From Bacteroides acidifaciens (GTDB lineage Bacteria; Bacteroidota; Bacteroidia; Bacteroidales; Bacteroidaceae): a stretch of 64,000 nt of DNA. Location of the stretch: assembly GCF_024623065.1 (NCBI RefSeq), contig NZ_JANJZR010000013.1:16374-80373 (forward strand). Reading direction: 5' to 3'. Positions 1-64,000 of this stretch are shown here, one piece after another. The position numbers and the translations under genes were made by a program. Below the pieces are notes generated by a model. It had not been told where the DNA came from, searched no databases, and was given only the letters and a program-made list of their open reading frames with translations. Numbering within the stretch: position 1 is the stretch's first letter; the number at the start of each line of letters is the position of its first letter.

Positions 1-962
1 AACTGAACAGTAATCCGAGTATCGGCATGAAAGCCATTATCGACGTATGCGGACTTTCTGAAAAGGAAATCACCGTCAGCGATATTGTCTTCAAAATCGG
101 ACCGCGCATCAATGCGTCGGGACGTATTCAAAATGGGAAAGAAGCGGTGGACTTGTTGACGGAAAAAGACTTCTCGTCTGCGCTTGAGAAGGCCGGACAA
201 ATCAATCAGTATAACGAGACACGGAAAGACCTCGATAAAAGCATGACGGAAGAGGCGAACAAAATCGTCGCCAACCTGGACGGGCTGGCCGACCGCCGCT
301 CTATCGTGCTTTATAACGAAGAATGGCACAAAGGGGTGATTGGTATCGTAGCTTCCCGCCTGACGGAAGTTTACTATCGTCCTGCCGTAGTACTGACCCG
401 GACGGATGATATGGCAACCGGTTCCGCACGCTCTGTTTCCGGTTTTGATGTATACAAGGCGATTGAACATTGCCGCGACTTGCTGGAGAATTTTGGCGGA
501 CATACCTATGCTGCCGGATTGTCCATGAAAGTGGAAAACGTGGAAGCCTTCACCAAACGGTTCGAAGAATACGTCTCGCAGCACATCCTGCCGGAGCAAA
601 CCAGTGCTGTTATCGATATTGACGCCGAGATTGACTTCAGGGATATTTCTCCCAAGTTCTTCAATGACTTGAAAAAGTTCAATCCGTACGGCCCCGATAA
701 CATAAAGCCCATCTTCTGTACGCATCATGTCTATGATTATGGGACGAGCAAAGTGGTGGGACGCGACCAGGAACATATCAAACTGGAACTGGTTGACAAT
801 AAATCGAACAATGTGATGAATGGTATCGCATTCGGGCAAAGTTCGCACGTAAGATATATCAAGACCAAACGTTCGTTCGATATCTGCTACACCATTGAAG
901 AGAATACCCACAAACGTGGTGAAGTGCAACTACAAATCGAAGATATAAGACCGATTGAATAA
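1..962 (+). CDS. recJ: Single-stranded-DNA-specific exonuclease RecJ, 3' part (5' end lies outside the window)
   Basis: ORF 27..962 is open to the window edge; DHHA1-type motifs GPRINASGR, GVIGIVASRL and GGHTYAAGLS; followed directly by recQ. Confidence 0.9.
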   Translation, partial: LNSNPSIGMKAIIDVCGLSEKEITVSDIVFKIGPRINASGRIQNGKEAVDLLTEKDFSSALEKAGQINQYNETRKDLDKSMTEEANKIVANLDGLADRRSIVLYNEEWHKGVIGIVASRLTEVYYRPAVVLTRTDDMATGSARSVSGFDVYKAIEHCRDLLENFGGHTYAAGLSMKVENVEAFTKRFEEYVSQHILPEQTSAVIDIDAEIDFRDISPKFFNDLKKFNPYGPDNIKPIFCTHHVYDYGTSKVVGRDQEHIKLELVDNKSNNVMNGIAFGQSSHVRYIKTKRSFDICYTIEENTHKRGEVQLQIEDIRPIE

Positions 963-2859
963 GTATCAGGAGATATTAAGACAATACTGGGGATATGACT
1001 CTTTCCGCGATTTGCAGGAAGAGATCATTACCAGTATCGGTGAAGGCAAAGACACACTGGGACTGATGCCGACCGGTGGCGGCAAGTCCATCACATTCCA
1101 GGTCCCTGCCCTTGCCCAAGAGGGACTTTGCATCGTCATCACTCCTCTCATCGCCTTGATGAAAGACCAAGTGCACAACCTGCGCAAACGCGGTATCAAG
1201 GCTCTTGCCGTATATTCCGGTATGACACGGCAGGAGATTATTACCGCACTTGAGAACTGTATCTTCGGCAATTACAAATTTCTCTATATTTCTCCGGAAC
1301 GTCTGGATACGGAAATATTCCGCATCAAACTCCGTTCCATGAAAGTCTCCATGATTACAGTAGACGAAAGCCACTGTATCTCACAATGGGGATATGATTT
1401 CCGTCCTGCTTACTTGAAGATAGCGGAAATACGGGAACTTTTGCCGGGTGTTCCGGTACTGGCACTTACCGCGACCGCCACCCCGGAAGTAGTAAAAGAC
1501 ATTCAAGCCCGCCTGAATTTCCATGAAGGGAATGTTTTCCGCATGAGCTTCGAGCGGAAGAACTTGGCGTACATCGTCCGCCAGACGGATAACAAGACCA
1601 AAGAATTATTGCATATCTTACAAAGGATTCCGGGCAGTGCCATTATTTATGTACGCAACAGGCGACGGACTAAAGAAATCACCGAGCTGCTTGTAAACGA
1701 AGAGATTACCGCCGATTTCTATCATGCGGGACTTGACAATGCCGTAAAAGACCTGCGGCAAAAGCGTTGGCAAAACGGCGAAGTACGTGTAATGGTAGCG
1801 ACGAATGCCTTCGGGATGGGAATTGACAAACCTGATGTCCGTATTGTACTGCATCTCGATCTTCCCGATTCGCCCGAAGCCTATTTTCAGGAAGCCGGAC
1901 GTGCGGGAAGAGACGGAGAAAAGGCTTACGCTGTCATCTTATATTCCAAATCAGATAGAACAACACTACATAAGCGGATAGCGGATACTTTTCCCGACAA
2001 GGAATACATACTCAATGTCTACGAACATTTGCAGTATTACTATCAGATGGCGATGGGAGACGGATTCCAGTGTGTCCGCGAATTCAATATCGAAGAGTTC
2101 TGCCGGAAATTCAAATATTTTCCGGTTCCGGTGGACAGTGCACTGAAAATACTGACCCAAGCCGGTTATCTGGAATATACGGACGAGCAGGACAATGCTT
2201 CGCGTATCCTGTTCACGCTCCGCCGGGATGAATTGTACAAGTTGCGCGAAATGGGACCGGAAACGGAAGCACTGATACAAACCATCCTCCGTTCGTACAC
2301 AGGAGTGTTCACGGATTATGCTTATATCAGCGAAGCATCCCTGTCCATACGTACCGGGTTGACACGCGAGCAAATCTACAACATACTGGTGACACTGACC
2401 AAACGCCGTATCGTGGATTATATTCCTCACAAAAAGACACCTTATATTATATATACGCGCGAACGGCAGGAACTCCGTTTCGTACGTATCCCGCCTTCGG
2501 TCTATGAAGAGCGCAAAGTCCGCTATGAAGCGCGCATTAAGGCGATGGAAGAGTATGTCACTTCAGACAATGTATGCCGCAGCCGGATGTTGCTCCGCTA
2601 TTTCGGAGAGAAGAACGAACATAACTGCGGACAGTGTGATGTCTGCCTCAGCCGTCACGCGACAGACTCTCTATCCGAAGATTCTTTCGAGAAACTGAAA
2701 CGTCAAATCATAGAGCTGCTTACTCAGAATCCGCTATCCCCAGTAGAAATAGCCTATCAGATAGCGGTGGAAAAAGAGGAAATAGCGGAAGTCATCCGTC
2801 ATTTATTGGAAGAAGGCGCATTGAAGATGCAGGACGGAATAATACGTATTTCAAGATAA
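955..2859 (+). CDS. recQ: ATP-dependent DNA helicase RecQ
   Basis: Helicase motifs MPTGGGKS, DESHCISQWGYDFRP, ALTATATP and QEAGRAGRDG; TTG start at 955 overlaps the end of recJ by 8 bp. Confidence 0.95.
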   Translation: MNKYQEILRQYWGYDSFRDLQEEIITSIGEGKDTLGLMPTGGGKSITFQVPALAQEGLCIVITPLIALMKDQVHNLRKRGIKALAVYSGMTRQEIITALENCIFGNYKFLYISPERLDTEIFRIKLRSMKVSMITVDESHCISQWGYDFRPAYLKIAEIRELLPGVPVLALTATATPEVVKDIQARLNFHEGNVFRMSFERKNLAYIVRQTDNKTKELLHILQRIPGSAIIYVRNRRRTKEITELLVNEEITADFYHAGLDNAVKDLRQKRWQNGEVRVMVATNAFGMGIDKPDVRIVLHLDLPDSPEAYFQEAGRAGRDGEKAYAVILYSKSDRTTLHKRIADTFPDKEYILNVYEHLQYYYQMAMGDGFQCVREFNIEEFCRKFKYFPVPVDSALKILTQAGYLEYTDEQDNASRILFTLRRDELYKLREMGPETEALIQTILRSYTGVFTDYAYISEASLSIRTGLTREQIYNILVTLTKRRIVDYIPHKKTPYIIYTRERQELRFVRIPPSVYEERKVRYEARIKAMEEYVTSDNVCRSRMLLRYFGEKNEHNCGQCDVCLSRHATDSLSEDSFEKLKRQIIELLTQNPLSPVEIAYQIAVEKEEIAEVIRHLLEEGALKMQDGIIRISR

Positions 2860-2898
2860 GTTATTACCTTTGCAGATAAACTCAAAAAAAAACATATC

Positions 2899-3861
2899 AT
2901 GCCGAACTTTTTTAAATCTTTCTTCTCCGGAAAGTCTGAAACTCCGGAAAGCGAAAAGCAAAAAAACGACCGGAAAAGATTCGAGATTTTCAAATATGAC
3001 GGTCTGCGTGCACAACGCATGGGACGTCCGGATTATGCCGTAAAATGTTTCACTGAAGCTCTTGCCATCGAAGAAGAGTTTGAAACAATGGGATATCTCA
3101 GCCAACTCTACATCCAAATAGGAGACACGGCAAAAGCACGCGAACTGTTGGAGAAAATGGCTGCAATGGAGCCGCACATCACCAACACTTTCCTGACATT
3201 AGCCAATGTATGTTTCATTCAGGAAGATTATCAAGCGATGGAAGAGGCTGCCAATAAGGCGATTGCCATCGAAGAGGGAAATGCCGTAGCGCATTATCTG
3301 TTGGGAAAAGCCCGTCAGGGACAGAATGACGACCTGATGACCATCGCCCATCTCACGAAAGCCATCACATTGAAGGATGATTTCGTTGAAGCCCGCCTGC
3401 TGCGTGCAGAAGCTCTCCTAAAGCTAAGACAGTACAACGAAATGATGGAAGACATAGACACCGTACTTGCCCAAAATCCGGAAGAAGAAACTGCCATACT
3501 ACTGCGTGGAAAAGTGAAAGAAGCGAACGAACAGGCTGAAGAAGCGGAAGCGGACTACCAACTTGTTACGGAAATAAACCCTTTCAACGAACAGGCATAT
3601 CTTTATCTGGGGCAACTTTATATCAACCAAAAGAAACTGACGGAAGCCATCGAACTGTTTGATGAAGCTATCGAACTGAATCCTAATTTCGCGGAAGCCT
3701 ACAAGGAGCGCGGGCGTGCCAAACTGCTGAATGGAGATAAAGACGGCTCCGTGGAAGACATGAAGAAATCTTTGGAACTGAATCCGAAAGAAGAGGCCAG
3801 GCTGAACGGAGAATTCAAGAACCTTGGAACAAAGCCGGAAGCACTGCCGGGTATCTTCTAA
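2899..3861 (+). CDS. Tetratricopeptide repeat protein
   Basis: Repeated TPR pattern (e.g. AIELFDEAIELNPNFAEAYKERGRAKL). Confidence 0.85.
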   Translation: MPNFFKSFFSGKSETPESEKQKNDRKRFEIFKYDGLRAQRMGRPDYAVKCFTEALAIEEEFETMGYLSQLYIQIGDTAKARELLEKMAAMEPHITNTFLTLANVCFIQEDYQAMEEAANKAIAIEEGNAVAHYLLGKARQGQNDDLMTIAHLTKAITLKDDFVEARLLRAEALLKLRQYNEMMEDIDTVLAQNPEEETAILLRGKVKEANEQAEEAEADYQLVTEINPFNEQAYLYLGQLYINQKKLTEAIELFDEAIELNPNFAEAYKERGRAKLLNGDKDGSVEDMKKSLELNPKEEARLNGEFKNLGTKPEALPGIF

Positions 3862-3913
3862 ATGTCCTTTTTATATATTTTAGGCAAGAAAACAAAAAAA
3901 GTATCGCTTTTTG

Positions 3914-3943
3914 TTTGCGTTTAACAGAAAAGTATTACTTTTG
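3914..3943 (+). promoter_or_regulatory. Bacteroides-type promoter for the phe/tyr operon (TTTG-N18-TACTTTTG)
   Basis: TTTG at 3914-3917 and TACTTTTG (TAnnTTTG) at 3936-3943, about 40 bp upstream of a leader ORF. Confidence 0.6.
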
Positions 3944-3982
3944 TCCCAAGAATTAAAAACCAAAGCAAAAAACAAAGTTCGT

Positions 3983-4069
3983 ATGAAATCATTTACTTAT
4001 GCATATTACTTCTTTTTTTACTTTTACTTTAGCAGCAAAGTAGAGCGGGAGTTTGTATGTATCAAGTGA
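3983..4069 (+). CDS. Phe/Tyr-rich leader peptide MKSFTYAYYFFFYFYFSSKVEREFVCIK (candidate transcription attenuator)
   Basis: 28-codon ORF; 11 of residues 4-16 are Phe or Tyr; followed by an intrinsic terminator and then pheA. Confidence 0.85.
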   Translation: MKSFTYAYYFFFYFYFSSKVEREFVCIK

Positions 4070-4109
4070 CAGTGATGCTTAAGGACAGAATAAAGAAATC
4101 AATCATATG

Positions 4110-4142
4110 AATCCCGCTCCGATACGGACGCGGGATTTTTTT
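4110..4142 (+). terminator. Attenuator terminator upstream of pheA
   Basis: AATCCCGC(4110-4117)/GCGGGATT(4130-4137), continued inward by TCCG/CGGA around an ATA loop, then a T run. Confidence 0.85.
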
Positions 4143-4161
4143 ATAATACATCGTCAAGACA

Positions 4162-5010
4162 ATGAAAAAGATAGCTATTCAAGGAACACTCGGCTCTTAT
4201 CACGACATCGCCGCACACAAATATTTCGAAGGAGAAGAGATAGAGCTAATCTGTTGCGCCACCTTCGAAGACGTGTTTGCCTCCATACGCAGAGACAGCC
4301 AGGTCATCGGGATGCTCGCCATCGAGAATACGATTGCGGGCAGCTTGCTGCACAACAACGAGTTGCTGAGGCAGAGCGGCACGCAGATTATCGGCGAATA
4401 CAAACTGCGCATCTCGCACAGCTTCGTCTGCCTGCCCGACGAAAGTTGGGAAGACCTGACGGAAGTCAACTCCCACCCCATCGCCCTGATGCAGTGCCGC
4501 GATTTCCTGAACCAGCACCCGCAACTGAAAGTGGTGGAAGGCGAAGACACGGCACGCAGCGCAGAGACCATCAAGAACGGAAATCTGAAAGGACACGCCG
4601 CCATCTGCTCCAAAGCGGCCGCCGAACGCTACGGAATGAAAGTGTTGCAGGAGGGCATCGAGACAAACAAGCACAACTTCACCCGTTTCCTCGTTGTTGC
4701 CGACCCTTGGCAGGCGGACGAACTGCGGCAGCACCACGCCTCCACTGCCAACAAGGCAAACATGGTGTTCACACTGCCGCACACGGAAGGCAGCCTGTCA
4801 CAAGTGCTCTCCATCCTCTCTTTCTACAACATCAACCTCACCAAGATACAGTCGTTGCCTATTATCGGACGTGAATGGGAATATCAGTTTTATGTCGACG
4901 TGACCTTCAACGACTATCTGAGATATAAGCAATCCATTGCGGCAATCACTCCATTAACCAAAGAACTTAAATTATTAGGCGAATATGCAGAAGGAAAATC
5001 AAACGTATAA
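4162..5010 (+). CDS. pheA: Prephenate dehydratase with C-terminal ACT domain
   Basis: GTLGSYHDIAAHKYF start, substrate-binding block, and ACT-like region EGSLSQVLSILSFYNINLTKIQSLPI. Confidence 0.93.
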   Translation: MKKIAIQGTLGSYHDIAAHKYFEGEEIELICCATFEDVFASIRRDSQVIGMLAIENTIAGSLLHNNELLRQSGTQIIGEYKLRISHSFVCLPDESWEDLTEVNSHPIALMQCRDFLNQHPQLKVVEGEDTARSAETIKNGNLKGHAAICSKAAAERYGMKVLQEGIETNKHNFTRFLVVADPWQADELRQHHASTANKANMVFTLPHTEGSLSQVLSILSFYNINLTKIQSLPIIGREWEYQFYVDVTFNDYLRYKQSIAAITPLTKELKLLGEYAEGKSNV

Positions 5011-6163
5011 AATCGCTCCTGCCGAACGGCTGGCAAGTGTAAGCGAATACTACTTCTCAAAGAAGCTGAAAGAGGTAGCACAGATGAATGCGGAAGGAAA
5101 AGACGTTATCAGCCTGGGTATCGGCAGTCCCGATATGCCGCCTTCGGAAAAGACCATCGAAACATTATGCAACAATGCCCACGATCCGAACGGACACGGT
5201 TATCAGCCGTATGTGGGTATCCCCGAACTCCGCAAAGGTTTCGCTGCCTGGTATCAACGCTGGTACGGTGTGGAACTGAACCCAAATACGGAGATACAAC
5301 CGTTGATTGGCTCGAAAGAGGGGATTCTTCATGTCACACTGGCTTTTGTCAATCCGGGCGAACAGGTATTGGTTCCGAATCCGGGCTATCCTACTTATAC
5401 TTCTTTGAGCAAGATACTCGGTGCGGAAGTCGTCAATTATGATTTGAAAGAGGATGACGGCTGGATGCCCGACTTTGAAGCACTGGAGAATATGGATTTA
5501 AGCCGCGTGAAGCTGATGTGGACGAACTATCCGAATATGCCGACAGGCGCAAACGCAACTCCCGAACTATATGAACGTCTCGTCGACTTTGCCCGCCGGA
5601 AGAATATTGTGATTGTGAATGATAATCCGTACAGCTTTATCCTGAACGAAAAGCCTATCAGTATTCTGAGTGTGCCGGGAGCCAAAGAATGCTGCATCGA
5701 GTTCAATTCTATGAGCAAGAGCCACAATATGCCAGGCTGGCGTATCGGAATGTTAGCTTCGAACGCTGAATTCGTACAATGGATACTGAAGGTAAAAAGC
5801 AACATAGACAGCGGAATGTTCCGTGCCATGCAACTGGCAGCTGCAACAGCTCTGGAAGCAGAAGCAGACTGGTATGAAGGCAATAACGAAAACTACCGCA
5901 ACCGTCGTCACCTCGCTGGTGAGATTATGAAAACATTGGGATGCACCTACGATGAAAAGCAAGTGGGAATGTTCCTTTGGGGGAAAATTCCCGCATCTTG
6001 CAAGGATGTAGAGGAACTGACGGAAAAAGTGCTGCACGAAGCAAGAGTGTTCATCACTCCGGGATTTATTTTCGGCAGTAACGGAGCAAGATATATCCGT
6101 ATCTCCCTCTGTTGCAAGGATGCAAAATTAGCGGAAGCACTGGAAAGAATCAAAAGGATCTAG
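4985..6163 (+). CDS. Class I/II pyridoxal-phosphate aminotransferase
   Basis: ISLGIGSPDMPP, NYPNMPTGA, EFNSMSKSHNMPGWRIG; overlaps pheA by 26 bp. Confidence 0.9.
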   Translation: MQKENQTYKIAPAERLASVSEYYFSKKLKEVAQMNAEGKDVISLGIGSPDMPPSEKTIETLCNNAHDPNGHGYQPYVGIPELRKGFAAWYQRWYGVELNPNTEIQPLIGSKEGILHVTLAFVNPGEQVLVPNPGYPTYTSLSKILGAEVVNYDLKEDDGWMPDFEALENMDLSRVKLMWTNYPNMPTGANATPELYERLVDFARRKNIVIVNDNPYSFILNEKPISILSVPGAKECCIEFNSMSKSHNMPGWRIGMLASNAEFVQWILKVKSNIDSGMFRAMQLAAATALEAEADWYEGNNENYRNRRHLAGEIMKTLGCTYDEKQVGMFLWGKIPASCKDVEELTEKVLHEARVFITPGFIFGSNGARYIRISLCCKDAKLAEALERIKRI

Positions 6164-6216
6164 CCGCTTCCCACAACCAATAATCATCTAGTATAAAAGT
6201 AAAAACGAATAAGAAT

Positions 6217-7278
6217 ATGGAACTCGAATCAATTTTATTACCGGGCATTGAAACTAAAAGACCGATTGTCATTGCCGGCCCATGTAGTGCAGAGACTGAA
6301 GAACAAGTGATGGATACAGCCAAGCAATTGGCAGCTAAAGGACAAAAGATATTCCGCGCAGGAATCTGGAAACCGCGCACCAAACCGGGTGGTTTCGAAG
6401 GAGTCGGCGTAGAGGGTCTTGCTTGGCTGAAAGAGGTGAAGAAAGAAACGGGAATGTATGTTTCTACCGAAGTAGCAACAGCCAAACACGTCTACGAAGC
6501 CTTGAAGGCTGGTATCGATATTCTTTGGGTAGGCGCACGCACCACCGCCAACCCTTTCGCCGTACAGGAAATAGCTGACGCACTAAAAGGTGTTGACATC
6601 CCTGTATTAGTCAAGAATCCCGTTAATCCGGATCTTGAACTATGGATTGGAGCTTTGGAACGTATCAACAACGCAGGTCTGAAACGTTTGGGTGCTATCC
6701 ATCGCGGTTTCAGTAGCTACGATAAGAAGATTTACCGTAATCTTCCTCAATGGCACATTCCTATCGAACTGCGCCGTCGCATTCCTAATCTCCCGATTTT
6801 CTGTGACCCGAGCCACATCGGCGGCAAACGTGAACTGATAGCTCCTCTTTGCCAACAAGCGATGGACTTGAATTTCGACGGTCTGATTGTAGAAAGCCAC
6901 TGCAATCCTGATTGTGCGTGGAGCGATGCCTCGCAACAGGTGACGCCGGATGTGCTCGACTACATCCTCAATCTACTGGTTATCCGTACCGAAACTCAAT
7001 CTACAGAAAACTTGAGCCTGTTGCGTAAACAGATTGACGAATGTGACGACAACATCATCCAAGAACTAGCCAAGAGAATGCGTGTCGCCCGCGAAATCGG
7101 TACATTCAAGAAAGAGCACAACATCACTGTACTACAAGCCGGACGTTACAATGAAATTCTCGAGAAACGCGGAATGCAGGGAGAGCAATGTGGTATGGAT
7201 GCAGAATTTATGAAGAAAATCTTCGAAGCTATCCACGAAGAATCTGTTCGTCAGCAGATGGAAATTATCAATAAGTAG
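6217..7278 (+). CDS. Bifunctional 3-deoxy-7-phosphoheptulonate synthase / chorismate mutase type II
   Basis: VIAGPCSAET, FRAGIWKPRTKPGGFEG, FCDPSHIGG; C-terminal chorismate mutase helix LLRKQIDECDDNIIQELAKRMRVAREIG. Confidence 0.94.
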   Translation: MELESILLPGIETKRPIVIAGPCSAETEEQVMDTAKQLAAKGQKIFRAGIWKPRTKPGGFEGVGVEGLAWLKEVKKETGMYVSTEVATAKHVYEALKAGIDILWVGARTTANPFAVQEIADALKGVDIPVLVKNPVNPDLELWIGALERINNAGLKRLGAIHRGFSSYDKKIYRNLPQWHIPIELRRRIPNLPIFCDPSHIGGKRELIAPLCQQAMDLNFDGLIVESHCNPDCAWSDASQQVTPDVLDYILNLLVIRTETQSTENLSLLRKQIDECDDNIIQELAKRMRVAREIGTFKKEHNITVLQAGRYNEILEKRGMQGEQCGMDAEFMKKIFEAIHEESVRQQMEIINK

Positions 7279-7316
7279 TCAGATAGTTGACTACTTGCTA
7301 CTAAACAAATAGGAAT

Positions 7317-8090
7317 ATGAGAATATTAATCCTCGGAGCCGGAAAAATGGGCTCCTTCTTTACTGATATTTTGAGCTTTCAACACGAGACGGCCGTATAT
7401 GACGTCAACCCGCACCAATTGCGTTTTGTCTACAACACGTATCGTTTCACTACATTAGAGGAGATTAAGGAATTCGAACCGGAACTGGTTATCAATGCCG
7501 TTACAGTAAAGTACACGTTGGATGCTTTCCGCAACGTATTGCCCGTACTGCCCAAAGACTGTATCATCAGTGACATTGCCTCTGTAAAAACAGGACTGAA
7601 GAAGTTTTATGAAGAAAGCGGTTTCCGTTATGTTTCCAGTCACCCGATGTTTGGTCCTACTTTCGCCAGTCTCAGCAACTTGAGCAGCGAGAATGCGATC
7701 ATCATCAGTGAAGGCGACCATTTGGGAAAGATATTCTTCAAAGACCTCTATCAGACGTTGCGACTGAATATTTTCGAATATACATTCGACGAGCATGACG
7801 AGACAGTAGCCTACTCGCTTTCCATTCCGTTCGTCTCGACTTTCGTATTTGCTGCCGTAATGAAACATCAGGAAGCTCCGGGAACTACGTTCAAGAAACA
7901 TATGGCTATCGCCAAAGGTCTGCTGAGTGAAGACGACTACCTGCTTCAGGAAATCCTGTTCAATCCACGTACTCCGGGACAAGTGACCAATATCCGTACC
8001 GAGCTGAAAAACCTTCTCGAAATCATCGAGAATAAGGACGCGGAAGGGATGAAAAAGTATCTGACGAAGATTCGGGAGAAGATTAGATAA
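7317..8090 (+). CDS. tyrA: Prephenate dehydrogenase
   Basis: N-terminal Rossmann motif LILGAGKMGSFF; VSSHPMFGPTFASL; last gene of the aromatic amino acid operon. Confidence 0.9.
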   Translation: MRILILGAGKMGSFFTDILSFQHETAVYDVNPHQLRFVYNTYRFTTLEEIKEFEPELVINAVTVKYTLDAFRNVLPVLPKDCIISDIASVKTGLKKFYEESGFRYVSSHPMFGPTFASLSNLSSENAIIISEGDHLGKIFFKDLYQTLRLNIFEYTFDEHDETVAYSLSIPFVSTFVFAAVMKHQEAPGTTFKKHMAIAKGLLSEDDYLLQEILFNPRTPGQVTNIRTELKNLLEIIENKDAEGMKKYLTKIREKIR

Positions 8091-8119
8091 TCCGCAACCG
8101 ATATAGGTAAGATTTAACC

Positions 8120-8158
8120 ATCCCCTGCAAAAAAGTTCTTTGCAGGGGATTTTTTTTA
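8120..8158 (+). terminator. Intrinsic terminator of the phe/tyr operon
   Basis: ATCCCCTGCAAA / TTTGCAGGGGAT stem followed by TTTTTTT. Confidence 0.85.
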
Positions 8159-8205
8159 TATGTACCTTTGCATCCGCAAAAACGGATTCACAGGAGAAAA
8201 GAAGA

Positions 8206-10299
8206 ATGATAGATCAAGTTACCATCGACCGGATATTGGACGCGGCACAGATAATGGATGTCGTCTCGGACTTTGTCACTCTGCGCAAACGCGGTGTCAA
8301 CTACGTCGGCTTGTGTCCATTCCATAGTGACAAGACACCTTCTTTTTACGTTTCGCCTGCCAAAGGGCTTTGCAAATGCTTCGCCTGCGGCAAGGGTGGA
8401 AACGCAGTGCACTTTATCATGGAACACGAGCAGATGTCTTATCCCGAAGCACTGAAATACCTTGCCAAGAAATACAATATTGAAATCAAGGAACGGGAGC
8501 TGAGCGATGAAGAGAAGTTTGTGCAGAGCGAACGTGAAAGTATGTTTATTGTCAATAACTTCGCACGCGACTACTTTCAGAACATACTGAAAAATCATAT
8601 AGACGGCCGCAGCATCGGTATGGCTTACTTCCGCAACCGTGGTTTCCGGGATGATATTATCGAGAAATTCCAATTAGGATACTGTACCGACAACCATGAT
8701 GCTTTCTCCAAAGAAGCGTTACAGAAAGGATACAAGAAAGAGTATTTAGTCAAAACCGGACTTTGCTATGAGACAGACGACCACCGTTTGCAGGATCGTT
8801 TTTGGGGACGTGTCATTTTCCCTGTGCATACTCTTTCCGGCAAAGTCGTGGCTTTTGGTGGACGTGTACTTGCCAGTGCCACCAAAGGTGTAAAAGTCAA
8901 ATATGTCAACTCTCCAGAATCGGAGATTTACCATAAGAGTAACGAATTATACGGTATATACTTCGCCAAACAGGCAATTGTGAAACAAGACCGTTGTTTT
9001 TTAGTCGAGGGCTATACGGATGTTATTTCCATGCATCAATCCGGTATAGAAAACGTGGTAGCTTCTTCGGGAACGGCTCTTACACCGGGACAAATCCGTA
9101 TGATTCATCGGTTTACCAATAATATGACTGTGCTCTATGACGGCGACGCTGCTGGTATAAAGGCTTCTATCCGAGGCATTGATATGCTGCTTGAAGAAGG
9201 CATGAATATCAAAGTTTGTCTGCTGCCCGATGGCGACGACCCGGACTCTTTTGCCCGCAAACATAACTCTACGGAATTCCAAGCCTTCATATCGGAGCAT
9301 GAGACGGACTTTATCCGCTTCAAGACCAACTTGCTGCTGGAAGATGCCGGAAAAGATCCTATCAAACGGGCAGAGTTGATCGGCAACTTGGTACAAAGCA
9401 TCTCCGTCATACCAGAAGCGATTGTACGGGATGTCTATATCAAAGAATGTGCCCAATTATTGCATGTAGAAGATAAATTGCTGGTATCGGAAGTTGCCAA
9501 AAGACGGGAAACGCAAGCGAAGAAACGGGCTGAACAGAGTGAACGCGACCGCCGGATTGCCCAAAGAACGGCTTCAATGGTCCAGCAAGGTCAGCAAGGC
9601 GAAGCAAATGGAAATGCCCCCATGCCTGATGGTGATGTTCCATTGCCAGTGGAGGTTGCTGATGCCGGATATGCAGAAACGCCTTTTCCGCCACAAGAAG
9701 ATAACTATGCTTCATTTATTCCACAAGAAGGAAAAGAGGGACAAGAGTTCTATAAATTCGAACGACTGATATTGCAGGCTGTAGTCCGTCATGGTGAGAA
9801 AGTCATGTGCAACTTGACTGACGAAGAGGGTAATGAAATCCCTGTGACCGTCATAGAATATATTATCAACGACTTGAAGGAAGATGATCTGGCTTTCCAT
9901 AACCCGTTGCACCGCCAAATGTTGTCGGAAGCTGCCGCACATATGCATGACCCCAATTTCATTGCAGAACGCTATTTTCTGGCGCATCCCGATCCGGTTA
10001 TCAGCAAACTGAGCGTAGACTTGATTAATGTACGTTATCAGCTTAGCAAATATCATTCCAAGTCACAGAAGATTGTGACAGATGAAGAACGGCTTTACGA
10101 ACTGGTTCCGATGCTGATGATTAACTTCAAATACGCAATTGTAACGGAAGAGTTAAAGCATATGCTCTATGCTTTACAAGACCCCGCCCTTGCACATGAT
10201 AATGAGAAGTGCGATTCGTTAATGCAACGCTATAATGAACTGAGAACAGTACAAAACATTATGGCAAAACGATTAGGGGACAGGGTCGTATTGCGATAA
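8206..10299 (+). CDS. dnaG: DNA primase DnaG
   Basis: CHC2 zinc motif CPFHSDKTPSFYVSPAKGLCKCFACGKGG and TOPRIM EGYTDVISMHQSG; ATG at 8206 preferred over the 8140 start. Confidence 0.95.
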   Translation: MIDQVTIDRILDAAQIMDVVSDFVTLRKRGVNYVGLCPFHSDKTPSFYVSPAKGLCKCFACGKGGNAVHFIMEHEQMSYPEALKYLAKKYNIEIKERELSDEEKFVQSERESMFIVNNFARDYFQNILKNHIDGRSIGMAYFRNRGFRDDIIEKFQLGYCTDNHDAFSKEALQKGYKKEYLVKTGLCYETDDHRLQDRFWGRVIFPVHTLSGKVVAFGGRVLASATKGVKVKYVNSPESEIYHKSNELYGIYFAKQAIVKQDRCFLVEGYTDVISMHQSGIENVVASSGTALTPGQIRMIHRFTNNMTVLYDGDAAGIKASIRGIDMLLEEGMNIKVCLLPDGDDPDSFARKHNSTEFQAFISEHETDFIRFKTNLLLEDAGKDPIKRAELIGNLVQSISVIPEAIVRDVYIKECAQLLHVEDKLLVSEVAKRRETQAKKRAEQSERDRRIAQRTASMVQQGQQGEANGNAPMPDGDVPLPVEVADAGYAETPFPPQEDNYASFIPQEGKEGQEFYKFERLILQAVVRHGEKVMCNLTDEEGNEIPVTVIEYIINDLKEDDLAFHNPLHRQMLSEAAAHMHDPNFIAERYFLAHPDPVISKLSVDLINVRYQLSKYHSKSQKIVTDEERLYELVPMLMINFKYAIVTEELKHMLYALQDPALAHDNEKCDSLMQRYNELRTVQNIMAKRLGDRVVLR

Positions 10300-10302
10300 T
10301 TC

Positions 10303-10346
10303 TTCCCCGATGCCGGACACTCTCTTCCCCTGGTGCCGGACAGAAA
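10303..10346. repeat. Short 22-bp-period intergenic repeat (2 units, TTCCCC-GRTGCCGGACA)
   Basis: TTCCCC at 10303 and 10325 (spacing 22), each followed by TGCCGGACA; related to the array at 53063-53163. Confidence 0.7.
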
Positions 10347-10369
10347 TCACGTTTCCAATAAGTGTCTCT

Positions 10370-10960
10370 CTACAAAGTTCCGTGTTGAATCAGATTCATA
10401 AACTCCTCACGTGTCTTTGCCTGATTGAAAGCGCCTGTAAAGTCTGAAGTAGTAGTAATGGAGTTTTGTTTTTCCACACCGCGCATTTGCATGCACATAT
10501 GCTTTGCTTCCACTACGACCATTACTCCTAATGGATTCAATGTTTCCTGAATACATTCTTTGATTTGCAGCGTCATGCGCTCCTGCACCTGCAGACGGTG
10601 AGAGAAAATATCGACTACACGGGCAATCTTACTTAACCCGGTGATATAGCCGTTAGGGATATAAGCCACGTGAGCCTTTCCGTAGAACGGCAGCATGTGA
10701 TGTTCGCAAAGAGAGAAGAAATCAATGTCCTTCACAATCACCATCTGGCTATATTCTTCCTGAAATTTAGCAGACTGAAGCACTTCGTGAGGATCCATAT
10801 GATAGCCCTTTGTCAGACTCAACATCGCTTTAGCCACCCGTTCGGGAGTTTTCAACAATCCTTCCCGTTCGGTATCCTCACCCAACAAAGTTATAATACT
10901 GTGATAATGACTTTTCAACTCTTCCAGATTCGGAGAGATAATTTCTTCTTTTCCTAACAT
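10370..10960 (-). CDS. folE: GTP cyclohydrolase I
   Basis: [42 protein letters not shown]. Confidence 0.95.
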
Positions 10961-10967
10961 GATAGAT

Positions 10968-11417
10968 TTATAAAGGGATATTTATCTGGTCTCTTACAAT
11001 AGAAACCTCTTTAAACACACCGGTAGCTTTCAACCGACGCATCATTGCGTCCGCTTCTTCAATGCTCCGGAAATCACCCACACGGCAAAGCCAACGGGGC
11101 GGAGTGAAGGAAGTATATATCGGCAATTCCGGAAAATACTCTTTGATACGTGAAGCCACATGATAAGCATCATTCTTCGCCTGACGGGTATTGTTACCCG
11201 CATACGCCTGTATCCTGTATCCGGAAGCCTTTATTACTTTATGTTCACCTGTCGCAGGACGCTCCACACCAATCAGAGCACCAATACGGGGGTCTTGATG
11301 AATAGTCACTTTCCCCTGCCCCGGCACTGTACGTTCCAAGCTTTTGACAATGTTCTGTGCTTGTATGCCGACACCTGCCAAGACCAACAATAAAGTAAGT
11401 AAAGCTAGTTTTCTCAT
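10968..11417 (-). CDS. SPOR-domain exported protein
   Basis: Signal peptide; SPOR-like [50 protein letters not shown]. Confidence 0.8.
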
Positions 11418-11430
11418 TACAAATAATTAT

Positions 11431-11459
11431 TAGGCACGGACCGTGTGAATCCGTGCCTG
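11431..11459. terminator. Hairpin AGGCACGGA / TCCGTGCCT
   Basis: 9-bp inverted repeat between tpiA and the SPOR gene; resembles the hairpin at 55190-55260. Confidence 0.5.
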
Positions 11460-11472
11460 AAATAAGTTTTAA

Positions 11473-12231
11473 TTACGCGTTAAATGCATCAATGATACCT
11501 TTGAAATCAGATACTTTCAGAGCAGCGCCACCAATCAAACCACCGTCAACGTCCGGATTAGCAAACAGTTCTTTAGCGTTAGAAGGCTTGCAGCTACCAC
11601 CATAAAGAATAGAAGTATTGTCTGCGATTTCTTTACCATACTTGTCAGCTACGATTGAACGAATGAAAGCGTGGATTTCCTGAGCTTGTTCAGGAGAAGC
11701 TGTTTTTCCCGTACCGATAGCCCAAACCGGCTCGTAAGCCAATACAATCTTAGAGAAGTCTTCGGCAGACAGAGAGAATACAGATTCCATCTGAGCAGCT
11801 ACCACTTCATTCTGCTTGTTAGCTTCGCGTTCTTCCAATACTTCGCCAATACAGAAAATCGGAGTCAGACCGTTAGCCAAAGCCAATTTCACTTTTTCTT
11901 CGAGGATAGCAACTGTTTCGCCATAGTAAGCACGACGTTCAGAGTGACCCAGGATTACATATTTAGCCCCGGTAGAAGCAACCATCTCAGCAGAAACTTC
12001 ACCTGTATATGCTCCTGATACTTTGTCAGCACAGTTTTCAGCACCTACACCGATCTTAGCAGCGTCTACCAACGGAGTAACAGAAGCCAAGTGGATAAAC
12101 GGAGTACAGATGATTACATCACAGTTAGGCTTTTCGTTAGCCAATGCTTCGTTCAATTCTTTAGCCAAAGCGATACCCTCCTGAAGGGTTTTGTTCATTT
12201 TCCAGTTTCCTGCAACAATGTTCTTTCTCAT
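11473..12231 (-). CDS. tpiA: Triose-phosphate isomerase
   Basis: [44 protein letters not shown]. Confidence 0.97.
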
Positions 12232-12277
12232 TTTGTTTTCTTTATTTAAAGGGTTAATAAATTTACTATTCTCTTAT

Positions 12278-13576
12278 TTACGATTTACTATTTATAACGG
12301 ACTTCCGTTCTCTGCGACGAACAACCAGGATATCCAGTCCCAATACCAACAGCAATGGAATGATGAACCACAAAAATACATATCCTACGGTGTGGACGTC
12401 ACTCACCATCTTCTGCTGTCCCAACGACAGATTTTCCAGTTTGCCGGTCAGCACATATTCATCCGGTATATCCTCGTCACTCCATTTATTCAGAATCTTC
12501 CCGTTCTTTATCAACATCAATCCCGGGTTGGAGCGTACCATCGTCTTCAACGTTATATCATCCATCTGGCAGAAAGGATATTCCGCTCCGGTCTTATCCT
12601 TCCACAGTTCTATCTGTTCCTCAGGTGAAGAAGTCAGGCAATAGAACTTATAGCCATGCTCCACCGAGTAATCGTATATTTCGTTAATCAGGTCGATATT
12701 ACTGTCGTCCGCTTCTTCAATCCGATGGGCAACCAACAGGAAAGTATATCCCATATCAGTCAATACCTCTTCCGTTATATCGTCTCCCGTGCGCAAGTCC
12801 ATCATAGAGAAATCATGGATAGGCGGTTCATAGCCTTTCTCTTTGAGTTTGGTACGTGTGTCGACAAATGTCCACGTACTGTCCGGATAGTTATCCAGCG
12901 TAAACTCTTTCTTTTCCCCATTCTTCTCTAAAATAAAGATACTTTCATATACACTTGGTTTTGCTCCTTCGGGTGTTGTCATTCCCTCCGGAATATTCTT
13001 TCCTATCTTGTAGGGGCGAAAGTCTAAAACAGGCAAACGGTCCAAGCAATAGAATGACAGGGAAAATACAAAAAAGAGTGTATATAAGGAAACCAGCCAT
13101 GCCATTTTCACACTGATAAAGCGGATCAGCATCGTTCTGTAACGGAATGCTGCGATTGCAGCAAGTGACAGTATGACATTCTTGCCGAATGTTTCCCAAT
13201 TCGTCAATATCCAGGCATCACCGAAACAACCGCAGTCTGCAACCGGATCGAAGATTGCAAGATACAGAGTCAACGGTGTCATGACAATCATCAACATCAA
13301 CGCCAATGAAGAGGCCAATGTTCTCCGCGTACCAAAGAACAGGGAGATGCCGACAAAAAACTCAATGGCGGATAGCGTAATGCCCCCCAACAGAGGGAAA
13401 AATGAAGGAAACCAGGAAGCCATGCCGAATGCAGTCAGATAATCCTGTATCTTATACTGGAAACCCAGCGGATCAACTGCCTTCACAAACCCGGAGAAAA
13501 TAAACGAAGCCGCTAAAAGAAAGCGACTGGTATTTGCTACCACTCCCTGAATGATATGTAGGTTCTTATCCTTCAA
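12278..13576 (-). CDS. DoxX-like membrane protein with C-terminal thioredoxin-like region
   Basis: Four N-terminal transmembrane helices of DoxX type (FIFSGFVKAVDPLGFQYKIQDYL), periplasmic region and final transmembrane helix. Confidence 0.75.
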   Translation of the reverse strand: MKDKNLHIIQGVVANTSRFLLAASFIFSGFVKAVDPLGFQYKIQDYLTAFGMASWFPSFFPLLGGITLSAIEFFVGISLFFGTRRTLASSLALMLMIVMTPLTLYLAIFDPVADCGCFGDAWILTNWETFGKNVILSLAAIAAFRYRTMLIRFISVKMAWLVSLYTLFFVFSLSFYCLDRLPVLDFRPYKIGKNIPEGMTTPEGAKPSVYESIFILEKNGEKKEFTLDNYPDSTWTFVDTRTKLKEKGYEPPIHDFSMMDLRTGDDITEEVLTDMGYTFLLVAHRIEEADDSNIDLINEIYDYSVEHGYKFYCLTSSPEEQIELWKDKTGAEYPFCQMDDITLKTMVRSNPGLMLIKNGKILNKWSDEDIPDEYVLTGKLENLSLGQQKMVSDVHTVGYVFLWFIIPLLLVLGLDILVVRRRERKSVINSKS

Positions 13577-14138
13577 ATTCTATCTTTATGAGTCCGAAAA
13601 CAGAGTAATTTATCATATCCATGTAATTGGCATCGATTCCCTCAGACACCAATGTATTGCCGGACAGGCTTTCAATCTGCTTGGTACGGTATATCTTCAT
13701 CAAAATCAAGTCTGTGTAAGAGCTGACACGCATACTCCGCCAAGCCTCGTCATAGTCATGATTTTTGGCAAGCATCAGTTCTAATGCTTCTTTAGCGTAT
13801 TTATCATATAAAGCCATCGCTTCTTCATTACTGATATCGGCAGATTCGGCATAGCCCAACTCCAACTGGATAAGTCCGATAATTCCATAGTTGACAATTG
13901 CGATAAATTCAGCACGGATTCCCTCGTCAATCAGGGTTACTCCCTTAGTTTCGATACTACGGATCCGGTTGGCTTTGATAAAAATCTGGTCAGTTACAGA
14001 AGCCGGACGCAGGATACGCCACGCAGACCCGTAATCGTGCAGCTTCTTGGAAAATAAGTCACGGCACAAAGCGATGACATGTTCAAATTGTTGCTTGGTA
14101 TCTTTCATCTTCTTCCAAATAGTGCGCAAAGGTAACAA
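13566..14138 (-). CDS. DUF1599-domain protein (two tandem copies)
   Basis: Internal duplication HDYGSAWRILRPASVTDQIFIKANRIRSIE and HDYDEAWRSMRVSSYTDLILMKIYRTKQIE. Confidence 0.75.
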   Translation of the reverse strand: MLPLRTIWKKMKDTKQQFEHVIALCRDLFSKKLHDYGSAWRILRPASVTDQIFIKANRIRSIETKGVTLIDEGIRAEFIAIVNYGIIGLIQLELGYAESADISNEEAMALYDKYAKEALELMLAKNHDYDEAWRSMRVSSYTDLILMKIYRTKQIESLSGNTLVSEGIDANYMDMINYSVFGLIKIEFEG

Positions 14139-14157
14139 TAATTAAGTAAAAACAGAA

Positions 14158-14193
14158 AGAGGGCACTCTAAATTATATTAAAGTGCCCTCTTC
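14158..14193 (-). terminator. Terminator hairpin AGAGGGCACT / AGTGCCCTCT
   Basis: Inverted repeat downstream of the M23 peptidase gene. Confidence 0.65.
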
Positions 14194-14229
14194 CAAAGCT
14201 ATTGTATTACTGTTTTATAAGCAAGCGGG

Positions 14230-15102
14230 TTATGAACAACGCAAAACCTGTCCGATACGCAAAGTTGTAGTCGGTTTGATACGGTTCAATTTACAAAGTG
14301 TGCTGACCGACACTCCACGCAATTTGGCAATGCGTGATAAAGTATCTCCACTCTTCACCTTATGATAGCGGATTGCTCCATCGGCTACCTGAGTATCATG
14401 TGAGCCTGCGCGTTTCACGCCTTTTGTCTTTCTGAACGTATAAGTATCGGCAACAATATCTTGTTTCGGGAAGTCGAACATATAAACCGGATTGATTGCA
14501 ATTCCCAAGAAACGGGTTTCAAAATGCAGGTGCGAACCGGTAGAGCGTCCCGTATTGCCCCCCAAACCAATAACCTCTCCTGCTTTCACTAATTGGTTTT
14601 CCTCAACCAATTGTTTGGACAAGTGGCCATATACAGTCTCCAAGCCATTATCATGACGGATAACGACATATTTACCATATCCTCTCCGCTCGTATTTTAC
14701 GATACGCACTTTACCGTCAAAAGCTGCCACAATAGTATCCCCGATGTTCACTTTCAAGTCAAGTCCATTGTGCATTCTTCTCCAACGGGGTCCGAAAGGT
14801 GAAGTAATTTTCGTGCTCGAAGTCGGCATATGGAAGCCTGTCAGGTCGATAGTGTAAGTTTCAGGGATAATAGCATTTCCATAAGTATGTACATACTGGT
14901 TGTTCCAGTTAGGATAAAGACTTAGGGCAGGGTATTCGGACTGTTCGGCGCGGATTTGCTTTTGCAATGCCAAAGAGTCTACAGATTTTAATTTTTTGTC
15001 TATCGGTGCCTGGCGGGCAATCAGGTCTTGAGAGAAAGAGCTCAGACTAACCATAGCCGCTACGGCCACCAATCCAGTTTTAATAATGCAATTGAAATTC
15101 AT
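14230..15102 (-). CDS. M23 family metallopeptidase with C-terminal LysM
   Basis: SPFGPRWRRMHNGLDLKV, HLHFETR; LysM YHKVKSGDTLSRIAKLRGVSVSTLCKLNRI. Confidence 0.92.
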   Translation of the reverse strand: MNFNCIIKTGLVAVAAMVSLSSFSQDLIARQAPIDKKLKSVDSLALQKQIRAEQSEYPALSLYPNWNNQYVHTYGNAIIPETYTIDLTGFHMPTSSTKITSPFGPRWRRMHNGLDLKVNIGDTIVAAFDGKVRIVKYERRGYGKYVVIRHDNGLETVYGHLSKQLVEENQLVKAGEVIGLGGNTGRSTGSHLHFETRFLGIAINPVYMFDFPKQDIVADTYTFRKTKGVKRAGSHDTQVADGAIRYHKVKSGDTLSRIAKLRGVSVSTLCKLNRIKPTTTLRIGQVLRCS

Positions 15103-15121
15103 TCGTTCTTTGTCAATTCAT

Positions 15122-15586
15122 TTAATATTCATCGTTTGCATACAGGTAGTCAAATGTCGCCTGTTTGTAATTGAATATCTCTTCCGGTTTAAAAAATCTC
15201 TTTAATTCAATAGCTGCAGTCTCCGGTGAATCGGAAGCATGAACTATATTCTCTTGAAAACTCATGCTGTAATCCCCACGAATGGTTCCCGGGGCAGCCA
15301 GACGTCCATTAGTTGGTCCTGCCAACGTACGGACCGTTTGAATAGCATCCACACCCTCAAAACAACAAACAACAACAGGAGCTGTCATCATTGAATCTTT
15401 CACACGTTGAAAGAACGGTTTGCCACTGAGGTGGGCATAATGTTCGCTTAGCAATTCATCTGTCAGTTGCATCATCTTCATGCCGGCCAACCGCAATCCT
15501 TTACGTTCGAAACGATGAATAATCTCACCAATCAGTCCCCGTTGTAGGGTACACGGTTTTAAAATGACCAGCGTTTTTTCAAGCAT
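15122..15586 (-). CDS. ndk: Nucleoside diphosphate kinase
   Basis: LVILKPCTLQRGLIGEII, GPTNGRLAAPGTIRGDYSMSFQENIVHASDSPETA. Confidence 0.95.
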   Translation of the reverse strand: MLEKTLVILKPCTLQRGLIGEIIHRFERKGLRLAGMKMMQLTDELLSEHYAHLSGKPFFQRVKDSMMTAPVVVCCFEGVDAIQTVRTLAGPTNGRLAAPGTIRGDYSMSFQENIVHASDSPETAAIELKRFFKPEEIFNYKQATFDYLYANDEY

Positions 15587-15808
15587 AATACTCGACTTTT
15601 CAAATGGTTAAACGATACATTTACTAAAAAATTCCTCCAAAGGTAGTATTTTCCTACGAAACAACAAGGGAGTTATTAACTATTTTTCAGATGATTAGCA
15701 ACAAGAGAGAAAAGGAATGAGTCTTTAACCCCCTATAAATAGGAGAGATAAGAGCCAAATATGTTATGCAACACATTTACGCAAACAAGCCGCATGTTTA
15801 ACCGTTTT

Positions 15809-17905
15809 TCAACTAATGGCAGCCCAGTTAACATTCGTTTTCCGCAGGGATTTGAGTTGCCGCCATAGTATTTCATTCTCCGGATTCTGTGCCACAGGGT
15901 CTTGCTCTACAATCTCTTCGGCTATAGCACGTACGTATTGCAGCAGTTGCCCGTCACGGGCAATATCGGCAATCTTCAAGTCGAAAGCCACACCGCTCTG
16001 CTGGGTTCCTTCGAGGTCGCCGGGACCACGCAGTTTCAGGTCGGCCTCCGCTATTTCAAAGCCGTCATTGGTACGTACCATGATTTCAAGCCGTTTACGG
16101 GTGTCTTCGGTCAGTTTATAGTTGGTCACCAGGATACAATAAGACTGGTCAGCGCCACGCCCTACCCGACCGCGCAACTGGTGCAACTGCGAGAGTCCGA
16201 AACGTTCGGCATTTTCAATAATCATCACCGAAGCGTTAGGCACGTTCACTCCTACTTCGATTACTGTCGTAGCTACCATTATCTGTGCTTTTCCCGAAAT
16301 GAAAAGTTGCATCTGCTCGTCTTTTTCGGCTGCTTTCATTTTGCCGTGCACCTTGCAGACCGTACATTTGGGAAATTCCTCAAGAATATACCGGTAGCCT
16401 TCTTCAAGATTCTTCAAATCAATCTTTTCGCTCTCCTTTATTAAAGGATAAACGATATAAACCTGACGTCCTTCGTCAATTTGCTTCTGTACAAAACGGT
16501 ACATGCTCTCACGGCGGTTGTCAAACTGATGGACGGTGGTTATCGGTTTCCGGCCGGGGGGAAGTTCGTCAATAACGGAAACATCCAAGTCTCCATACAG
16601 GGTCATTGCCAGTGTACGGGGAATGGGCGTCGCAGTCATAACAAGCACATGCGGCGGTTGGTTATTCTTGCTCCAAAGGCGGGCGCGTTGCGCCACACCA
16701 AAACGATGCTGCTCGTCAATGACGACAAAACCCAATGAAGAGAAATTGACAGTATCCTCAATGACGGCATGCGTACCTATCAGAATATGCACGTCTCCTG
16801 TCAGCAGACCGGTAAGGATGCTTTCCCTTCTTTTTCCTTTGACGGAACTGGTCAGCAGTTCGACTCGGATATCCATTCCGAAAAGCAGTTCCTTTATCGT
16901 TTCATAATGCTGGTTTGCCAGAATTTCGGTAGGTGCCATCATACACGCCTGATAACCATTATCCAAGGCAAGCAGCATGCTCATCAAGGCAACGAGCGTT
17001 TTCCCGCTACCTACATCCCCCTGCAAAAGACGGTTCATCTGCCGTCCGCCGCCTACGTCGTTGCGAATTTCTTTCAATACCCGTTTCTGCGCCCCTGTCA
17101 GTTGAAAAGGCAGGTTCTTTGTATAAAACGTATTGAATATGTCGCCTACTTTCTCAAAGATATAGCCGCGGTATCTCCGTTGTCTGTCTTTGGCATAGCG
17201 GAGGATATTGAGCTGTACATAAAACAGTTCCTCGAATTTAAGACGATACTGCGCCCTGCGAAGCAAGTCGGGATTTGTCGGGAAGTGGATATTCCGAAGA
17301 GCTTCCGTGAGCGGCATCAAATGATGTTCCGCCAATAGTTTGGAAGAAAGCGTTTCGGGCAGAGGTTCCTGTATCTGCTGAATCACAACCGCCATCATCT
17401 TCTCAATCGCGTGAGAGTTGAGGAAGCTGCGTTTCATTTTCTCCGTCGTATTATAATAAGGTTGCAGACCTACGGAAGAAAGTTTCAGGTCATCCGTCTT
17501 GTCCACATCGGGGTGAGCTACATTGATACGCCCGTTGAAAACGGTCGGTTTGCCGAAGATGATATATTCTTCGTGAAGTTTATATTTGCCCAGAATATAC
17601 TTTATCCCTTGAAACCACACTAAATCCACTACACCCGTACCGTCCGAGAAATGAGCGGTAAGACGTCGTTGACGCCCTTCGCCAATGGTCTCGAAACCGA
17701 GGATTTCTCCTTTCAGCTGGATATACGGCATATTGCCATCTATTTCGTGAATGTAATAGATGCGGCTCCGGTCAACGTATTTGTAAGGGAAGTAATAAAT
17801 CAAATCATGCAAGGAGTATATTCCCAGCTCCTTGTTTAATACGGCAGCCTTCTGTGGCCCTACCCCGGAGATGAATTTTATGTCGCGTGTGACTAAATCG
17901 AACAT
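15809..17905 (-). CDS. recG: ATP-dependent DNA helicase RecG
   Basis: GDVGSGKTLVA, VIDEQHRFGVAQR, MTATPIPRTLAMTLYGDLDVSVIDELPPGRKPI, QLRGRVGRG. Confidence 0.97.
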   Translation of the reverse strand: MFDLVTRDIKFISGVGPQKAAVLNKELGIYSLHDLIYYFPYKYVDRSRIYYIHEIDGNMPYIQLKGEILGFETIGEGRQRRLTAHFSDGTGVVDLVWFQGIKYILGKYKLHEEYIIFGKPTVFNGRINVAHPDVDKTDDLKLSSVGLQPYYNTTEKMKRSFLNSHAIEKMMAVVIQQIQEPLPETLSSKLLAEHHLMPLTEALRNIHFPTNPDLLRRAQYRLKFEELFYVQLNILRYAKDRQRRYRGYIFEKVGDIFNTFYTKNLPFQLTGAQKRVLKEIRNDVGGGRQMNRLLQGDVGSGKTLVALMSMLLALDNGYQACMMAPTEILANQHYETIKELLFGMDIRVELLTSSVKGKRRESILTGLLTGDVHILIGTHAVIEDTVNFSSLGFVVIDEQHRFGVAQRARLWSKNNQPPHVLVMTATPIPRTLAMTLYGDLDVSVIDELPPGRKPITTVHQFDNRRESMYRFVQKQIDEGRQVYIVYPLIKESEKIDLKNLEEGYRYILEEFPKCTVCKVHGKMKAAEKDEQMQLFISGKAQIMVATTVIEVGVNVPNASVMIIENAERFGLSQLHQLRGRVGRGADQSYCILVTNYKLTEDTRKRLEIMVRTNDGFEIAEADLKLRGPGDLEGTQQSGVAFDLKIADIARDGQLLQYVRAIAEEIVEQDPVAQNPENEILWRQLKSLRKTNVNWAAIS

Positions 17906-18565
17906 TTACAACAGAGCACTCCCCACTTTCAAGTCGAAAGGGGTTGTTATTTTTATATTTTCACGATTACCTTCTGCCAGATATACAGGTATGCCCATTG
18001 CCTCCACCACTGAGGCATCATCCGTAAAGAACGGGGTAAACTCCTGCGCATAAGCCCGTTTCAGCAGTTCAGTCTCAAAGACTTGAGGAGTCTGCACCAG
18101 TTTATAATCATTGCGGCTGACTGTTTCACTGCCGTCATCCGTCAGATGGCGCAACGTCTCCACTACATCAACCACCGGAATCGCAGCTTTCTGCTCTTCC
18201 GCCAAATCATAGCAACGTTGAATCACCTCTACCGAGACAAACGGGCGGACACCATCATGCACTCCCACCAGTCCGGGTTCCCGCACCAATGCCAAACCAT
18301 TCTTTACCGAATGGAAACGCGTCCCTCCACCATCGGCAATCAGATGCTCTACGTCAAAGCCGTGTTCTTCGCAGAGCTGTCTCCAGAAGCCCTGCTGCTC
18401 TTTGGGAAGCACTAATATAATCTGGAGTGAAGCGTCATACTTCCTGAATACTTCCAGCGTATGCATCAACACAGGTTTACCGCCGATAGGAAGGAACTGC
18501 TTCGGAAGCTCACTCCCCATTCGCAAGCCCTTTCCACCGGCGACAATAATTACAGATTTCTTCAT
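17906..18565 (-). CDS. ispD: 2-C-methyl-D-erythritol 4-phosphate cytidylyltransferase
   Basis: [37 protein letters not shown]; start taken at the internal Met (MKKSVII) rather than 18592. Confidence 0.93.
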
Positions 18566-18576
18566 GGACAGGCAGC

Positions 18577-19128
18577 TTAGTGTTTTACGCACATCGCCTC
18601 TACCAGTTCTTCCACCTTTTCTTTACCTACCAACAGGTCAACGATAGTCAAAGCAAACTCCATGGTAGCGCCCGGTCCCATTCCCGTAATGATGTTTCCG
18701 TCACGGACAACGTGTTCATTGGCACATTCCGCACCTTCCAGATATTGTTCGAAACTCGGATAACATGTCGCTTTCTTGCCTTTCAGCAGCCCCAGTTTGC
18801 CCAATACCATCGGAGCCGCACAAATGGCAGCGACAGGTTTGCCTTTTCCGGCAAAGTCAAGGATTAGCTTACGCAACCCTTCGTGCTTGTCGAGCGTAGC
18901 TGCTCCCGGCATTCCCCCCGGTAAGAACAAAAGTTCAGCATCGAAGAAATCGCAATTCACAAAATTGATGTCACAAAAAACGGACACGTCATGTGCGCCT
19001 ACTACAATTTCGTCCGGAGTGACAGATACGATTTTTACGTTCAGTCCGGCACGTCTCAGTATGTCAATAGTGGTAAAGGCTTCGATTTCTTCAAAACCAT
19101 CTGCAAAAAATGCGTACACAGTTCCCAT
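18577..19128 (-). CDS. DJ-1/PfpI family protein
   Basis: [21 protein letters not shown], nucleophile elbow [24 protein letters not shown]. Confidence 0.9.
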
Positions 19129-19157
19129 AATGCTATCTATTTTGGTTAATGATACTT

Positions 19158-20036
19158 CTATCTCAAATTAAAGTAATACGTAATTGTTCCCGTTTGATTC
19201 GTCACCCCGTCCACTGCTTCAAAACGAGCTTTCTTAGCTGCATCCAAAGCTGCCTTACGCAAAGTCCGGTCAGAGGTATTCGTCAAAGAGAGATTCACAC
19301 TGGTTCCTACCACTAATCCCGCCGGGTTTACGGTGATATTCACCACAACACGTCCTTCCTCGCGTACATTACATTCCGGTTTCGGCAAACGAGTACCTGC
19401 ACCTAAAGAACGTCCGCCAAGGTCAAATGTTCCCTCACCACCTGTTCCTGTTTTCGCTCCGGTAGAAGAATTACCATCTTTACTACCTTGGGTTCCCGTA
19501 CCACTGGTTGCCGTACCTTTATTACCCGTCATTTGCGCTCCTTTTCCGAACGCACCGGATACTCTCTTTTTAGCGGTCTCTTCGGCAGCTTTACGTTCAC
19601 GCTCCGCTTTTTCCTCCGCCAGTCGTTTCGCTTCCGCAGCTTTTTCCGCTTCCGTTTTTTCCGGCTTCTTCACCGGTTCTTTCGGCTTAACCACCTCTTT
19701 GGGTTTCACCGTTTCTTTTTTCGGTTCTTCCGTCTTAGGTTTCAGGGTTACTGTTTCCTCTTCGGTCTGCGTCAACAAATCCTGTTCGGAAGGAAGTTCC
19801 GGTTCAGTCTCCGCGGGTGCTGCCGCATCTTCATCCATAATATCCACATCTACCAGAGAGGGATCATCAAAACCATTTGCTGCGTCTACATCTCCCATCA
19901 TCACAGGCACTCCGCCTGCATCCTCGTCCGGCCGGGGAACGGTAAAGCTCACCAGAATCAAAAGAGCAATCACTGCCACGTGTACCAACAATGTACCCAG
20001 CACTCCTATGTATTCACCCTTTTTTCTTCTGTCCAT
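19158..20036 (-). CDS. TonB-family energy transducer
   Basis: N-terminal transmembrane helix, Pro/Lys/Glu-rich spacer, C-terminal TonB-like domain; next to exbD/exbB. Confidence 0.88.
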   Translation of the reverse strand: MDRRKKGEYIGVLGTLLVHVAVIALLILVSFTVPRPDEDAGGVPVMMGDVDAANGFDDPSLVDVDIMDEDAAAPAETEPELPSEQDLLTQTEEETVTLKPKTEEPKKETVKPKEVVKPKEPVKKPEKTEAEKAAEAKRLAEEKAERERKAAEETAKKRVSGAFGKGAQMTGNKGTATSGTGTQGSKDGNSSTGAKTGTGGEGTFDLGGRSLGAGTRLPKPECNVREEGRVVVNITVNPAGLVVGTSVNLSLTNTSDRTLRKAALDAAKKARFEAVDGVTNQTGTITYYFNLR

Positions 20037-20042
20037 TGTTCC

Positions 20043-20459
20043 TTATTTGTTTTCAGGCGGGCGCGTAGCCAGCACCATCTTAAAATGATTCTCGTTTGCG
20101 ATGTTCAGCACCCGCACAATCTCGCGGTAAGGTACTGATTCATCCGCATACAATGCCACATACATTTCAGGTTCCTTCTCTGCACAACTCTGCAAGAATG
20201 AAGTCAAATCATTCAATGCCACCGGTTGCTCCTTCTCGTTGCCGAAAGCGGCATAGAAGTTCAAGTCCTTATCAATAACGACTCTTGTCAGCGGTTTCGC
20301 CGAGGTCTGTTGCTTGCCTTGCGGCAACAGCACTTTTATAGCATTGGGCGACACCACCGTAGAGGTTATCATAAAGAATATCAGCAACAGGAATATGACG
20401 TCCGTCATGGAAGCCATGCTGAAATTGGGCGATATTCTATTTCTTCTTTTTAATCCCAC
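20043..20459 (-). CDS. ExbD/TolR biopolymer transport protein
   Basis: SMTDVIFLLLIFFMITSTVV; conserved cluster. Confidence 0.92.
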   Translation of the reverse strand: MGLKRRNRISPNFSMASMTDVIFLLLIFFMITSTVVSPNAIKVLLPQGKQQTSAKPLTRVVIDKDLNFYAAFGNEKEQPVALNDLTSFLQSCAEKEPEMYVALYADESVPYREIVRVLNIANENHFKMVLATRPPENK

Positions 20460-20542
20460 TTTATAAATGATTAGTGGTTAGCGATTCATGATTAACGTTC
20501 TCGGTTACTTTCCCCACTTTTACGCAGGTTCTCTTTCAGCCT

Positions 20543-21256
20543 TTATGTGGGCTCGTTCAGCAAGTCCATGAATTCCATCGTGCGAGACTCCATCTTGTTC
20601 ACCACACGGTCTACAAGCATCACCAGATAGTTATAGGCAAACATGGCAATGATACCGACAATCAGACCACCGACCGTAGTAATCATAGCTTCGTAGATAC
20701 CGCCGGAAAGCAATGTGATGTCAATATTCCCGCTTCCCGCGTTCGCCATTTCGTAGAATGCACGCACCATACCGGTCACCGTTCCGAGGAATCCGAGCAT
20801 CGGGGCGCCGCCGGAGATGGTGGCCATCACCGTCAGTCCTTTTTCAAGTTTCGCCACTTCGATGTTACCGACGTTCTCAATGGCAGCCTGCACGTCGTTG
20901 ATAGGACGGCCCAGACGACTGATACCCTTTTCTATCATACGTGCCGACGGGGTGTTCATCGTACGGCAATAGTTAATGGCAGCTTTGATTTCACCGCTAT
21001 GGATATAGTCTTTTATCCGTTCCATAAACATGGGGTCTTCCTTTCCTGCCTTACGAATCATATAGTTACGTTCGAAAAGAATATAGAAACAAACAACGGA
21101 CAGCACGCCCAGCACAAGCATAATCCACCCACCCTTGACAGCCATATCAAGCATATCCATTTCGGAAGCATTCACCTCTGTCAGGACAGGATTGGCGGTG
21201 GCCAGCGAGTCGGCCATATTCATAGCCCCTTGGAGTAACAAAATCATTGCATTCAT
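20543..21256 (-). CDS. MotA/TolQ/ExbB proton channel protein
   Basis: GAPMLGFLGTVTGMVRAF, ITTVGGLIVGIIAMFAYN. Confidence 0.93.
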   Translation of the reverse strand: MNAMILLLQGAMNMADSLATANPVLTEVNASEMDMLDMAVKGGWIMLVLGVLSVVCFYILFERNYMIRKAGKEDPMFMERIKDYIHSGEIKAAINYCRTMNTPSARMIEKGISRLGRPINDVQAAIENVGNIEVAKLEKGLTVMATISGGAPMLGFLGTVTGMVRAFYEMANAGSGNIDITLLSGGIYEAMITTVGGLIVGIIAMFAYNYLVMLVDRVVNKMESRTMEFMDLLNEPT

Positions 21257-21969
21257 CAGCGTAGACAGTTTTTATATTCCTGAACGGTGCGTTCCAGTCC
21301 CAAGTACAGTGCATCGCTAATCAATGCATGACCGATAGAAACTTCGTCCACCCAAGGAATGTTCTTATAGAAATAGTTTAAATTCACAAGGTTCAAATCG
21401 TGTCCGGCATTCAAGCCGATGCCCAGTTTGCGGGCAGCCTTGGCAGCTTCGATAAAAGGAGCGATAGCTGCTTCAGGATTCTTCGGATAGTCCGTCGCAT
21501 ACGGTTCCGTATAAAGTTCCACACGGTCGGCTCCTGCTTTTGCCGCATATTCCACCATTTCGGTGTCGGCAGCCACAAAAACAGAAGTGCGGATACCTGC
21601 ACTGTTGAACTGGTCGAGAACTTCGGTCAGAAATTCCAAGTTGGCTTTCGTATCCCACCCGGCATTGGAAGTAATCTGCGAAGGGGCATCGGGAACCAAA
21701 GTCACCTGATGTGGTTTCACCTTCAGCACCAGGTCTATAAACTCCGGAGACGGATAGCCTTCGATATTGAATTCCGTCCGCAACAATGGGCGCAAAGCAT
21801 ATACGTCAGAATGGCGGATGTGACGTTCGTCGGGACGCGGATGAACAGTGATGCCATCCGCTCCAAAAGATTCACAATCAAGTGCCACCTTCACCACATC
21901 GGGAACGTTTCCGCCACGGGCATTTCTCAGTGTGGCAATCTTATTTATGTTTACACTTAATTTAGTCAT
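21256..21969 (-). CDS. pdxJ: Pyridoxine 5'-phosphate synthase
   Basis: [40 protein letters not shown]; start set at MTKLSVN. Confidence 0.95.
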
Positions 21970-22121
21970 AATTCTACTGTTAATTTGGCGCAAAAATACA
22001 AAGAATTCACGAAAATACGACATAGATTGAAGAAATAAAGTAGCACACATCATGCAAATCGATCCTTATCCGTACATTCGCCAAGCACCGGACTATCGAA
22101 AAGAAATATCGAAGAACTTTA

Positions 22122-22665
22122 AGAGCCTGTTTAAATTTTCCTGAGATTATGTTAGATAGGCTTTACCGACCTGTTTTTATTCGTCACATAGTCTCCGTCA
22201 TGCTGCTGCTCACAACAACAGAAAATATACTCGAAAGCAACTCTCAAAACTGTGTCGGGCAAAACTCGGAGCAGACTCTTAATAACCCACTTTTCATTCA
22301 TTAATAGAAAAGTTCTCTTTCATTAATTGTAAACTTCTTATTATCAGTATGTAAACTTTTTCTTCGTTAACTGTAATCTATAAACGCAAGCTTCGTTTAT
22401 AAAAACAAAGGCTTTGATTATAAAAACAAAGCTTGCAATTATATAATCAAAGCTTGCGTTTATAGTTTGCATCGAATGAAAAGAAAGTTTCCTTCCTGTC
22501 CGAAGGAACTTTATACTTAATGGGCGGGAAGTTTTCTATTAACAGCCAAGAGCGCAACTGTTAATACCCCTTCCGCCAACTACAGACGGACGCGACAAGA
22601 AGAGCCGGGGTAAGTTAAAATATCAGCTATAAGATTATGACTGAAGAGAATTTAAACAGGCTTTA
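22122..22665. mobile_element. MITE-like element with terminal inverted repeats GCCTGTTTAAATT; no transposase
   Basis: Left GAGCCTGTTTAAATTTTC (22123..), right complement AGCCTGTTTAAATTCTC (to 22662); 77 bp of the left end recurs at 63924-64000. Confidence 0.6.
22301..22545. repeat. Degenerate 21-22 bp period array with nested palindrome
   Basis: GTAA/GTTT cores at 22329, 22351, 22373, 22395, then about 21 bp steps to 22458; outer inverted repeat TTAATAGAAAA; inner perfect 16-bp inverted repeat 22378-22393/22450-22465. Confidence 0.75.
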
Positions 22666-22710
22666 AGATAAGCAGAAAGATATTTCCGGGCGTACAGTAT
22701 ATTTTCTCGT

Positions 22711-25700
22711 TTAGTCAGAAGACTTACGCCTTCCGGTAACAGTTCTGATATAAGCCGCATCGCTGTTATTAAAGCCTGTAAGCGTATCATTACCAGGCGT
22801 ATTATACGATGCATTATTTTCATATCCCTCAAATCCCATTGTAAAATAATTAATATCCAATGCTGACGATTTTCGAACATTAAATATCTGCGATCCTCCT
22901 GTAGGAGCAGTGTTTTGTATATACGGTGATTTGGGATCACCTAAATTCTCATTGCGATTATCAAGCCACCTCTCACACCAATAAATGGCACCCGGACGTT
23001 TATATAAATCATAAAACAACGGAGTATACTTCCGTGCACCACTCATAACTTCACTACGGCTGGCATAACGCAATCCACCGTCCGGATCTTTAGGGGCTGG
23101 CGCCCACGCTCCATTATTGGCTTTTCTTCGTCCATACCCAGTTTTGCCCACAGGCAAAAACAACTGTTTATGGTTTTCACGGTTGTAAACAACAACTCCA
23201 CGCATCCCTTTATAGGATTCCACACCATCTTTCTCGCGATTATAGCCGGTGGCATCTTCAAACGTACTCTGCACTACCGTTGCACCATCCGCATAAACCA
23301 CCCCATAAGCTTTCTTTATTTTGTAATCCAAATCATCGCCTGTAATACCTGATACAGCATCGGGATAGGTTGAGATCAATGTATTGTAATCTTCAATGGC
23401 TGCAATATGCCGTTGGCTATCGGCTTTCTTGCTATCTATCTTCCAAAACTCTTGCGCTTTTGTTACAGCTACCTCACTCCATCCTTTGGAGGTTTTGCTG
23501 CCATCCGGCATCATTACCTGATAACTACTGAGAGCTGTCCCTATTGCACCATCATTCTCCTCAAGAATGGCAATATACGACCCACGTCTGAACAGCGAAC
23601 CGCCTTCGATAGGCGATTGGGTCAATACCGGCTCGTCTCCATTCTCAAAATGGTGCACATTAAACGATGACCACTTTATTCCATCATCATTTATATCTAC
23701 ATCACCGTATCCGTTACGACAAAAAATATCATGCTCGCATGTGTAATTATGATAGCGTACCTTCACAATCGCAAAGCCTTCGCTACCGTTAAAGTTTATC
23801 TGAAAATCAATCGGATGCTCCGATTCACCTTCAATGCGCGTCATATAATGCTGTGGCTTATTATTAGCACCGCTACCCTTTGGCGTCGTACTCAACGTTA
23901 TTATATTATCACCGCCCTTAACAACCTCTGCGCTCCATTTGCCCACCGATTTAAAAGATTTGTAATCTACCGTCTGTTCATTACTTTGCTCCGGAAGACG
24001 CATCAAAGTGACATGAAACGGTTCGGTACTGCCTGCCTTTCTCCATACCCCTTTCGGATTTTCAATACGCCGGACCTGAATAACATCGAGATACACATGT
24101 TTCCATTTATACCCGTCACTCCCTTTCATATGAGCGGAAAAGCGCACTTTCATTTTTCGCGGATGCGCGAAATAAGGATTATTTCCAGTGAAACCGGTCT
24201 TTGTCACCAGTTCTTTTGCACGGGTGTATAGAGGAAATACAAGCACATATTCTGAGCCGACATGATTCACCGTATAGACACCATCCTTCGAGATAGAAGA
24301 ATCACCTTCCGGATTCTTAAGGTCATAAATTCTCCACCCTTTATCATTTTTATTCCAATACGTCTTGTTATAGTCTGTTGACTCTGGAACCAAATGAGAA
24401 GCCGCGTTTCCGTATCCCGGAGGTGTAATCTTGATTACATTTGTCTGCCGCAACGACAAAAACGAATTCCATGGACCGTCATTGGTAGTCGTACCCGGAG
24501 CAACAACCCCCGAAGGTATAGTCGGAAAATCTTCCGATCCGTCTCCCCAAGGTTGCCAATATATCTTGTCTTTATCCGTTTCTTCCGCTGCTATACCCAC
24601 TTTCGCACCTTCCGGAAATTCGGACAATTCCGCTTTCTCATTACCTACAATCGTAGCATATATATGCGGATCATCCGGGTCTATTTCGCCTACAATACGC
24701 AGATGTGCCATCATCTTCTTATTATAGAGGTAAGATATGTATTGCGGAGACACGATATACAATCCCGGTTCGGTCACATAATCGATGTGCCAATCATAAT
24801 CGTTGGCATACCCTTTCAACTTCAGTGTAAGTTTATAATGGGTGTTGCGCTTGGCGTTATAATCCTTGTCCGTGTCCTGACCGAGCATAAAACGATAGGT
24901 AATCGGTCCCGACGACAGAGACGCACCATCGCGCGCCACACACTGATAGTATCCTTTCACCTCGATATATGTGCCAAACGGTTTATTATCTTTCCAACCC
25001 GACTTATCGTCATTTTCTTTCCAGTCAGGATAATCGATTTTCACACCGTCTTGCGACTGTTTCTTCGATTTTCCCTCTCCCTGCATATTTTCATAGAAAA
25101 ACAACGAATGCTCTGAACTGTGGTTATGCACTGTATTGAGAACACTATCCGTGTTGCCATCCATATATTTATGCGCATTATTACATACATGGATGAAATT
25201 GTCCGGTGTTATAATGTGCCCGTCACTTTCAACGGGAGGCTGAATGGTCACCGTTTTTCCAAGCATCAACACTTTCTCACGATCTTCTTTCTTCTTTCCG
25301 TCCAATCCTTTACCCGGTTCGTTGTCCATACCGAGGGTACACTTACGCGGTATGTCTTTCAGTGTAATGGTTTCGATAAACACATTCACATCATCGTAAA
25401 GTTCGGAACCGTCAAAAGCCACCGTAATTTTGGACGCAAGCCGGAGCAACCAGCAATGTATTGTCTTGGTTTTTGCCGAAACAAGTATCTCCTGTTTTTT
25501 ACTATAGTAAGCATTGCGGTCGGGCTCAAGTGAGAAAACCCCGAACATCTGATTGTTTAGGGCGGCATCCCCGTCTTTCCATTCCAACTCTATCGACTTC
25601 AACTGTTCGGGCGTGGAATAGTCCCGGCCGTCAAGATCGCCCATATTCGCCACACCGTAAATAAGATATTTGCCCGAATGAAGTTTCAAGTCAAATTCCA

Positions 25701-26109
25701 GTTTGCCGGAAGAGGCATCCTGATTATTTTCCTTTTTTTCTTCATCGATGCGGTTATCATCCCTTTCATACTTCACGTTGCTCACATCAGTGTGCGTTGT
25801 GCCGCACCCGTACACCGGATAGAGCCCCTGCAATTCCCACTCTGTATTGCCATTATTATTATCCTTTGGCTTATAGACCACCATGCAGAAAGAATTTATA
25901 TCCTGTATGCTCTCTCCGTTGTCACCTCCCTCAACGGCACGGGTTTGAAGCTGCACCGAGGTTTCACGGTCGAAAGCAATAGTCACATGCATATTGGCTG
26001 TGCCTTCCACATATTCCTCCCAAGCAGTATCCCACTCATCTTCGCATGCCGCAAACAACAGCGCAACAAGCGGCAACAGCATGAATCTGGTTATATTATC
26101 GAGTCTCAT
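22711..26109 (-). CDS. Large fimbrial tip/accessory lipoprotein of a type V (Mfa/Fim-like) pilus
   Basis: Lipobox LLFAAC, TRA motif 35 residues later, position in the fimbrial operon; C-terminal region resembles Bacteroidales pilus tip proteins. Confidence 0.65.
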   Translation of the reverse strand: MRLDNITRFMLLPLVALLFAACEDEWDTAWEEYVEGTANMHVTIAFDRETSVQLQTRAVEGGDNGESIQDINSFCMVVYKPKDNNNGNTEWELQGLYPVYGCGTTHTDVSNVKYERDDNRIDEEKKENNQDASSGKLEFDLKLHSGKYLIYGVANMGDLDGRDYSTPEQLKSIELEWKDGDAALNNQMFGVFSLEPDRNAYYSKKQEILVSAKTKTIHCWLLRLASKITVAFDGSELYDDVNVFIETITLKDIPRKCTLGMDNEPGKGLDGKKKEDREKVLMLGKTVTIQPPVESDGHIITPDNFIHVCNNAHKYMDGNTDSVLNTVHNHSSEHSLFFYENMQGEGKSKKQSQDGVKIDYPDWKENDDKSGWKDNKPFGTYIEVKGYYQCVARDGASLSSGPITYRFMLGQDTDKDYNAKRNTHYKLTLKLKGYANDYDWHIDYVTEPGLYIVSPQYISYLYNKKMMAHLRIVGEIDPDDPHIYATIVGNEKAELSEFPEGAKVGIAAEETDKDKIYWQPWGDGSEDFPTIPSGVVAPGTTTNDGPWNSFLSLRQTNVIKITPPGYGNAASHLVPESTDYNKTYWNKNDKGWRIYDLKNPEGDSSISKDGVYTVNHVGSEYVLVFPLYTRAKELVTKTGFTGNNPYFAHPRKMKVRFSAHMKGSDGYKWKHVYLDVIQVRRIENPKGVWRKAGSTEPFHVTLMRLPEQSNEQTVDYKSFKSVGKWSAEVVKGGDNIITLSTTPKGSGANNKPQHYMTRIEGESEHPIDFQINFNGSEGFAIVKVRYHNYTCEHDIFCRNGYGDVDINDDGIKWSSFNVHHFENGDEPVLTQSPIEGGSLFRRGSYIAILEENDGAIGTALSSYQVMMPDGSKTSKGWSEVAVTKAQEFWKIDSKKADSQRHIAAIEDYNTLISTYPDAVSGITGDDLDYKIKKAYGVVYADGATVVQSTFEDATGYNREKDGVESYKGMRGVVVYNRENHKQLFLPVGKTGYGRRKANNGAWAPAPKDPDGGLRYASRSEVMSGARKYTPLFYDLYKRPGAIYWCERWLDNRNENLGDPKSPYIQNTAPTGGSQIFNVRKSSALDINYFTMGFEGYENNASYNTPGNDTLTGFNNSDAAYIRTVTGRRKSSD

Positions 26110-26111
26110 AT

Positions 26112-27761
26112 CTATATCGTTACAAAAGGATTGTCAATCGGTTTTTTATCTTTGTCATAATACTGTTTTCCCGTTTCATCATAATAATAAAGAAGAACGC
26201 CCTCTTTATCTCTGATTAAAAGCCAGCCGGTATCAGGATCAGTATTGGAATACGGATTAGGTATCGGGACATTATTCCGGTTGTAATACTGATTATTCTT
26301 TACATCAAAATAGTACAGTATATTTCCAACTTTGTCTTTGACTATAATAAATCCCCGCTCATCGGTATTGTCATACGGATTGCGTATCTCGTTGTAGTTT
26401 TCATCGTAATACTTTCCCGTTTTCGCATCGTAATAATAAAGAAACTTCCCGGTATCCTCGTCACGTATGATAGACCAGCCTTTCACCGGATCTTTGCCCC
26501 AAAACGGATTGAGTATCGGCTGACGGTTCTCATTATAATATTGTCCAGTCTCACTGTCATACCAATAAGTGACATTCACGTCCTCATCGTACACCGGCAC
26601 CCAATTCGGATTGCGCAACAGACCGAAATCGGGTGTAAGCAGAACCTCGTCATACGGCACCATCTGTACCGTAACACATAACGGACTGGCGGCAAGCGAG
26701 AACTTATACCAATAATTGCGCAGAATATCGAACGGGTCATTCTGTTTCTTGCCTGCCGGAGGATCTATGTAATACTTGAAATCGATTTTGTACTGATTGT
26801 CATCGTCCTGAAACTTCACCACCAACTGCGTTCGCACTGCGCCACTGGAAAGGTTGTCATATTCGGGCACATACGCCAAATATCGCGTATCGCTCATTTT
26901 GGTGAGTGGCAGCCATTCGCTTACTACGGCACCGGCAACTACATGGGGGGTATTGACATAATCTTTGTCGTAATTGCCATGTACATAATCATTCTGTGAA
27001 ACGGCTCCTGTCGGTGCACAATAACCTTGGGTGTGATAACGGGAAAGTTTGACCCATTCAATGACCTGACCGGAAGCACGGGTCAACTCCAGTTCTACCT
27101 TGGCAACTGCACGAAGCAGATGTATAGTACCGATACGCGCCAAGTTGAGCGCATCGAAATTAAGTGTCATCGCGTTGGTAACGCCGTAGAGAGGAATCGG
27201 ATGCAAAGGAGAAGGGAAATTTCCGGATACATACTTATAGACACCCTTCTCGCAAACGTCAGCAATGGTCGTCTTTCCTTTGACTAACTCGAGGTTTTCA
27301 TAATTGTCATTTCCCCAGTTGGCAAGTGTCACGATTTTAACGGATTTACCCACAATATCATCCACCAAATCCTTATCTATACCTCCAAGCACGTAATAGC
27401 GTTTGGAGGAAGCAAGTGTGGCAGTGGGTACCACCGACTCCACCCTCACCCGACCTATATACTTATTGTCGTCAGTAAAGAACAGGAAACGAAAATTGTT
27501 GCCTGGGATATCGATATAATTCTCATATCCCTCTCCCGGATGATAGCCTCCCTCGGGAGTTCTTGCTGCACGTGTAGCCGGCGAAGCATCCGAACCGTCC
27601 ACCACAATATCAAGACCTACCTGACAAGCACCGACAGGCGCACTGACAACGGTCGTATTGTCATCGCTACCGCAACCGATGAACAGCAACGGAAACAATG
27701 CCACAAGCACCATTCTCAGGCAACGTGCCGGCAATAACAATATGTCGGTTTGCAAACTCAC
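26112..27761 (-). CDS. Fimbrial subunit-like lipoprotein with four C-terminal 42-aa Tyr-rich repeats
   Basis: Lipobox LLFIGC; TRA motif; repeats GW.IIRD..TG..LYYYD..TGKYYD....PI.NPY at residues 386-549. Confidence 0.65.
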   Translation of the reverse strand: MSLQTDILLLPARCLRMVLVALFPLLFIGCGSDDNTTVVSAPVGACQVGLDIVVDGSDASPATRAARTPEGGYHPGEGYENYIDIPGNNFRFLFFTDDNKYIGRVRVESVVPTATLASSKRYYVLGGIDKDLVDDIVGKSVKIVTLANWGNDNYENLELVKGKTTIADVCEKGVYKYVSGNFPSPLHPIPLYGVTNAMTLNFDALNLARIGTIHLLRAVAKVELELTRASGQVIEWVKLSRYHTQGYCAPTGAVSQNDYVHGNYDKDYVNTPHVVAGAVVSEWLPLTKMSDTRYLAYVPEYDNLSSGAVRTQLVVKFQDDDNQYKIDFKYYIDPPAGKKQNDPFDILRNYWYKFSLAASPLCVTVQMVPYDEVLLTPDFGLLRNPNWVPVYDEDVNVTYWYDSETGQYYNENRQPILNPFWGKDPVKGWSIIRDEDTGKFLYYYDAKTGKYYDENYNEIRNPYDNTDERGFIIVKDKVGNILYYFDVKNNQYYNRNNVPIPNPYSNTDPDTGWLLIRDKEGVLLYYYDETGKQYYDKDKKPIDNPFVTI

Positions 27762-27788
27762 TTTATTTATCTGTTTTTGATAACTATA

Positions 27789-28856
27789 TTAAATTTCTGT
27801 TTTCTGATATACCATCTGCCACGAAAGAATCTTGATAACCGTTTTCACCCACTGTTTGTTCTTGTCGAGAAACAAGACCAGCGAGTAGTCGTCCTGACGA
27901 TCGAGAAACTCCTGATCCTCCATATCCGTGTGATGTCCTTTGAGCATCGTGAAATAATCGATAAGCGGAATGGATGCCACCACTTCGTTCAAATCGTTGC
28001 GGACTATCAGCCTCGGTTGGCGGTCGGTAAGCAGGCGTGCCACCGTAAATTCGGCAAGTGCCGCACTATGCGTACTCTCCGCACGTGTCTGTTCCCGGAT
28101 ATCGGAATCGGAGTCGGGTGTAGTAGTAGCCGACCCTTGGCTTACCGCCCAAGGATGATAACAGATATTCTCGGTGCCAATCAGTCGGTTATCCCAACCC
28201 AAATGGGCATTGTCGTCGACAATCGTGAACGAGAACTCCGATATATCCACCAAGTCACCGCTTAGATGTTGCAAAAGGACATGGATATCGTTCGTATCTT
28301 TTATCAAAGGCACAGTGAAAATGTGTGTTCCTTCCGTTGTGGGAAATTCCTGCGCCTCAAGCCGTCCATAATAAAGGCGCTTGATGTCCTGTTTTACGTG
28401 GCGTGCCGTGCCGCAGGACGTCTCGGTAGAGGTCTCCCCCACCATCAGGTGACACTGCAAATCTTCCTTGGCAACAGCATCGTTCACTTTGAAAGTGGAC
28501 GCATGTCCGTCGCCACACCAAGCCACAAGCGTGTAAGTGCCCGGTGCCACATCAACATCCATCATATATCCGGAACGACCGAGCACCTCCCCCGATTCGC
28601 GTTTCTGCCATACTACCTTGCCGGTATTGTCGTCAACCAAATAGAGAGTAACGTCGTTGACCTCATAAGGAAACGCATCACCCTGCTTCATGTGATAGGT
28701 ATACTCGAAACGTACCTTATAATAAGGGTCGCAATCACCCTCGTAGTCGTAGAGCAATTTATTGCACGATGTCAGCGTGACTGCCGATGTCAGCAACACT
28801 ACCAGAAGCGCCTTTGTCGCGGTAACTATGTCGGTTAATCGATTCACTGTTTTCAC
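27789..28856 (-). CDS. FimB/Mfa2-family fimbrial anchor lipoprotein
   Basis: Lipobox LTSC; CDPYYKVRFEYTYHM and DVAPGTYTLVAWCGD typical of Mfa2/FimB anchors; follows the major subunit gene. Confidence 0.8.
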   Translation of the reverse strand: MKTVNRLTDIVTATKALLVVLLTSAVTLTSCNKLLYDYEGDCDPYYKVRFEYTYHMKQGDAFPYEVNDVTLYLVDDNTGKVVWQKRESGEVLGRSGYMMDVDVAPGTYTLVAWCGDGHASTFKVNDAVAKEDLQCHLMVGETSTETSCGTARHVKQDIKRLYYGRLEAQEFPTTEGTHIFTVPLIKDTNDIHVLLQHLSGDLVDISEFSFTIVDDNAHLGWDNRLIGTENICYHPWAVSQGSATTTPDSDSDIREQTRAESTHSAALAEFTVARLLTDRQPRLIVRNDLNEVVASIPLIDYFTMLKGHHTDMEDQEFLDRQDDYSLVLFLDKNKQWVKTVIKILSWQMVYQKTEI

Positions 28857-29077
28857 GATTGATTATGATATTATTATGATTTTTCCCAAAAAGTGTCTGC
28901 CCCTGTGCAGACATATATAATGGCGGACATTGCCCGCTCCTTGTTTCCTTGTTTAAAAGAAAACCATGTCCGGTTTTCTGTCTTTCAATTCTTCACGGCA
29001 CTTCATTTTCTTTAACCGGCAATGCCGAAAAACCGGTTCTCACCATCCGAACGAAACGGAAATAAACAATAATGAAG

Positions 29078-29122
29078 AAAGACAGGCACCTCTGACGCAA
29101 GCGCCTAAAGACGCCTGTCTTT
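29078..29122 (-). terminator. Hairpin after the major fimbrillin gene (AAAGACAGGC / GCCTGTCTTT)
   Basis: 10-bp perfect inverted repeat immediately downstream of the Mfa1-like stop codon. Confidence 0.6.
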
Positions 29123-29131
29123 GTTATAAAA

Positions 29132-30967
29132 TTACAGTTCTACACTCTGATCAACAATTTTCCAAGAAAGGATATTGATAGTAGCATCCAAGTAGTATTT
29201 CTGTTCAGGAATTTCTGGGATAATTTCTTCATTAGGATCGAATACACCTGTACCGATGTTTTCAATCTTATTCAGTGTAATCCGATACCAGTGGTTACGA
29301 ACTACACCGTAACTACCTTCGATAATAACTTTCGTGTTTTCACCTTCAGTACCAAAGCCTGCCAAGTGTTCGATAGGAATGTTGTAGTACATCATACCTT
29401 TGGTGAATGCTTCGTCAGACAACAGCAGAGTTTCATCCAATGAATATCCGTCAAGAGCATCTTGAAGTGCCTTAATAACAGCTGCTGCATCAGTATATGC
29501 AGTGGAAACTCCCTCTTCTATATGGTAATATGTACCTGAGATTGTTGCTTTTTCGTTTGCAACCACTTTAATCATACCTTTATTGTCACCTTCTGTTACT
29601 CTTTTAAGATCCAACCAAGAAGGAAGTTCGGTAGCCTGTATGTACTTACCTTCATTTTCCGAATCCGCAACGTAGATATTGATTGGCTTGGATTTGTTAA
29701 TAGCATTGATCACATACTTCTTATAATCATCTTTTTTGAACAGCAAACCGTTGTGGCGGATAAGATCAAGTTCATTTCCATCTTTGTCGCAAAGCATTGC
29801 TCCAAGAAGAACTGAAGTTGCTTTTGCAGGATCTATTTTACCGTTTTTTGTAATGTTAGCAACTATATTGGTGTTTTCATTACAGTAAGCATAACCATTA
29901 TTATCTTTATTGCCGTCTACTGTATTCTTGAGATTTCCAAAAGTCGTATAATTCAAAGTCTTATTCTCCCCTTCAGTAACGATGGTTTTGTCATAAACAG
30001 TTGATTGTGCCCAGAAGCAACGGTAATCACCACTGTTATCCCAACTTGCAAACGGAGCAGTTTCCTTCCAACTATCTTTCAGTTGTTTTGACAGGTATGA
30101 ATCTTTTGTTGTAGCGCTCAATCCCCAATTGGAAAATTTCACATAGACTTCAGTTACACCCTCGTTTGGGTCAACCTGTCCATTTTCATTACCTGCAATA
30201 GTTACATTATTAAGTTTATAAAGTTTTTTGCCATCCTTGTCTGTTCCAACAGATGTCAAATTCTCACTAGTCTCAACTTGTACTTTTGCAGCAAGACGCT
30301 CTACGTAAACCTGTACAGCTCCACTTTCTGCTGCTTCAATTGGTTCAGGTTTGAATTGTGTAGACAGTATTTTGGTAGCATAATAAAAATTATTATTATG
30401 TTTTGTTTCATCGGTACCAAAATAGCTTGAGGTACTCATTACAAAACAATCAACAGTAGATGGGTCTTTACCTTCAACAGTTTCTGTATATGTATTGTAC
30501 CATTGTTTCAAAGATTGAGAAGTAGCTTCTATAGTAGGTTGTGCAGTAAATCCTTCCGCATTAATTACTGTCAACAGGTATTCCGGATAATTCTTCTCTG
30601 TTACACCACGGAGTACTATCACCGTATTTCCCTTAAATTCTACATTGTTTCCAGTGGACCCATGGTCTCCGTTATCATTACCACCGTTCCATACACTTGC
30701 TTTTCCAACAAATACTCCTTGAGCATCAAAGAAGAAGAACTGTGCATCCTTCACTGTGTGTTCTGATGCAATACCGTTTTCATAACCACCATCTGTAGCA
30801 CGTGTCATTGCGCTTGCATCCTGCAGACGGACGTTCAAATAAGCTTCACCGTTGGCAACACCTGGTAATGTTGTATTGTCTACCTCGGGAGCAATCTCAT
30901 CATTTGAGCAAGCTGCCATCAGGGCGATTGCTGCAAACCCTAAGAAATAGTTACTAATTTTCTTCAT
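29132..30967 (-). CDS. Mfa1-family major fimbrial subunit
   Basis: Lipobox LMAACSND, conserved AMTRATDGG, EHTVKDAQFFFFDAQGVFVG, C-terminal ILSWKIVDQ. Confidence 0.85.
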   Translation of the reverse strand: MKKISNYFLGFAAIALMAACSNDEIAPEVDNTTLPGVANGEAYLNVRLQDASAMTRATDGGYENGIASEHTVKDAQFFFFDAQGVFVGKASVWNGGNDNGDHGSTGNNVEFKGNTVIVLRGVTEKNYPEYLLTVINAEGFTAQPTIEATSQSLKQWYNTYTETVEGKDPSTVDCFVMSTSSYFGTDETKHNNNFYYATKILSTQFKPEPIEAAESGAVQVYVERLAAKVQVETSENLTSVGTDKDGKKLYKLNNVTIAGNENGQVDPNEGVTEVYVKFSNWGLSATTKDSYLSKQLKDSWKETAPFASWDNSGDYRCFWAQSTVYDKTIVTEGENKTLNYTTFGNLKNTVDGNKDNNGYAYCNENTNIVANITKNGKIDPAKATSVLLGAMLCDKDGNELDLIRHNGLLFKKDDYKKYVINAINKSKPINIYVADSENEGKYIQATELPSWLDLKRVTEGDNKGMIKVVANEKATISGTYYHIEEGVSTAYTDAAAVIKALQDALDGYSLDETLLLSDEAFTKGMMYYNIPIEHLAGFGTEGENTKVIIEGSYGVVRNHWYRITLNKIENIGTGVFDPNEEIIPEIPEQKYYLDATINILSWKIVDQSVEL

Positions 30968-31042
30968 GTTTTTTTTAATGTTTAGATGAATTACTATTGT
31001 TTTCTTTTCCCATTATTATTTTTTCCCTGTCTTTTTCCATTA

Positions 31043-32518
31043 TTATTTTTCTGTAGGCTGTATCAGGTATTTCACTGTCGGTTTCGCACGATGTTTCTTC
31101 AACAGTTCGAGTTGGCTGATTGCCACATCAAGTCCCTGTTCGGCAGCAGTGGTCATATACATCTGCGCACGTTCGAAGTCACCGTTGCGAGCCGCCAGCA
31201 CTCCGCGGGTATAAATAGCCTCCACCGAATCGCCGGAACGAGCCACATATCGGGCAGCCTCAACGAGATTGTTGCGCTTCATCATGATATTGGCGGCATT
31301 AAGGTTGGCTTCGTTGTTGTACGGGTATATCTCGACGGCTTTCATATAAGTAGCCTCATACTCCGGACTGTCCGGAGAATACGTTGCCGCTATGCGCGAG
31401 AAATCTACGGGACGGAGACGCTCGGGAGTTGTCCGGAAGACACGTTTCAGTTCGTCGATGTCGGCAAATGTACGTATGGAATATGTCACCTTATAATCCG
31501 AATGACGCAGCCACGGATAAACGGTCTTCAATATTACCGAATACTCTTCAGGGAAACGCCGTTTGATGGTAAGGTCTTTGGCATCCGGGTCCATATCGCT
31601 ACGTGCAATATCGAGTATTTCAGTACGATGTTCCAAACGGCACGTATCCAGCCATTCGATAAGCCCCTGCCAGTCTTCCGGTTCGAAGTCGGTGTGCATT
31701 ATCGACTGGTCGAAGTTGTAATGGCTCCGCACATACTCTTTCAATGTGGCGGTACGCCCCATGGCAAGTTCGATGTTATGTTTATAAGTTCCCTCGGGAG
31801 AGGCGAATCCTTTTATGCTGACCGATGTAATGGTGGCATCAGGATCGTTTTTCACTTTGTCGATGGACGCTATGATTTTGCCAATCTCTTTCGGATTGTT
31901 CATGTAGTCGGGCTTCAATTCGGTGCGGTCGACAACGAAAGTCACAAAAGCACGTCCCTCAGCAGACATCACCACCAGGCTATCGCCCACAATATTCACA
32001 TAACGGAAATCGGGATGAAACGGTTCGATCACGTAATTGAGTTCGGCAACCGGCGTGTCTCCCGCGTCTTCTATCGGGTCGCAACAAGTCTGCGTCTCTT
32101 CACGCATCACCACCAAACAACGCTGCATCCACGGCTGAAAACGGACTGTCTCGCGAAACGCCACCAGTTCGTCCGAACCGGCACGGACAAGTTTCTCGCC
32201 CGGCATAATATCCTTATTGCGCAGATGTGCATAATAACTGTTCTTTCCGGCAACGGTGATGGCCGGCAACCGGAGACTGTCGGCACTACCGATGGCACGA
32301 ATGACAGGTGTGAACACCACTTCACGGTCAAGTCCCGGCTTGATATGACGGGCATCGACATCGAAATGAATCAGGAGCTGCCCTTCACCACGACTGATAT
32401 TAATCTTTGAGACCTTGAACAATCTGCCGGAATGTGCCGATGCCGTCCCGACACATAACATCATCACAACAGCACAAACAATGCTATTTTTTAACATATT
32501 TACCTTCATAGTGTGGTG
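31043..32518 (-). CDS. DUF3868 / OmpA-like protein of the fimbrial operon
   Basis: Signal peptide; FKVSKINISRGEGQLLIHFDVDA; OmpA-like TSVSIKGFASPEGTYKHNIELAMGRTATLKEYV; TPR-like C-terminus. Confidence 0.8.
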   Translation of the reverse strand, partial: HHTMKVNMLKNSIVCAVVMMLCVGTASAHSGRLFKVSKINISRGEGQLLIHFDVDARHIKPGLDREVVFTPVIRAIGSADSLRLPAITVAGKNSYYAHLRNKDIMPGEKLVRAGSDELVAFRETVRFQPWMQRCLVVMREETQTCCDPIEDAGDTPVAELNYVIEPFHPDFRYVNIVGDSLVVMSAEGRAFVTFVVDRTELKPDYMNNPKEIGKIIASIDKVKNDPDATITSVSIKGFASPEGTYKHNIELAMGRTATLKEYVRSHYNFDQSIMHTDFEPEDWQGLIEWLDTCRLEHRTEILDIARSDMDPDAKDLTIKRRFPEEYSVILKTVYPWLRHSDYKVTYSIRTFADIDELKRVFRTTPERLRPVDFSRIAATYSPDSPEYEATYMKAVEIYPYNNEANLNAANIMMKRNNLVEAARYVARSGDSVEAIYTRGVLAARNGDFERAQMYMTTAAEQGLDVAISQLELLKKHRAKPTVKYLIQPTEK

Positions 32519-32525
32519 CATTTTA

Positions 32526-33146
32526 TCAGAAAACATAGATTAAGTTGACTGCCGCTTTCGTTGGCCCTACGTAATTGTGGCTCTTGCCCGACTCCACTTT
32601 CTGACCGCATCCGGCACAATTAAACCGGTCGTAACGGGTATATGTCCATCCGAAGCCGATTTCCGCTTCGATGTTCCACCGGCGGTTCAACACCCAGTCG
32701 TAACCGTATGCAATGCCCGCTCCGACAAACCATCCTTGATAGCGCGAATCTTTCAATTTGCCGAAATCAGTACCCAGCATTTTGAAATCCATATCCAAAT
32801 GACCTATATTATATTGACCACCCAGCAAATGTGCTCCAAAGAAATGTCCTGCAAAAGGACGGCAAATCCAACGGCGCAATTCAGGTTGCAACACATAATT
32901 GCGCCACTGCTTTCTCCATAGATTAAAGATACCCGACACTTCCGCAGTCCAAAGTGGGGCAAGACGAGTCTCGATCGCAACATTCGCATTTGCTGTTGCA
33001 TCGTATAACAAGTTCGTTTTAATTACCGTTTTTTGCGCATTTGCTTCCGCCATAAACAGACAAACGAACATGAACAAACCTATAAACTTTTTTATTTTCA
33101 TTCCCCTGTTGCTTTTTAGAAACTTACAACATCCTAACACATACAA
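32526..33146 (-). CDS. DUF3575-family outer membrane protein
   Basis: KTNLLYDATANANVAIETRLAPLWTAEVSGIFNLW...GHFFGAHLLGGQYN; first gene of the fimbrial operon. Confidence 0.85.
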   Translation of the reverse strand: MYVLGCCKFLKSNRGMKIKKFIGLFMFVCLFMAEANAQKTVIKTNLLYDATANANVAIETRLAPLWTAEVSGIFNLWRKQWRNYVLQPELRRWICRPFAGHFFGAHLLGGQYNIGHLDMDFKMLGTDFGKLKDSRYQGWFVGAGIAYGYDWVLNRRWNIEAEIGFGWTYTRYDRFNCAGCGQKVESGKSHNYVGPTKAAVNLIYVF

Positions 33147-33201
33147 TAAAACTTTTTTCCGAATCCAAATACTGTTTTATGAATCCTCTTTGTTTCCATT
33201 A

Positions 33202-33226
33202 CAAATATAATTTCGTTGCAAATATA
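33202..33226 (-). promoter_or_regulatory. Two TATATTTG -7 elements upstream of the fimbrial operon
   Basis: Complement of CAAATATA at 33202-33209 and 33219-33226. Confidence 0.45.
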
Positions 33227-33397
33227 CGGCATTTAAAAAAAAAGTATACTTACATTAACATTCATTAAACTGCATTTATCTGTTTTTTAATTGTTTAAAG
33301 TATTATAAAATCAAAAAAATCAAAAATAAAAAAGAAAGATTAAAGAGATATATCAAGAAAAAATAGCATTTTTGTATTTAAAAATAAAGATTCGATT

Positions 33398-34267
33398 ATG
33401 AAATTTGCAATTTTCGGGAATACGTATCAAGTTAAAAAATCCTTTCATGCCGCCAATTTATTCAGACTACTGAAAAAACGGGGAACGGAAGTCTGCGTAT
33501 GCAGGGAGTTCTACCAATTCCTGATTTCAGAGCATATGGAAATCGAAGCCGACCAATTGTTTGACGGCGATGATTTCACAGCCGACATGGTAATCAGTAT
33601 CGGCGGGGATGGCACTTTCCTGAAAGCTGCCCGCCGGGTAGGCAGAAAGGGGATTCCTATCCTTGGCATCAATACGGGACGTTTGGGCTTTCTTGCCGAT
33701 ATTTCTCCCGAAGAGATGGAAGAGACATTCAACGAGATTCAAGCCGGAAGATACAATGTTGAAGAACGCAGCGTGCTTCAACTTATCTGTAACGGCACCC
33801 ACCTGCAAGCATCTCCGTATGCTCTAAATGAAATAGCCGTACTCAAACGGGACAGTTCTTCAATGATCAGTATCCGTACTGCCATCAACGGTGCATTCTT
33901 GAATACTTACCAGGCCGACGGATTAGTGATTGCTACTCCAACCGGTTCAACAGCTTATTCGCTAAGTGTGGGCGGGCCGATTATGGTTCCTCATGCCAAC
34001 ACCATCGTCATTACTCCCGTAGCTCCGCACAGCCTTAATGTTCGCCCTATCGTCATACGTGACGATTGGGAAATCACGTTGGATGTGGAAAGCCGCAGCC
34101 ATAACTTCCTGGTCGCTATCGACGGCAACAGTGAAACCTGCAAGGAAACGACGCAACTCACTATTCGCCGTGCCGACTACAGCGTAAAAGTGGTGAAACG
34201 CTTTAATCACATCTTTTTCGATACACTTCGCAGTAAAATGATGTGGGGAGCGGACGGCAGAAGATAA
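33398..34267 (+). CDS. nadK: NAD kinase
   Basis: [46 protein letters not shown]. Confidence 0.95.
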
Positions 34268-34334
34268 ACAGTCCTTTGGCTGAGGTCACTCCTGAATGCA
34301 AATTTCGTCAAGATTGATGAATCTGTATACCCCG

Positions 34335-34444
34335 TGTGGTGGGCATATAGATTCAGTGCGGTGGATATATAGATCCATCGCGGTGGGCATATAGATCCAT
34401 CACGGTGAGTATATATACCCACCAAGGTGGATACACAGCTCTAC
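34335..34444. repeat. Five-unit 22-bp tandem repeat, consensus YGYGGTGGGCATATAGATCCAT
   Basis: Units begin at 34335, 34357, 34379, 34401 and 34423. Confidence 0.88.
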
Positions 34445-34480
34445 TGTCAAGTCTGAAAAGCTGAATGCACTGAAAGCACT

Positions 34481-34521
34481 CCCCCTGGCTACAGCCTATT
34501 CTCGCAGGGGTTGTTTTTTTT
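34481..34521 (+). terminator. Terminator downstream of nadK
   Basis: CCCCTG / CAGGGG stem followed by TTGTTTTTTTT. Confidence 0.7.
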
Positions 34522-34620
34522 CGCCTTCATCCGCTATCGCCTTCCAGCAAGGCGTTTGCGGATAAGACTGAAACGACTGAAACCGGATTATAGCATAAGA
34601 ATCCGGTAAGAAAGTCTTGG

Positions 34621-35493
34621 CTAATTCAATATAAACGACTGCGAGCCTATCAGATTGCCGTCTTCGAAGATATCAACCCGATAGTTTCCGGCATATAAGA
34701 ACTCTTCCACATCCCAAAACACATTAACGTTCTGTTCTTCTCCGGTGTACTCAATATACTTTTTGATAGAATAGGCCAGTGTACGATTCTCATAAGGGAA
34801 AGTATTGGACGCACTCTTAGTCAACACATCGTTGTCCGGCTTAGTGATACGTATGTATAGGGTACGCTCACCGTTTTCAGCAGTGATATTCTTTACCACC
34901 GTAAAGCTGATGGCCAGTTTCACCACATCTTTCACCTTCTTAGCTACTTTGCCACGTTTGTTGCGGGGGTCGATACGGATATTGGTGGCGTCAAGCTGGG
35001 CGGCCAATGTCACCTTCTTATCCAAGTTCTTCTTTTCTTCAGAAAGATTACTGATTTGTTGAGAAGCCTTATTATACTTCTCGGTCACATCAGCAATAAC
35101 CTGTTTCTGCCGTTCGGTCAGTTTATTCAATGAATCAATCTGGTTGATATACCCGATCATTACCTTACGCAGGGTAGCCAGTTCTTTCTTCAAACGGCGG
35201 ATTTCCGTAGCGTTCGAGCTTTTCACCGTACGGAGTTCTTCCAACAAACGCTGTGTTTTCAGTTGCTCCTGTTCCAACAAATGAGACAAAGAATCATTGG
35301 ATATGGTCATCTTCAACTCATCATATTGTTGTGCGAAACGGGTGTATTCGTTTTCCAAATCTTCCTTATCTAATTGAAACTCCTGCACTAACTCACGGTT
35401 AGCTTGTTTCTCGGTAAACAATAAATAGGTAACACCAATAATAGCTATCACCAAGATAGTCACGGCCGCAATAAGAAGGCTTTTTTTACTCAT
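34621..35493 (-). CDS. Membrane-anchored coiled-coil protein
   Basis: MSKKSLLIAAVTILVIAIIGVTYLLF transmembrane helix followed by long heptad-rich region; start set at MSKKS. Confidence 0.65.
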   Translation of the reverse strand: MSKKSLLIAAVTILVIAIIGVTYLLFTEKQANRELVQEFQLDKEDLENEYTRFAQQYDELKMTISNDSLSHLLEQEQLKTQRLLEELRTVKSSNATEIRRLKKELATLRKVMIGYINQIDSLNKLTERQKQVIADVTEKYNKASQQISNLSEEKKNLDKKVTLAAQLDATNIRIDPRNKRGKVAKKVKDVVKLAISFTVVKNITAENGERTLYIRITKPDNDVLTKSASNTFPYENRTLAYSIKKYIEYTGEEQNVNVFWDVEEFLYAGNYRVDIFEDGNLIGSQSFILN

Positions 35494-35713
35494 AGTTTCA
35501 GTTGTGAATTGATAACGTGCGCAAAAGTAATCATTTCGCAACAGAAGTCAAGCAGAAATACAGAGAGTTTTTTATCCCCCGCTGCTAATCCATATAATTT
35601 TAACTTATTTGCTTGCTAATTTATTCAAATTGGCAAAAGCAAAGCACTCAAACACCTTTTTTCGCCAAGATGCCAATTAAACTTATCTTATTGCCTACTA
35701 TTATTAACTCCAC

Positions 35714-35851
35714 TGCCTATTTTTACTTCGTTTAACTATAGTTACTCTTGCGTATGACTATAGTTATACGCAAGGGAGACTATAGTTATTTTTGCGTATA
35801 ACTATAGTGAAACGAAGTAATAGTAGCGAACGAAGTAAATCCGAATAGGCA
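35714..35851. repeat. Nested palindrome with four ACTATAGT cores at exact 22-bp spacing
   Basis: ACTATAGT at 35735, 35757, 35779, 35801; outer arms TGCCTATT/AATAGGCA; 21-bp arms 35724-35744/35799-35819 match 20/21. Confidence 0.85.
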
Positions 35852-35982
35852 AGCAGCTATAAAAAAATGGCTAAATAAACAATTCTCCATAACAGTGCAC
35901 TCTCACTATAGCTACATTCGGTTTATAACCGTACCTCAAACAGCTTCCTTTGCCCAAACTTTTCATCCTACCTATTATATTA

Positions 35983-36031
35983 ACGTCAGTTCGATATAAG
36001 TTCGCCCGCATGGCTTATATCAAACTGACGT
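35983..36031. promoter_or_regulatory. 18-bp inverted repeat upstream of mdh
   Basis: ACGTCAGTTCGATATAAG / CTTATATCAAACTGACGT (one mismatch), 13-nt loop. Confidence 0.5.
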
Positions 36032-36159
36032 CATATTATTAGGAAGTTTGACCTTTAACTAAAATTATTACGGAAAAATTTCTTTAATCAGGATTATCGT
36101 TGTAATTTTGTCGCGCTAAAAGATAAAACAAATTATCAACTTTTTAAATATATAGTATT

Positions 36160-37101
36160 ATGTCAAAAGTAACCGTAGTAGGCGCAGGTAACGTAGGTGC
36201 TACATGTGCAAATGTACTTGCTTTTAATGAAGTAGCAGACGAAGTAGTAATGCTGGACGTTAAAGAAGGCGTTTCAGAAGGTAAAGCAATGGATATGATG
36301 CAGACAGCTCAATTGCTGGGTTTCGACTCTACATTGGTAGGCTGCACTAACGACTATGCTCAAACTGCTAACTCTGACGTTGTTGTGATTACTTCAGGTA
36401 TTCCTCGTAAACCGGGTATGACTCGTGAAGAATTGATCGGTGTGAACGCTGGTATCGTTAAGTCGGTAGCAGAAAACCTGTTGAAATATTCTCCTAACGC
36501 TATCATCGTTGTTATTTCTAACCCGATGGATACAATGACTTATTTGGCATTGAAGGCTCTGGGCTTGCCGAAAAACCGTGTAATCGGTATGGGTGGTGCT
36601 TTGGATAGCTCTCGTTTCAAATATTTCTTGTCTCAAGCTATCGGTTGCAACGCTAACGAAGTAGAAGGTATGGTTATCGGTGGTCACGGTGATACTACGA
36701 TGATTCCTTTGACTCGTTTCGCTACTTACAAAGGTATGCCTGTAGCTAATTTCATCTCTGCAGAGAAATTGGAAGAAGTTGCTGCTGCTACTATGGTAGG
36801 TGGTGCTACGCTGACTAAATTGCTGGGTACTTCTGCATGGTATGCACCGGGTGCAGCAGGAGCATTCGTAGTTGAATCTATCCTTCATGACCAAAAGAAG
36901 ATGATTCCTTGTTCTGTATTATTGGAAGGTGAATACGGCGAATCAGATCTTTGCATCGGCGTTCCTGTAATCCTTGGCAAGAACGGTATCGAAAAAATCG
37001 TTGAACTGAACCTGAACGAAGACGAAAAAGCTAAGTTCGCAGCTAGCGCAAAAGCTGTTCACGGAACGAACGCTGCTTTGAAAGAAGTAGGTGCTCTGTA
37101 A
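36160..37101 (+). CDS. mdh: Malate dehydrogenase
   Basis: VTVVGAGNVGATCANVLA, ITSGIPRKPGMTREEL, VEGMVIGGHGDTTMIPLTR. Confidence 0.96.
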   Translation: MSKVTVVGAGNVGATCANVLAFNEVADEVVMLDVKEGVSEGKAMDMMQTAQLLGFDSTLVGCTNDYAQTANSDVVVITSGIPRKPGMTREELIGVNAGIVKSVAENLLKYSPNAIIVVISNPMDTMTYLALKALGLPKNRVIGMGGALDSSRFKYFLSQAIGCNANEVEGMVIGGHGDTTMIPLTRFATYKGMPVANFISAEKLEEVAAATMVGGATLTKLLGTSAWYAPGAAGAFVVESILHDQKKMIPCSVLLEGEYGESDLCIGVPVILGKNGIEKIVELNLNEDEKAKFAASAKAVHGTNAALKEVGAL

Positions 37102-37127
37102 TTAATCCCCTTACTTTATATATCAAG

Positions 37128-37163
37128 AAAGGCTGTTCTTCACAACGAGGAACAGCCTTTTTC
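37128..37163 (+). terminator. mdh terminator
   Basis: AAAGGCTGTTC / GAACAGCCTTTTT. Confidence 0.85.
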
Positions 37164-37192
37164 GTTGCCACCGAATATCCGGTATTCGATTG

Positions 37193-38347
37193 TCAGGACA
37201 TCTTTATGTTTTGAGAAACCCACATACCGATATCCTGTTTGCTAAGAGCAGCCGCCATCAGGTCGGGAAACTTATCCGGAGTGCAGGCGAAAGTAGGTAC
37301 GCCGATAGAAGCTAAAAATTCCGCATGGTTCTTGTCATAAGACGGAGCACCATCATCATTCAATGCCGGCAACACAATCAGTTGCACGCCGCTGTCGACA
37401 AGAGACGCAAACCTCTTTCGCATCTCTCGCGGATCGCCCCCTTCATAAAGGTCGGTCACCAATACGAGCACTGTATCTTGCGGGCGGGTCACTATGCCTT
37501 GACAATAAGTCAAAGCCCGGGCAATATCCGTCCCTCCGCCCAGTTGCACTCCAAAAAGCAAATCGACAGGGTCTTGCAAATCATCCGTAAGGTCGACAAC
37601 CGCCGTGTCAAACACGACCATTCGGGTAGAGACAGCCGGAATAGACGCCAATACAGAACCGAAAATGCCGGAGTAAATCACGGATGTCCCCATAGAACCA
37701 CTCTGGTCCAAACACAGAATGATATCTTTCATGGCTTTCCTCTTACGGCCGTATCCGATACGTATTTCAGGAATAATCGTCTTATACTCAGGCTGGTAAT
37801 TTTTCAGGTTCTTCGTAATGGTTGTTTTCCAGTCTATTTCATTATAGCGGGGATTCCGGCGACGGGCGGAGCGATTCAACGCACCGGTCACCGCCTGTTG
37901 GGTAGGTGCCGACAGTTTGCGGAGCAATTCATCAACCACCCGACGGACTACCTGACGCGCCATCTCTTTATTCTTCTCCGGAATCACCTGACTTAAAGAC
38001 ATCAAGGTAGCCACCAGATGCACATCGGGAACCACCGTTTCCAACATCTCCTTTTCTGTAAGCAACGTAGTCAGATTCAACCGTTTGATGGCATCCCGCT
38101 GAATCACCTGCACCACTGTCTGTGGGAAAAACTCACGAATCTCCCCCAGCCATCGGCTGACTTTGGGAGCCGAGGAGCCCAGCCCTCCCCTCCTGTCGCT
38201 ATCATATACGGCTTCCAAGGATTGGTCGATCCGCCGTTCTTCCACGCTCAACGATACGCCTGTGCCATCGGCCTCATCACCCCCCAATATCAAACGCCAT
38301 CTTTTCAGTAATTCTTCTTCCATTTCTTTTCTTTTACTTTGTTTCAA
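37193..38347 (-). CDS. VWA-domain protein
   Basis: MIDAS LCLDQSGSMGTS, GGGTDIARAL, LVTDLYEGGD; overlaps the preceding gene by 14 bp. Confidence 0.9.
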   Translation of the reverse strand: MKQSKRKEMEEELLKRWRLILGGDEADGTGVSLSVEERRIDQSLEAVYDSDRRGGLGSSAPKVSRWLGEIREFFPQTVVQVIQRDAIKRLNLTTLLTEKEMLETVVPDVHLVATLMSLSQVIPEKNKEMARQVVRRVVDELLRKLSAPTQQAVTGALNRSARRRNPRYNEIDWKTTITKNLKNYQPEYKTIIPEIRIGYGRKRKAMKDIILCLDQSGSMGTSVIYSGIFGSVLASIPAVSTRMVVFDTAVVDLTDDLQDPVDLLFGVQLGGGTDIARALTYCQGIVTRPQDTVLVLVTDLYEGGDPREMRKRFASLVDSGVQLIVLPALNDDGAPSYDKNHAEFLASIGVPTFACTPDKFPDLMAAALSKQDIGMWVSQNIKMS

Positions 38348-40655
38348 GTCCCAACAACTGACGAATCACCGGAATTACTCTTGCCGCCTCTTCCCGGTCG
38401 AGATTCAAATCCTCTGTTCCGGCAAGGGGACGGGCGGTGGCAGTTCCGGCATGACGTGCCTTTTCTCCCAGTTTACGGCGCTCGGCCGAAGTAAATTCAC
38501 TGAAAGTACGCCGCAGAATCGGCAACAACTCCATAAACGTCTCTTGCTCCTGCGCACACACCCAAGTATTTACCAGATTCCAAAGACGATCGTCCAATAG
38601 TAACACCGAACCCGAAGAGCGCAGGAATCCTTCAAACCAATAAGCCATGTCTGCCGGAGAATTACCAACCGACGAATAGTAACTTAACGTATCCTGCATT
38701 TCTTCCATCGTTATCTCGCCTTTATCATTCAGCAAACGAGTGGCGTAACCGGACAATAACGGATGGACATTGGCCGATAAGCGTATTTGACAGATAAAAT
38801 TACGCCACATCCGGTTCAGTTCTTCCCGATTCAGAATAGAAAGGGCATAGTCTGTGGCAACTAATTTGTCGAGCAGACCGCTTGCCGCTTCTTCATCAAT
38901 ATTGATACATACCAGCACACCGCCTGCAAGAATACGCGCAACCATCGCCTCAAGCATACTGCCTACCTTCGAGAAGTCGAGGTTGCGGACATTTCCGTAA
39001 CGGACGATATTCACCAGTCCGGGAATCGCTTCCATCATTTCAAGAATATCGGTCGAGGCTGCCGAAAGTGCATCCAGCCGCACGGTCATAGTCTCCACCA
39101 ATGCGGGAAGATCTGCCGGAAGCACCCCGTTCAATAATGCGGTCAACTCAGGAATATGACAAATCTCCTCCATGGTTGCCTGCAAATACTTTTGGGTAGC
39201 TTCCATCACCGTATTCCCCCATATCGCCCGCTCAATGATATCGATAATCTGTTCCGGTTTATGATATAAGGTCCATTGTTCTTTAAAAGTACCTTTACCG
39301 TCTATTTCTCCGTGAATCGCCCAGTCAATTCCCAACAATTGCAGACGATGAAAAAAGATACTCCGTTCGAGGTCATTGGGTTTGCGGAGGTCCAGTATCA
39401 GCTCTTTTATTTCGGCAGTGAACGGAACACGCAGACTTTTCTGTGTCTTCTCCACATCTACCAGCAACGGCACCTTGGGCACATTATCGGGAACGCTTCC
39501 CAAACGATTGCTGATAATGAGCTCTTCACGAATGATTTGCAACAAGATATCATCTCCAAACCCCATCACTGTAGTCACAGCCTCGTTATATTCGTTCAGT
39601 GAAGGATAGGGCAGATTTCGGAGTGCGGCCGTAGCTTGTGCCAGTCGGACAGTCTCAATGACGTGAGCCACCGAAATATCCATATTCTTCTGCCGCAACA
39701 AGGAGGCTATCCGGCTTATCCAAAGCGTACCGTCATCTTCCGGATGATGCCAAAGATAGTGATACCATCCCGGAGATTCGATTCCCGCGCCATAACCGCT
39801 ACGCAGAGCCAACCGATTATATGTCCACGGAATCCATGTACATTCTATTTTTACTTTCGGCAAGCCTTTCAGCAATGCGTTATCCTCTTTCACTTTAGGC
39901 ATATCCTCCAGTGCGGGCACATGCCAAGCACCGCAAACAACGGCAATGCGCTCAAAGTTTTCTTTCTGTGCCGCCCGTATCATTTTACGCATCCAGGCTT
40001 CACGAAGCAAATCACGGGCGGAAGTCTGTCCGGACAGTTCTTCCCGAAGAGCAGTGACCGCTTCCTTCACCGCCTGAAATATATCTTCAGATTCCTTTCG
40101 GTGTTCAATCATCATTTCCCACCAGGATTCTCCATCGGTACATCCGGCGGCACGAGCCAGCCAATCAAACGGATCGCCGATTGATTCTTCTTTCTTTTCT
40201 TCTGCCGCTGTGACTGTTTCTTCCGCCACTTCCATTTCTGCAGCTTCCATTTCGATCGTTTCCTTTTCGGTCGGGTCTGTTTGTTCGTCAACGGATTCCG
40301 TCAATTCTTCCGAAGCCTTCAGTTCTTCCTGTTTACGGAGAGCCATCGAATAAACCAAAGGCAAATCGAAGAAACGAAGAGGAACCCCATTCTGTACGGC
40401 ATATCGCATCGCCTGCCATTCCGGAGAGAACTCAGCAAACGGATAGAATACTGCCCGTTGCGGTTCGTCGGGCTGATAAGCCAACAACGCAACGGGAGGA
40501 ACCATCTGCGGATTTCCCACACAAGCAAGCAATGCCTCTGCTTCTGCCGGACCTTCTACCAGAATCAAATCCGGTTGCAGTTCTTGCAGGTAATTCAGCA
40601 CATTGCGGCATGAGCCGGGACCATGATGCCTGATACCTAATAAATGAATCGCCAT
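38334..40655 (-). CDS. DUF5682-family protein (TIKI/TraB/EreA-like motifs at the N-terminus)
   Basis: IHLLGIRHHGPGSCRNVL, DLILVEGPAEAEALL, AVVCGAWHVPALE. Confidence 0.8.
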   Translation of the reverse strand: MAIHLLGIRHHGPGSCRNVLNYLQELQPDLILVEGPAEAEALLACVGNPQMVPPVALLAYQPDEPQRAVFYPFAEFSPEWQAMRYAVQNGVPLRFFDLPLVYSMALRKQEELKASEELTESVDEQTDPTEKETIEMEAAEMEVAEETVTAAEEKKEESIGDPFDWLARAAGCTDGESWWEMMIEHRKESEDIFQAVKEAVTALREELSGQTSARDLLREAWMRKMIRAAQKENFERIAVVCGAWHVPALEDMPKVKEDNALLKGLPKVKIECTWIPWTYNRLALRSGYGAGIESPGWYHYLWHHPEDDGTLWISRIASLLRQKNMDISVAHVIETVRLAQATAALRNLPYPSLNEYNEAVTTVMGFGDDILLQIIREELIISNRLGSVPDNVPKVPLLVDVEKTQKSLRVPFTAEIKELILDLRKPNDLERSIFFHRLQLLGIDWAIHGEIDGKGTFKEQWTLYHKPEQIIDIIERAIWGNTVMEATQKYLQATMEEICHIPELTALLNGVLPADLPALVETMTVRLDALSAASTDILEMMEAIPGLVNIVRYGNVRNLDFSKVGSMLEAMVARILAGGVLVCINIDEEAASGLLDKLVATDYALSILNREELNRMWRNFICQIRLSANVHPLLSGYATRLLNDKGEITMEEMQDTLSYYSSVGNSPADMAYWFEGFLRSSGSVLLLDDRLWNLVNTWVCAQEQETFMELLPILRRTFSEFTSAERRKLGEKARHAGTATARPLAGTEDLNLDREEAARVIPVIRQLLGLETK

Positions 40656-40667
40656 TTTCTCTTCTTT

Positions 40668-41747
40668 TTAGATCATATCCCTTGAAGCACGATAGATGTC
40701 TTTCCAACCCTCCCGGTTCTTCACGACTGTTTCCATGTATTCCTGCCAAACGACTTTATCTTGTACCGGGTCTTTTACCACTGCTCCCAAGATACCGGAT
40801 ACCAAATCTTCCGCATGGATTTCTCCATCGCCGAAATAACCGGCCATTGCCAAGCCGTTATTCACAACCGAGATGGCTTCAGCCGTGCTAAGTGTACCAC
40901 TCGGTGTTTTCAGTTTGGTCTTGCCATCGACAGTCGCCCCCTGCCGCAGTTCACGGAAAATGGTGATCACCCGCCGAATTTCCGACAACGCCGGCTTCTC
41001 TGCCGGAAGCTGCATCACCTTCTCAAAGCTTTCCACCCGACGACGGACAATATCAATCTCCTCGTCAATAGAGTCAGGCAAAGGCAAAATGACCGTATTG
41101 AAACGTCGCTTCAAAGCACTCGAAAGTTCATTCACCCCCTTATCGCGATTGTTGGCGGTGGCAATGATATTGAAGCCGCGGACAGCCTGTATCTCTTTAT
41201 TCAACTCAGGAACGGGGAGCGTCTTTTCTGAGAGAATCGTAATCAAAGTATCCTGTACATCCGAACCGATTCGGGTCAGCTCTTCAATACGCCCGATCTT
41301 TCCTTCCTGCATCGCTTTCATGACAGGAGTCTGTATCAAAGCACCCTCACTTGGTCCTTCCGCCAGCAAACGTGCATAGTTCCATCCATAACGGATGGCC
41401 TCTTCACCTGTTCCGGCTGTACCCTGCACTATCAACGTCGAATTGCCCGAGATGGCAGCCGCAATATGCTCACTCACCCAGCTTTTTGCCGTTCCGGGTA
41501 AGCCGTAAAGCAACAACGCGCGGTCGGTTGCCAAAGTGGCGACCGCTATTTCCATCAGACGACGGTGGCCGATATATTTCGGAGAGACTTCGAAACCATT
41601 CTTCAACTTGCCACCCATCAGATAAGTGACCACAGACTGCGGAGACATTTCCCAGTTCTTCGGAATGGCATAAATCTCGTTCTTTTTCAACTCATGAAGT
41701 TCTTCTGCAAATTGCTGTTCGGCATGTTCTCTCAATAAAGCGCTCAT
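40668..41747 (-). CDS. MoxR-type AAA+ ATPase
   Basis: Walker A LYGLPGTAKSWVSEH; IEELTRIGSDVQDTLITILSEKTLPVPEL; ATANNRDKGVNELSSALKRRF. Confidence 0.93.
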   Translation of the reverse strand: MSALLREHAEQQFAEELHELKKNEIYAIPKNWEMSPQSVVTYLMGGKLKNGFEVSPKYIGHRRLMEIAVATLATDRALLLYGLPGTAKSWVSEHIAAAISGNSTLIVQGTAGTGEEAIRYGWNYARLLAEGPSEGALIQTPVMKAMQEGKIGRIEELTRIGSDVQDTLITILSEKTLPVPELNKEIQAVRGFNIIATANNRDKGVNELSSALKRRFNTVILPLPDSIDEEIDIVRRRVESFEKVMQLPAEKPALSEIRRVITIFRELRQGATVDGKTKLKTPSGTLSTAEAISVVNNGLAMAGYFGDGEIHAEDLVSGILGAVVKDPVQDKVVWQEYMETVVKNREGWKDIYRASRDMI

Positions 41748-41769
41748 ATCTTTCAGTTTTTATTGTTCG

Positions 41770-43239
41770 TTATTTAATTAAGGTATCTATTTTCTGTTTT
41801 ACATCCATGTACTCCAGTACCAACCGACAAAAGTAAAAAGTCGTATTGTTCTCCTGCTTTGTCACCGAAGCGGCAATCCGCTCCAACGTACCTCTCATTT
41901 CCGCAGGGAAATACACAGCCAATTGTTCCGCCGTTTCTTTAGGAAGATAGTAGTTATTTCGCAGAAGGCGTTGCAAGACATAGGATGAAAATTTCATTCC
42001 CCATTCCCCGCCGTCTTCATTAAACCAACTATCCGGAATCAGTCCGCCTTTGATTGTCTGAAATGCTATTTCTTCACGCTGAGAAGGAGAAAGCAACCCC
42101 GCTAACGCAAGGCTCATATCTTCTTCCGCATTTTCTTTCAATGTGTAATAAGCCCATACGGAATCTCCGAAATTCAGAATCGGACTTGAAAGATCAAACA
42201 ATTTCTGAAAAGGAGGTTTCTTCGCCAATTTACCCGCTGCCTTTTCCGGTGTACAGTCGTAGAACTCACTCCAAAAACTTAGTGGCACCCGTTCTGCCAA
42301 TTGCCTCAACAAGAAGCGATCATCTTTTTCGTCTTTATTGGCACTGACCTCTTCAAATCCTAATTTCTTCATTTCCGGCGTATATTCAATCTTATCGTAC
42401 GACCACCCTGAAAGAAAATTAAAATGCAATTTCCCACGCAACAACTCCTGATAGGTTTTCACCAGTTCCGAATCCGGCAAGCTGCACAACAATCGGCGGG
42501 CAGTCTCTTTGACACTGCCACTTCTGTCCTTCAAAAGAAGTTCCTGCAAGAAAGCCTCGTCCGCTTTGGTCAATCCTATACGCAGACACCGAATCAACTC
42601 CTCGCGATGAGCGGCTGATTCATTCTTCAACTCTGTCTGCAATAAAGCCAGTCCTTGTTCGGGCTGTTCCTGCCGCAAACGACACAACATCCGTTTCCGT
42701 TCTTCGTGGGAAGCCGTCTCCCAACTTTCATTTCCCGGTTCTCCCCATGCGGGAAGTCCCATTTCCGAAAGCAGCCAACGCCCTCTACGCCCCGACAATT
42801 CCGACAACCAACGTTGCTCTTCGTGCCGCTTAGGATTGTTTCGGTCAAAAGCCCTTTGCAATAAAGCTGGCAGATAAACTGGCGGCAACAACTTATCGAA
42901 AGCTATCGCTTTACGATATGCATATAATAAGAGATATGAGTTCCGGTTACTATGCAGGGAAGTCAACAGTTCTCCCACTTCGCGGGAGAAGCAGGCTTTA
43001 CTCTCTTCGGGAGCTTCCGATACGGACACGGGGTCTTTCAACAAGTATGCCTTCAATCCGGCACGTCTGAAAGCGAAACCTAAAGCCGACAGTTGATAAA
43101 AAGCTGTCTCCGCATCTTCCGCTTTCTCTTGAATGTCACGCAAGCTGTCTTGCAATTCTTCGGGCAAATCCGTTGCTATCAGTTCACGAGTAGCAGTCCC
43201 TAATAATGCTATATTAATCAGTTGGTCAGTTACGTTCAT
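41770..43239 (-). CDS. DUF5691-family helical-repeat protein
   Basis: Position in conserved cassette; INIALLGTATRE start; Leu-rich helical composition. Confidence 0.7.
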   Translation of the reverse strand: MNVTDQLINIALLGTATRELIATDLPEELQDSLRDIQEKAEDAETAFYQLSALGFAFRRAGLKAYLLKDPVSVSEAPEESKACFSREVGELLTSLHSNRNSYLLLYAYRKAIAFDKLLPPVYLPALLQRAFDRNNPKRHEEQRWLSELSGRRGRWLLSEMGLPAWGEPGNESWETASHEERKRMLCRLRQEQPEQGLALLQTELKNESAAHREELIRCLRIGLTKADEAFLQELLLKDRSGSVKETARRLLCSLPDSELVKTYQELLRGKLHFNFLSGWSYDKIEYTPEMKKLGFEEVSANKDEKDDRFLLRQLAERVPLSFWSEFYDCTPEKAAGKLAKKPPFQKLFDLSSPILNFGDSVWAYYTLKENAEEDMSLALAGLLSPSQREEIAFQTIKGGLIPDSWFNEDGGEWGMKFSSYVLQRLLRNNYYLPKETAEQLAVYFPAEMRGTLERIAASVTKQENNTTFYFCRLVLEYMDVKQKIDTLIK

Positions 43240-44557
43240 CTTTCCAAAAATAATATTCAGATTGATACCAAATAGTTTTCAATTCCCAAAAAGTAACATC
43301 CGCCAGCAGGAAAGCAGCAAAAGGCTTTCCACCGGTAGTAGCAAGAATATCAATACGAATGTTTTCGTCCACATGTACCGGCATGACACGTCCTTCGGCA
43401 TCTTGCAGGTATTGTGCATTGCCGGCTGTCATCAATCTGACATTATCTACCAATAAAGGGACTTCCTCCACAAAAGGATTGGTCCGGACGATCGTTCTAT
43501 AATATTGTGTGGCAGTTTCCAAGTCGGGACAACAAGAAGGCTGGAATTTTTCGTCCGACCGTTGCAGTTCTTTGGGCAATGCACGTAAAGCGGCAACTCC
43601 TTTGTAAAAGTACAATGGGCCCTGATACGTACCACCGGACAGAATCGTAAACTCCGGCAGCGTTCCCGGAACCATAAAATAAACATACACCGCCATCCGG
43701 CGACTCGCCTTTCCATACAACCAGAAAACATCGGTTCGCAAATCGTTCACCTTATTACTTCTTGTATGCAGTACCATCCACTGATCTTCGACAGGTTCTC
43801 CCGCCATCACCTCTTCCTTTGATTGCGGATATCCTATTTGAGTACGAATTTCGAATTGCCAGTCAGCCGGAAGATTATCCAAATGTTTATAGCTTTCCGC
43901 AAGCAGATATATTTTACTCAGTTTGTCTGTCAGTTTGAATTTCCAGTCCTCCGAATAGTAATTCAACTCCTGAAGTCCCCTCAGCCTGCCTGCCAGCCCT
44001 GACGCCTGTGCGTCAACCATTCTCCGCGAGATAGCTTCAAACAAGGTGCAGGCTCTCTCCGGAACGTTGAGTAACCCGTTGCGCAACAAGTCTTTCATCC
44101 ATATCTGAAGGTCTTCAATCCCTCCCAACACTTTTTGATGACGCACAGCCTGTCTCTTGGCCTGCGCCGCCTCATCTATCGGAGCTGCCGTCTTTTTTTC
44201 TTTCCGCTCTTTCTTTTCTTCCTTCTCTTTACGTTTGGAAAGCCATGTTTCCACCCAATCCGGTTCCTCTGCCTGCTTGAAAGATTCGGAATAAGACGCA
44301 TACATATATAAAAGTCCCAAAGCATGTTTACATGGAAACTTACGGCTGGGGCAAGAACATCTAAATGCAATATCCTTTATATCAACAACTGTTTGATAAG
44401 GTGTTTGTCCACTTCCTTGACAATGCCCCCAGATGGCACGGTCACTATACTCCAAAAGCAACCATTTGGCTCGGCTCGCTAAACCTTTTCCTGCCTTCAC
44501 TGAAGCCGCATCCGGCGCCAATTGGGCAATTTGTTCTTCTGTCAGATTTAATAACAT
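43226..44557 (-). CDS. SWIM zinc-finger protein
   Basis: SWIM motif FRCSCPSRKFPCKHALGLLY; 14-bp overlap with the next gene. Confidence 0.88.
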   Translation of the reverse strand: MLLNLTEEQIAQLAPDAASVKAGKGLASRAKWLLLEYSDRAIWGHCQGSGQTPYQTVVDIKDIAFRCSCPSRKFPCKHALGLLYMYASYSESFKQAEEPDWVETWLSKRKEKEEKKERKEKKTAAPIDEAAQAKRQAVRHQKVLGGIEDLQIWMKDLLRNGLLNVPERACTLFEAISRRMVDAQASGLAGRLRGLQELNYYSEDWKFKLTDKLSKIYLLAESYKHLDNLPADWQFEIRTQIGYPQSKEEVMAGEPVEDQWMVLHTRSNKVNDLRTDVFWLYGKASRRMAVYVYFMVPGTLPEFTILSGGTYQGPLYFYKGVAALRALPKELQRSDEKFQPSCCPDLETATQYYRTIVRTNPFVEEVPLLVDNVRLMTAGNAQYLQDAEGRVMPVHVDENIRIDILATTGGKPFAAFLLADVTFWELKTIWYQSEYYFWKDERN

Positions 44558-44635
44558 TACGGTATGTTTATCATATTTCCGAATGCAAGTATAACATATT
44601 TTTCAAACAGAAGCATTAAAAAAAAGCTAATTCTT

Positions 44636-44665
44636 TTTGCATTTTCAAAGAAAGCACTACTTTTG
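44636..44665 (+). promoter_or_regulatory. Promoter of the export operon (TTTG-N18-TACTTTTG)
   Basis: TTTG at 44636, TACTTTTG at 44658; a 16-bp dyad follows at 44686-44701. Confidence 0.6.
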
Positions 44666-44789
44666 CATCGTTGTTTATGCAATTATTGTTTAAGTAAACA
44701 AGTTCAAAAAAAGACTCCTTCAATAAACAATTTACATAAGAAGCGGGTTATTAAAAAAGAAGTATCACCTTATTAATATGCAAGATGCG

Positions 44790-46253
44790 ATGAAAAAAGT
44801 ATTTCTTCTGACAATTCTGCTAAACATTACTTTTATAGCCAAAGGGCAAACTTTACTAAGCCTGGATAGTTGCCGTGCTTTAGCCCTTGCTAACAATAAA
44901 GATTTGTTGATTAGCAATGAGAAAATAAATGCCGCCCACTACCAGCGGAAGGCCGCATTTACCAATTACCTGCCTAATTTCTCGGCAACTGGAACATATA
45001 TGAGAAATCAAAAAGAGTTCTCTTTATTGAATACCGACCAGAAAGCTGCGCTTTCTGGATTAGGAACTAATCTGGCAGGTCCTATCCAACAAGCTGCAAC
45101 CGAGATTACAACAGCACATCCAGAATTGGCACCACTTATTGCTTCCCTAAGCGGAAAACTAGGAGCGGCTCTGCCGGCTCTCGACCAAGCGGGAAACTCT
45201 TTAGTGGATGCGCTCCGTACAGATACGAGAAATGTCTATGCAGGTGCCATTACATTGACACAGCCTTTATACATGGGTGGAAAAATCCGGGCGTACAACA
45301 AAATAACAAAGTATGCCGAAGAATTGGCTCAACAACAACACCATGGCGGTATGCAGGAAGTAATCATGAGTACAGACCAAGCTTACTGGCAAGTTATTTC
45401 ACTGGTTAATAAGAAGAAGCTGGCGGAAGGTTATTTAAAGCTTTTGCAACAGCTGGACAGTGATGTAGAAAAAATGATTCATGAAGGAGTAGCCACCAAA
45501 GCGGACGGTCTGTCTGTACGCGTCAAGGTTAATGAAGCGGAAATGACACTCACCAAAGTGGAAGACGGATTGAGCCTTGCCCGAATGCTGTTGTGTCAAC
45601 TATGTGGCATTGATCTTAGCTCCCCCATCACGCTGGCAGATGAAAATATGGAAGATATTCCATTACTGACAACAGACCTTCATTTCGATTTGTCTACCGC
45701 TTATGAGAATCGTCCGGAAATACGTAGTCTCGAATTAGCAACACAGATTTACAAACAGAAAGTAAACGTAACCCGCGCCGAACATCTTCCCTCCATCGCA
45801 TTGATGGGGAATTATATGGTAACCAATCCTTCTGTCTTCAATAGCTTTGAAAACAAATTCAAAGGCATGTGGAATGTGGGAGTGATGGTACAGATACCTA
45901 TATGGCACTGGGGAGAAGGTATTTATAAAACCAAAGCAGCAAAAGCCGAAGCCCGCATTGCACAATACCAGCTTCAGGACGCACGCGAAAAAATAGAGTT
46001 GCAAGTCAATCAAGCCGCTTTCAAGGTAAAGGAAGCAGGTAAGAAACTGGTTATGTCTTCCAAAAACATGGAAAAAGCGGAAGAGAATCTGCGCTATGCA
46101 ACGCTTGGTTTTAAGGAGGGAGTGATTGCCACCAGCAATGTTCTTGAAGCACAAACAGCATGGCTGTCCGCTCATTCAGAAAAGATTGACGCACAAATAG
46201 ATGTGAAGTTAACAGAAATCTATCTGAAGAAATCTCTGGGAACACTGAAATAA
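44790..46253 (+). CDS. TolC-family outer membrane efflux protein
   Basis: LSLDSCRALALANNKDLLISNEKI, TLTQPLYMGGKI, VPIWHWGEG-like region; start MKKVFLL. Confidence 0.9.
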   Translation: MKKVFLLTILLNITFIAKGQTLLSLDSCRALALANNKDLLISNEKINAAHYQRKAAFTNYLPNFSATGTYMRNQKEFSLLNTDQKAALSGLGTNLAGPIQQAATEITTAHPELAPLIASLSGKLGAALPALDQAGNSLVDALRTDTRNVYAGAITLTQPLYMGGKIRAYNKITKYAEELAQQQHHGGMQEVIMSTDQAYWQVISLVNKKKLAEGYLKLLQQLDSDVEKMIHEGVATKADGLSVRVKVNEAEMTLTKVEDGLSLARMLLCQLCGIDLSSPITLADENMEDIPLLTTDLHFDLSTAYENRPEIRSLELATQIYKQKVNVTRAEHLPSIALMGNYMVTNPSVFNSFENKFKGMWNVGVMVQIPIWHWGEGIYKTKAAKAEARIAQYQLQDAREKIELQVNQAAFKVKEAGKKLVMSSKNMEKAEENLRYATLGFKEGVIATSNVLEAQTAWLSAHSEKIDAQIDVKLTEIYLKKSLGTLK

Positions 46254-46352
46254 ATAAAAAGCAGAAAAATAAAGTAAAGAACCCAATCAGAAACAACCCA
46301 ATCCCTAACCAACTCACAATCCATAAATCATAATTCATAATTCATAAATCAT

Positions 46353-47345
46353 ATGGCACCTATAAAATCACAAAACAGCAATATGCTGCTTGCATTCCTT
46401 ACTCTACTTGGAGTTATTGCAATCGTTGCAGTCGTTGGCTTCTTCATGCTTCGCAAAGGTCCTGAAATTATACAGGGACAGGCTGAAGTTACCGAGTATC
46501 GCGTTTCGAGCAAAGTTCCGGGACGTATATTGGAATTTCGCGTGAAAGAAGGACAAAGCGTCAATGCCGGAGATACGCTGGCCATTTTGGAAGCTCCTGA
46601 CGTAGTGGCAAAAATGGAACAGGCACGTGCTGCCGAAGCTGCCGCACAGGCACAAAACGCAAAAGCAATCAAGGGCGCACGTCAGGAACAAATCCAGGCG
46701 GCATACGAAATGTGGCAAAAAGCCCAAGCAGGCGTCACCATTGCCGAAAAATCATATCAACGTGTAAAGAATCTCTATGAGCAGGGAGTAATGCCGGCAC
46801 AGAAATTGGATGAAGTCACTGCGCAACGAGATGCAAGCATTGCTACAGAGAAAGCAGCCAAAGCGCAATATACCATGGCAAAGAACGGAGCGGAACGTGA
46901 AGATAAGATGGCTGCGGAAGCTTTGGTAAACCGGGCAAAAGGTGCTGTTGCCGAAGTAGAATCGTACATAAAGGAGACTTATCTCATAGCACAGGCTGCG
47001 GGAGAAGTTTCAGAGATATTCCCGAAGGTAGGCGAATTGGTGGGTACCGGTGCTCCTATCATGAATATCGCCGAACTTAACGATATGTGGGTAACATTCA
47101 ACGTACGCGAGGACCTGCTCAAAAATCTGACAATGGGTTCGGAATTCGAAGCAATCATTCCTGCTTTGGATAATAAAAAGATCCGCCTCAAAGTATATTA
47201 TCTGAAAGACTTAGGCACTTATGCTGCCTGGAAAGCAACCAAAACAACCGGACAGTTCGATCTGAAAACATTCGAAGTAAAAGCTTCTCCGACAGAGAAG
47301 GTGGAAAACCTCCGTCCAGGTATGTCTGTCATCATTGGCAAGTAA
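46353..47345 (+). CDS. HlyD-family membrane fusion protein
   Basis: VSSKVPGRILEFRVKEGQSVNAGDTLAILE lipoyl half-motif, coiled coil, AQAAGEVSEIFPKVGELVGTGAPIM. Confidence 0.92.
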   Translation: MAPIKSQNSNMLLAFLTLLGVIAIVAVVGFFMLRKGPEIIQGQAEVTEYRVSSKVPGRILEFRVKEGQSVNAGDTLAILEAPDVVAKMEQARAAEAAAQAQNAKAIKGARQEQIQAAYEMWQKAQAGVTIAEKSYQRVKNLYEQGVMPAQKLDEVTAQRDASIATEKAAKAQYTMAKNGAEREDKMAAEALVNRAKGAVAEVESYIKETYLIAQAAGEVSEIFPKVGELVGTGAPIMNIAELNDMWVTFNVREDLLKNLTMGSEFEAIIPALDNKKIRLKVYYLKDLGTYAAWKATKTTGQFDLKTFEVKASPTEKVENLRPGMSVIIGK

Positions 47346-47347
47346 TC

Positions 47348-48529
47348 ATGAGAGAGAGAGAAAAGAAATATATAGCTCTGTGGCAGGTCATGCAAAGAGA
47401 GTGTCGGCGGTTGGTATCACGCCCGCTCTACCTATTCTGTATGGTCATCGCGCCGCTGTTTTGCTATATATTTTTCACCACCTTAATGGACTCGGGGCTT
47501 CCCAAGGATCTTCCTGCGGGAGTAGTAGATATGGATGATTCGTCTACTTCCCGTAATATTGTCCGCAATCTGGATGCTTTTTCGCAGACAGGGATCGTAG
47601 CTCATTACAGTAATGTGACAGATGCACGTATTGCCATGCAGGAGGGAAAAATCTATGGATTCTTTTACCTTCCCAAAGGTTTATCGGCAGAGGCACAGAG
47701 CCAACGACAACCGACAATCTCCTTCTACACCAATTACTCCTACCTGATTGCAGGCTCCCTATTGTTCAGAGACATGAAAATGATGGGAGAACTCACTTCA
47801 GGAGCCGCTGCAAGGACTATGTTATATGCCAAAGGTGCAACAGAGGATCAGGCTATGGCATATCTGCAACCGATTGTTATTGATACGCACCCACTGAATA
47901 ATCCGTGGCTGAACTATTCGGTATACTTATGCAATACACTGATACCGGGAGTGCTCATGCTATTAATATTTATGGTAACTGTTTATTCAATCGGCGTAGA
48001 AATCAAAGATCGTACGGCTCGCGAATGGTTACGAATGAGTAACAACTCCATTTATATTGCATTGGCCGGAAAGTTGCTTCCCCATACTGTAATCTTTTTC
48101 ATTATGGGTATATTTTATAATGTATACCTGTATGGATTCCTGCATTTTCCTTGCAACAGCGGTATATTTCCGATGATATTTGCCACGCTGTGTCTCGTAC
48201 TGGCATCTCAATGTTGTGGCATTGTCATGATAGGAACCCTGCCGACTCTACGACTCGGATTAAGTTTTGCCTCCCTGTGGGGAGTCATATCGTTTTCCAT
48301 CTCCGGTTTTTCATTCCCGGTCATGGCTATGCATCCTGTTTTACAGGCTTTAAGCAATCTATTCCCGCTGCGGCACTATTTCCTTATTTATATCGACCAG
48401 GCACTCAACGGGTATAGTATAGCTTATTCATGGACCAACTATATGGCACTATTAATATTTATGATGCTACCCTTCTTTGTTGTTCACCGCCTGAAGGAAG
48501 CATTGGTTTACTATAAATATATACCCTAA
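47348..48529 (+). CDS. ABC-2 type permease
   Basis: Large extracytoplasmic loop after the first transmembrane helix, then membrane block SISGFSFPVMAMHPVLQALSNLFPLRHYF. Confidence 0.9.
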   Translation: MREREKKYIALWQVMQRECRRLVSRPLYLFCMVIAPLFCYIFFTTLMDSGLPKDLPAGVVDMDDSSTSRNIVRNLDAFSQTGIVAHYSNVTDARIAMQEGKIYGFFYLPKGLSAEAQSQRQPTISFYTNYSYLIAGSLLFRDMKMMGELTSGAAARTMLYAKGATEDQAMAYLQPIVIDTHPLNNPWLNYSVYLCNTLIPGVLMLLIFMVTVYSIGVEIKDRTAREWLRMSNNSIYIALAGKLLPHTVIFFIMGIFYNVYLYGFLHFPCNSGIFPMIFATLCLVLASQCCGIVMIGTLPTLRLGLSFASLWGVISFSISGFSFPVMAMHPVLQALSNLFPLRHYFLIYIDQALNGYSIAYSWTNYMALLIFMMLPFFVVHRLKEALVYYKYIP

Positions 48530-49789
48530 ATGAAAGATATAAAATTAAAAGATAAGATAGCTCAAGGCATCAATGACCTGTTTTATATCTGGAAACGGGA
48601 GTTTCAGACAACTTTCCGTGACCAGGGGGTACTGATATTCTTTATACTCGTCCCGTTAGGTTATCCGTTGCTGTATAGTTTCATCTATGATAACGAAGCA
48701 GTGCGTGAAGTTCCTGCTGTTGTTGTAGACGATTCACATTCATCTCTTAGCCGCGAATATCTCCGCAAGGTAGATGCTACGCCCGATATTCAAATCGTCT
48801 CCTACTGTGCCGATATGGAAGAAGCTAAACAAATGCTGAAAAACCGACGTGCATACGGCATCATTTATATCCCTTCGGATTTTAGTGACAATATTGCCAA
48901 AGGGAAACAGACACAAGTGAGCCTCTATTGCGATATGAGCGGATTACTTTATTATAAATCCATGCTGATAGCCAATACCGCCGTTTCTCTGGATATGAAC
49001 AAGGACATCAAGATTGCCCGTAGCGGAAACACAACCGACCGGCAGGATGAGATAACTGCTTATCCGATAGAATATGAGGAGATCTCGATATTCAATCCTA
49101 CTGCCGGATTCGCCGCTTTCCTGATTCCTGCGGTACTGGTATTAATCATTCAGCAAACGTTATTGCTCGGCATCGGTCTTGCTGCCGGAACTGCCCGTGA
49201 AAATAACCGATTCAAAGACCTTGTTCCTATCAACCGGCATTATAACGGAACGCTACGGATTGTATTAGGAAAAGGATTGAGTTATTTCTTGGTTTATATA
49301 TTGGTAGCTTTCTATGTACTTTTTGTGGTTCCAAGATTGTTTAGCCTCAACCAAATCGGACAACCAGGTTCATTGGCATTATTCGTTGTGCCCTACTTGG
49401 CAGCTTGCATTTTCTTTGCCATGACAACATCCATTGCCATCCGTAACCGGGAAACGTGTATGCTGATTTTTGTATTCACATCTGTTCCTTTGCTATTTAT
49501 CTCAGGAATCTCCTGGCCGGGGGCTGCGATTCCTCCGTTCTGGAAGTATGTATCTTACATATTCCCGTCTACTTTCGGAATCAATGGTTTTGTGAAAATC
49601 AATAATATGGGAGCAACTTTGAGTGAAGTGGCTTTTGAATATAAAGCTTTATGGCTACAGGCGGGTATCTACTTCCTCACAACTTGTTGGGTATATCGTT
49701 GGCAAATACTTATGAGCCGCAAACATGCGATAGAGAGGTATAAAGAATTAAAAGAGAAAGAAAACTTATCCAAGCAGGTAAGTGATTGA
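48530..49789 (+). CDS. ABC-2 type permease
   Basis: REFQTTFRDQGVLIFFILVPLGYPLLYS, ISGISWPGAAIPPFWKYVSYIFPSTFGINGF. Confidence 0.9.
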   Translation: MKDIKLKDKIAQGINDLFYIWKREFQTTFRDQGVLIFFILVPLGYPLLYSFIYDNEAVREVPAVVVDDSHSSLSREYLRKVDATPDIQIVSYCADMEEAKQMLKNRRAYGIIYIPSDFSDNIAKGKQTQVSLYCDMSGLLYYKSMLIANTAVSLDMNKDIKIARSGNTTDRQDEITAYPIEYEEISIFNPTAGFAAFLIPAVLVLIIQQTLLLGIGLAAGTARENNRFKDLVPINRHYNGTLRIVLGKGLSYFLVYILVAFYVLFVVPRLFSLNQIGQPGSLALFVVPYLAACIFFAMTTSIAIRNRETCMLIFVFTSVPLLFISGISWPGAAIPPFWKYVSYIFPSTFGINGFVKINNMGATLSEVAFEYKALWLQAGIYFLTTCWVYRWQILMSRKHAIERYKELKEKENLSKQVSD

Positions 49790-49797
49790 TAGATATA

Positions 49798-49838
49798 AAT
49801 CCCCCGTCCAAAGAGAGTATAGGACGAGGGATTTTAAA
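49798..49838. terminator. Terminator between convergent genes
   Basis: AATCCCCCGTCC / GGACGAGGGATT. Confidence 0.7.
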
Positions 49839-49866
49839 GAGATATTATAAAGAGAGTGTAATTCGA

Positions 49867-50454
49867 TTAGAATTTATAACCTACACCGATAGAGAAGTTC
49901 ATGTTTTTCGGAGCACCATCGCCATCATAAATTTTAGCCAAACCAAATTCTCCAGTCAAATCAATAAAGAATTTATTAATTTCATAAGCGACACCTACAC
50001 CAAGGCCAGCATCAAATTTCTTTGCACCTTCCATCAAGATATCTCCATCTTCATCTTTAGTATCTTTAAAGAAATCAATTTTTTCACCGCCTGCTTTATA
50101 TTTACCAGCAATACCAAATCCGAAATAAGGACCTGCTTTCACCACAATATTCTGATTGTCAGCAATTTCAAATCTTGCAGCAGCCATTACTGGAATTTCC
50201 AAATACATTGGATTAGCTTTCAATTCATCCATTTTAGCTCCTTTCTGAGTAAACATCAGAGAAGGTTGAATAGACCACATACCAGTAAATTGGTATTCCA
50301 TACCAATACCAACATTAAACCCAATTCTCATATCAGTCTCAGAGTCTCCGGTAAAGTTACTCATGTTCATACCAACTTTGGCATTCCAAGAAATCTGAGA
50401 ATAAGAAACGATAGAAACAAGTGCGAATAGCACAAAAATCAAACCTTTTTTCAT
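49867..50454 (-). CDS. Outer membrane beta-barrel (porin-like) protein
   Basis: Signal peptide; WNAKVGMNMSNFTGDSETDMRIGFNVGIGMEYQF; C-terminal NFSIGVGYKF. Confidence 0.85.
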   Translation of the reverse strand: MKKGLIFVLFALVSIVSYSQISWNAKVGMNMSNFTGDSETDMRIGFNVGIGMEYQFTGMWSIQPSLMFTQKGAKMDELKANPMYLEIPVMAAARFEIADNQNIVVKAGPYFGFGIAGKYKAGGEKIDFFKDTKDEDGDILMEGAKKFDAGLGVGVAYEINKFFIDLTGEFGLAKIYDGDGAPKNMNFSIGVGYKF

Positions 50455-50795
50455 ATCATTTATTTTTTTAGTTTGCCTCCCTCTTCCCTACGGTCAGCAT
50501 TGTTAGTTAATAGTTTTGTTACCAGGTGCGGGGAATTTTCCGAACTTTACCAGCGTATCGAAACGCACCATATCACATTTAACGTCTGTTTTGTACAGGC
50601 AAATATATTTCATTTATTTTAAATAAAAAAACGAACAACTATCTGGTTTTAGCATAAAGGTTATTAAAATGTGACTATTAAAGCAAAAATAGTGCTTATC
50701 CGAGCATTTTTTGTGTTTAACTATTCTCAGCATAAATATTAAATCAAAACATTCTTACAATAATCATGCATTTACATTTATTAATACACTAATTA

Positions 50796-50838
50796 TTGTA
50801 TATTTACGAAATATTCGTAGATTTGCGAAGTATTCGTA
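50796..50838 (+). promoter_or_regulatory. Promoter with two BlaI-type operator dyads
   Basis: TTG(50796-50798)-N19-TAGATTTG(50818-50825); dyads TACGAA-ATA-TTCGTA (50805-50819) and TGCGAA-GTA-TTCGTA (50824-50838). Confidence 0.75.
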
Positions 50839-50854
50839 ATTAAACAACATATCC

Positions 50855-51220
50855 ATGGAAAAGTTGACTATACAAGAAGAAGAAGTAATGATCTACATTT
50901 GGGAGTTACAATGCTGTTTCGTAAAAGACATTGTTGCAAAATATACGCAACCGGCACCTCCCTATACCACAGTGGCATCCATCGTGAAGAACCTCGAGCG
51001 AAAAGGATACATCACACCGAAACGTGTGGGTAATACCTACCAATACACTCCCGCCATTCGCGAAAATGAGTATAAACGCCATTTTATGAGCGGCGTAGTT
51101 CGTAACTACTTTGAGAACTCTTACAAAGAAATGGTTTCATTCTTTGCTAAGGACCAAAAGATTTCGACCGATGATCTCAAAGACATCATCGACCTGATTG
51201 AAAAAGGAAAAGAAGATTAA
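50855..51220 (+). CDS. BlaI/MecI/CopY-family transcriptional repressor
   Basis: LTIQEEEVMIYIWEL, PPYTTVASIVKNLERKGYITPKRVGNTYQYTPAI. Confidence 0.93.
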   Translation: MEKLTIQEEEVMIYIWELQCCFVKDIVAKYTQPAPPYTTVASIVKNLERKGYITPKRVGNTYQYTPAIRENEYKRHFMSGVVRNYFENSYKEMVSFFAKDQKISTDDLKDIIDLIEKGKED

Positions 51221-51238
51221 TAGAAAATATTCATTACT

Positions 51239-53056
51239 ATGACTCCGGAATTAGCCTATTTTCTAAAGATAAATGTAGCGATAGCCCTATTCTACGCATT
51301 TTATCGGCTGTTTTTCTATAAAGACACCTTCTTCCATTGGCGTCGGATAGCTTTGCTGAGCTTCTTTGCCATCTCCTTGCTTTATCCTTTATTGAATATT
51401 CAAGGATGGATCAAGACTCACGAGCCAATGGTGGCAATGGCAGATCTTTATGCGACAATAATACTTCCAGAGCAAACTGTTACCCCACAACAAGAACCTA
51501 CTATGAATTGGCAAGAATTAACCATACTCTTTATGAAAATCATCTATTGGAGCGGGGTATTATTCCTGGCAACACGTTTCCTTCTACAGTTAGGCAGTAT
51601 CATACGATTGCACATCCAGTGTTCAAAAAGCACTATACAAGGGACACGCGTACATCTTTTAAAGAAAGTAAACGGTCCATTCTCTTTCTTCCGATGGATA
51701 TTCATTTATCCACAGTCGCATACGGAGTCCGAAATCAGCGAAATCATTACCCATGAGGAAACACACGCCCGCCAATATCATTCGGTAGACGTATTAATCA
51801 GTGAACTAATGTGTACATTCTGCTGGTTCAACCCGTTTATCTGGCTGATGAAACGTGAAGTCAGAGGTAATCTCGAATACATGGCAGACCACCGGGTATT
51901 GGAGACGGGACATGACAGTAAATCATACCAGTACCATTTGTTGGGACTGGCACATCACAAGGCTGCAGCAAATTTATCAAATAGTTTCAATGTTTTACCA
52001 CTCAAAAATCGTATTAAAATGATGAATAAACGAAGAACAAAAGAAATAGGGAGAACTAAATATCTGATGTTTCTCCCCTTGGCTGCCCTGTTGATGATTG
52101 TCAGCAACATCGAAATGGTGGCACGTACCACAGAGAAATTCGCCAAGGAAGTAATGGGACAGGCGACGACACAAGTCACTTCGAAACCCGAAATAGCGAC
52201 TATTCCCGAACTTCCTGCAGAAGAAATTCAAAAAATCATTCTCCCGCAGGAGAAAAAGGCACAAGAGACACTGGAGACTCATAGCAAGATTGTACCGGAT
52301 TCCGTCATATTTGAAGTTGTAGAAGAAATGCCGGATTTCCCCGGAGGAATGAAAGCCTTGATGGAATATCTTTCACAAAACATCAAATATCCGGCTGAAG
52401 CACACGCAAAAGGCACACAAGGACGTGTGATTGTATGTTTCGTAGTAAAAAAAGACGGAAGTATAGATAACATAAAAGTAGTTCGGAGTGTAGACCCCTA
52501 TTTAGATAAGGAAGCCATACGTGTAATTACTGCCATGCCAAAATGGAAACCCGGCAAGCAGAGAGGACAAGCAGTAAATGTCAGATTCACAGTTCCCGTT
52601 GCCTTCAGACTAACCGATCCCGAACCCGCTAAAGCAGAAGAAATAAAGCAGTCTGATTTGGAAGAAGTAGTCGTAGTAGGCTATGGCTTAAAAGAGGATT
52701 CAACTCCCGATGCAGTAGGTATTGAAACAGGAGATACGGAACCTACTTTCAAGGTAGTAGAAACAATGCCCAAATTCCCTGGCGGAACAGCCGGGCTGAT
52801 GAAGTATCTTGCCAGAAGCATTAAATATCCGACTATTGCACAAAAGAACAAGGAGCAAGGCAGAGTCATCATAAAGATGGTTGTCGGAAAAGATGGCAGC
52901 TTGTCAGATATAAAAGTACTACGTAGCGTTTCTCCTTCTTTGGATGCAGAAGCCATTCGTGTAGTGGGTAATATGCCAAAATGGGAACCGGGACAGCAAC
53001 GCGGACAAGCAGTTGCCGTAGAATATACCCTTCCTATTGTATTCCGGCTACAGTAA
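51239..53056 (+). CDS. M56 (BlaR1-like) metallopeptidase with two C-terminal TonB_C domains
   Basis: HEXXH in ITHEETHARQYHSVDVLI; two copies of a PDFPGG...YPA.A...QGRV....V.KDGS....KV.RSV.P.LD.EAIRV block. Confidence 0.92.
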   Translation: MTPELAYFLKINVAIALFYAFYRLFFYKDTFFHWRRIALLSFFAISLLYPLLNIQGWIKTHEPMVAMADLYATIILPEQTVTPQQEPTMNWQELTILFMKIIYWSGVLFLATRFLLQLGSIIRLHIQCSKSTIQGTRVHLLKKVNGPFSFFRWIFIYPQSHTESEISEIITHEETHARQYHSVDVLISELMCTFCWFNPFIWLMKREVRGNLEYMADHRVLETGHDSKSYQYHLLGLAHHKAAANLSNSFNVLPLKNRIKMMNKRRTKEIGRTKYLMFLPLAALLMIVSNIEMVARTTEKFAKEVMGQATTQVTSKPEIATIPELPAEEIQKIILPQEKKAQETLETHSKIVPDSVIFEVVEEMPDFPGGMKALMEYLSQNIKYPAEAHAKGTQGRVIVCFVVKKDGSIDNIKVVRSVDPYLDKEAIRVITAMPKWKPGKQRGQAVNVRFTVPVAFRLTDPEPAKAEEIKQSDLEEVVVVGYGLKEDSTPDAVGIETGDTEPTFKVVETMPKFPGGTAGLMKYLARSIKYPTIAQKNKEQGRVIIKMVVGKDGSLSDIKVLRSVSPSLDAEAIRVVGNMPKWEPGQQRGQAVAVEYTLPIVFRLQ

Positions 53057-53062
53057 ATTTAT

Positions 53063-53163
53063 CCCCCAGTGCCGTACCCTTTCCTCATCGGTGGGGAAAG
53101 GGGCGTTCCCCGGTGCCGAACACACCCTTCCCCGGTGCCGGACATTTCTTTCATCAATACCGG
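53063..53163. repeat. 22-bp-period array, core GGTGCCGGACA
   Basis: Aligned cores at 53068, 53090, 53112, 53134 and 53156. Confidence 0.8.
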
Positions 53164-53243
53164 AAAAAAAGCATTTTTTTCTCTTTCCGTAAAGATAGTT
53201 ACAAAAATATCCTTATATTTGTTAGCAACAAAACACTATTCAT

Positions 53244-55139
53244 ATGAAAAGATTCGCATGGATTATCGGTTTGGTACTCTGCACAGTATGCACTGTACAA
53301 GCCAAAGACAGAGTTATCGAACGTCCTCCTCTTCTCGCCTGGAGTTCCAACAGTATCGAAGTTGACAAAATTGTCATGAGTGACACAGTGACCACTGTAT
53401 ATGTGAAAGCTTACTATCGACCCAAATACTGGATAAAAATAGCAACCGGGAGTTTCCTGAAAGACAATAATGGAACGCTTTACCCTATCCGAAAGGGAGT
53501 TGGAATTACACTCGACAAGGAATTCTGGATGCCGGAATCAGGAGAAGCGGAGTTTCAGCTCCTATTTCCGCCAATACCGGAAAATGTGACCAGCCTGGAT
53601 TTCTCCGAAGGAGATTTTGACGGAGCATACAAGATATGGGGAATACAACTCAATGAGAAAAATTTCCGCAAAACTCCACTACCCAAAGATGCGATAATCC
53701 ACAAAATCAACAAGAAAGCTCAATTGCCGACACCGGAACTCACATATGCCAAAGCCACATTAAAAGGAAGAGTGCTCGACTTTAAGGCAGATATGCCGGC
53801 ATCAGGCAAATTGCATCTGAATGACCCGGTCAGATGGTTGAACTTCGCAGAAGAAGTGAACATCAATGAAGATGGAACTTTTCAAGTTCAAACAGATGTG
53901 ATTACGATAACTCCGGCTACACTTGTTTTCCCGTTTGCCCAAATTCCATGTCTCCTGGCTCCCGGTAAAGAAATTTCGATTATCATCAATACAGCCGAAT
54001 GTACACGCCAACAATCACACTTGCAAAAAGACAGCAAACCGTATGGGAAAAAGGCTTATTACAGTGGTTATCTGGCTGAATTGCAACAAGAACTGATGGA
54101 CAATTCCATCCAAACCAATTTGGTTAGCAACCCGCGAGAAACTGTGAACGAGGTAATCGGAAAAGACATTGACGGAGTAAAAAACTATTTTGTAGAGAAA
54201 CGACGTGACATTCATAAACAAATAGAAGAAGCCCCCCTCAGCCTTGCTGCAAAAGAAGTTCTAAAAGCCAATACGGATATAACCACAGGCATCGGAATTT
54301 TTATGGCCAAGGATATACTGATGCGTGCACATGTCGCCAGCCAGAAGCTAAACAAGGAGCAGACAAAAGAATACTACATGAATACCAAAATAGAATTTCC
54401 GGATAATTATTTCGATGTATTCAAAGAACTTGTTCTTAACTCACCGGCAGATTTATACGCACCGGAATATGCATACGGGATAGGTGTGTTCGCTTCCAGA
54501 AAAGATCTTTTAGAGCAACATCTAGGTACTAATCAGGGAATTCTATTTCAGATGGCGGAAGCATGCAGGTACTACCGCTCCATTGAAGATTTCACACCGC
54601 TAACCACCGAACAAACAGCGGCACTTGAAGCATTGCCCTCACCTGCCTACAAAGAGATGCTGACAGATTTTAACAGGAAATTGCTCAAGAAGATAGAACT
54701 GAACAAACAGAAAACCGGATACCAAATCAATGAAGTAGGTGAAGTAAGCAACGAGGAGCTATTTTCCACCATTATTTCCAAATTCAAAGGACATGTATTG
54801 TTAGTGGACTTTTGGGCAACTTGGTGTGGTCCCTGCAGAATGGCTAACAAAGCTATGATTCCGATGAAAGAAGAATTGAAAGATAAAGATATTCTTTATT
54901 TATACGTAGCAGGAGAAAATTCGCCTAAAGGAACTTGGGAGAATATGATACCCGATATCCACGGAGAACATTTCCGTGTGACCAACGATCAATGGAAATA
55001 TTTAATGGACAAATTCAATATCCAAGGAGTACCGACTTATTTCGTAATAGATGCCGAAGGGAATACAACCTTCAAACAAACAGGATTCCCAGGCACAGAT
55101 ACAATGAAAAAGAAATTGATGGAAGCGTTGAAGAAATAA
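53244..55139 (+). CDS. Thioredoxin-family (TlpA-like) exported protein
   Basis: Signal peptide; LLVDFWATWCGPCRMANKAM; GVPTYFVIDAEGNTTFKQTGFPG. Confidence 0.9.
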   Translation: MKRFAWIIGLVLCTVCTVQAKDRVIERPPLLAWSSNSIEVDKIVMSDTVTTVYVKAYYRPKYWIKIATGSFLKDNNGTLYPIRKGVGITLDKEFWMPESGEAEFQLLFPPIPENVTSLDFSEGDFDGAYKIWGIQLNEKNFRKTPLPKDAIIHKINKKAQLPTPELTYAKATLKGRVLDFKADMPASGKLHLNDPVRWLNFAEEVNINEDGTFQVQTDVITITPATLVFPFAQIPCLLAPGKEISIIINTAECTRQQSHLQKDSKPYGKKAYYSGYLAELQQELMDNSIQTNLVSNPRETVNEVIGKDIDGVKNYFVEKRRDIHKQIEEAPLSLAAKEVLKANTDITTGIGIFMAKDILMRAHVASQKLNKEQTKEYYMNTKIEFPDNYFDVFKELVLNSPADLYAPEYAYGIGVFASRKDLLEQHLGTNQGILFQMAEACRYYRSIEDFTPLTTEQTAALEALPSPAYKEMLTDFNRKLLKKIELNKQKTGYQINEVGEVSNEELFSTIISKFKGHVLLVDFWATWCGPCRMANKAMIPMKEELKDKDILYLYVAGENSPKGTWENMIPDIHGEHFRVTNDQWKYLMDKFNIQGVPTYFVIDAEGNTTFKQTGFPGTDTMKKKLMEALKK

Positions 55140-55189
55140 TATATTTATATAAGACGTCAAAACAATTCAATCATCATCTTTATATTATT

Positions 55190-55260
55190 TAGGCACGGCT
55201 AACATGGATTTCACGTTTTTTAGTTAATTGGAACTGTAAAATCCGTGTTAGCCGTGCCTA
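55190..55260. terminator. Strong bidirectional hairpin terminator
   Basis: 22-nt arms TAGGCACGGCTAACATGGATTT / AAATCCGTGTTAGCCGTGCCTA, 21/22 paired, between convergent genes. Confidence 0.8.
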
Positions 55261-55283
55261 ATTTTAATGACGCCAGACTTAAC

Positions 55284-56384
55284 CTATTTATGCATTTCCA
55301 CAATCTGAGTCGGAGCCATCTCAACATTACGGCGATCTACCTGGCGGACAACACTCGCAGCCAATGATAAGAAAGCACGTCCAGTAACAGAATCCTCGTC
55401 CAATGCAACAGGCGTACCATTATCCCCTCCCTCACAAATACTCTGCACAATAGGAATCTGCCCCAACAAAGGAACATTCATCTCTTCAGCCAGCTTCTTG
55501 GCTCCTTCTTTACCGAAGAGATAGTATTTGTTTTCGGGAAGTTCGGCAGGAGTAAACCATGCCATATTCTCAACCAGACCAAGAATAGGTACATTCACCT
55601 TATCATTGGTAAACATATTGATTCCCTTACGGGCATCTGCCAAAGCCACTGCCTGCGGAGTGCTGACAACAATCGCCCCCGTCATGGCCAGTGTTTGAAC
55701 AACTGTCAAATGAATATCACTGGTTCCGGGAGGAAGATCTATCAGAAAATAATCCAACTCTCCCCAAGCTGCATCAGCAATCAACTGTTTCAACGCATTA
55801 CTAGCCATTCCACCACGCCACAAAGTTGCCTGATCCGGATCGACAAAGAAACCGATAGATAATAATTTCACCCCATATTTTTCTACCGGAATAATCATGT
55901 CACGACCGTCGATACGTTCAGCATAAGGGCGTGCATCTTCCACCTGAAACATCTTCGGCATAGAAGGACCAAAAATATCAGCATCAAGCAAACCTACTTT
56001 ATAACCTAATTTAGCCAAAGCGACAGCCAGATTCGCGGACACCGTAGACTTGCCTACTCCACCTTTACCGGAAGATATGCCGACTATATTCTTCACCTGC
56101 GGAAGGAGCTTGCCAACTTCCGGGCGGGCAGCTTGTTTACTTTCCACTGTAATCGTTACCTGCACATCAGGAGAGACATATGCATGGATAGCTGTTTCCG
56201 CAGCCTTCAACATTGATTTCATAAACGGATCAGTCGGTTTCTCAAAGATCAATGAGAAGCTGACAGTCATGCCATCAATACGGAGATTATCGGCAACCAT
56301 CTCCGCTTCCACCAGATTCTTTCCCGTACCGGGATAACGCACCGTTGCCAATGCATCTAATATCAATTTAGGATAGAGAGTCAT
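55284..56384 (-). CDS. Mrp/NBP35-family Fe-S carrier P-loop ATPase
   Basis: GISSGKGGVGKSTVSANLAVALA, LLDADIFGPSMPKMF, DYFLIDLPPGTSDIHL. Confidence 0.94.
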   Translation of the reverse strand: MTLYPKLILDALATVRYPGTGKNLVEAEMVADNLRIDGMTVSFSLIFEKPTDPFMKSMLKAAETAIHAYVSPDVQVTITVESKQAARPEVGKLLPQVKNIVGISSGKGGVGKSTVSANLAVALAKLGYKVGLLDADIFGPSMPKMFQVEDARPYAERIDGRDMIIPVEKYGVKLLSIGFFVDPDQATLWRGGMASNALKQLIADAAWGELDYFLIDLPPGTSDIHLTVVQTLAMTGAIVVSTPQAVALADARKGINMFTNDKVNVPILGLVENMAWFTPAELPENKYYLFGKEGAKKLAEEMNVPLLGQIPIVQSICEGGDNGTPVALDEDSVTGRAFLSLAASVVRQVDRRNVEMAPTQIVEMHK

Positions 56385-56477
56385 TTTATTTACTATTTGA
56401 CGATTTACTATTTACAATTTAAAATCACCATTCGATGAAGCGTCAGTTCACTTTTAGGGCGATGTTTCTGCACAAAA

Positions 56478-57236
56478 CTATTTACTTGTACTTAATCCGC
56501 TACGTTTGCTACGATTGTAGCTACGATAAGAATCGAGTTCTATTTCTACATCCGGTTCTTGCAGTAGACCTTCCTGCGGAAGACGGAATTTGATATACTT
56601 AATCGCTAAACCACGATCGAGCCATTGTTGTTCATAATAAGTCTTGATACCGAGAATATCATCTACCAAATCGGAATGATATAAATCTTCGGTCATAAAC
56701 TCAACGGGAAGACGGTTTGCCTCAATCATGTATTTTGTATAGGTAAACATGAAGTTGCTGTCCGTTTTCAGGTGGATAATACCGTTCGGTTGCAGAAACT
56801 TGCGGTATCTTTCCATGAAATAAGTGGAAGTCAGTCGTTTGGTCGCTTTCTTCATCTGTGGGTCGGAGAAAGTCAGCCATATCTCGCTAACTTCGCCTTC
56901 CGCAAAAAAACGTTCGATGATTTCGATATTCGTGCGCAGAAAAGCTACATTCTTCATTCCTGCCTGCAATGATTCCGTTGCCCCCGTCCACATGCGGGCA
57001 CCTTTAATATCTACTGCTATAAAGTTCTTTTCGGGAAACATCTTACCAAGTCCGACGGTATATTCACCACGTCCACAGCCCAGTTCAAGCACTATCGGAT
57101 GGTCATTTTTAAAGAACTCCTTGTGCCATTTCCCTTTCATGTCAAAAGGCACGTTATCTACTGCCGAATAAGGATATTCGAACACATGAGGATAACTCGC
57201 CATATCGGCAAACTTTTCTAATTTATTCTTTCCCAT
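56478..57236 (-). CDS. trmB: tRNA (guanosine(46)-N7)-methyltransferase
   Basis: [34 protein letters not shown]; start set at MGKNKLEKF. Confidence 0.92.
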
Positions 57237-57348
57237 ATCAATCCTGATTAGGTCGCAAAGGTACTGATTTTGACGTAACCCACAAAAAGAAATGGAGCAC
57301 AGATTTCTCCATGCTCCATTCTTACATATAGCTGAATTTATTTGTCGA

Positions 57349-57966
57349 TTACATTTCAACCTTTGCTTCAACATTTCCTCCCTGTTGTGCTTTCAGATCT
57401 TCATAGAAAGCAGCACGCGCTGATTGCATGTAAGGTATTAAGAAAAAGAAGCCGATACCGAGAGTGATGCAACAAAGAATTGCCCAACCGATAAAGCTCA
57501 AATCAAGCATAAACAGTTTCATTCTGTTGTTTTCCATCATAGCCATACTCTTCTCGATAGCTGCGTTGTTTTTCATTTCCGGCTCTTCCTTCAAGATATA
57601 GTCCGTCATTGCATAAGAATAATACTTGATGATACCAGGAACAACCAACAACAAAGCCCACAATGCTGTGTAAAGTTGCTGGAGAAACTTAGTTACAAAG
57701 ATACGGCTGTAATCCTGGAAGCCTTCAAACAGTATTCCAAAATCGATGTCCTTTTCTCTGTTTTTGAACACGCTAAACATCACAATGGCCAAACCGTATG
57801 CAAGCGGCAGGCCAACAAACAAAGAACACAATCCACCGATAAAAGGAATAGCGGAAAGTCCACCAGCAATAACTGAATAAATAAGCGCAGCAACAGCTGC
57901 CATAGGCCACTTACCTTGAAGTGCCTGACGTGCCTCAGCACGTAGTTCTGAATTTTGTTTTAACAT
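57349..57966 (-). CDS. DUF975-family membrane protein
   Basis: [45 protein letters not shown]. Confidence 0.82.
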
Positions 57967-58015
57967 AGTGAATAATATTAATTTATTAATAAATGTGTTA
58001 TTTCATTATATACGG

Positions 58016-59035
58016 TTATTCCACAATCGTCACCCAGCCATGTGTATCCGGTTCGTCACCATACTGGATTCCACGCAGTTTATTGTACAATTTCGTACAG
58101 ATAGGTCCCGGCTTACCGTCTTTAGAGATAACGTATGATTTTCCGTTTTCCAAATCATCAATACGCTGAATCGGGCTGATTACTGCGGCAGTACCACAAG
58201 CACCTGCTTCTTCAAATGTTTCCAATTCTTCTTCCGGTATCGGACGGCGTTCCACCTTGATACCCATATCTTCTGCCAACTGCATCAAACTCTTATTGGT
58301 AATAGAAGGCAGGATAGAAGTCGATTTTGGAGTGATATAAGTATTATCTTTAATACCGAAGAAGTTGGCAGCACCACATTCATCGATATATTTCTTTTCT
58401 TTCGCATCAAGATAGAACTCGCAGGAATAACCCAGATCGTGTGCTTTCCTGTTGGCACGGAGACTGGCTGCATAGTTACCACCCACTTTATAAATACCTG
58501 TTCCATGAGGAGCGGCACGGTCGAACTCACGAATAATGACATACGGATTGGTAGAAAAACCACCCTTGAAGTACGGGCCTACCGGAGTCACGAATACCAC
58601 AAACATATATTCATCTGCCGGATGCACGCCTACCTGTGCGCTTGTACCGATGAGTAAAGGACGAATGTAAAGAGAAGCCCCCGTCTCATAAGGCGGAATG
58701 AAACGTTCGTTCAATTTCACAACTTTCAGGATGGCTTCCTTGAAACGTTCGGTAGGAAGTTCAGCCATCAGGATTCCCTGACAAGTAGATTGCAGGCGGG
58801 CCGCATTTTCCTCCAAACGGAAGATACGCACTTTACCATCCTTTCCACGGAATGCTTTCAGCCCTTCAAAGGCTTCCTGACCATAGTGCAAACACGTAGC
58901 CGCCATATGCAGGTTCAGATGTTCGTCACTGCTAACTTCCAGTTCTCCCCACGCTCCGTTGCGGAAATTGATTCGCACATTGTAATCTGTCTTCATATAT
59001 CCGAATGCCAGATTCGCCCAATCTATTTCTTTCAT
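58016..59035 (-). CDS. ilvE: Branched-chain amino acid aminotransferase
   Basis: YGQEAFEGLKAFRGKDGKVRIFR, YKVGGNYAASLRANRKAHDLGYSCEFYLDAKEKKYIDECGAANFF; start at MKEIDW. Confidence 0.94.
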   Translation of the reverse strand: MKEIDWANLAFGYMKTDYNVRINFRNGAWGELEVSSDEHLNLHMAATCLHYGQEAFEGLKAFRGKDGKVRIFRLEENAARLQSTCQGILMAELPTERFKEAILKVVKLNERFIPPYETGASLYIRPLLIGTSAQVGVHPADEYMFVVFVTPVGPYFKGGFSTNPYVIIREFDRAAPHGTGIYKVGGNYAASLRANRKAHDLGYSCEFYLDAKEKKYIDECGAANFFGIKDNTYITPKSTSILPSITNKSLMQLAEDMGIKVERRPIPEEELETFEEAGACGTAAVISPIQRIDDLENGKSYVISKDGKPGPICTKLYNKLRGIQYGDEPDTHGWVTIVE

Positions 59036-59088
59036 ATTGTAATGCATTAGTTTATTTTTTCTTAAGTTTTGATTCGCAAAAATAACTT

Positions 59089-59298
59089 TTATTCTTCAGA
59101 TTGCCGCCTTTCTTTCAATAATTTTTCGACTTCTTGGTCAGCTTTCGTTAGTTTTTGGGTACAAAAAGCAATTATTTCATTAGCCTCCTTGATTTTCTCA
59201 CTCAGAACGTCGATATCCAATTCATTATTGTCTATCTGACGGACAATCTTCTCGAGACGTTCCATCGCCTGAAGATATGTTTCCTTTTTTGCTGCCAC
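59089..59298 (-). CDS. xseB: Exodeoxyribonuclease VII small subunit
   Basis: YLQAMERLEKIVRQIDNNELDIDVLSEKIKEANEII; next to xseA. Confidence 0.92.
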   Translation of the reverse strand: MAAKKETYLQAMERLEKIVRQIDNNELDIDVLSEKIKEANEIIAFCTQKLTKADQEVEKLLKERRQSEE

Positions 59299-59345
59299 GA
59301 TAATTGATTATTAATGGTTTATGATAAATGTTTCTTTGATAACTT

Positions 59346-60593
59346 CTATTCAGGTGCTTGTCGTTCCACCACGGACTGAACTTCTCCTTTCGAGAACCGG
59401 GTGACTAATTTGTCTCCCTGCTTCAATGAGGATGCGTTTGTTACCGCCTTCCCGTCCTTTAGGGTAATACTATATCCGCGGCTTAGCAACTTATCGGGAG
59501 AAGCATCCGCAATGCGATGTTGCAAAAGTTCCAGCCGATGGTGTTGGCGGGCTAATAACGCCTTCGTCACTTGCGACAGATCCTTTTCGGCCGACAGCAA
59601 AGCAAAACGGGCATCCGTGAGCTTCCGATGAACAAGGTTCGGAATACGAATCTGAATTGTTTCCAGTCTTCGCCATTCCTGTTCAAGAATCGCATAGGCT
59701 CCTTGTTGGACACGGGCTGACAATTCCTCCAGATGGTCGGCTACTTCCGTGATTCGATGAATCAGAAGTTCGGCAGCAGCCGTAGGGGTTTTCACACGTG
59801 TATGTGCTACCGAATCAAGAACCGTATCATCTCGTTCATGTCCGATTCCGGTAATGATTGGCAGCGGGAATTGTGCACACGCAGCCGCCAACAGATAGGT
59901 ATCAAAACCGGACAAATCGGAAGTCGCCCCACCGCCACGGATAATAACAACTACATCAAATTCGTTTACACGGGCATTGATACGGTCTAAAGCTGCCAAT
60001 ACCGACTCTTCGACCTGATTTCCCTGCATCAATGCGGAGAAAAGCTCCGTATAGAAAAAAAATCCTCCGGGATTATGCTGCAACTGATGGCAGAAATCAC
60101 CGTATCCGGCTGCGGTGGCAGAGGATATGACAGCAATACGCTGCGGAAGAACCGGCATTTCCAACTCCTTATTCAGCGTGAGTACGCCTTCTTCTTCCAA
60201 CTGCAACAGTATTTCCCGACGACGGCGAGCCATGTCGCCTAATGTGTAGGCAGGATCAATATCAAGCACAGTGAGACTGTAGCCGTAAAGTTCGTGAAAC
60301 TGAACTGTCACTTTCACCAGCACCTTGATGCCGGAAGCAAACATCTGTCCGGTAGTTTCCTCGAAATAAGGTTTCAGCAAGCGGTAGATATTGTTCCAAA
60401 TCATACCGCGGGCCTTCGCGACAAGGTTGTTGCTGCGGGGATCTTTCTGCACAAATTCCAGATAACAATGTCCGGTCGTATTGGAACGGACATCACTCAG
60501 TTCTGCCTGTATCCAGTATTCATCAGGCAGGCATTGCTCCAGACTACGGCGGACAAGCGAATTCAGTTCTAAAAGGGAAAGAGAAGAATCCAT
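59346..60593 (-). CDS. xseA: Exodeoxyribonuclease VII large subunit
   Basis: OB-fold start LNSLVRRSLE; VISSATAAGYGDF, VVIIRGGGATSDLSGFD, ITGIGHERDDTVLDSVAHTRVKTPTAAAE. Confidence 0.95.
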   Translation of the reverse strand: MDSSLSLLELNSLVRRSLEQCLPDEYWIQAELSDVRSNTTGHCYLEFVQKDPRSNNLVAKARGMIWNNIYRLLKPYFEETTGQMFASGIKVLVKVTVQFHELYGYSLTVLDIDPAYTLGDMARRRREILLQLEEEGVLTLNKELEMPVLPQRIAVISSATAAGYGDFCHQLQHNPGGFFFYTELFSALMQGNQVEESVLAALDRINARVNEFDVVVIIRGGGATSDLSGFDTYLLAAACAQFPLPIITGIGHERDDTVLDSVAHTRVKTPTAAAELLIHRITEVADHLEELSARVQQGAYAILEQEWRRLETIQIRIPNLVHRKLTDARFALLSAEKDLSQVTKALLARQHHRLELLQHRIADASPDKLLSRGYSITLKDGKAVTNASSLKQGDKLVTRFSKGEVQSVVERQAPE

Positions 60594-60648
60594 AACAGTT
60601 AGTGATTAATAATCAGTGGTTAGTGATGAGCACAATAGCAACCAGTGG

Positions 60649-62019
60649 TTAATCACTAATCACTTTTCCGTTAACCGTTAAATACGCTTTCCACAAGTCA
60701 GGAATACCATATCCATATATATTATCCGGGAAATCCGCCCTGTCACCCGAGCGACGAACCAGTTCGACAATCTCTTTCGCTGTCAGTTTCGGACAAGCCT
60801 GCCACAGACAAGCCACCATTCCGCACATGATTGGAGAAGAAAAAGAAGTACCGTTGGCATGGCGAAGATTACCGTTTGTCCCCATTACATCCGAACCGTA
60901 CCCAACTGCTACTACATCCGGTTTCACCCGTCCGTCCGACGTGTTGCCAACAGAAGAAAATGAAGCCAATTCTCCTTTTTTATTAATAGCCCCTACAGTA
61001 ATTACATTCTCCGCATCTCCCGGCGGAGTAATCTTCTTCCAGGAGCCGGCACCGGAATTTCCGGCACTGCAAACAACCACCATCCCTTTATCAGCAGCCT
61101 TTGCAGCTTCACGGGACATCAACGCATAATGCCCGTTCAGATCACGGTAGCGATAGTTCTTCGCTGAATCGTCAAATGAATAATATCCGAGGGAAGTATT
61201 TACCAAATCCACTCCCACGCTATCGGCAAACTCGATTGCCGCCGCCCAATAATCCTGTTCCACCAGATTCTCCGAATATTCGTCCTCACTGCGCAACAAC
61301 CAATAGGAAGCCTCGGGAGCCGTACCAATCATCACATTCGGCTGATTCATCGCCATGCAGGAGAGAACGGACATGCCATGACTGCTTTCCGCATAGATAT
61401 CTGCTTCGGGATTTACAAAGTCGCGAACTCCCAGTATATTGATATTCTTCATTGCTTCAATCTTATCCACATTATGAAATCCGGCATCAATAACAGCAAT
61501 TGTCATCCCTTGTCCCTTAAATCCCGCATTATGGAGAAGATTTGCCCGGCTCATCCTTATTTGTGTAATAGCAGGGCCATAAAGACTATCGGTACGTAAC
61601 GGATTATTTATCAACGAATCCCTTTGGGTAGATTTTTCCACTTTACCCTTCCAAACCCTTTCGGTAGAAAGTACAAAAGGCAATTTGCCTATTTCATCTA
61701 TCAGCATACTATCATTACAGGAGACAGTGACAAAGTTATCCCATTTTCCGGTAACAAGCACATGAACGCCTTTCTTCCGTATCGCATCTATGTATTTTCC
61801 GCATACCGGCAAGTCGGTGGAATCTATTGCCAATCCCTGTCTTTTTCTCCGTTCAATGGATTTCACGGACAAGTATTTTTCCGGTTTCTGCAGAGAGCAT
61901 TCCGTAGCTGCCTTATCTTTCAGGCTAATGCGATATTTTAAGGTATCGCCCGGTGTGAATTGAGCAAAAACTCCCAGACATATATTCAAAGCAAAAACCA
62001 ATAACACAAATTTACTCAT
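60649..62019 (-). CDS. S8 (subtilisin-like) serine peptidase
   Basis: Catalytic triad blocks AVIDAGF, SSHGMSVLSCMA, GTSFSSPIMCGMVA; signal peptide. Confidence 0.93.
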   Translation of the reverse strand: MSKFVLLVFALNICLGVFAQFTPGDTLKYRISLKDKAATECSLQKPEKYLSVKSIERRKRQGLAIDSTDLPVCGKYIDAIRKKGVHVLVTGKWDNFVTVSCNDSMLIDEIGKLPFVLSTERVWKGKVEKSTQRDSLINNPLRTDSLYGPAITQIRMSRANLLHNAGFKGQGMTIAVIDAGFHNVDKIEAMKNINILGVRDFVNPEADIYAESSHGMSVLSCMAMNQPNVMIGTAPEASYWLLRSEDEYSENLVEQDYWAAAIEFADSVGVDLVNTSLGYYSFDDSAKNYRYRDLNGHYALMSREAAKAADKGMVVVCSAGNSGAGSWKKITPPGDAENVITVGAINKKGELASFSSVGNTSDGRVKPDVVAVGYGSDVMGTNGNLRHANGTSFSSPIMCGMVACLWQACPKLTAKEIVELVRRSGDRADFPDNIYGYGIPDLWKAYLTVNGKVISD

Positions 62020-62041
62020 AAGTTATCTTTATTTTAATCAA

Positions 62042-63127
62042 TCAAAATCCTTCGTTCTCTAAAATCACTAATCCGATGCCTCGCTGCGAAGCGATAAAAG
62101 CCCCTCCCAGCACGCGCTTTCCATCATAGAACACAGCCGATTGTCCTGGAGCAATAGCCGAAGCCGTCTCAAGAAAATGCACCAGCAGACGACCGTCCTC
62201 CAGTCGTTTCACCCGGCAAGGCAACGGGCGGCTTCGATAACGAATCCTCACAGCCAGATTCTCACACTGGAACAAATCCTGTTCATCCACCATCTTATCT
62301 TGTTCTATCAGCATATAGTCGGTTTGCAACTGCCCGGCATCACCAAGCATCACCGTATTTTTCTGCGGATTGATTTTCAACACATAAGCCGGTTTACCTA
62401 AGGCAATCTCCAGTCCTTTCCGCTGACCGATTGTATAATAAGGTGCCCCCTTATGTTGTCCCAGTTTCACACCTTCGGAATTGACAAACCACCCCGGACC
62501 TATCTCAGTGTCCAGTTCCGGACATTGCTCACGAAGAAAGTCACGATAATCACCTTTTATAAAGCAGACTTCCATACTTTCTCCCTCTTTCGACTTGGCT
62601 TCATAGCCTTTCTCCGCAAGATACTCGCGAACCTTTATTTTCGTATAATCCCCTAAAGGAAAGATACAGCGCCTTAGTATATCCTGTCCCAATCTCCAAA
62701 GGAAATAAGACTGGTCTTTCTTATCATCGTCTCCGGCTACTATATAAATATGTCCGTTCCGTTCTTCCAGTCGCGAATAATGTCCGGTAGCTACCCATGC
62801 ACAATTCAACTTATCCGCCCATTCCGTCAGAACACGAAACTTAAACAAAGGGTTACACATCACACACGGGTTCGGCGTACGCCCCTGCTTATATTCATCT
62901 ATAAAGTTTCTTACGATAGTCTCTTTAAAAGGGATTCGCTCATCCGCCACATAATGTTCAATCCCCATCCGTGCTGCCAACTCCCTGGCATCCTGCGGTT
63001 CATCTCCCCACACACGCATGGTAACCCCTACTATTTCGTATCCTTGTTCCTGCAACATCAGACAAGTGGCAGTACTGTCAATACCACCGCTCATTCCGAC
63101 TAATACCCTTTTACTTCGTTCTTTCAT
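62042..63127 (-). CDS. mnmA: tRNA-specific 2-thiouridylase MnmA
   Basis: [49 protein letters not shown]. Confidence 0.94.
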
Positions 63128-63342
63128 TCTAATTCTACCATTAATTACAGTCGGACAAATATACGAGATTCTACGGAAAATATAAATTTATTGCAGTCGA
63201 AACATGGCCGGCACGCAGACGAGACTCCCTTTATATGAAAATTACAGGCAGCAATTTGTTATTTTTCACAGGGAGGAGCCATAAAATCTTCCCATTTCAT
63301 CCTTTTGTGTGCATTTTCCGGTAAGATTTATCACCGCATTCA

Positions 63343-63917
63343 TTATTTTTTTCGAGTATCCACAGGTTTTCCCAGTAGTCCCTGCTTCGCCTGCACCAAG
63401 CTTACCGTTTTGAAAAAATCCAATACATCCTTCTTTTCGGATGCCGTGAATGTTACCGGCATCAAAGATTCCATCTCCTGACCAGACATTTCTTTGCCAT
63501 CGTAGAGATATTTCGCCATAATATAATTGATGCACACATTGGCATCGGGCTTCTTTTTCAATTCTTCGCCAAAAAGCATGAAAGATTTCTGATAAGCTTT
63601 GTGCGCAACCTCCACTTTTCCGCTTTTCTCCAAGTAAACACCTTTCAATGTATAATAATAAGGATTTTCCAAAGCGTATTTCTCGGCAGACAGACAGGTT
63701 TGCAATGCTTCCTGAACTCTCCCTAACCTGTCAAGGCATTGCGATTTATGCGTATAGGCCAAGACATAAGAACTATCGATAGCAATCGCCTCATCCAATA
63801 AAAGAATGGCTTTCTCTAATGAATTTAGACAAAGTATCAACTTCATTATATGGAAGAGCTAAACAAGAACAAGAACAAAAATAAGAATAAGAATAGAACA
63901 CAATAAATCTTCATCAT
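63343..63917 (-). pseudogene. TPR-containing exported protein, apparently frameshifted near its N-terminus
   Basis: ORF 63343..63846 encodes TPR repeats but has no signal peptide; ATGATGAAG...(TTCTTR)n upstream encodes one in another frame that stops before joining. Confidence 0.5.
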
Positions 63918-63923
63918 ATTTTC

Positions 63924-64000
63924 AGAGCCTGTTTAAATTTTCCTGAGATTATGTTAGATAGGCTTTACCGACCTGTTTATATTCGTCACATAGTCTCCGT
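63924..64000. mobile_element. Second copy of the repeat at 22122-22198, running off the window end
   Basis: 77 bp with one mismatch, beginning AGAGCCTGTTTAAATTTTCC. Confidence 0.7.

Follow-up and report, generated by a model that had tools for sequence, protein, structure and literature searches.

Phe_leader (RF01859), which precedes pheA and pheST in gamma-proteobacteria, combines a Phe-rich leader peptide, competing helices and a terminator upstream of its target pheA. Computational surveys of attenuation have reportedly been carried out by the Lyubetsky/Seliverstov group. In the phylum to which the locus studied here belongs, a device of the same kind is Bacteroid-trp (RF01692), whose codons are consecutive Trp codons. 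The Leu/phe leader of Lactococcus lactis (RF01743, PMC2864571) comes from a different phylum, and its likeness to the present element lies in its name, which includes Phe. For Flavobacterium psychrophilum, the part of the source drawn on here describes transcripts and structured elements before hisG and before pheA, the latter conserved, and speaks of 'strong clues' for leader-peptide attenuation of amino-acid operons (PMC9723704); the Phe/Tyr codons and the switch of the pheA element are not spelt out in that part. Leader-like sORFs were noted in B. theta, and the pheA leader is not named in the portion of that report used here (PMC7366714). A 2013 survey, confined to the four Rfam amino-acid leaders that had been analysed by then, concluded that such attenuators may originate in gamma-proteobacteria (PMC3766115). 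No bench-tested Bacteroides leader peptide was found in the open-access literature.

The DNA analysed here is a 64,000-nt stretch of Bacteroides acidifaciens (the window), in which the region before pheA very probably encodes a trp/phe-type, ribosome-mediated transcription attenuator that controls the operon pheA-aminotransferase-DAHP synthase/chorismate mutase-tyrA. When the window was searched against Rfam, no family reached its cut-off, and neither the T-box model nor RF01743 gave a match. Phe_leader scored 19.3 bits in the window against a cut-off of 55; the locus shares with that family a Phe-codon leader, competing helices, a terminator and pheA, but its leader mixes Tyr with Phe and its operon adds tyrA and DAHP synthase. 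In the window, Bacteroid-trp, which serves another amino acid and another operon, was not matched; its match, with 110.5 bits, lies in this genome's trp operon (L218, 2833-2977). The sequence-only reading had called experimentally characterised cases scarce in Bacteroidetes, a statement that has to be qualified in view of the RF01692 precedent in the same genome and of the leader elements suggested in F. psychrophilum (PMC9723704). With these two precedents, the element would be one more attenuator of a known kind. Leader attenuation is already known in the phylum, and what is notable here is the mixture of Phe and Tyr codons and the unusually deep conservation.

Layout of the locus and the operon

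A gap of 300 nt separates a TPR gene from pheA and, as read directly from the letters, holds a promoter, the leader ORF and a terminator (Table 1). The promoter claimed by the sequence-only reading was found in the window as TTTG and TAnnTTTG elements, the latter of which precedes the leader by 19-42 nt in 73 of the 74 related loci, and transcription is expected to start near 3950. The gene assignments of the operon were confirmed by Pfam/NCBIfam, and the gene order is kept in the relatives, the closest of which, judged by pheA, are Bacteroides species. Of the 80 related loci, 72 have all four operon genes in this order on one strand; 7 further loci yielded the first two or three genes only, in unchanged order, and in the remaining one the order of the four genes holds and a TPR match is on the opposite strand. 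The listed ORF of the aminotransferase begins within the 3' end of pheA (26-nt overlap, 4985-5010), which hints at translational coupling.

Table 1. Features of the pheA leader region and operon, in positions of the window
Feature	Position	Strand	Basis or remark
Bacteroides-type promoter	3914..3943	+	-33 TTTG at 3914-3917; -7 TAnnTTTG, TACTTTTG, at 3936-3943
Leader ORF, 28 codons, MKSFTYAYYFFFYFYFSSKVEREFVCIK	3983..4069	+	ATG...TGA, read directly; conserved in relatives
Segment 1, 5' side of protector hairpin, built of Phe/Tyr codons	3988..4028	+	Fold
Control codons, 11 Phe/Tyr codons in 13	3992..4030	+	Residues 4-16 of leader
Segment 2, 3' side of 1:2 hairpin	4034..4076	+	Fold; co-variation
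Antiterminator core in segment 2, GAGCGGGA	4043-4050	+	Exact complement of segment 3
Intrinsic terminator	4110..4142	+	20 nt before pheA; 3:4 energy -17.3 kcal/mol
Segment 3, TCCCGCTC	4112..4119	+	Pairs with segment 2 (antiterminator) or segment 4 (terminator)
Terminator outer stem, AATCCCGC with GCGGGATT (segment 4)	4110-4117 with 4130-4137		
Terminator inner stem	4118-4120 with 4126-4128		
T run of terminator	4136-4142		
pheA, prephenate dehydratase (PF00800)	4162..5010	+	Pfam
Class I/II aminotransferase (PF00155)	4985..6163	+	Pfam/NCBIfam
DAHP synthase fused to chorismate mutase (PF00793 + PF01817)	6217..7278	+	Pfam/NCBIfam
tyrA-like prephenate dehydrogenase (PF02153)	7317..8090	+	Pfam/NCBIfam

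The Phe/Tyr leader and its distribution

In keeping with an attenuator, codons for products of the operon, Phe and Tyr, are clustered in a short leader ORF, and this ORF has never been annotated as a gene. The sequence-only reading had described it as 28 codons with 11 aromatic residues at positions 4-16, and both letters and coordinates proved correct, as they did for the terminator and the exact complement between 4043-4050 and 4112-4119. An ATG ORF with at least 9 Phe/Tyr in 14 residues was absent from all 3,600 of the 400-nt control windows taken from related genomes; the control windows mostly contained 0-4 Phe/Tyr in 14 residues, while the leader contains 11. Runs of at least 8 TWY codons were found at three sites in the 4.85-Mb genome, one of which is the pheA leader, and the remaining two sit opposite long ORFs.

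Both Phe and Tyr codons are present in 94 of the 96 leaders. From these codons we infer that a single leader may sense starvation for both amino acids, and their mixture makes such dual sensing testable. Across the leaders, Trp accounts for 4.3% of the non-Phe/Tyr residues in the run (19/438), which is about three to four times its usual share, and is absent from the run in the window; Trp as a third input to the leader is suggestive only. Trp codons within or beside the Phe/Tyr run were seen in L139, L144, L150, L155, L124, L126, L130 and others.

The close set comprised 81 loci, that is, 80 pheA relatives and the window, and 78 of them extend far enough upstream. The leader was found upstream of pheA in 77 of these 78 Bacteroides-type loci, with the consensus peptide MxxFxYxYYFFFYFYFSxKVEREFVCxK. 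In L020 (84-503) the codon run and the helices are kept and the start-codon stretch is lost, either by deletion or by an assembly error. In the order and class, an aromatic leader followed by a terminator precedes pheA in 76 of 79 Bacteroidales genomes and in 27 of 29 genomes of other Bacteroidia, so that conservation of the leader codons, which the sequence-only reading had proposed as a check, is upheld in more than 100 genomes of the order and class. An intrinsic terminator lies between the leader ORF and the first gene in nearly all leader-bearing loci, as an attenuator demands. Five loci inside the class are without a leader; in two such losses, L172 and L187, there is no leader-like gap and other coding sequence appears to reach pheA. 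Outside the class Bacteroidia, a leader was present in 4 of 11 loci and missing from the other 7.

Since most of the sampled Bacteroidia outside Bacteroidales carry the leader, the F. psychrophilum pheA element is likely to be this leader as it occurs in a different order. The Bacteroidia-wide distribution does not fit the suggested gamma-proteobacterial origin of attenuators (PMC3766115). The element reaches the cut-off of no Rfam family and yet stands before pheA in most of the sampled Bacteroidia, among them relatives of the bacteria that dominate the human gut.

Competing helices and the position of the ribosome

Folding of the leader RNA, which is more stable than its shuffled versions (z -4.3), revealed a hairpin that had been missed in the sequence-only reading: the Phe/Tyr run pairs with segment 2, and this 1:2 hairpin completes the classical 1:2 / 2:3 / 3:4 layout of the trp type. 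In 94% of the loci, segment 2 pairs with upstream sequence at P>0.5. Among the relatives, the actual order of the codons favours 1:2, with -17.2 kcal/mol against -14.3 kcal/mol in codon-permuted leaders (mean rank 0.18, P=2e-16, an optimistic value because the rows are related). Double changes in 1:2 were counted in 21 cells where 10.9 were expected, a number matched in 1 of 500 shuffles, which is modest co-variation among close relatives. A protector hairpin spanning the control codons is thus indicated by the fold and the codon order, with co-variation adding modestly.

The two alternative helices vary together. When the leader of each of 108 loci was paired with the 5' arm of its own terminator, the mean energy was -13.5 kcal/mol, compared with -9.2 kcal/mol for the arms of other species, and none of 10,000 permutations came near this difference (sd 0.22). 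In a comparison with the eight nearest PheA relatives having a different arm, the own arm was the stronger in 91 of 102 cases. Segments 2, 3 and 4 change jointly, giving such pairs as GCGGGA:TCCCGC, GTGGGA:TCCCAC, ACGGGA:TCCCGT, GCAGGA:TCCTGC and GGTGAGG:CCTCACC. In the close alignment A1, 98.1% of the terminator cells are paired, and changes on both sides were found in 4 of the 11 pairs. The covariation of 2:3 with 3:4 that the sequence-only reading had asked for was borne out by these permutation tests, and so was the exclusion of the 3:4 terminator by the 2:3 antiterminator that marks an attenuator.

Between the last aromatic codon and the start of segment 2 there is a median of 14 nt (IQR 12-16, sd 3.9), whereas the distance of the stop codon to segment 2 is three times as variable (sd 12.0). 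A ribosome footprint extends about 12 nt 3' of the codon being read (PMC4833913); in the window, with Phe16 in the A site, the RNA would be free from about 4042, and segment 2 begins at 4043. A ribosome at the control codons would leave segment 2 free, according to both this ribosome-sized spacing of 14 nt and the simulated stalls described below. Relative to the leader, segment 2 was found in all three reading frames (29, 24 and 17 loci), and the stop codon precedes it in 26 loci, lies within it in 16 and follows it in 54. In L068 the frame of the tail has moved by one base, which altered the peptide and retained the helix. The tail KVEREFVC was considered as a selected peptide and rejected on the basis of L068 and of the frames across the order, which indicate that the RNA is the conserved entity. 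Judged by these comparisons, what is conserved past the Phe/Tyr run is RNA and not peptide.

Step-by-step folds were computed for several positions of the ribosome. When the leader carried no ribosome, RNA of full length adopted the 1:2 hairpin together with the terminator. When a stall was placed at Tyr9, Phe12 or Phe16, 2:3 was the most favourable fold over 4121-4133, until segment 4 emerges, and with a ribosome at the stop codon the terminator alone formed. Once completed, the terminator surpassed the antiterminator in stability even in the presence of a stalled ribosome, and the switch must therefore be kinetic. The decision of the trp attenuator is likewise held to be kinetic.

In the mechanism that we propose, transcription would proceed from about 3950 and a ribosome would start on the 28-codon leader. 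With ample charged Phe- and Tyr-tRNA, the ribosome would clear the aromatic run and either mask segment 2 or leave, upon which 1:2 would form; with segment 2 occupied, segments 3 and 4 would pair and RNA polymerase would halt at about 4142. If charged Phe- or Tyr-tRNA ran short, the ribosome would stall in the run and open segment 1, and segment 2, lying just beyond the edge of the stalled ribosome, would take segment 3 before segment 4 exists; the resulting 2:3 helix would allow readthrough into pheA. Such an RNA switch would most likely turn the operon on only under Phe/Tyr shortage. Translation of the leader, stalling on either kind of codon, termination in vivo and a response of the operon are what this mechanism predicts. 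The locus offers a ready test system for ribosome-controlled termination and transcription-translation coupling, both of which are little studied in the phylum.

Other explanations and other amino-acid leaders

The FYFYF motif is nearly invariant within Bacteroidaceae, as might be expected if the aromatic nascent peptide arrested the ribosome in the manner of TnaC or SecM, responding to free Phe/Tyr or to another small molecule, with the helices switching afterwards. Arrest peptides retain specific residues, but in the order and class the Phe/Tyr sequence, the residue count and the flanking parts are free to vary and it is the aromatic content and the spacing that stay; furthermore, a high level of the free amino acid would need to cause termination, which is the opposite of TnaC. 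We consider such an arrest very unlikely.

The presence of a terminator/antiterminator pair would also suit a ligand-binding riboswitch or a protein-bound attenuator of the TRAP-like or T-box-like kind, with the ORF as a by-product. The probability of this is extremely small, since conservation tracks the codons and the ribosome spacing, there is no conserved aptamer beyond segments 1-4, and no Rfam riboswitch family, nor that of the T-box, matches the window at its cut-off. That the leader product is conserved and hydrophobic could point to a functional small hydrophobic peptide followed by a constitutive terminator; however, the tail is lost, frame-shifted or shortened in many species in which the RNA pairing survives, and segment 2 co-varies with the terminator, which leaves this explanation a negligible chance. 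The ribosome-mediated attenuator, which the sequence-only reading had put forward, is supported by comparison through the conserved leader codons and the co-varying helices.

Further candidate leaders were observed before other amino-acid operons. In the same genome, a Trp leader, MRRMLVNTYWWWRPLQLRQS, lies upstream of 3042 in L218 (contig C184) and is followed by a strong terminator and then trpB, and an Ile/Val-rich leader, MNMLHTSINLAVLHIIRVVVVPSRA, precedes ilvD in L212 (contig C88) with a terminator-like hairpin and no Rfam match. A scan of this genome for runs of His codons gave no leader, as the contig breaks off a short way before hisG (L217), where the hisG terminator is visible; His leaders such as MKNIVAHHHHHHPDE were found before hisG in all of 19 Bacteroides genomes (L222-L240). 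The pheA leader and the trp, ilv and his leaders of this genome or genus form a set, which suggests that gut Bacteroides control amino-acid synthesis generally in this way. We give an even chance to the wider proposal that leader attenuation is ancestral for amino-acid synthesis in Bacteroidia and that the pheA leader is a pooled sensor of Phe and Tyr, joined by Trp in some lineages, so that a single RNA would control entry to the entire aromatic pathway. Before thrA in L219 there is also a possible Thr/Met leader, MMMKYYPHTVTSMCTMTLRG, which lacks a clear terminator.
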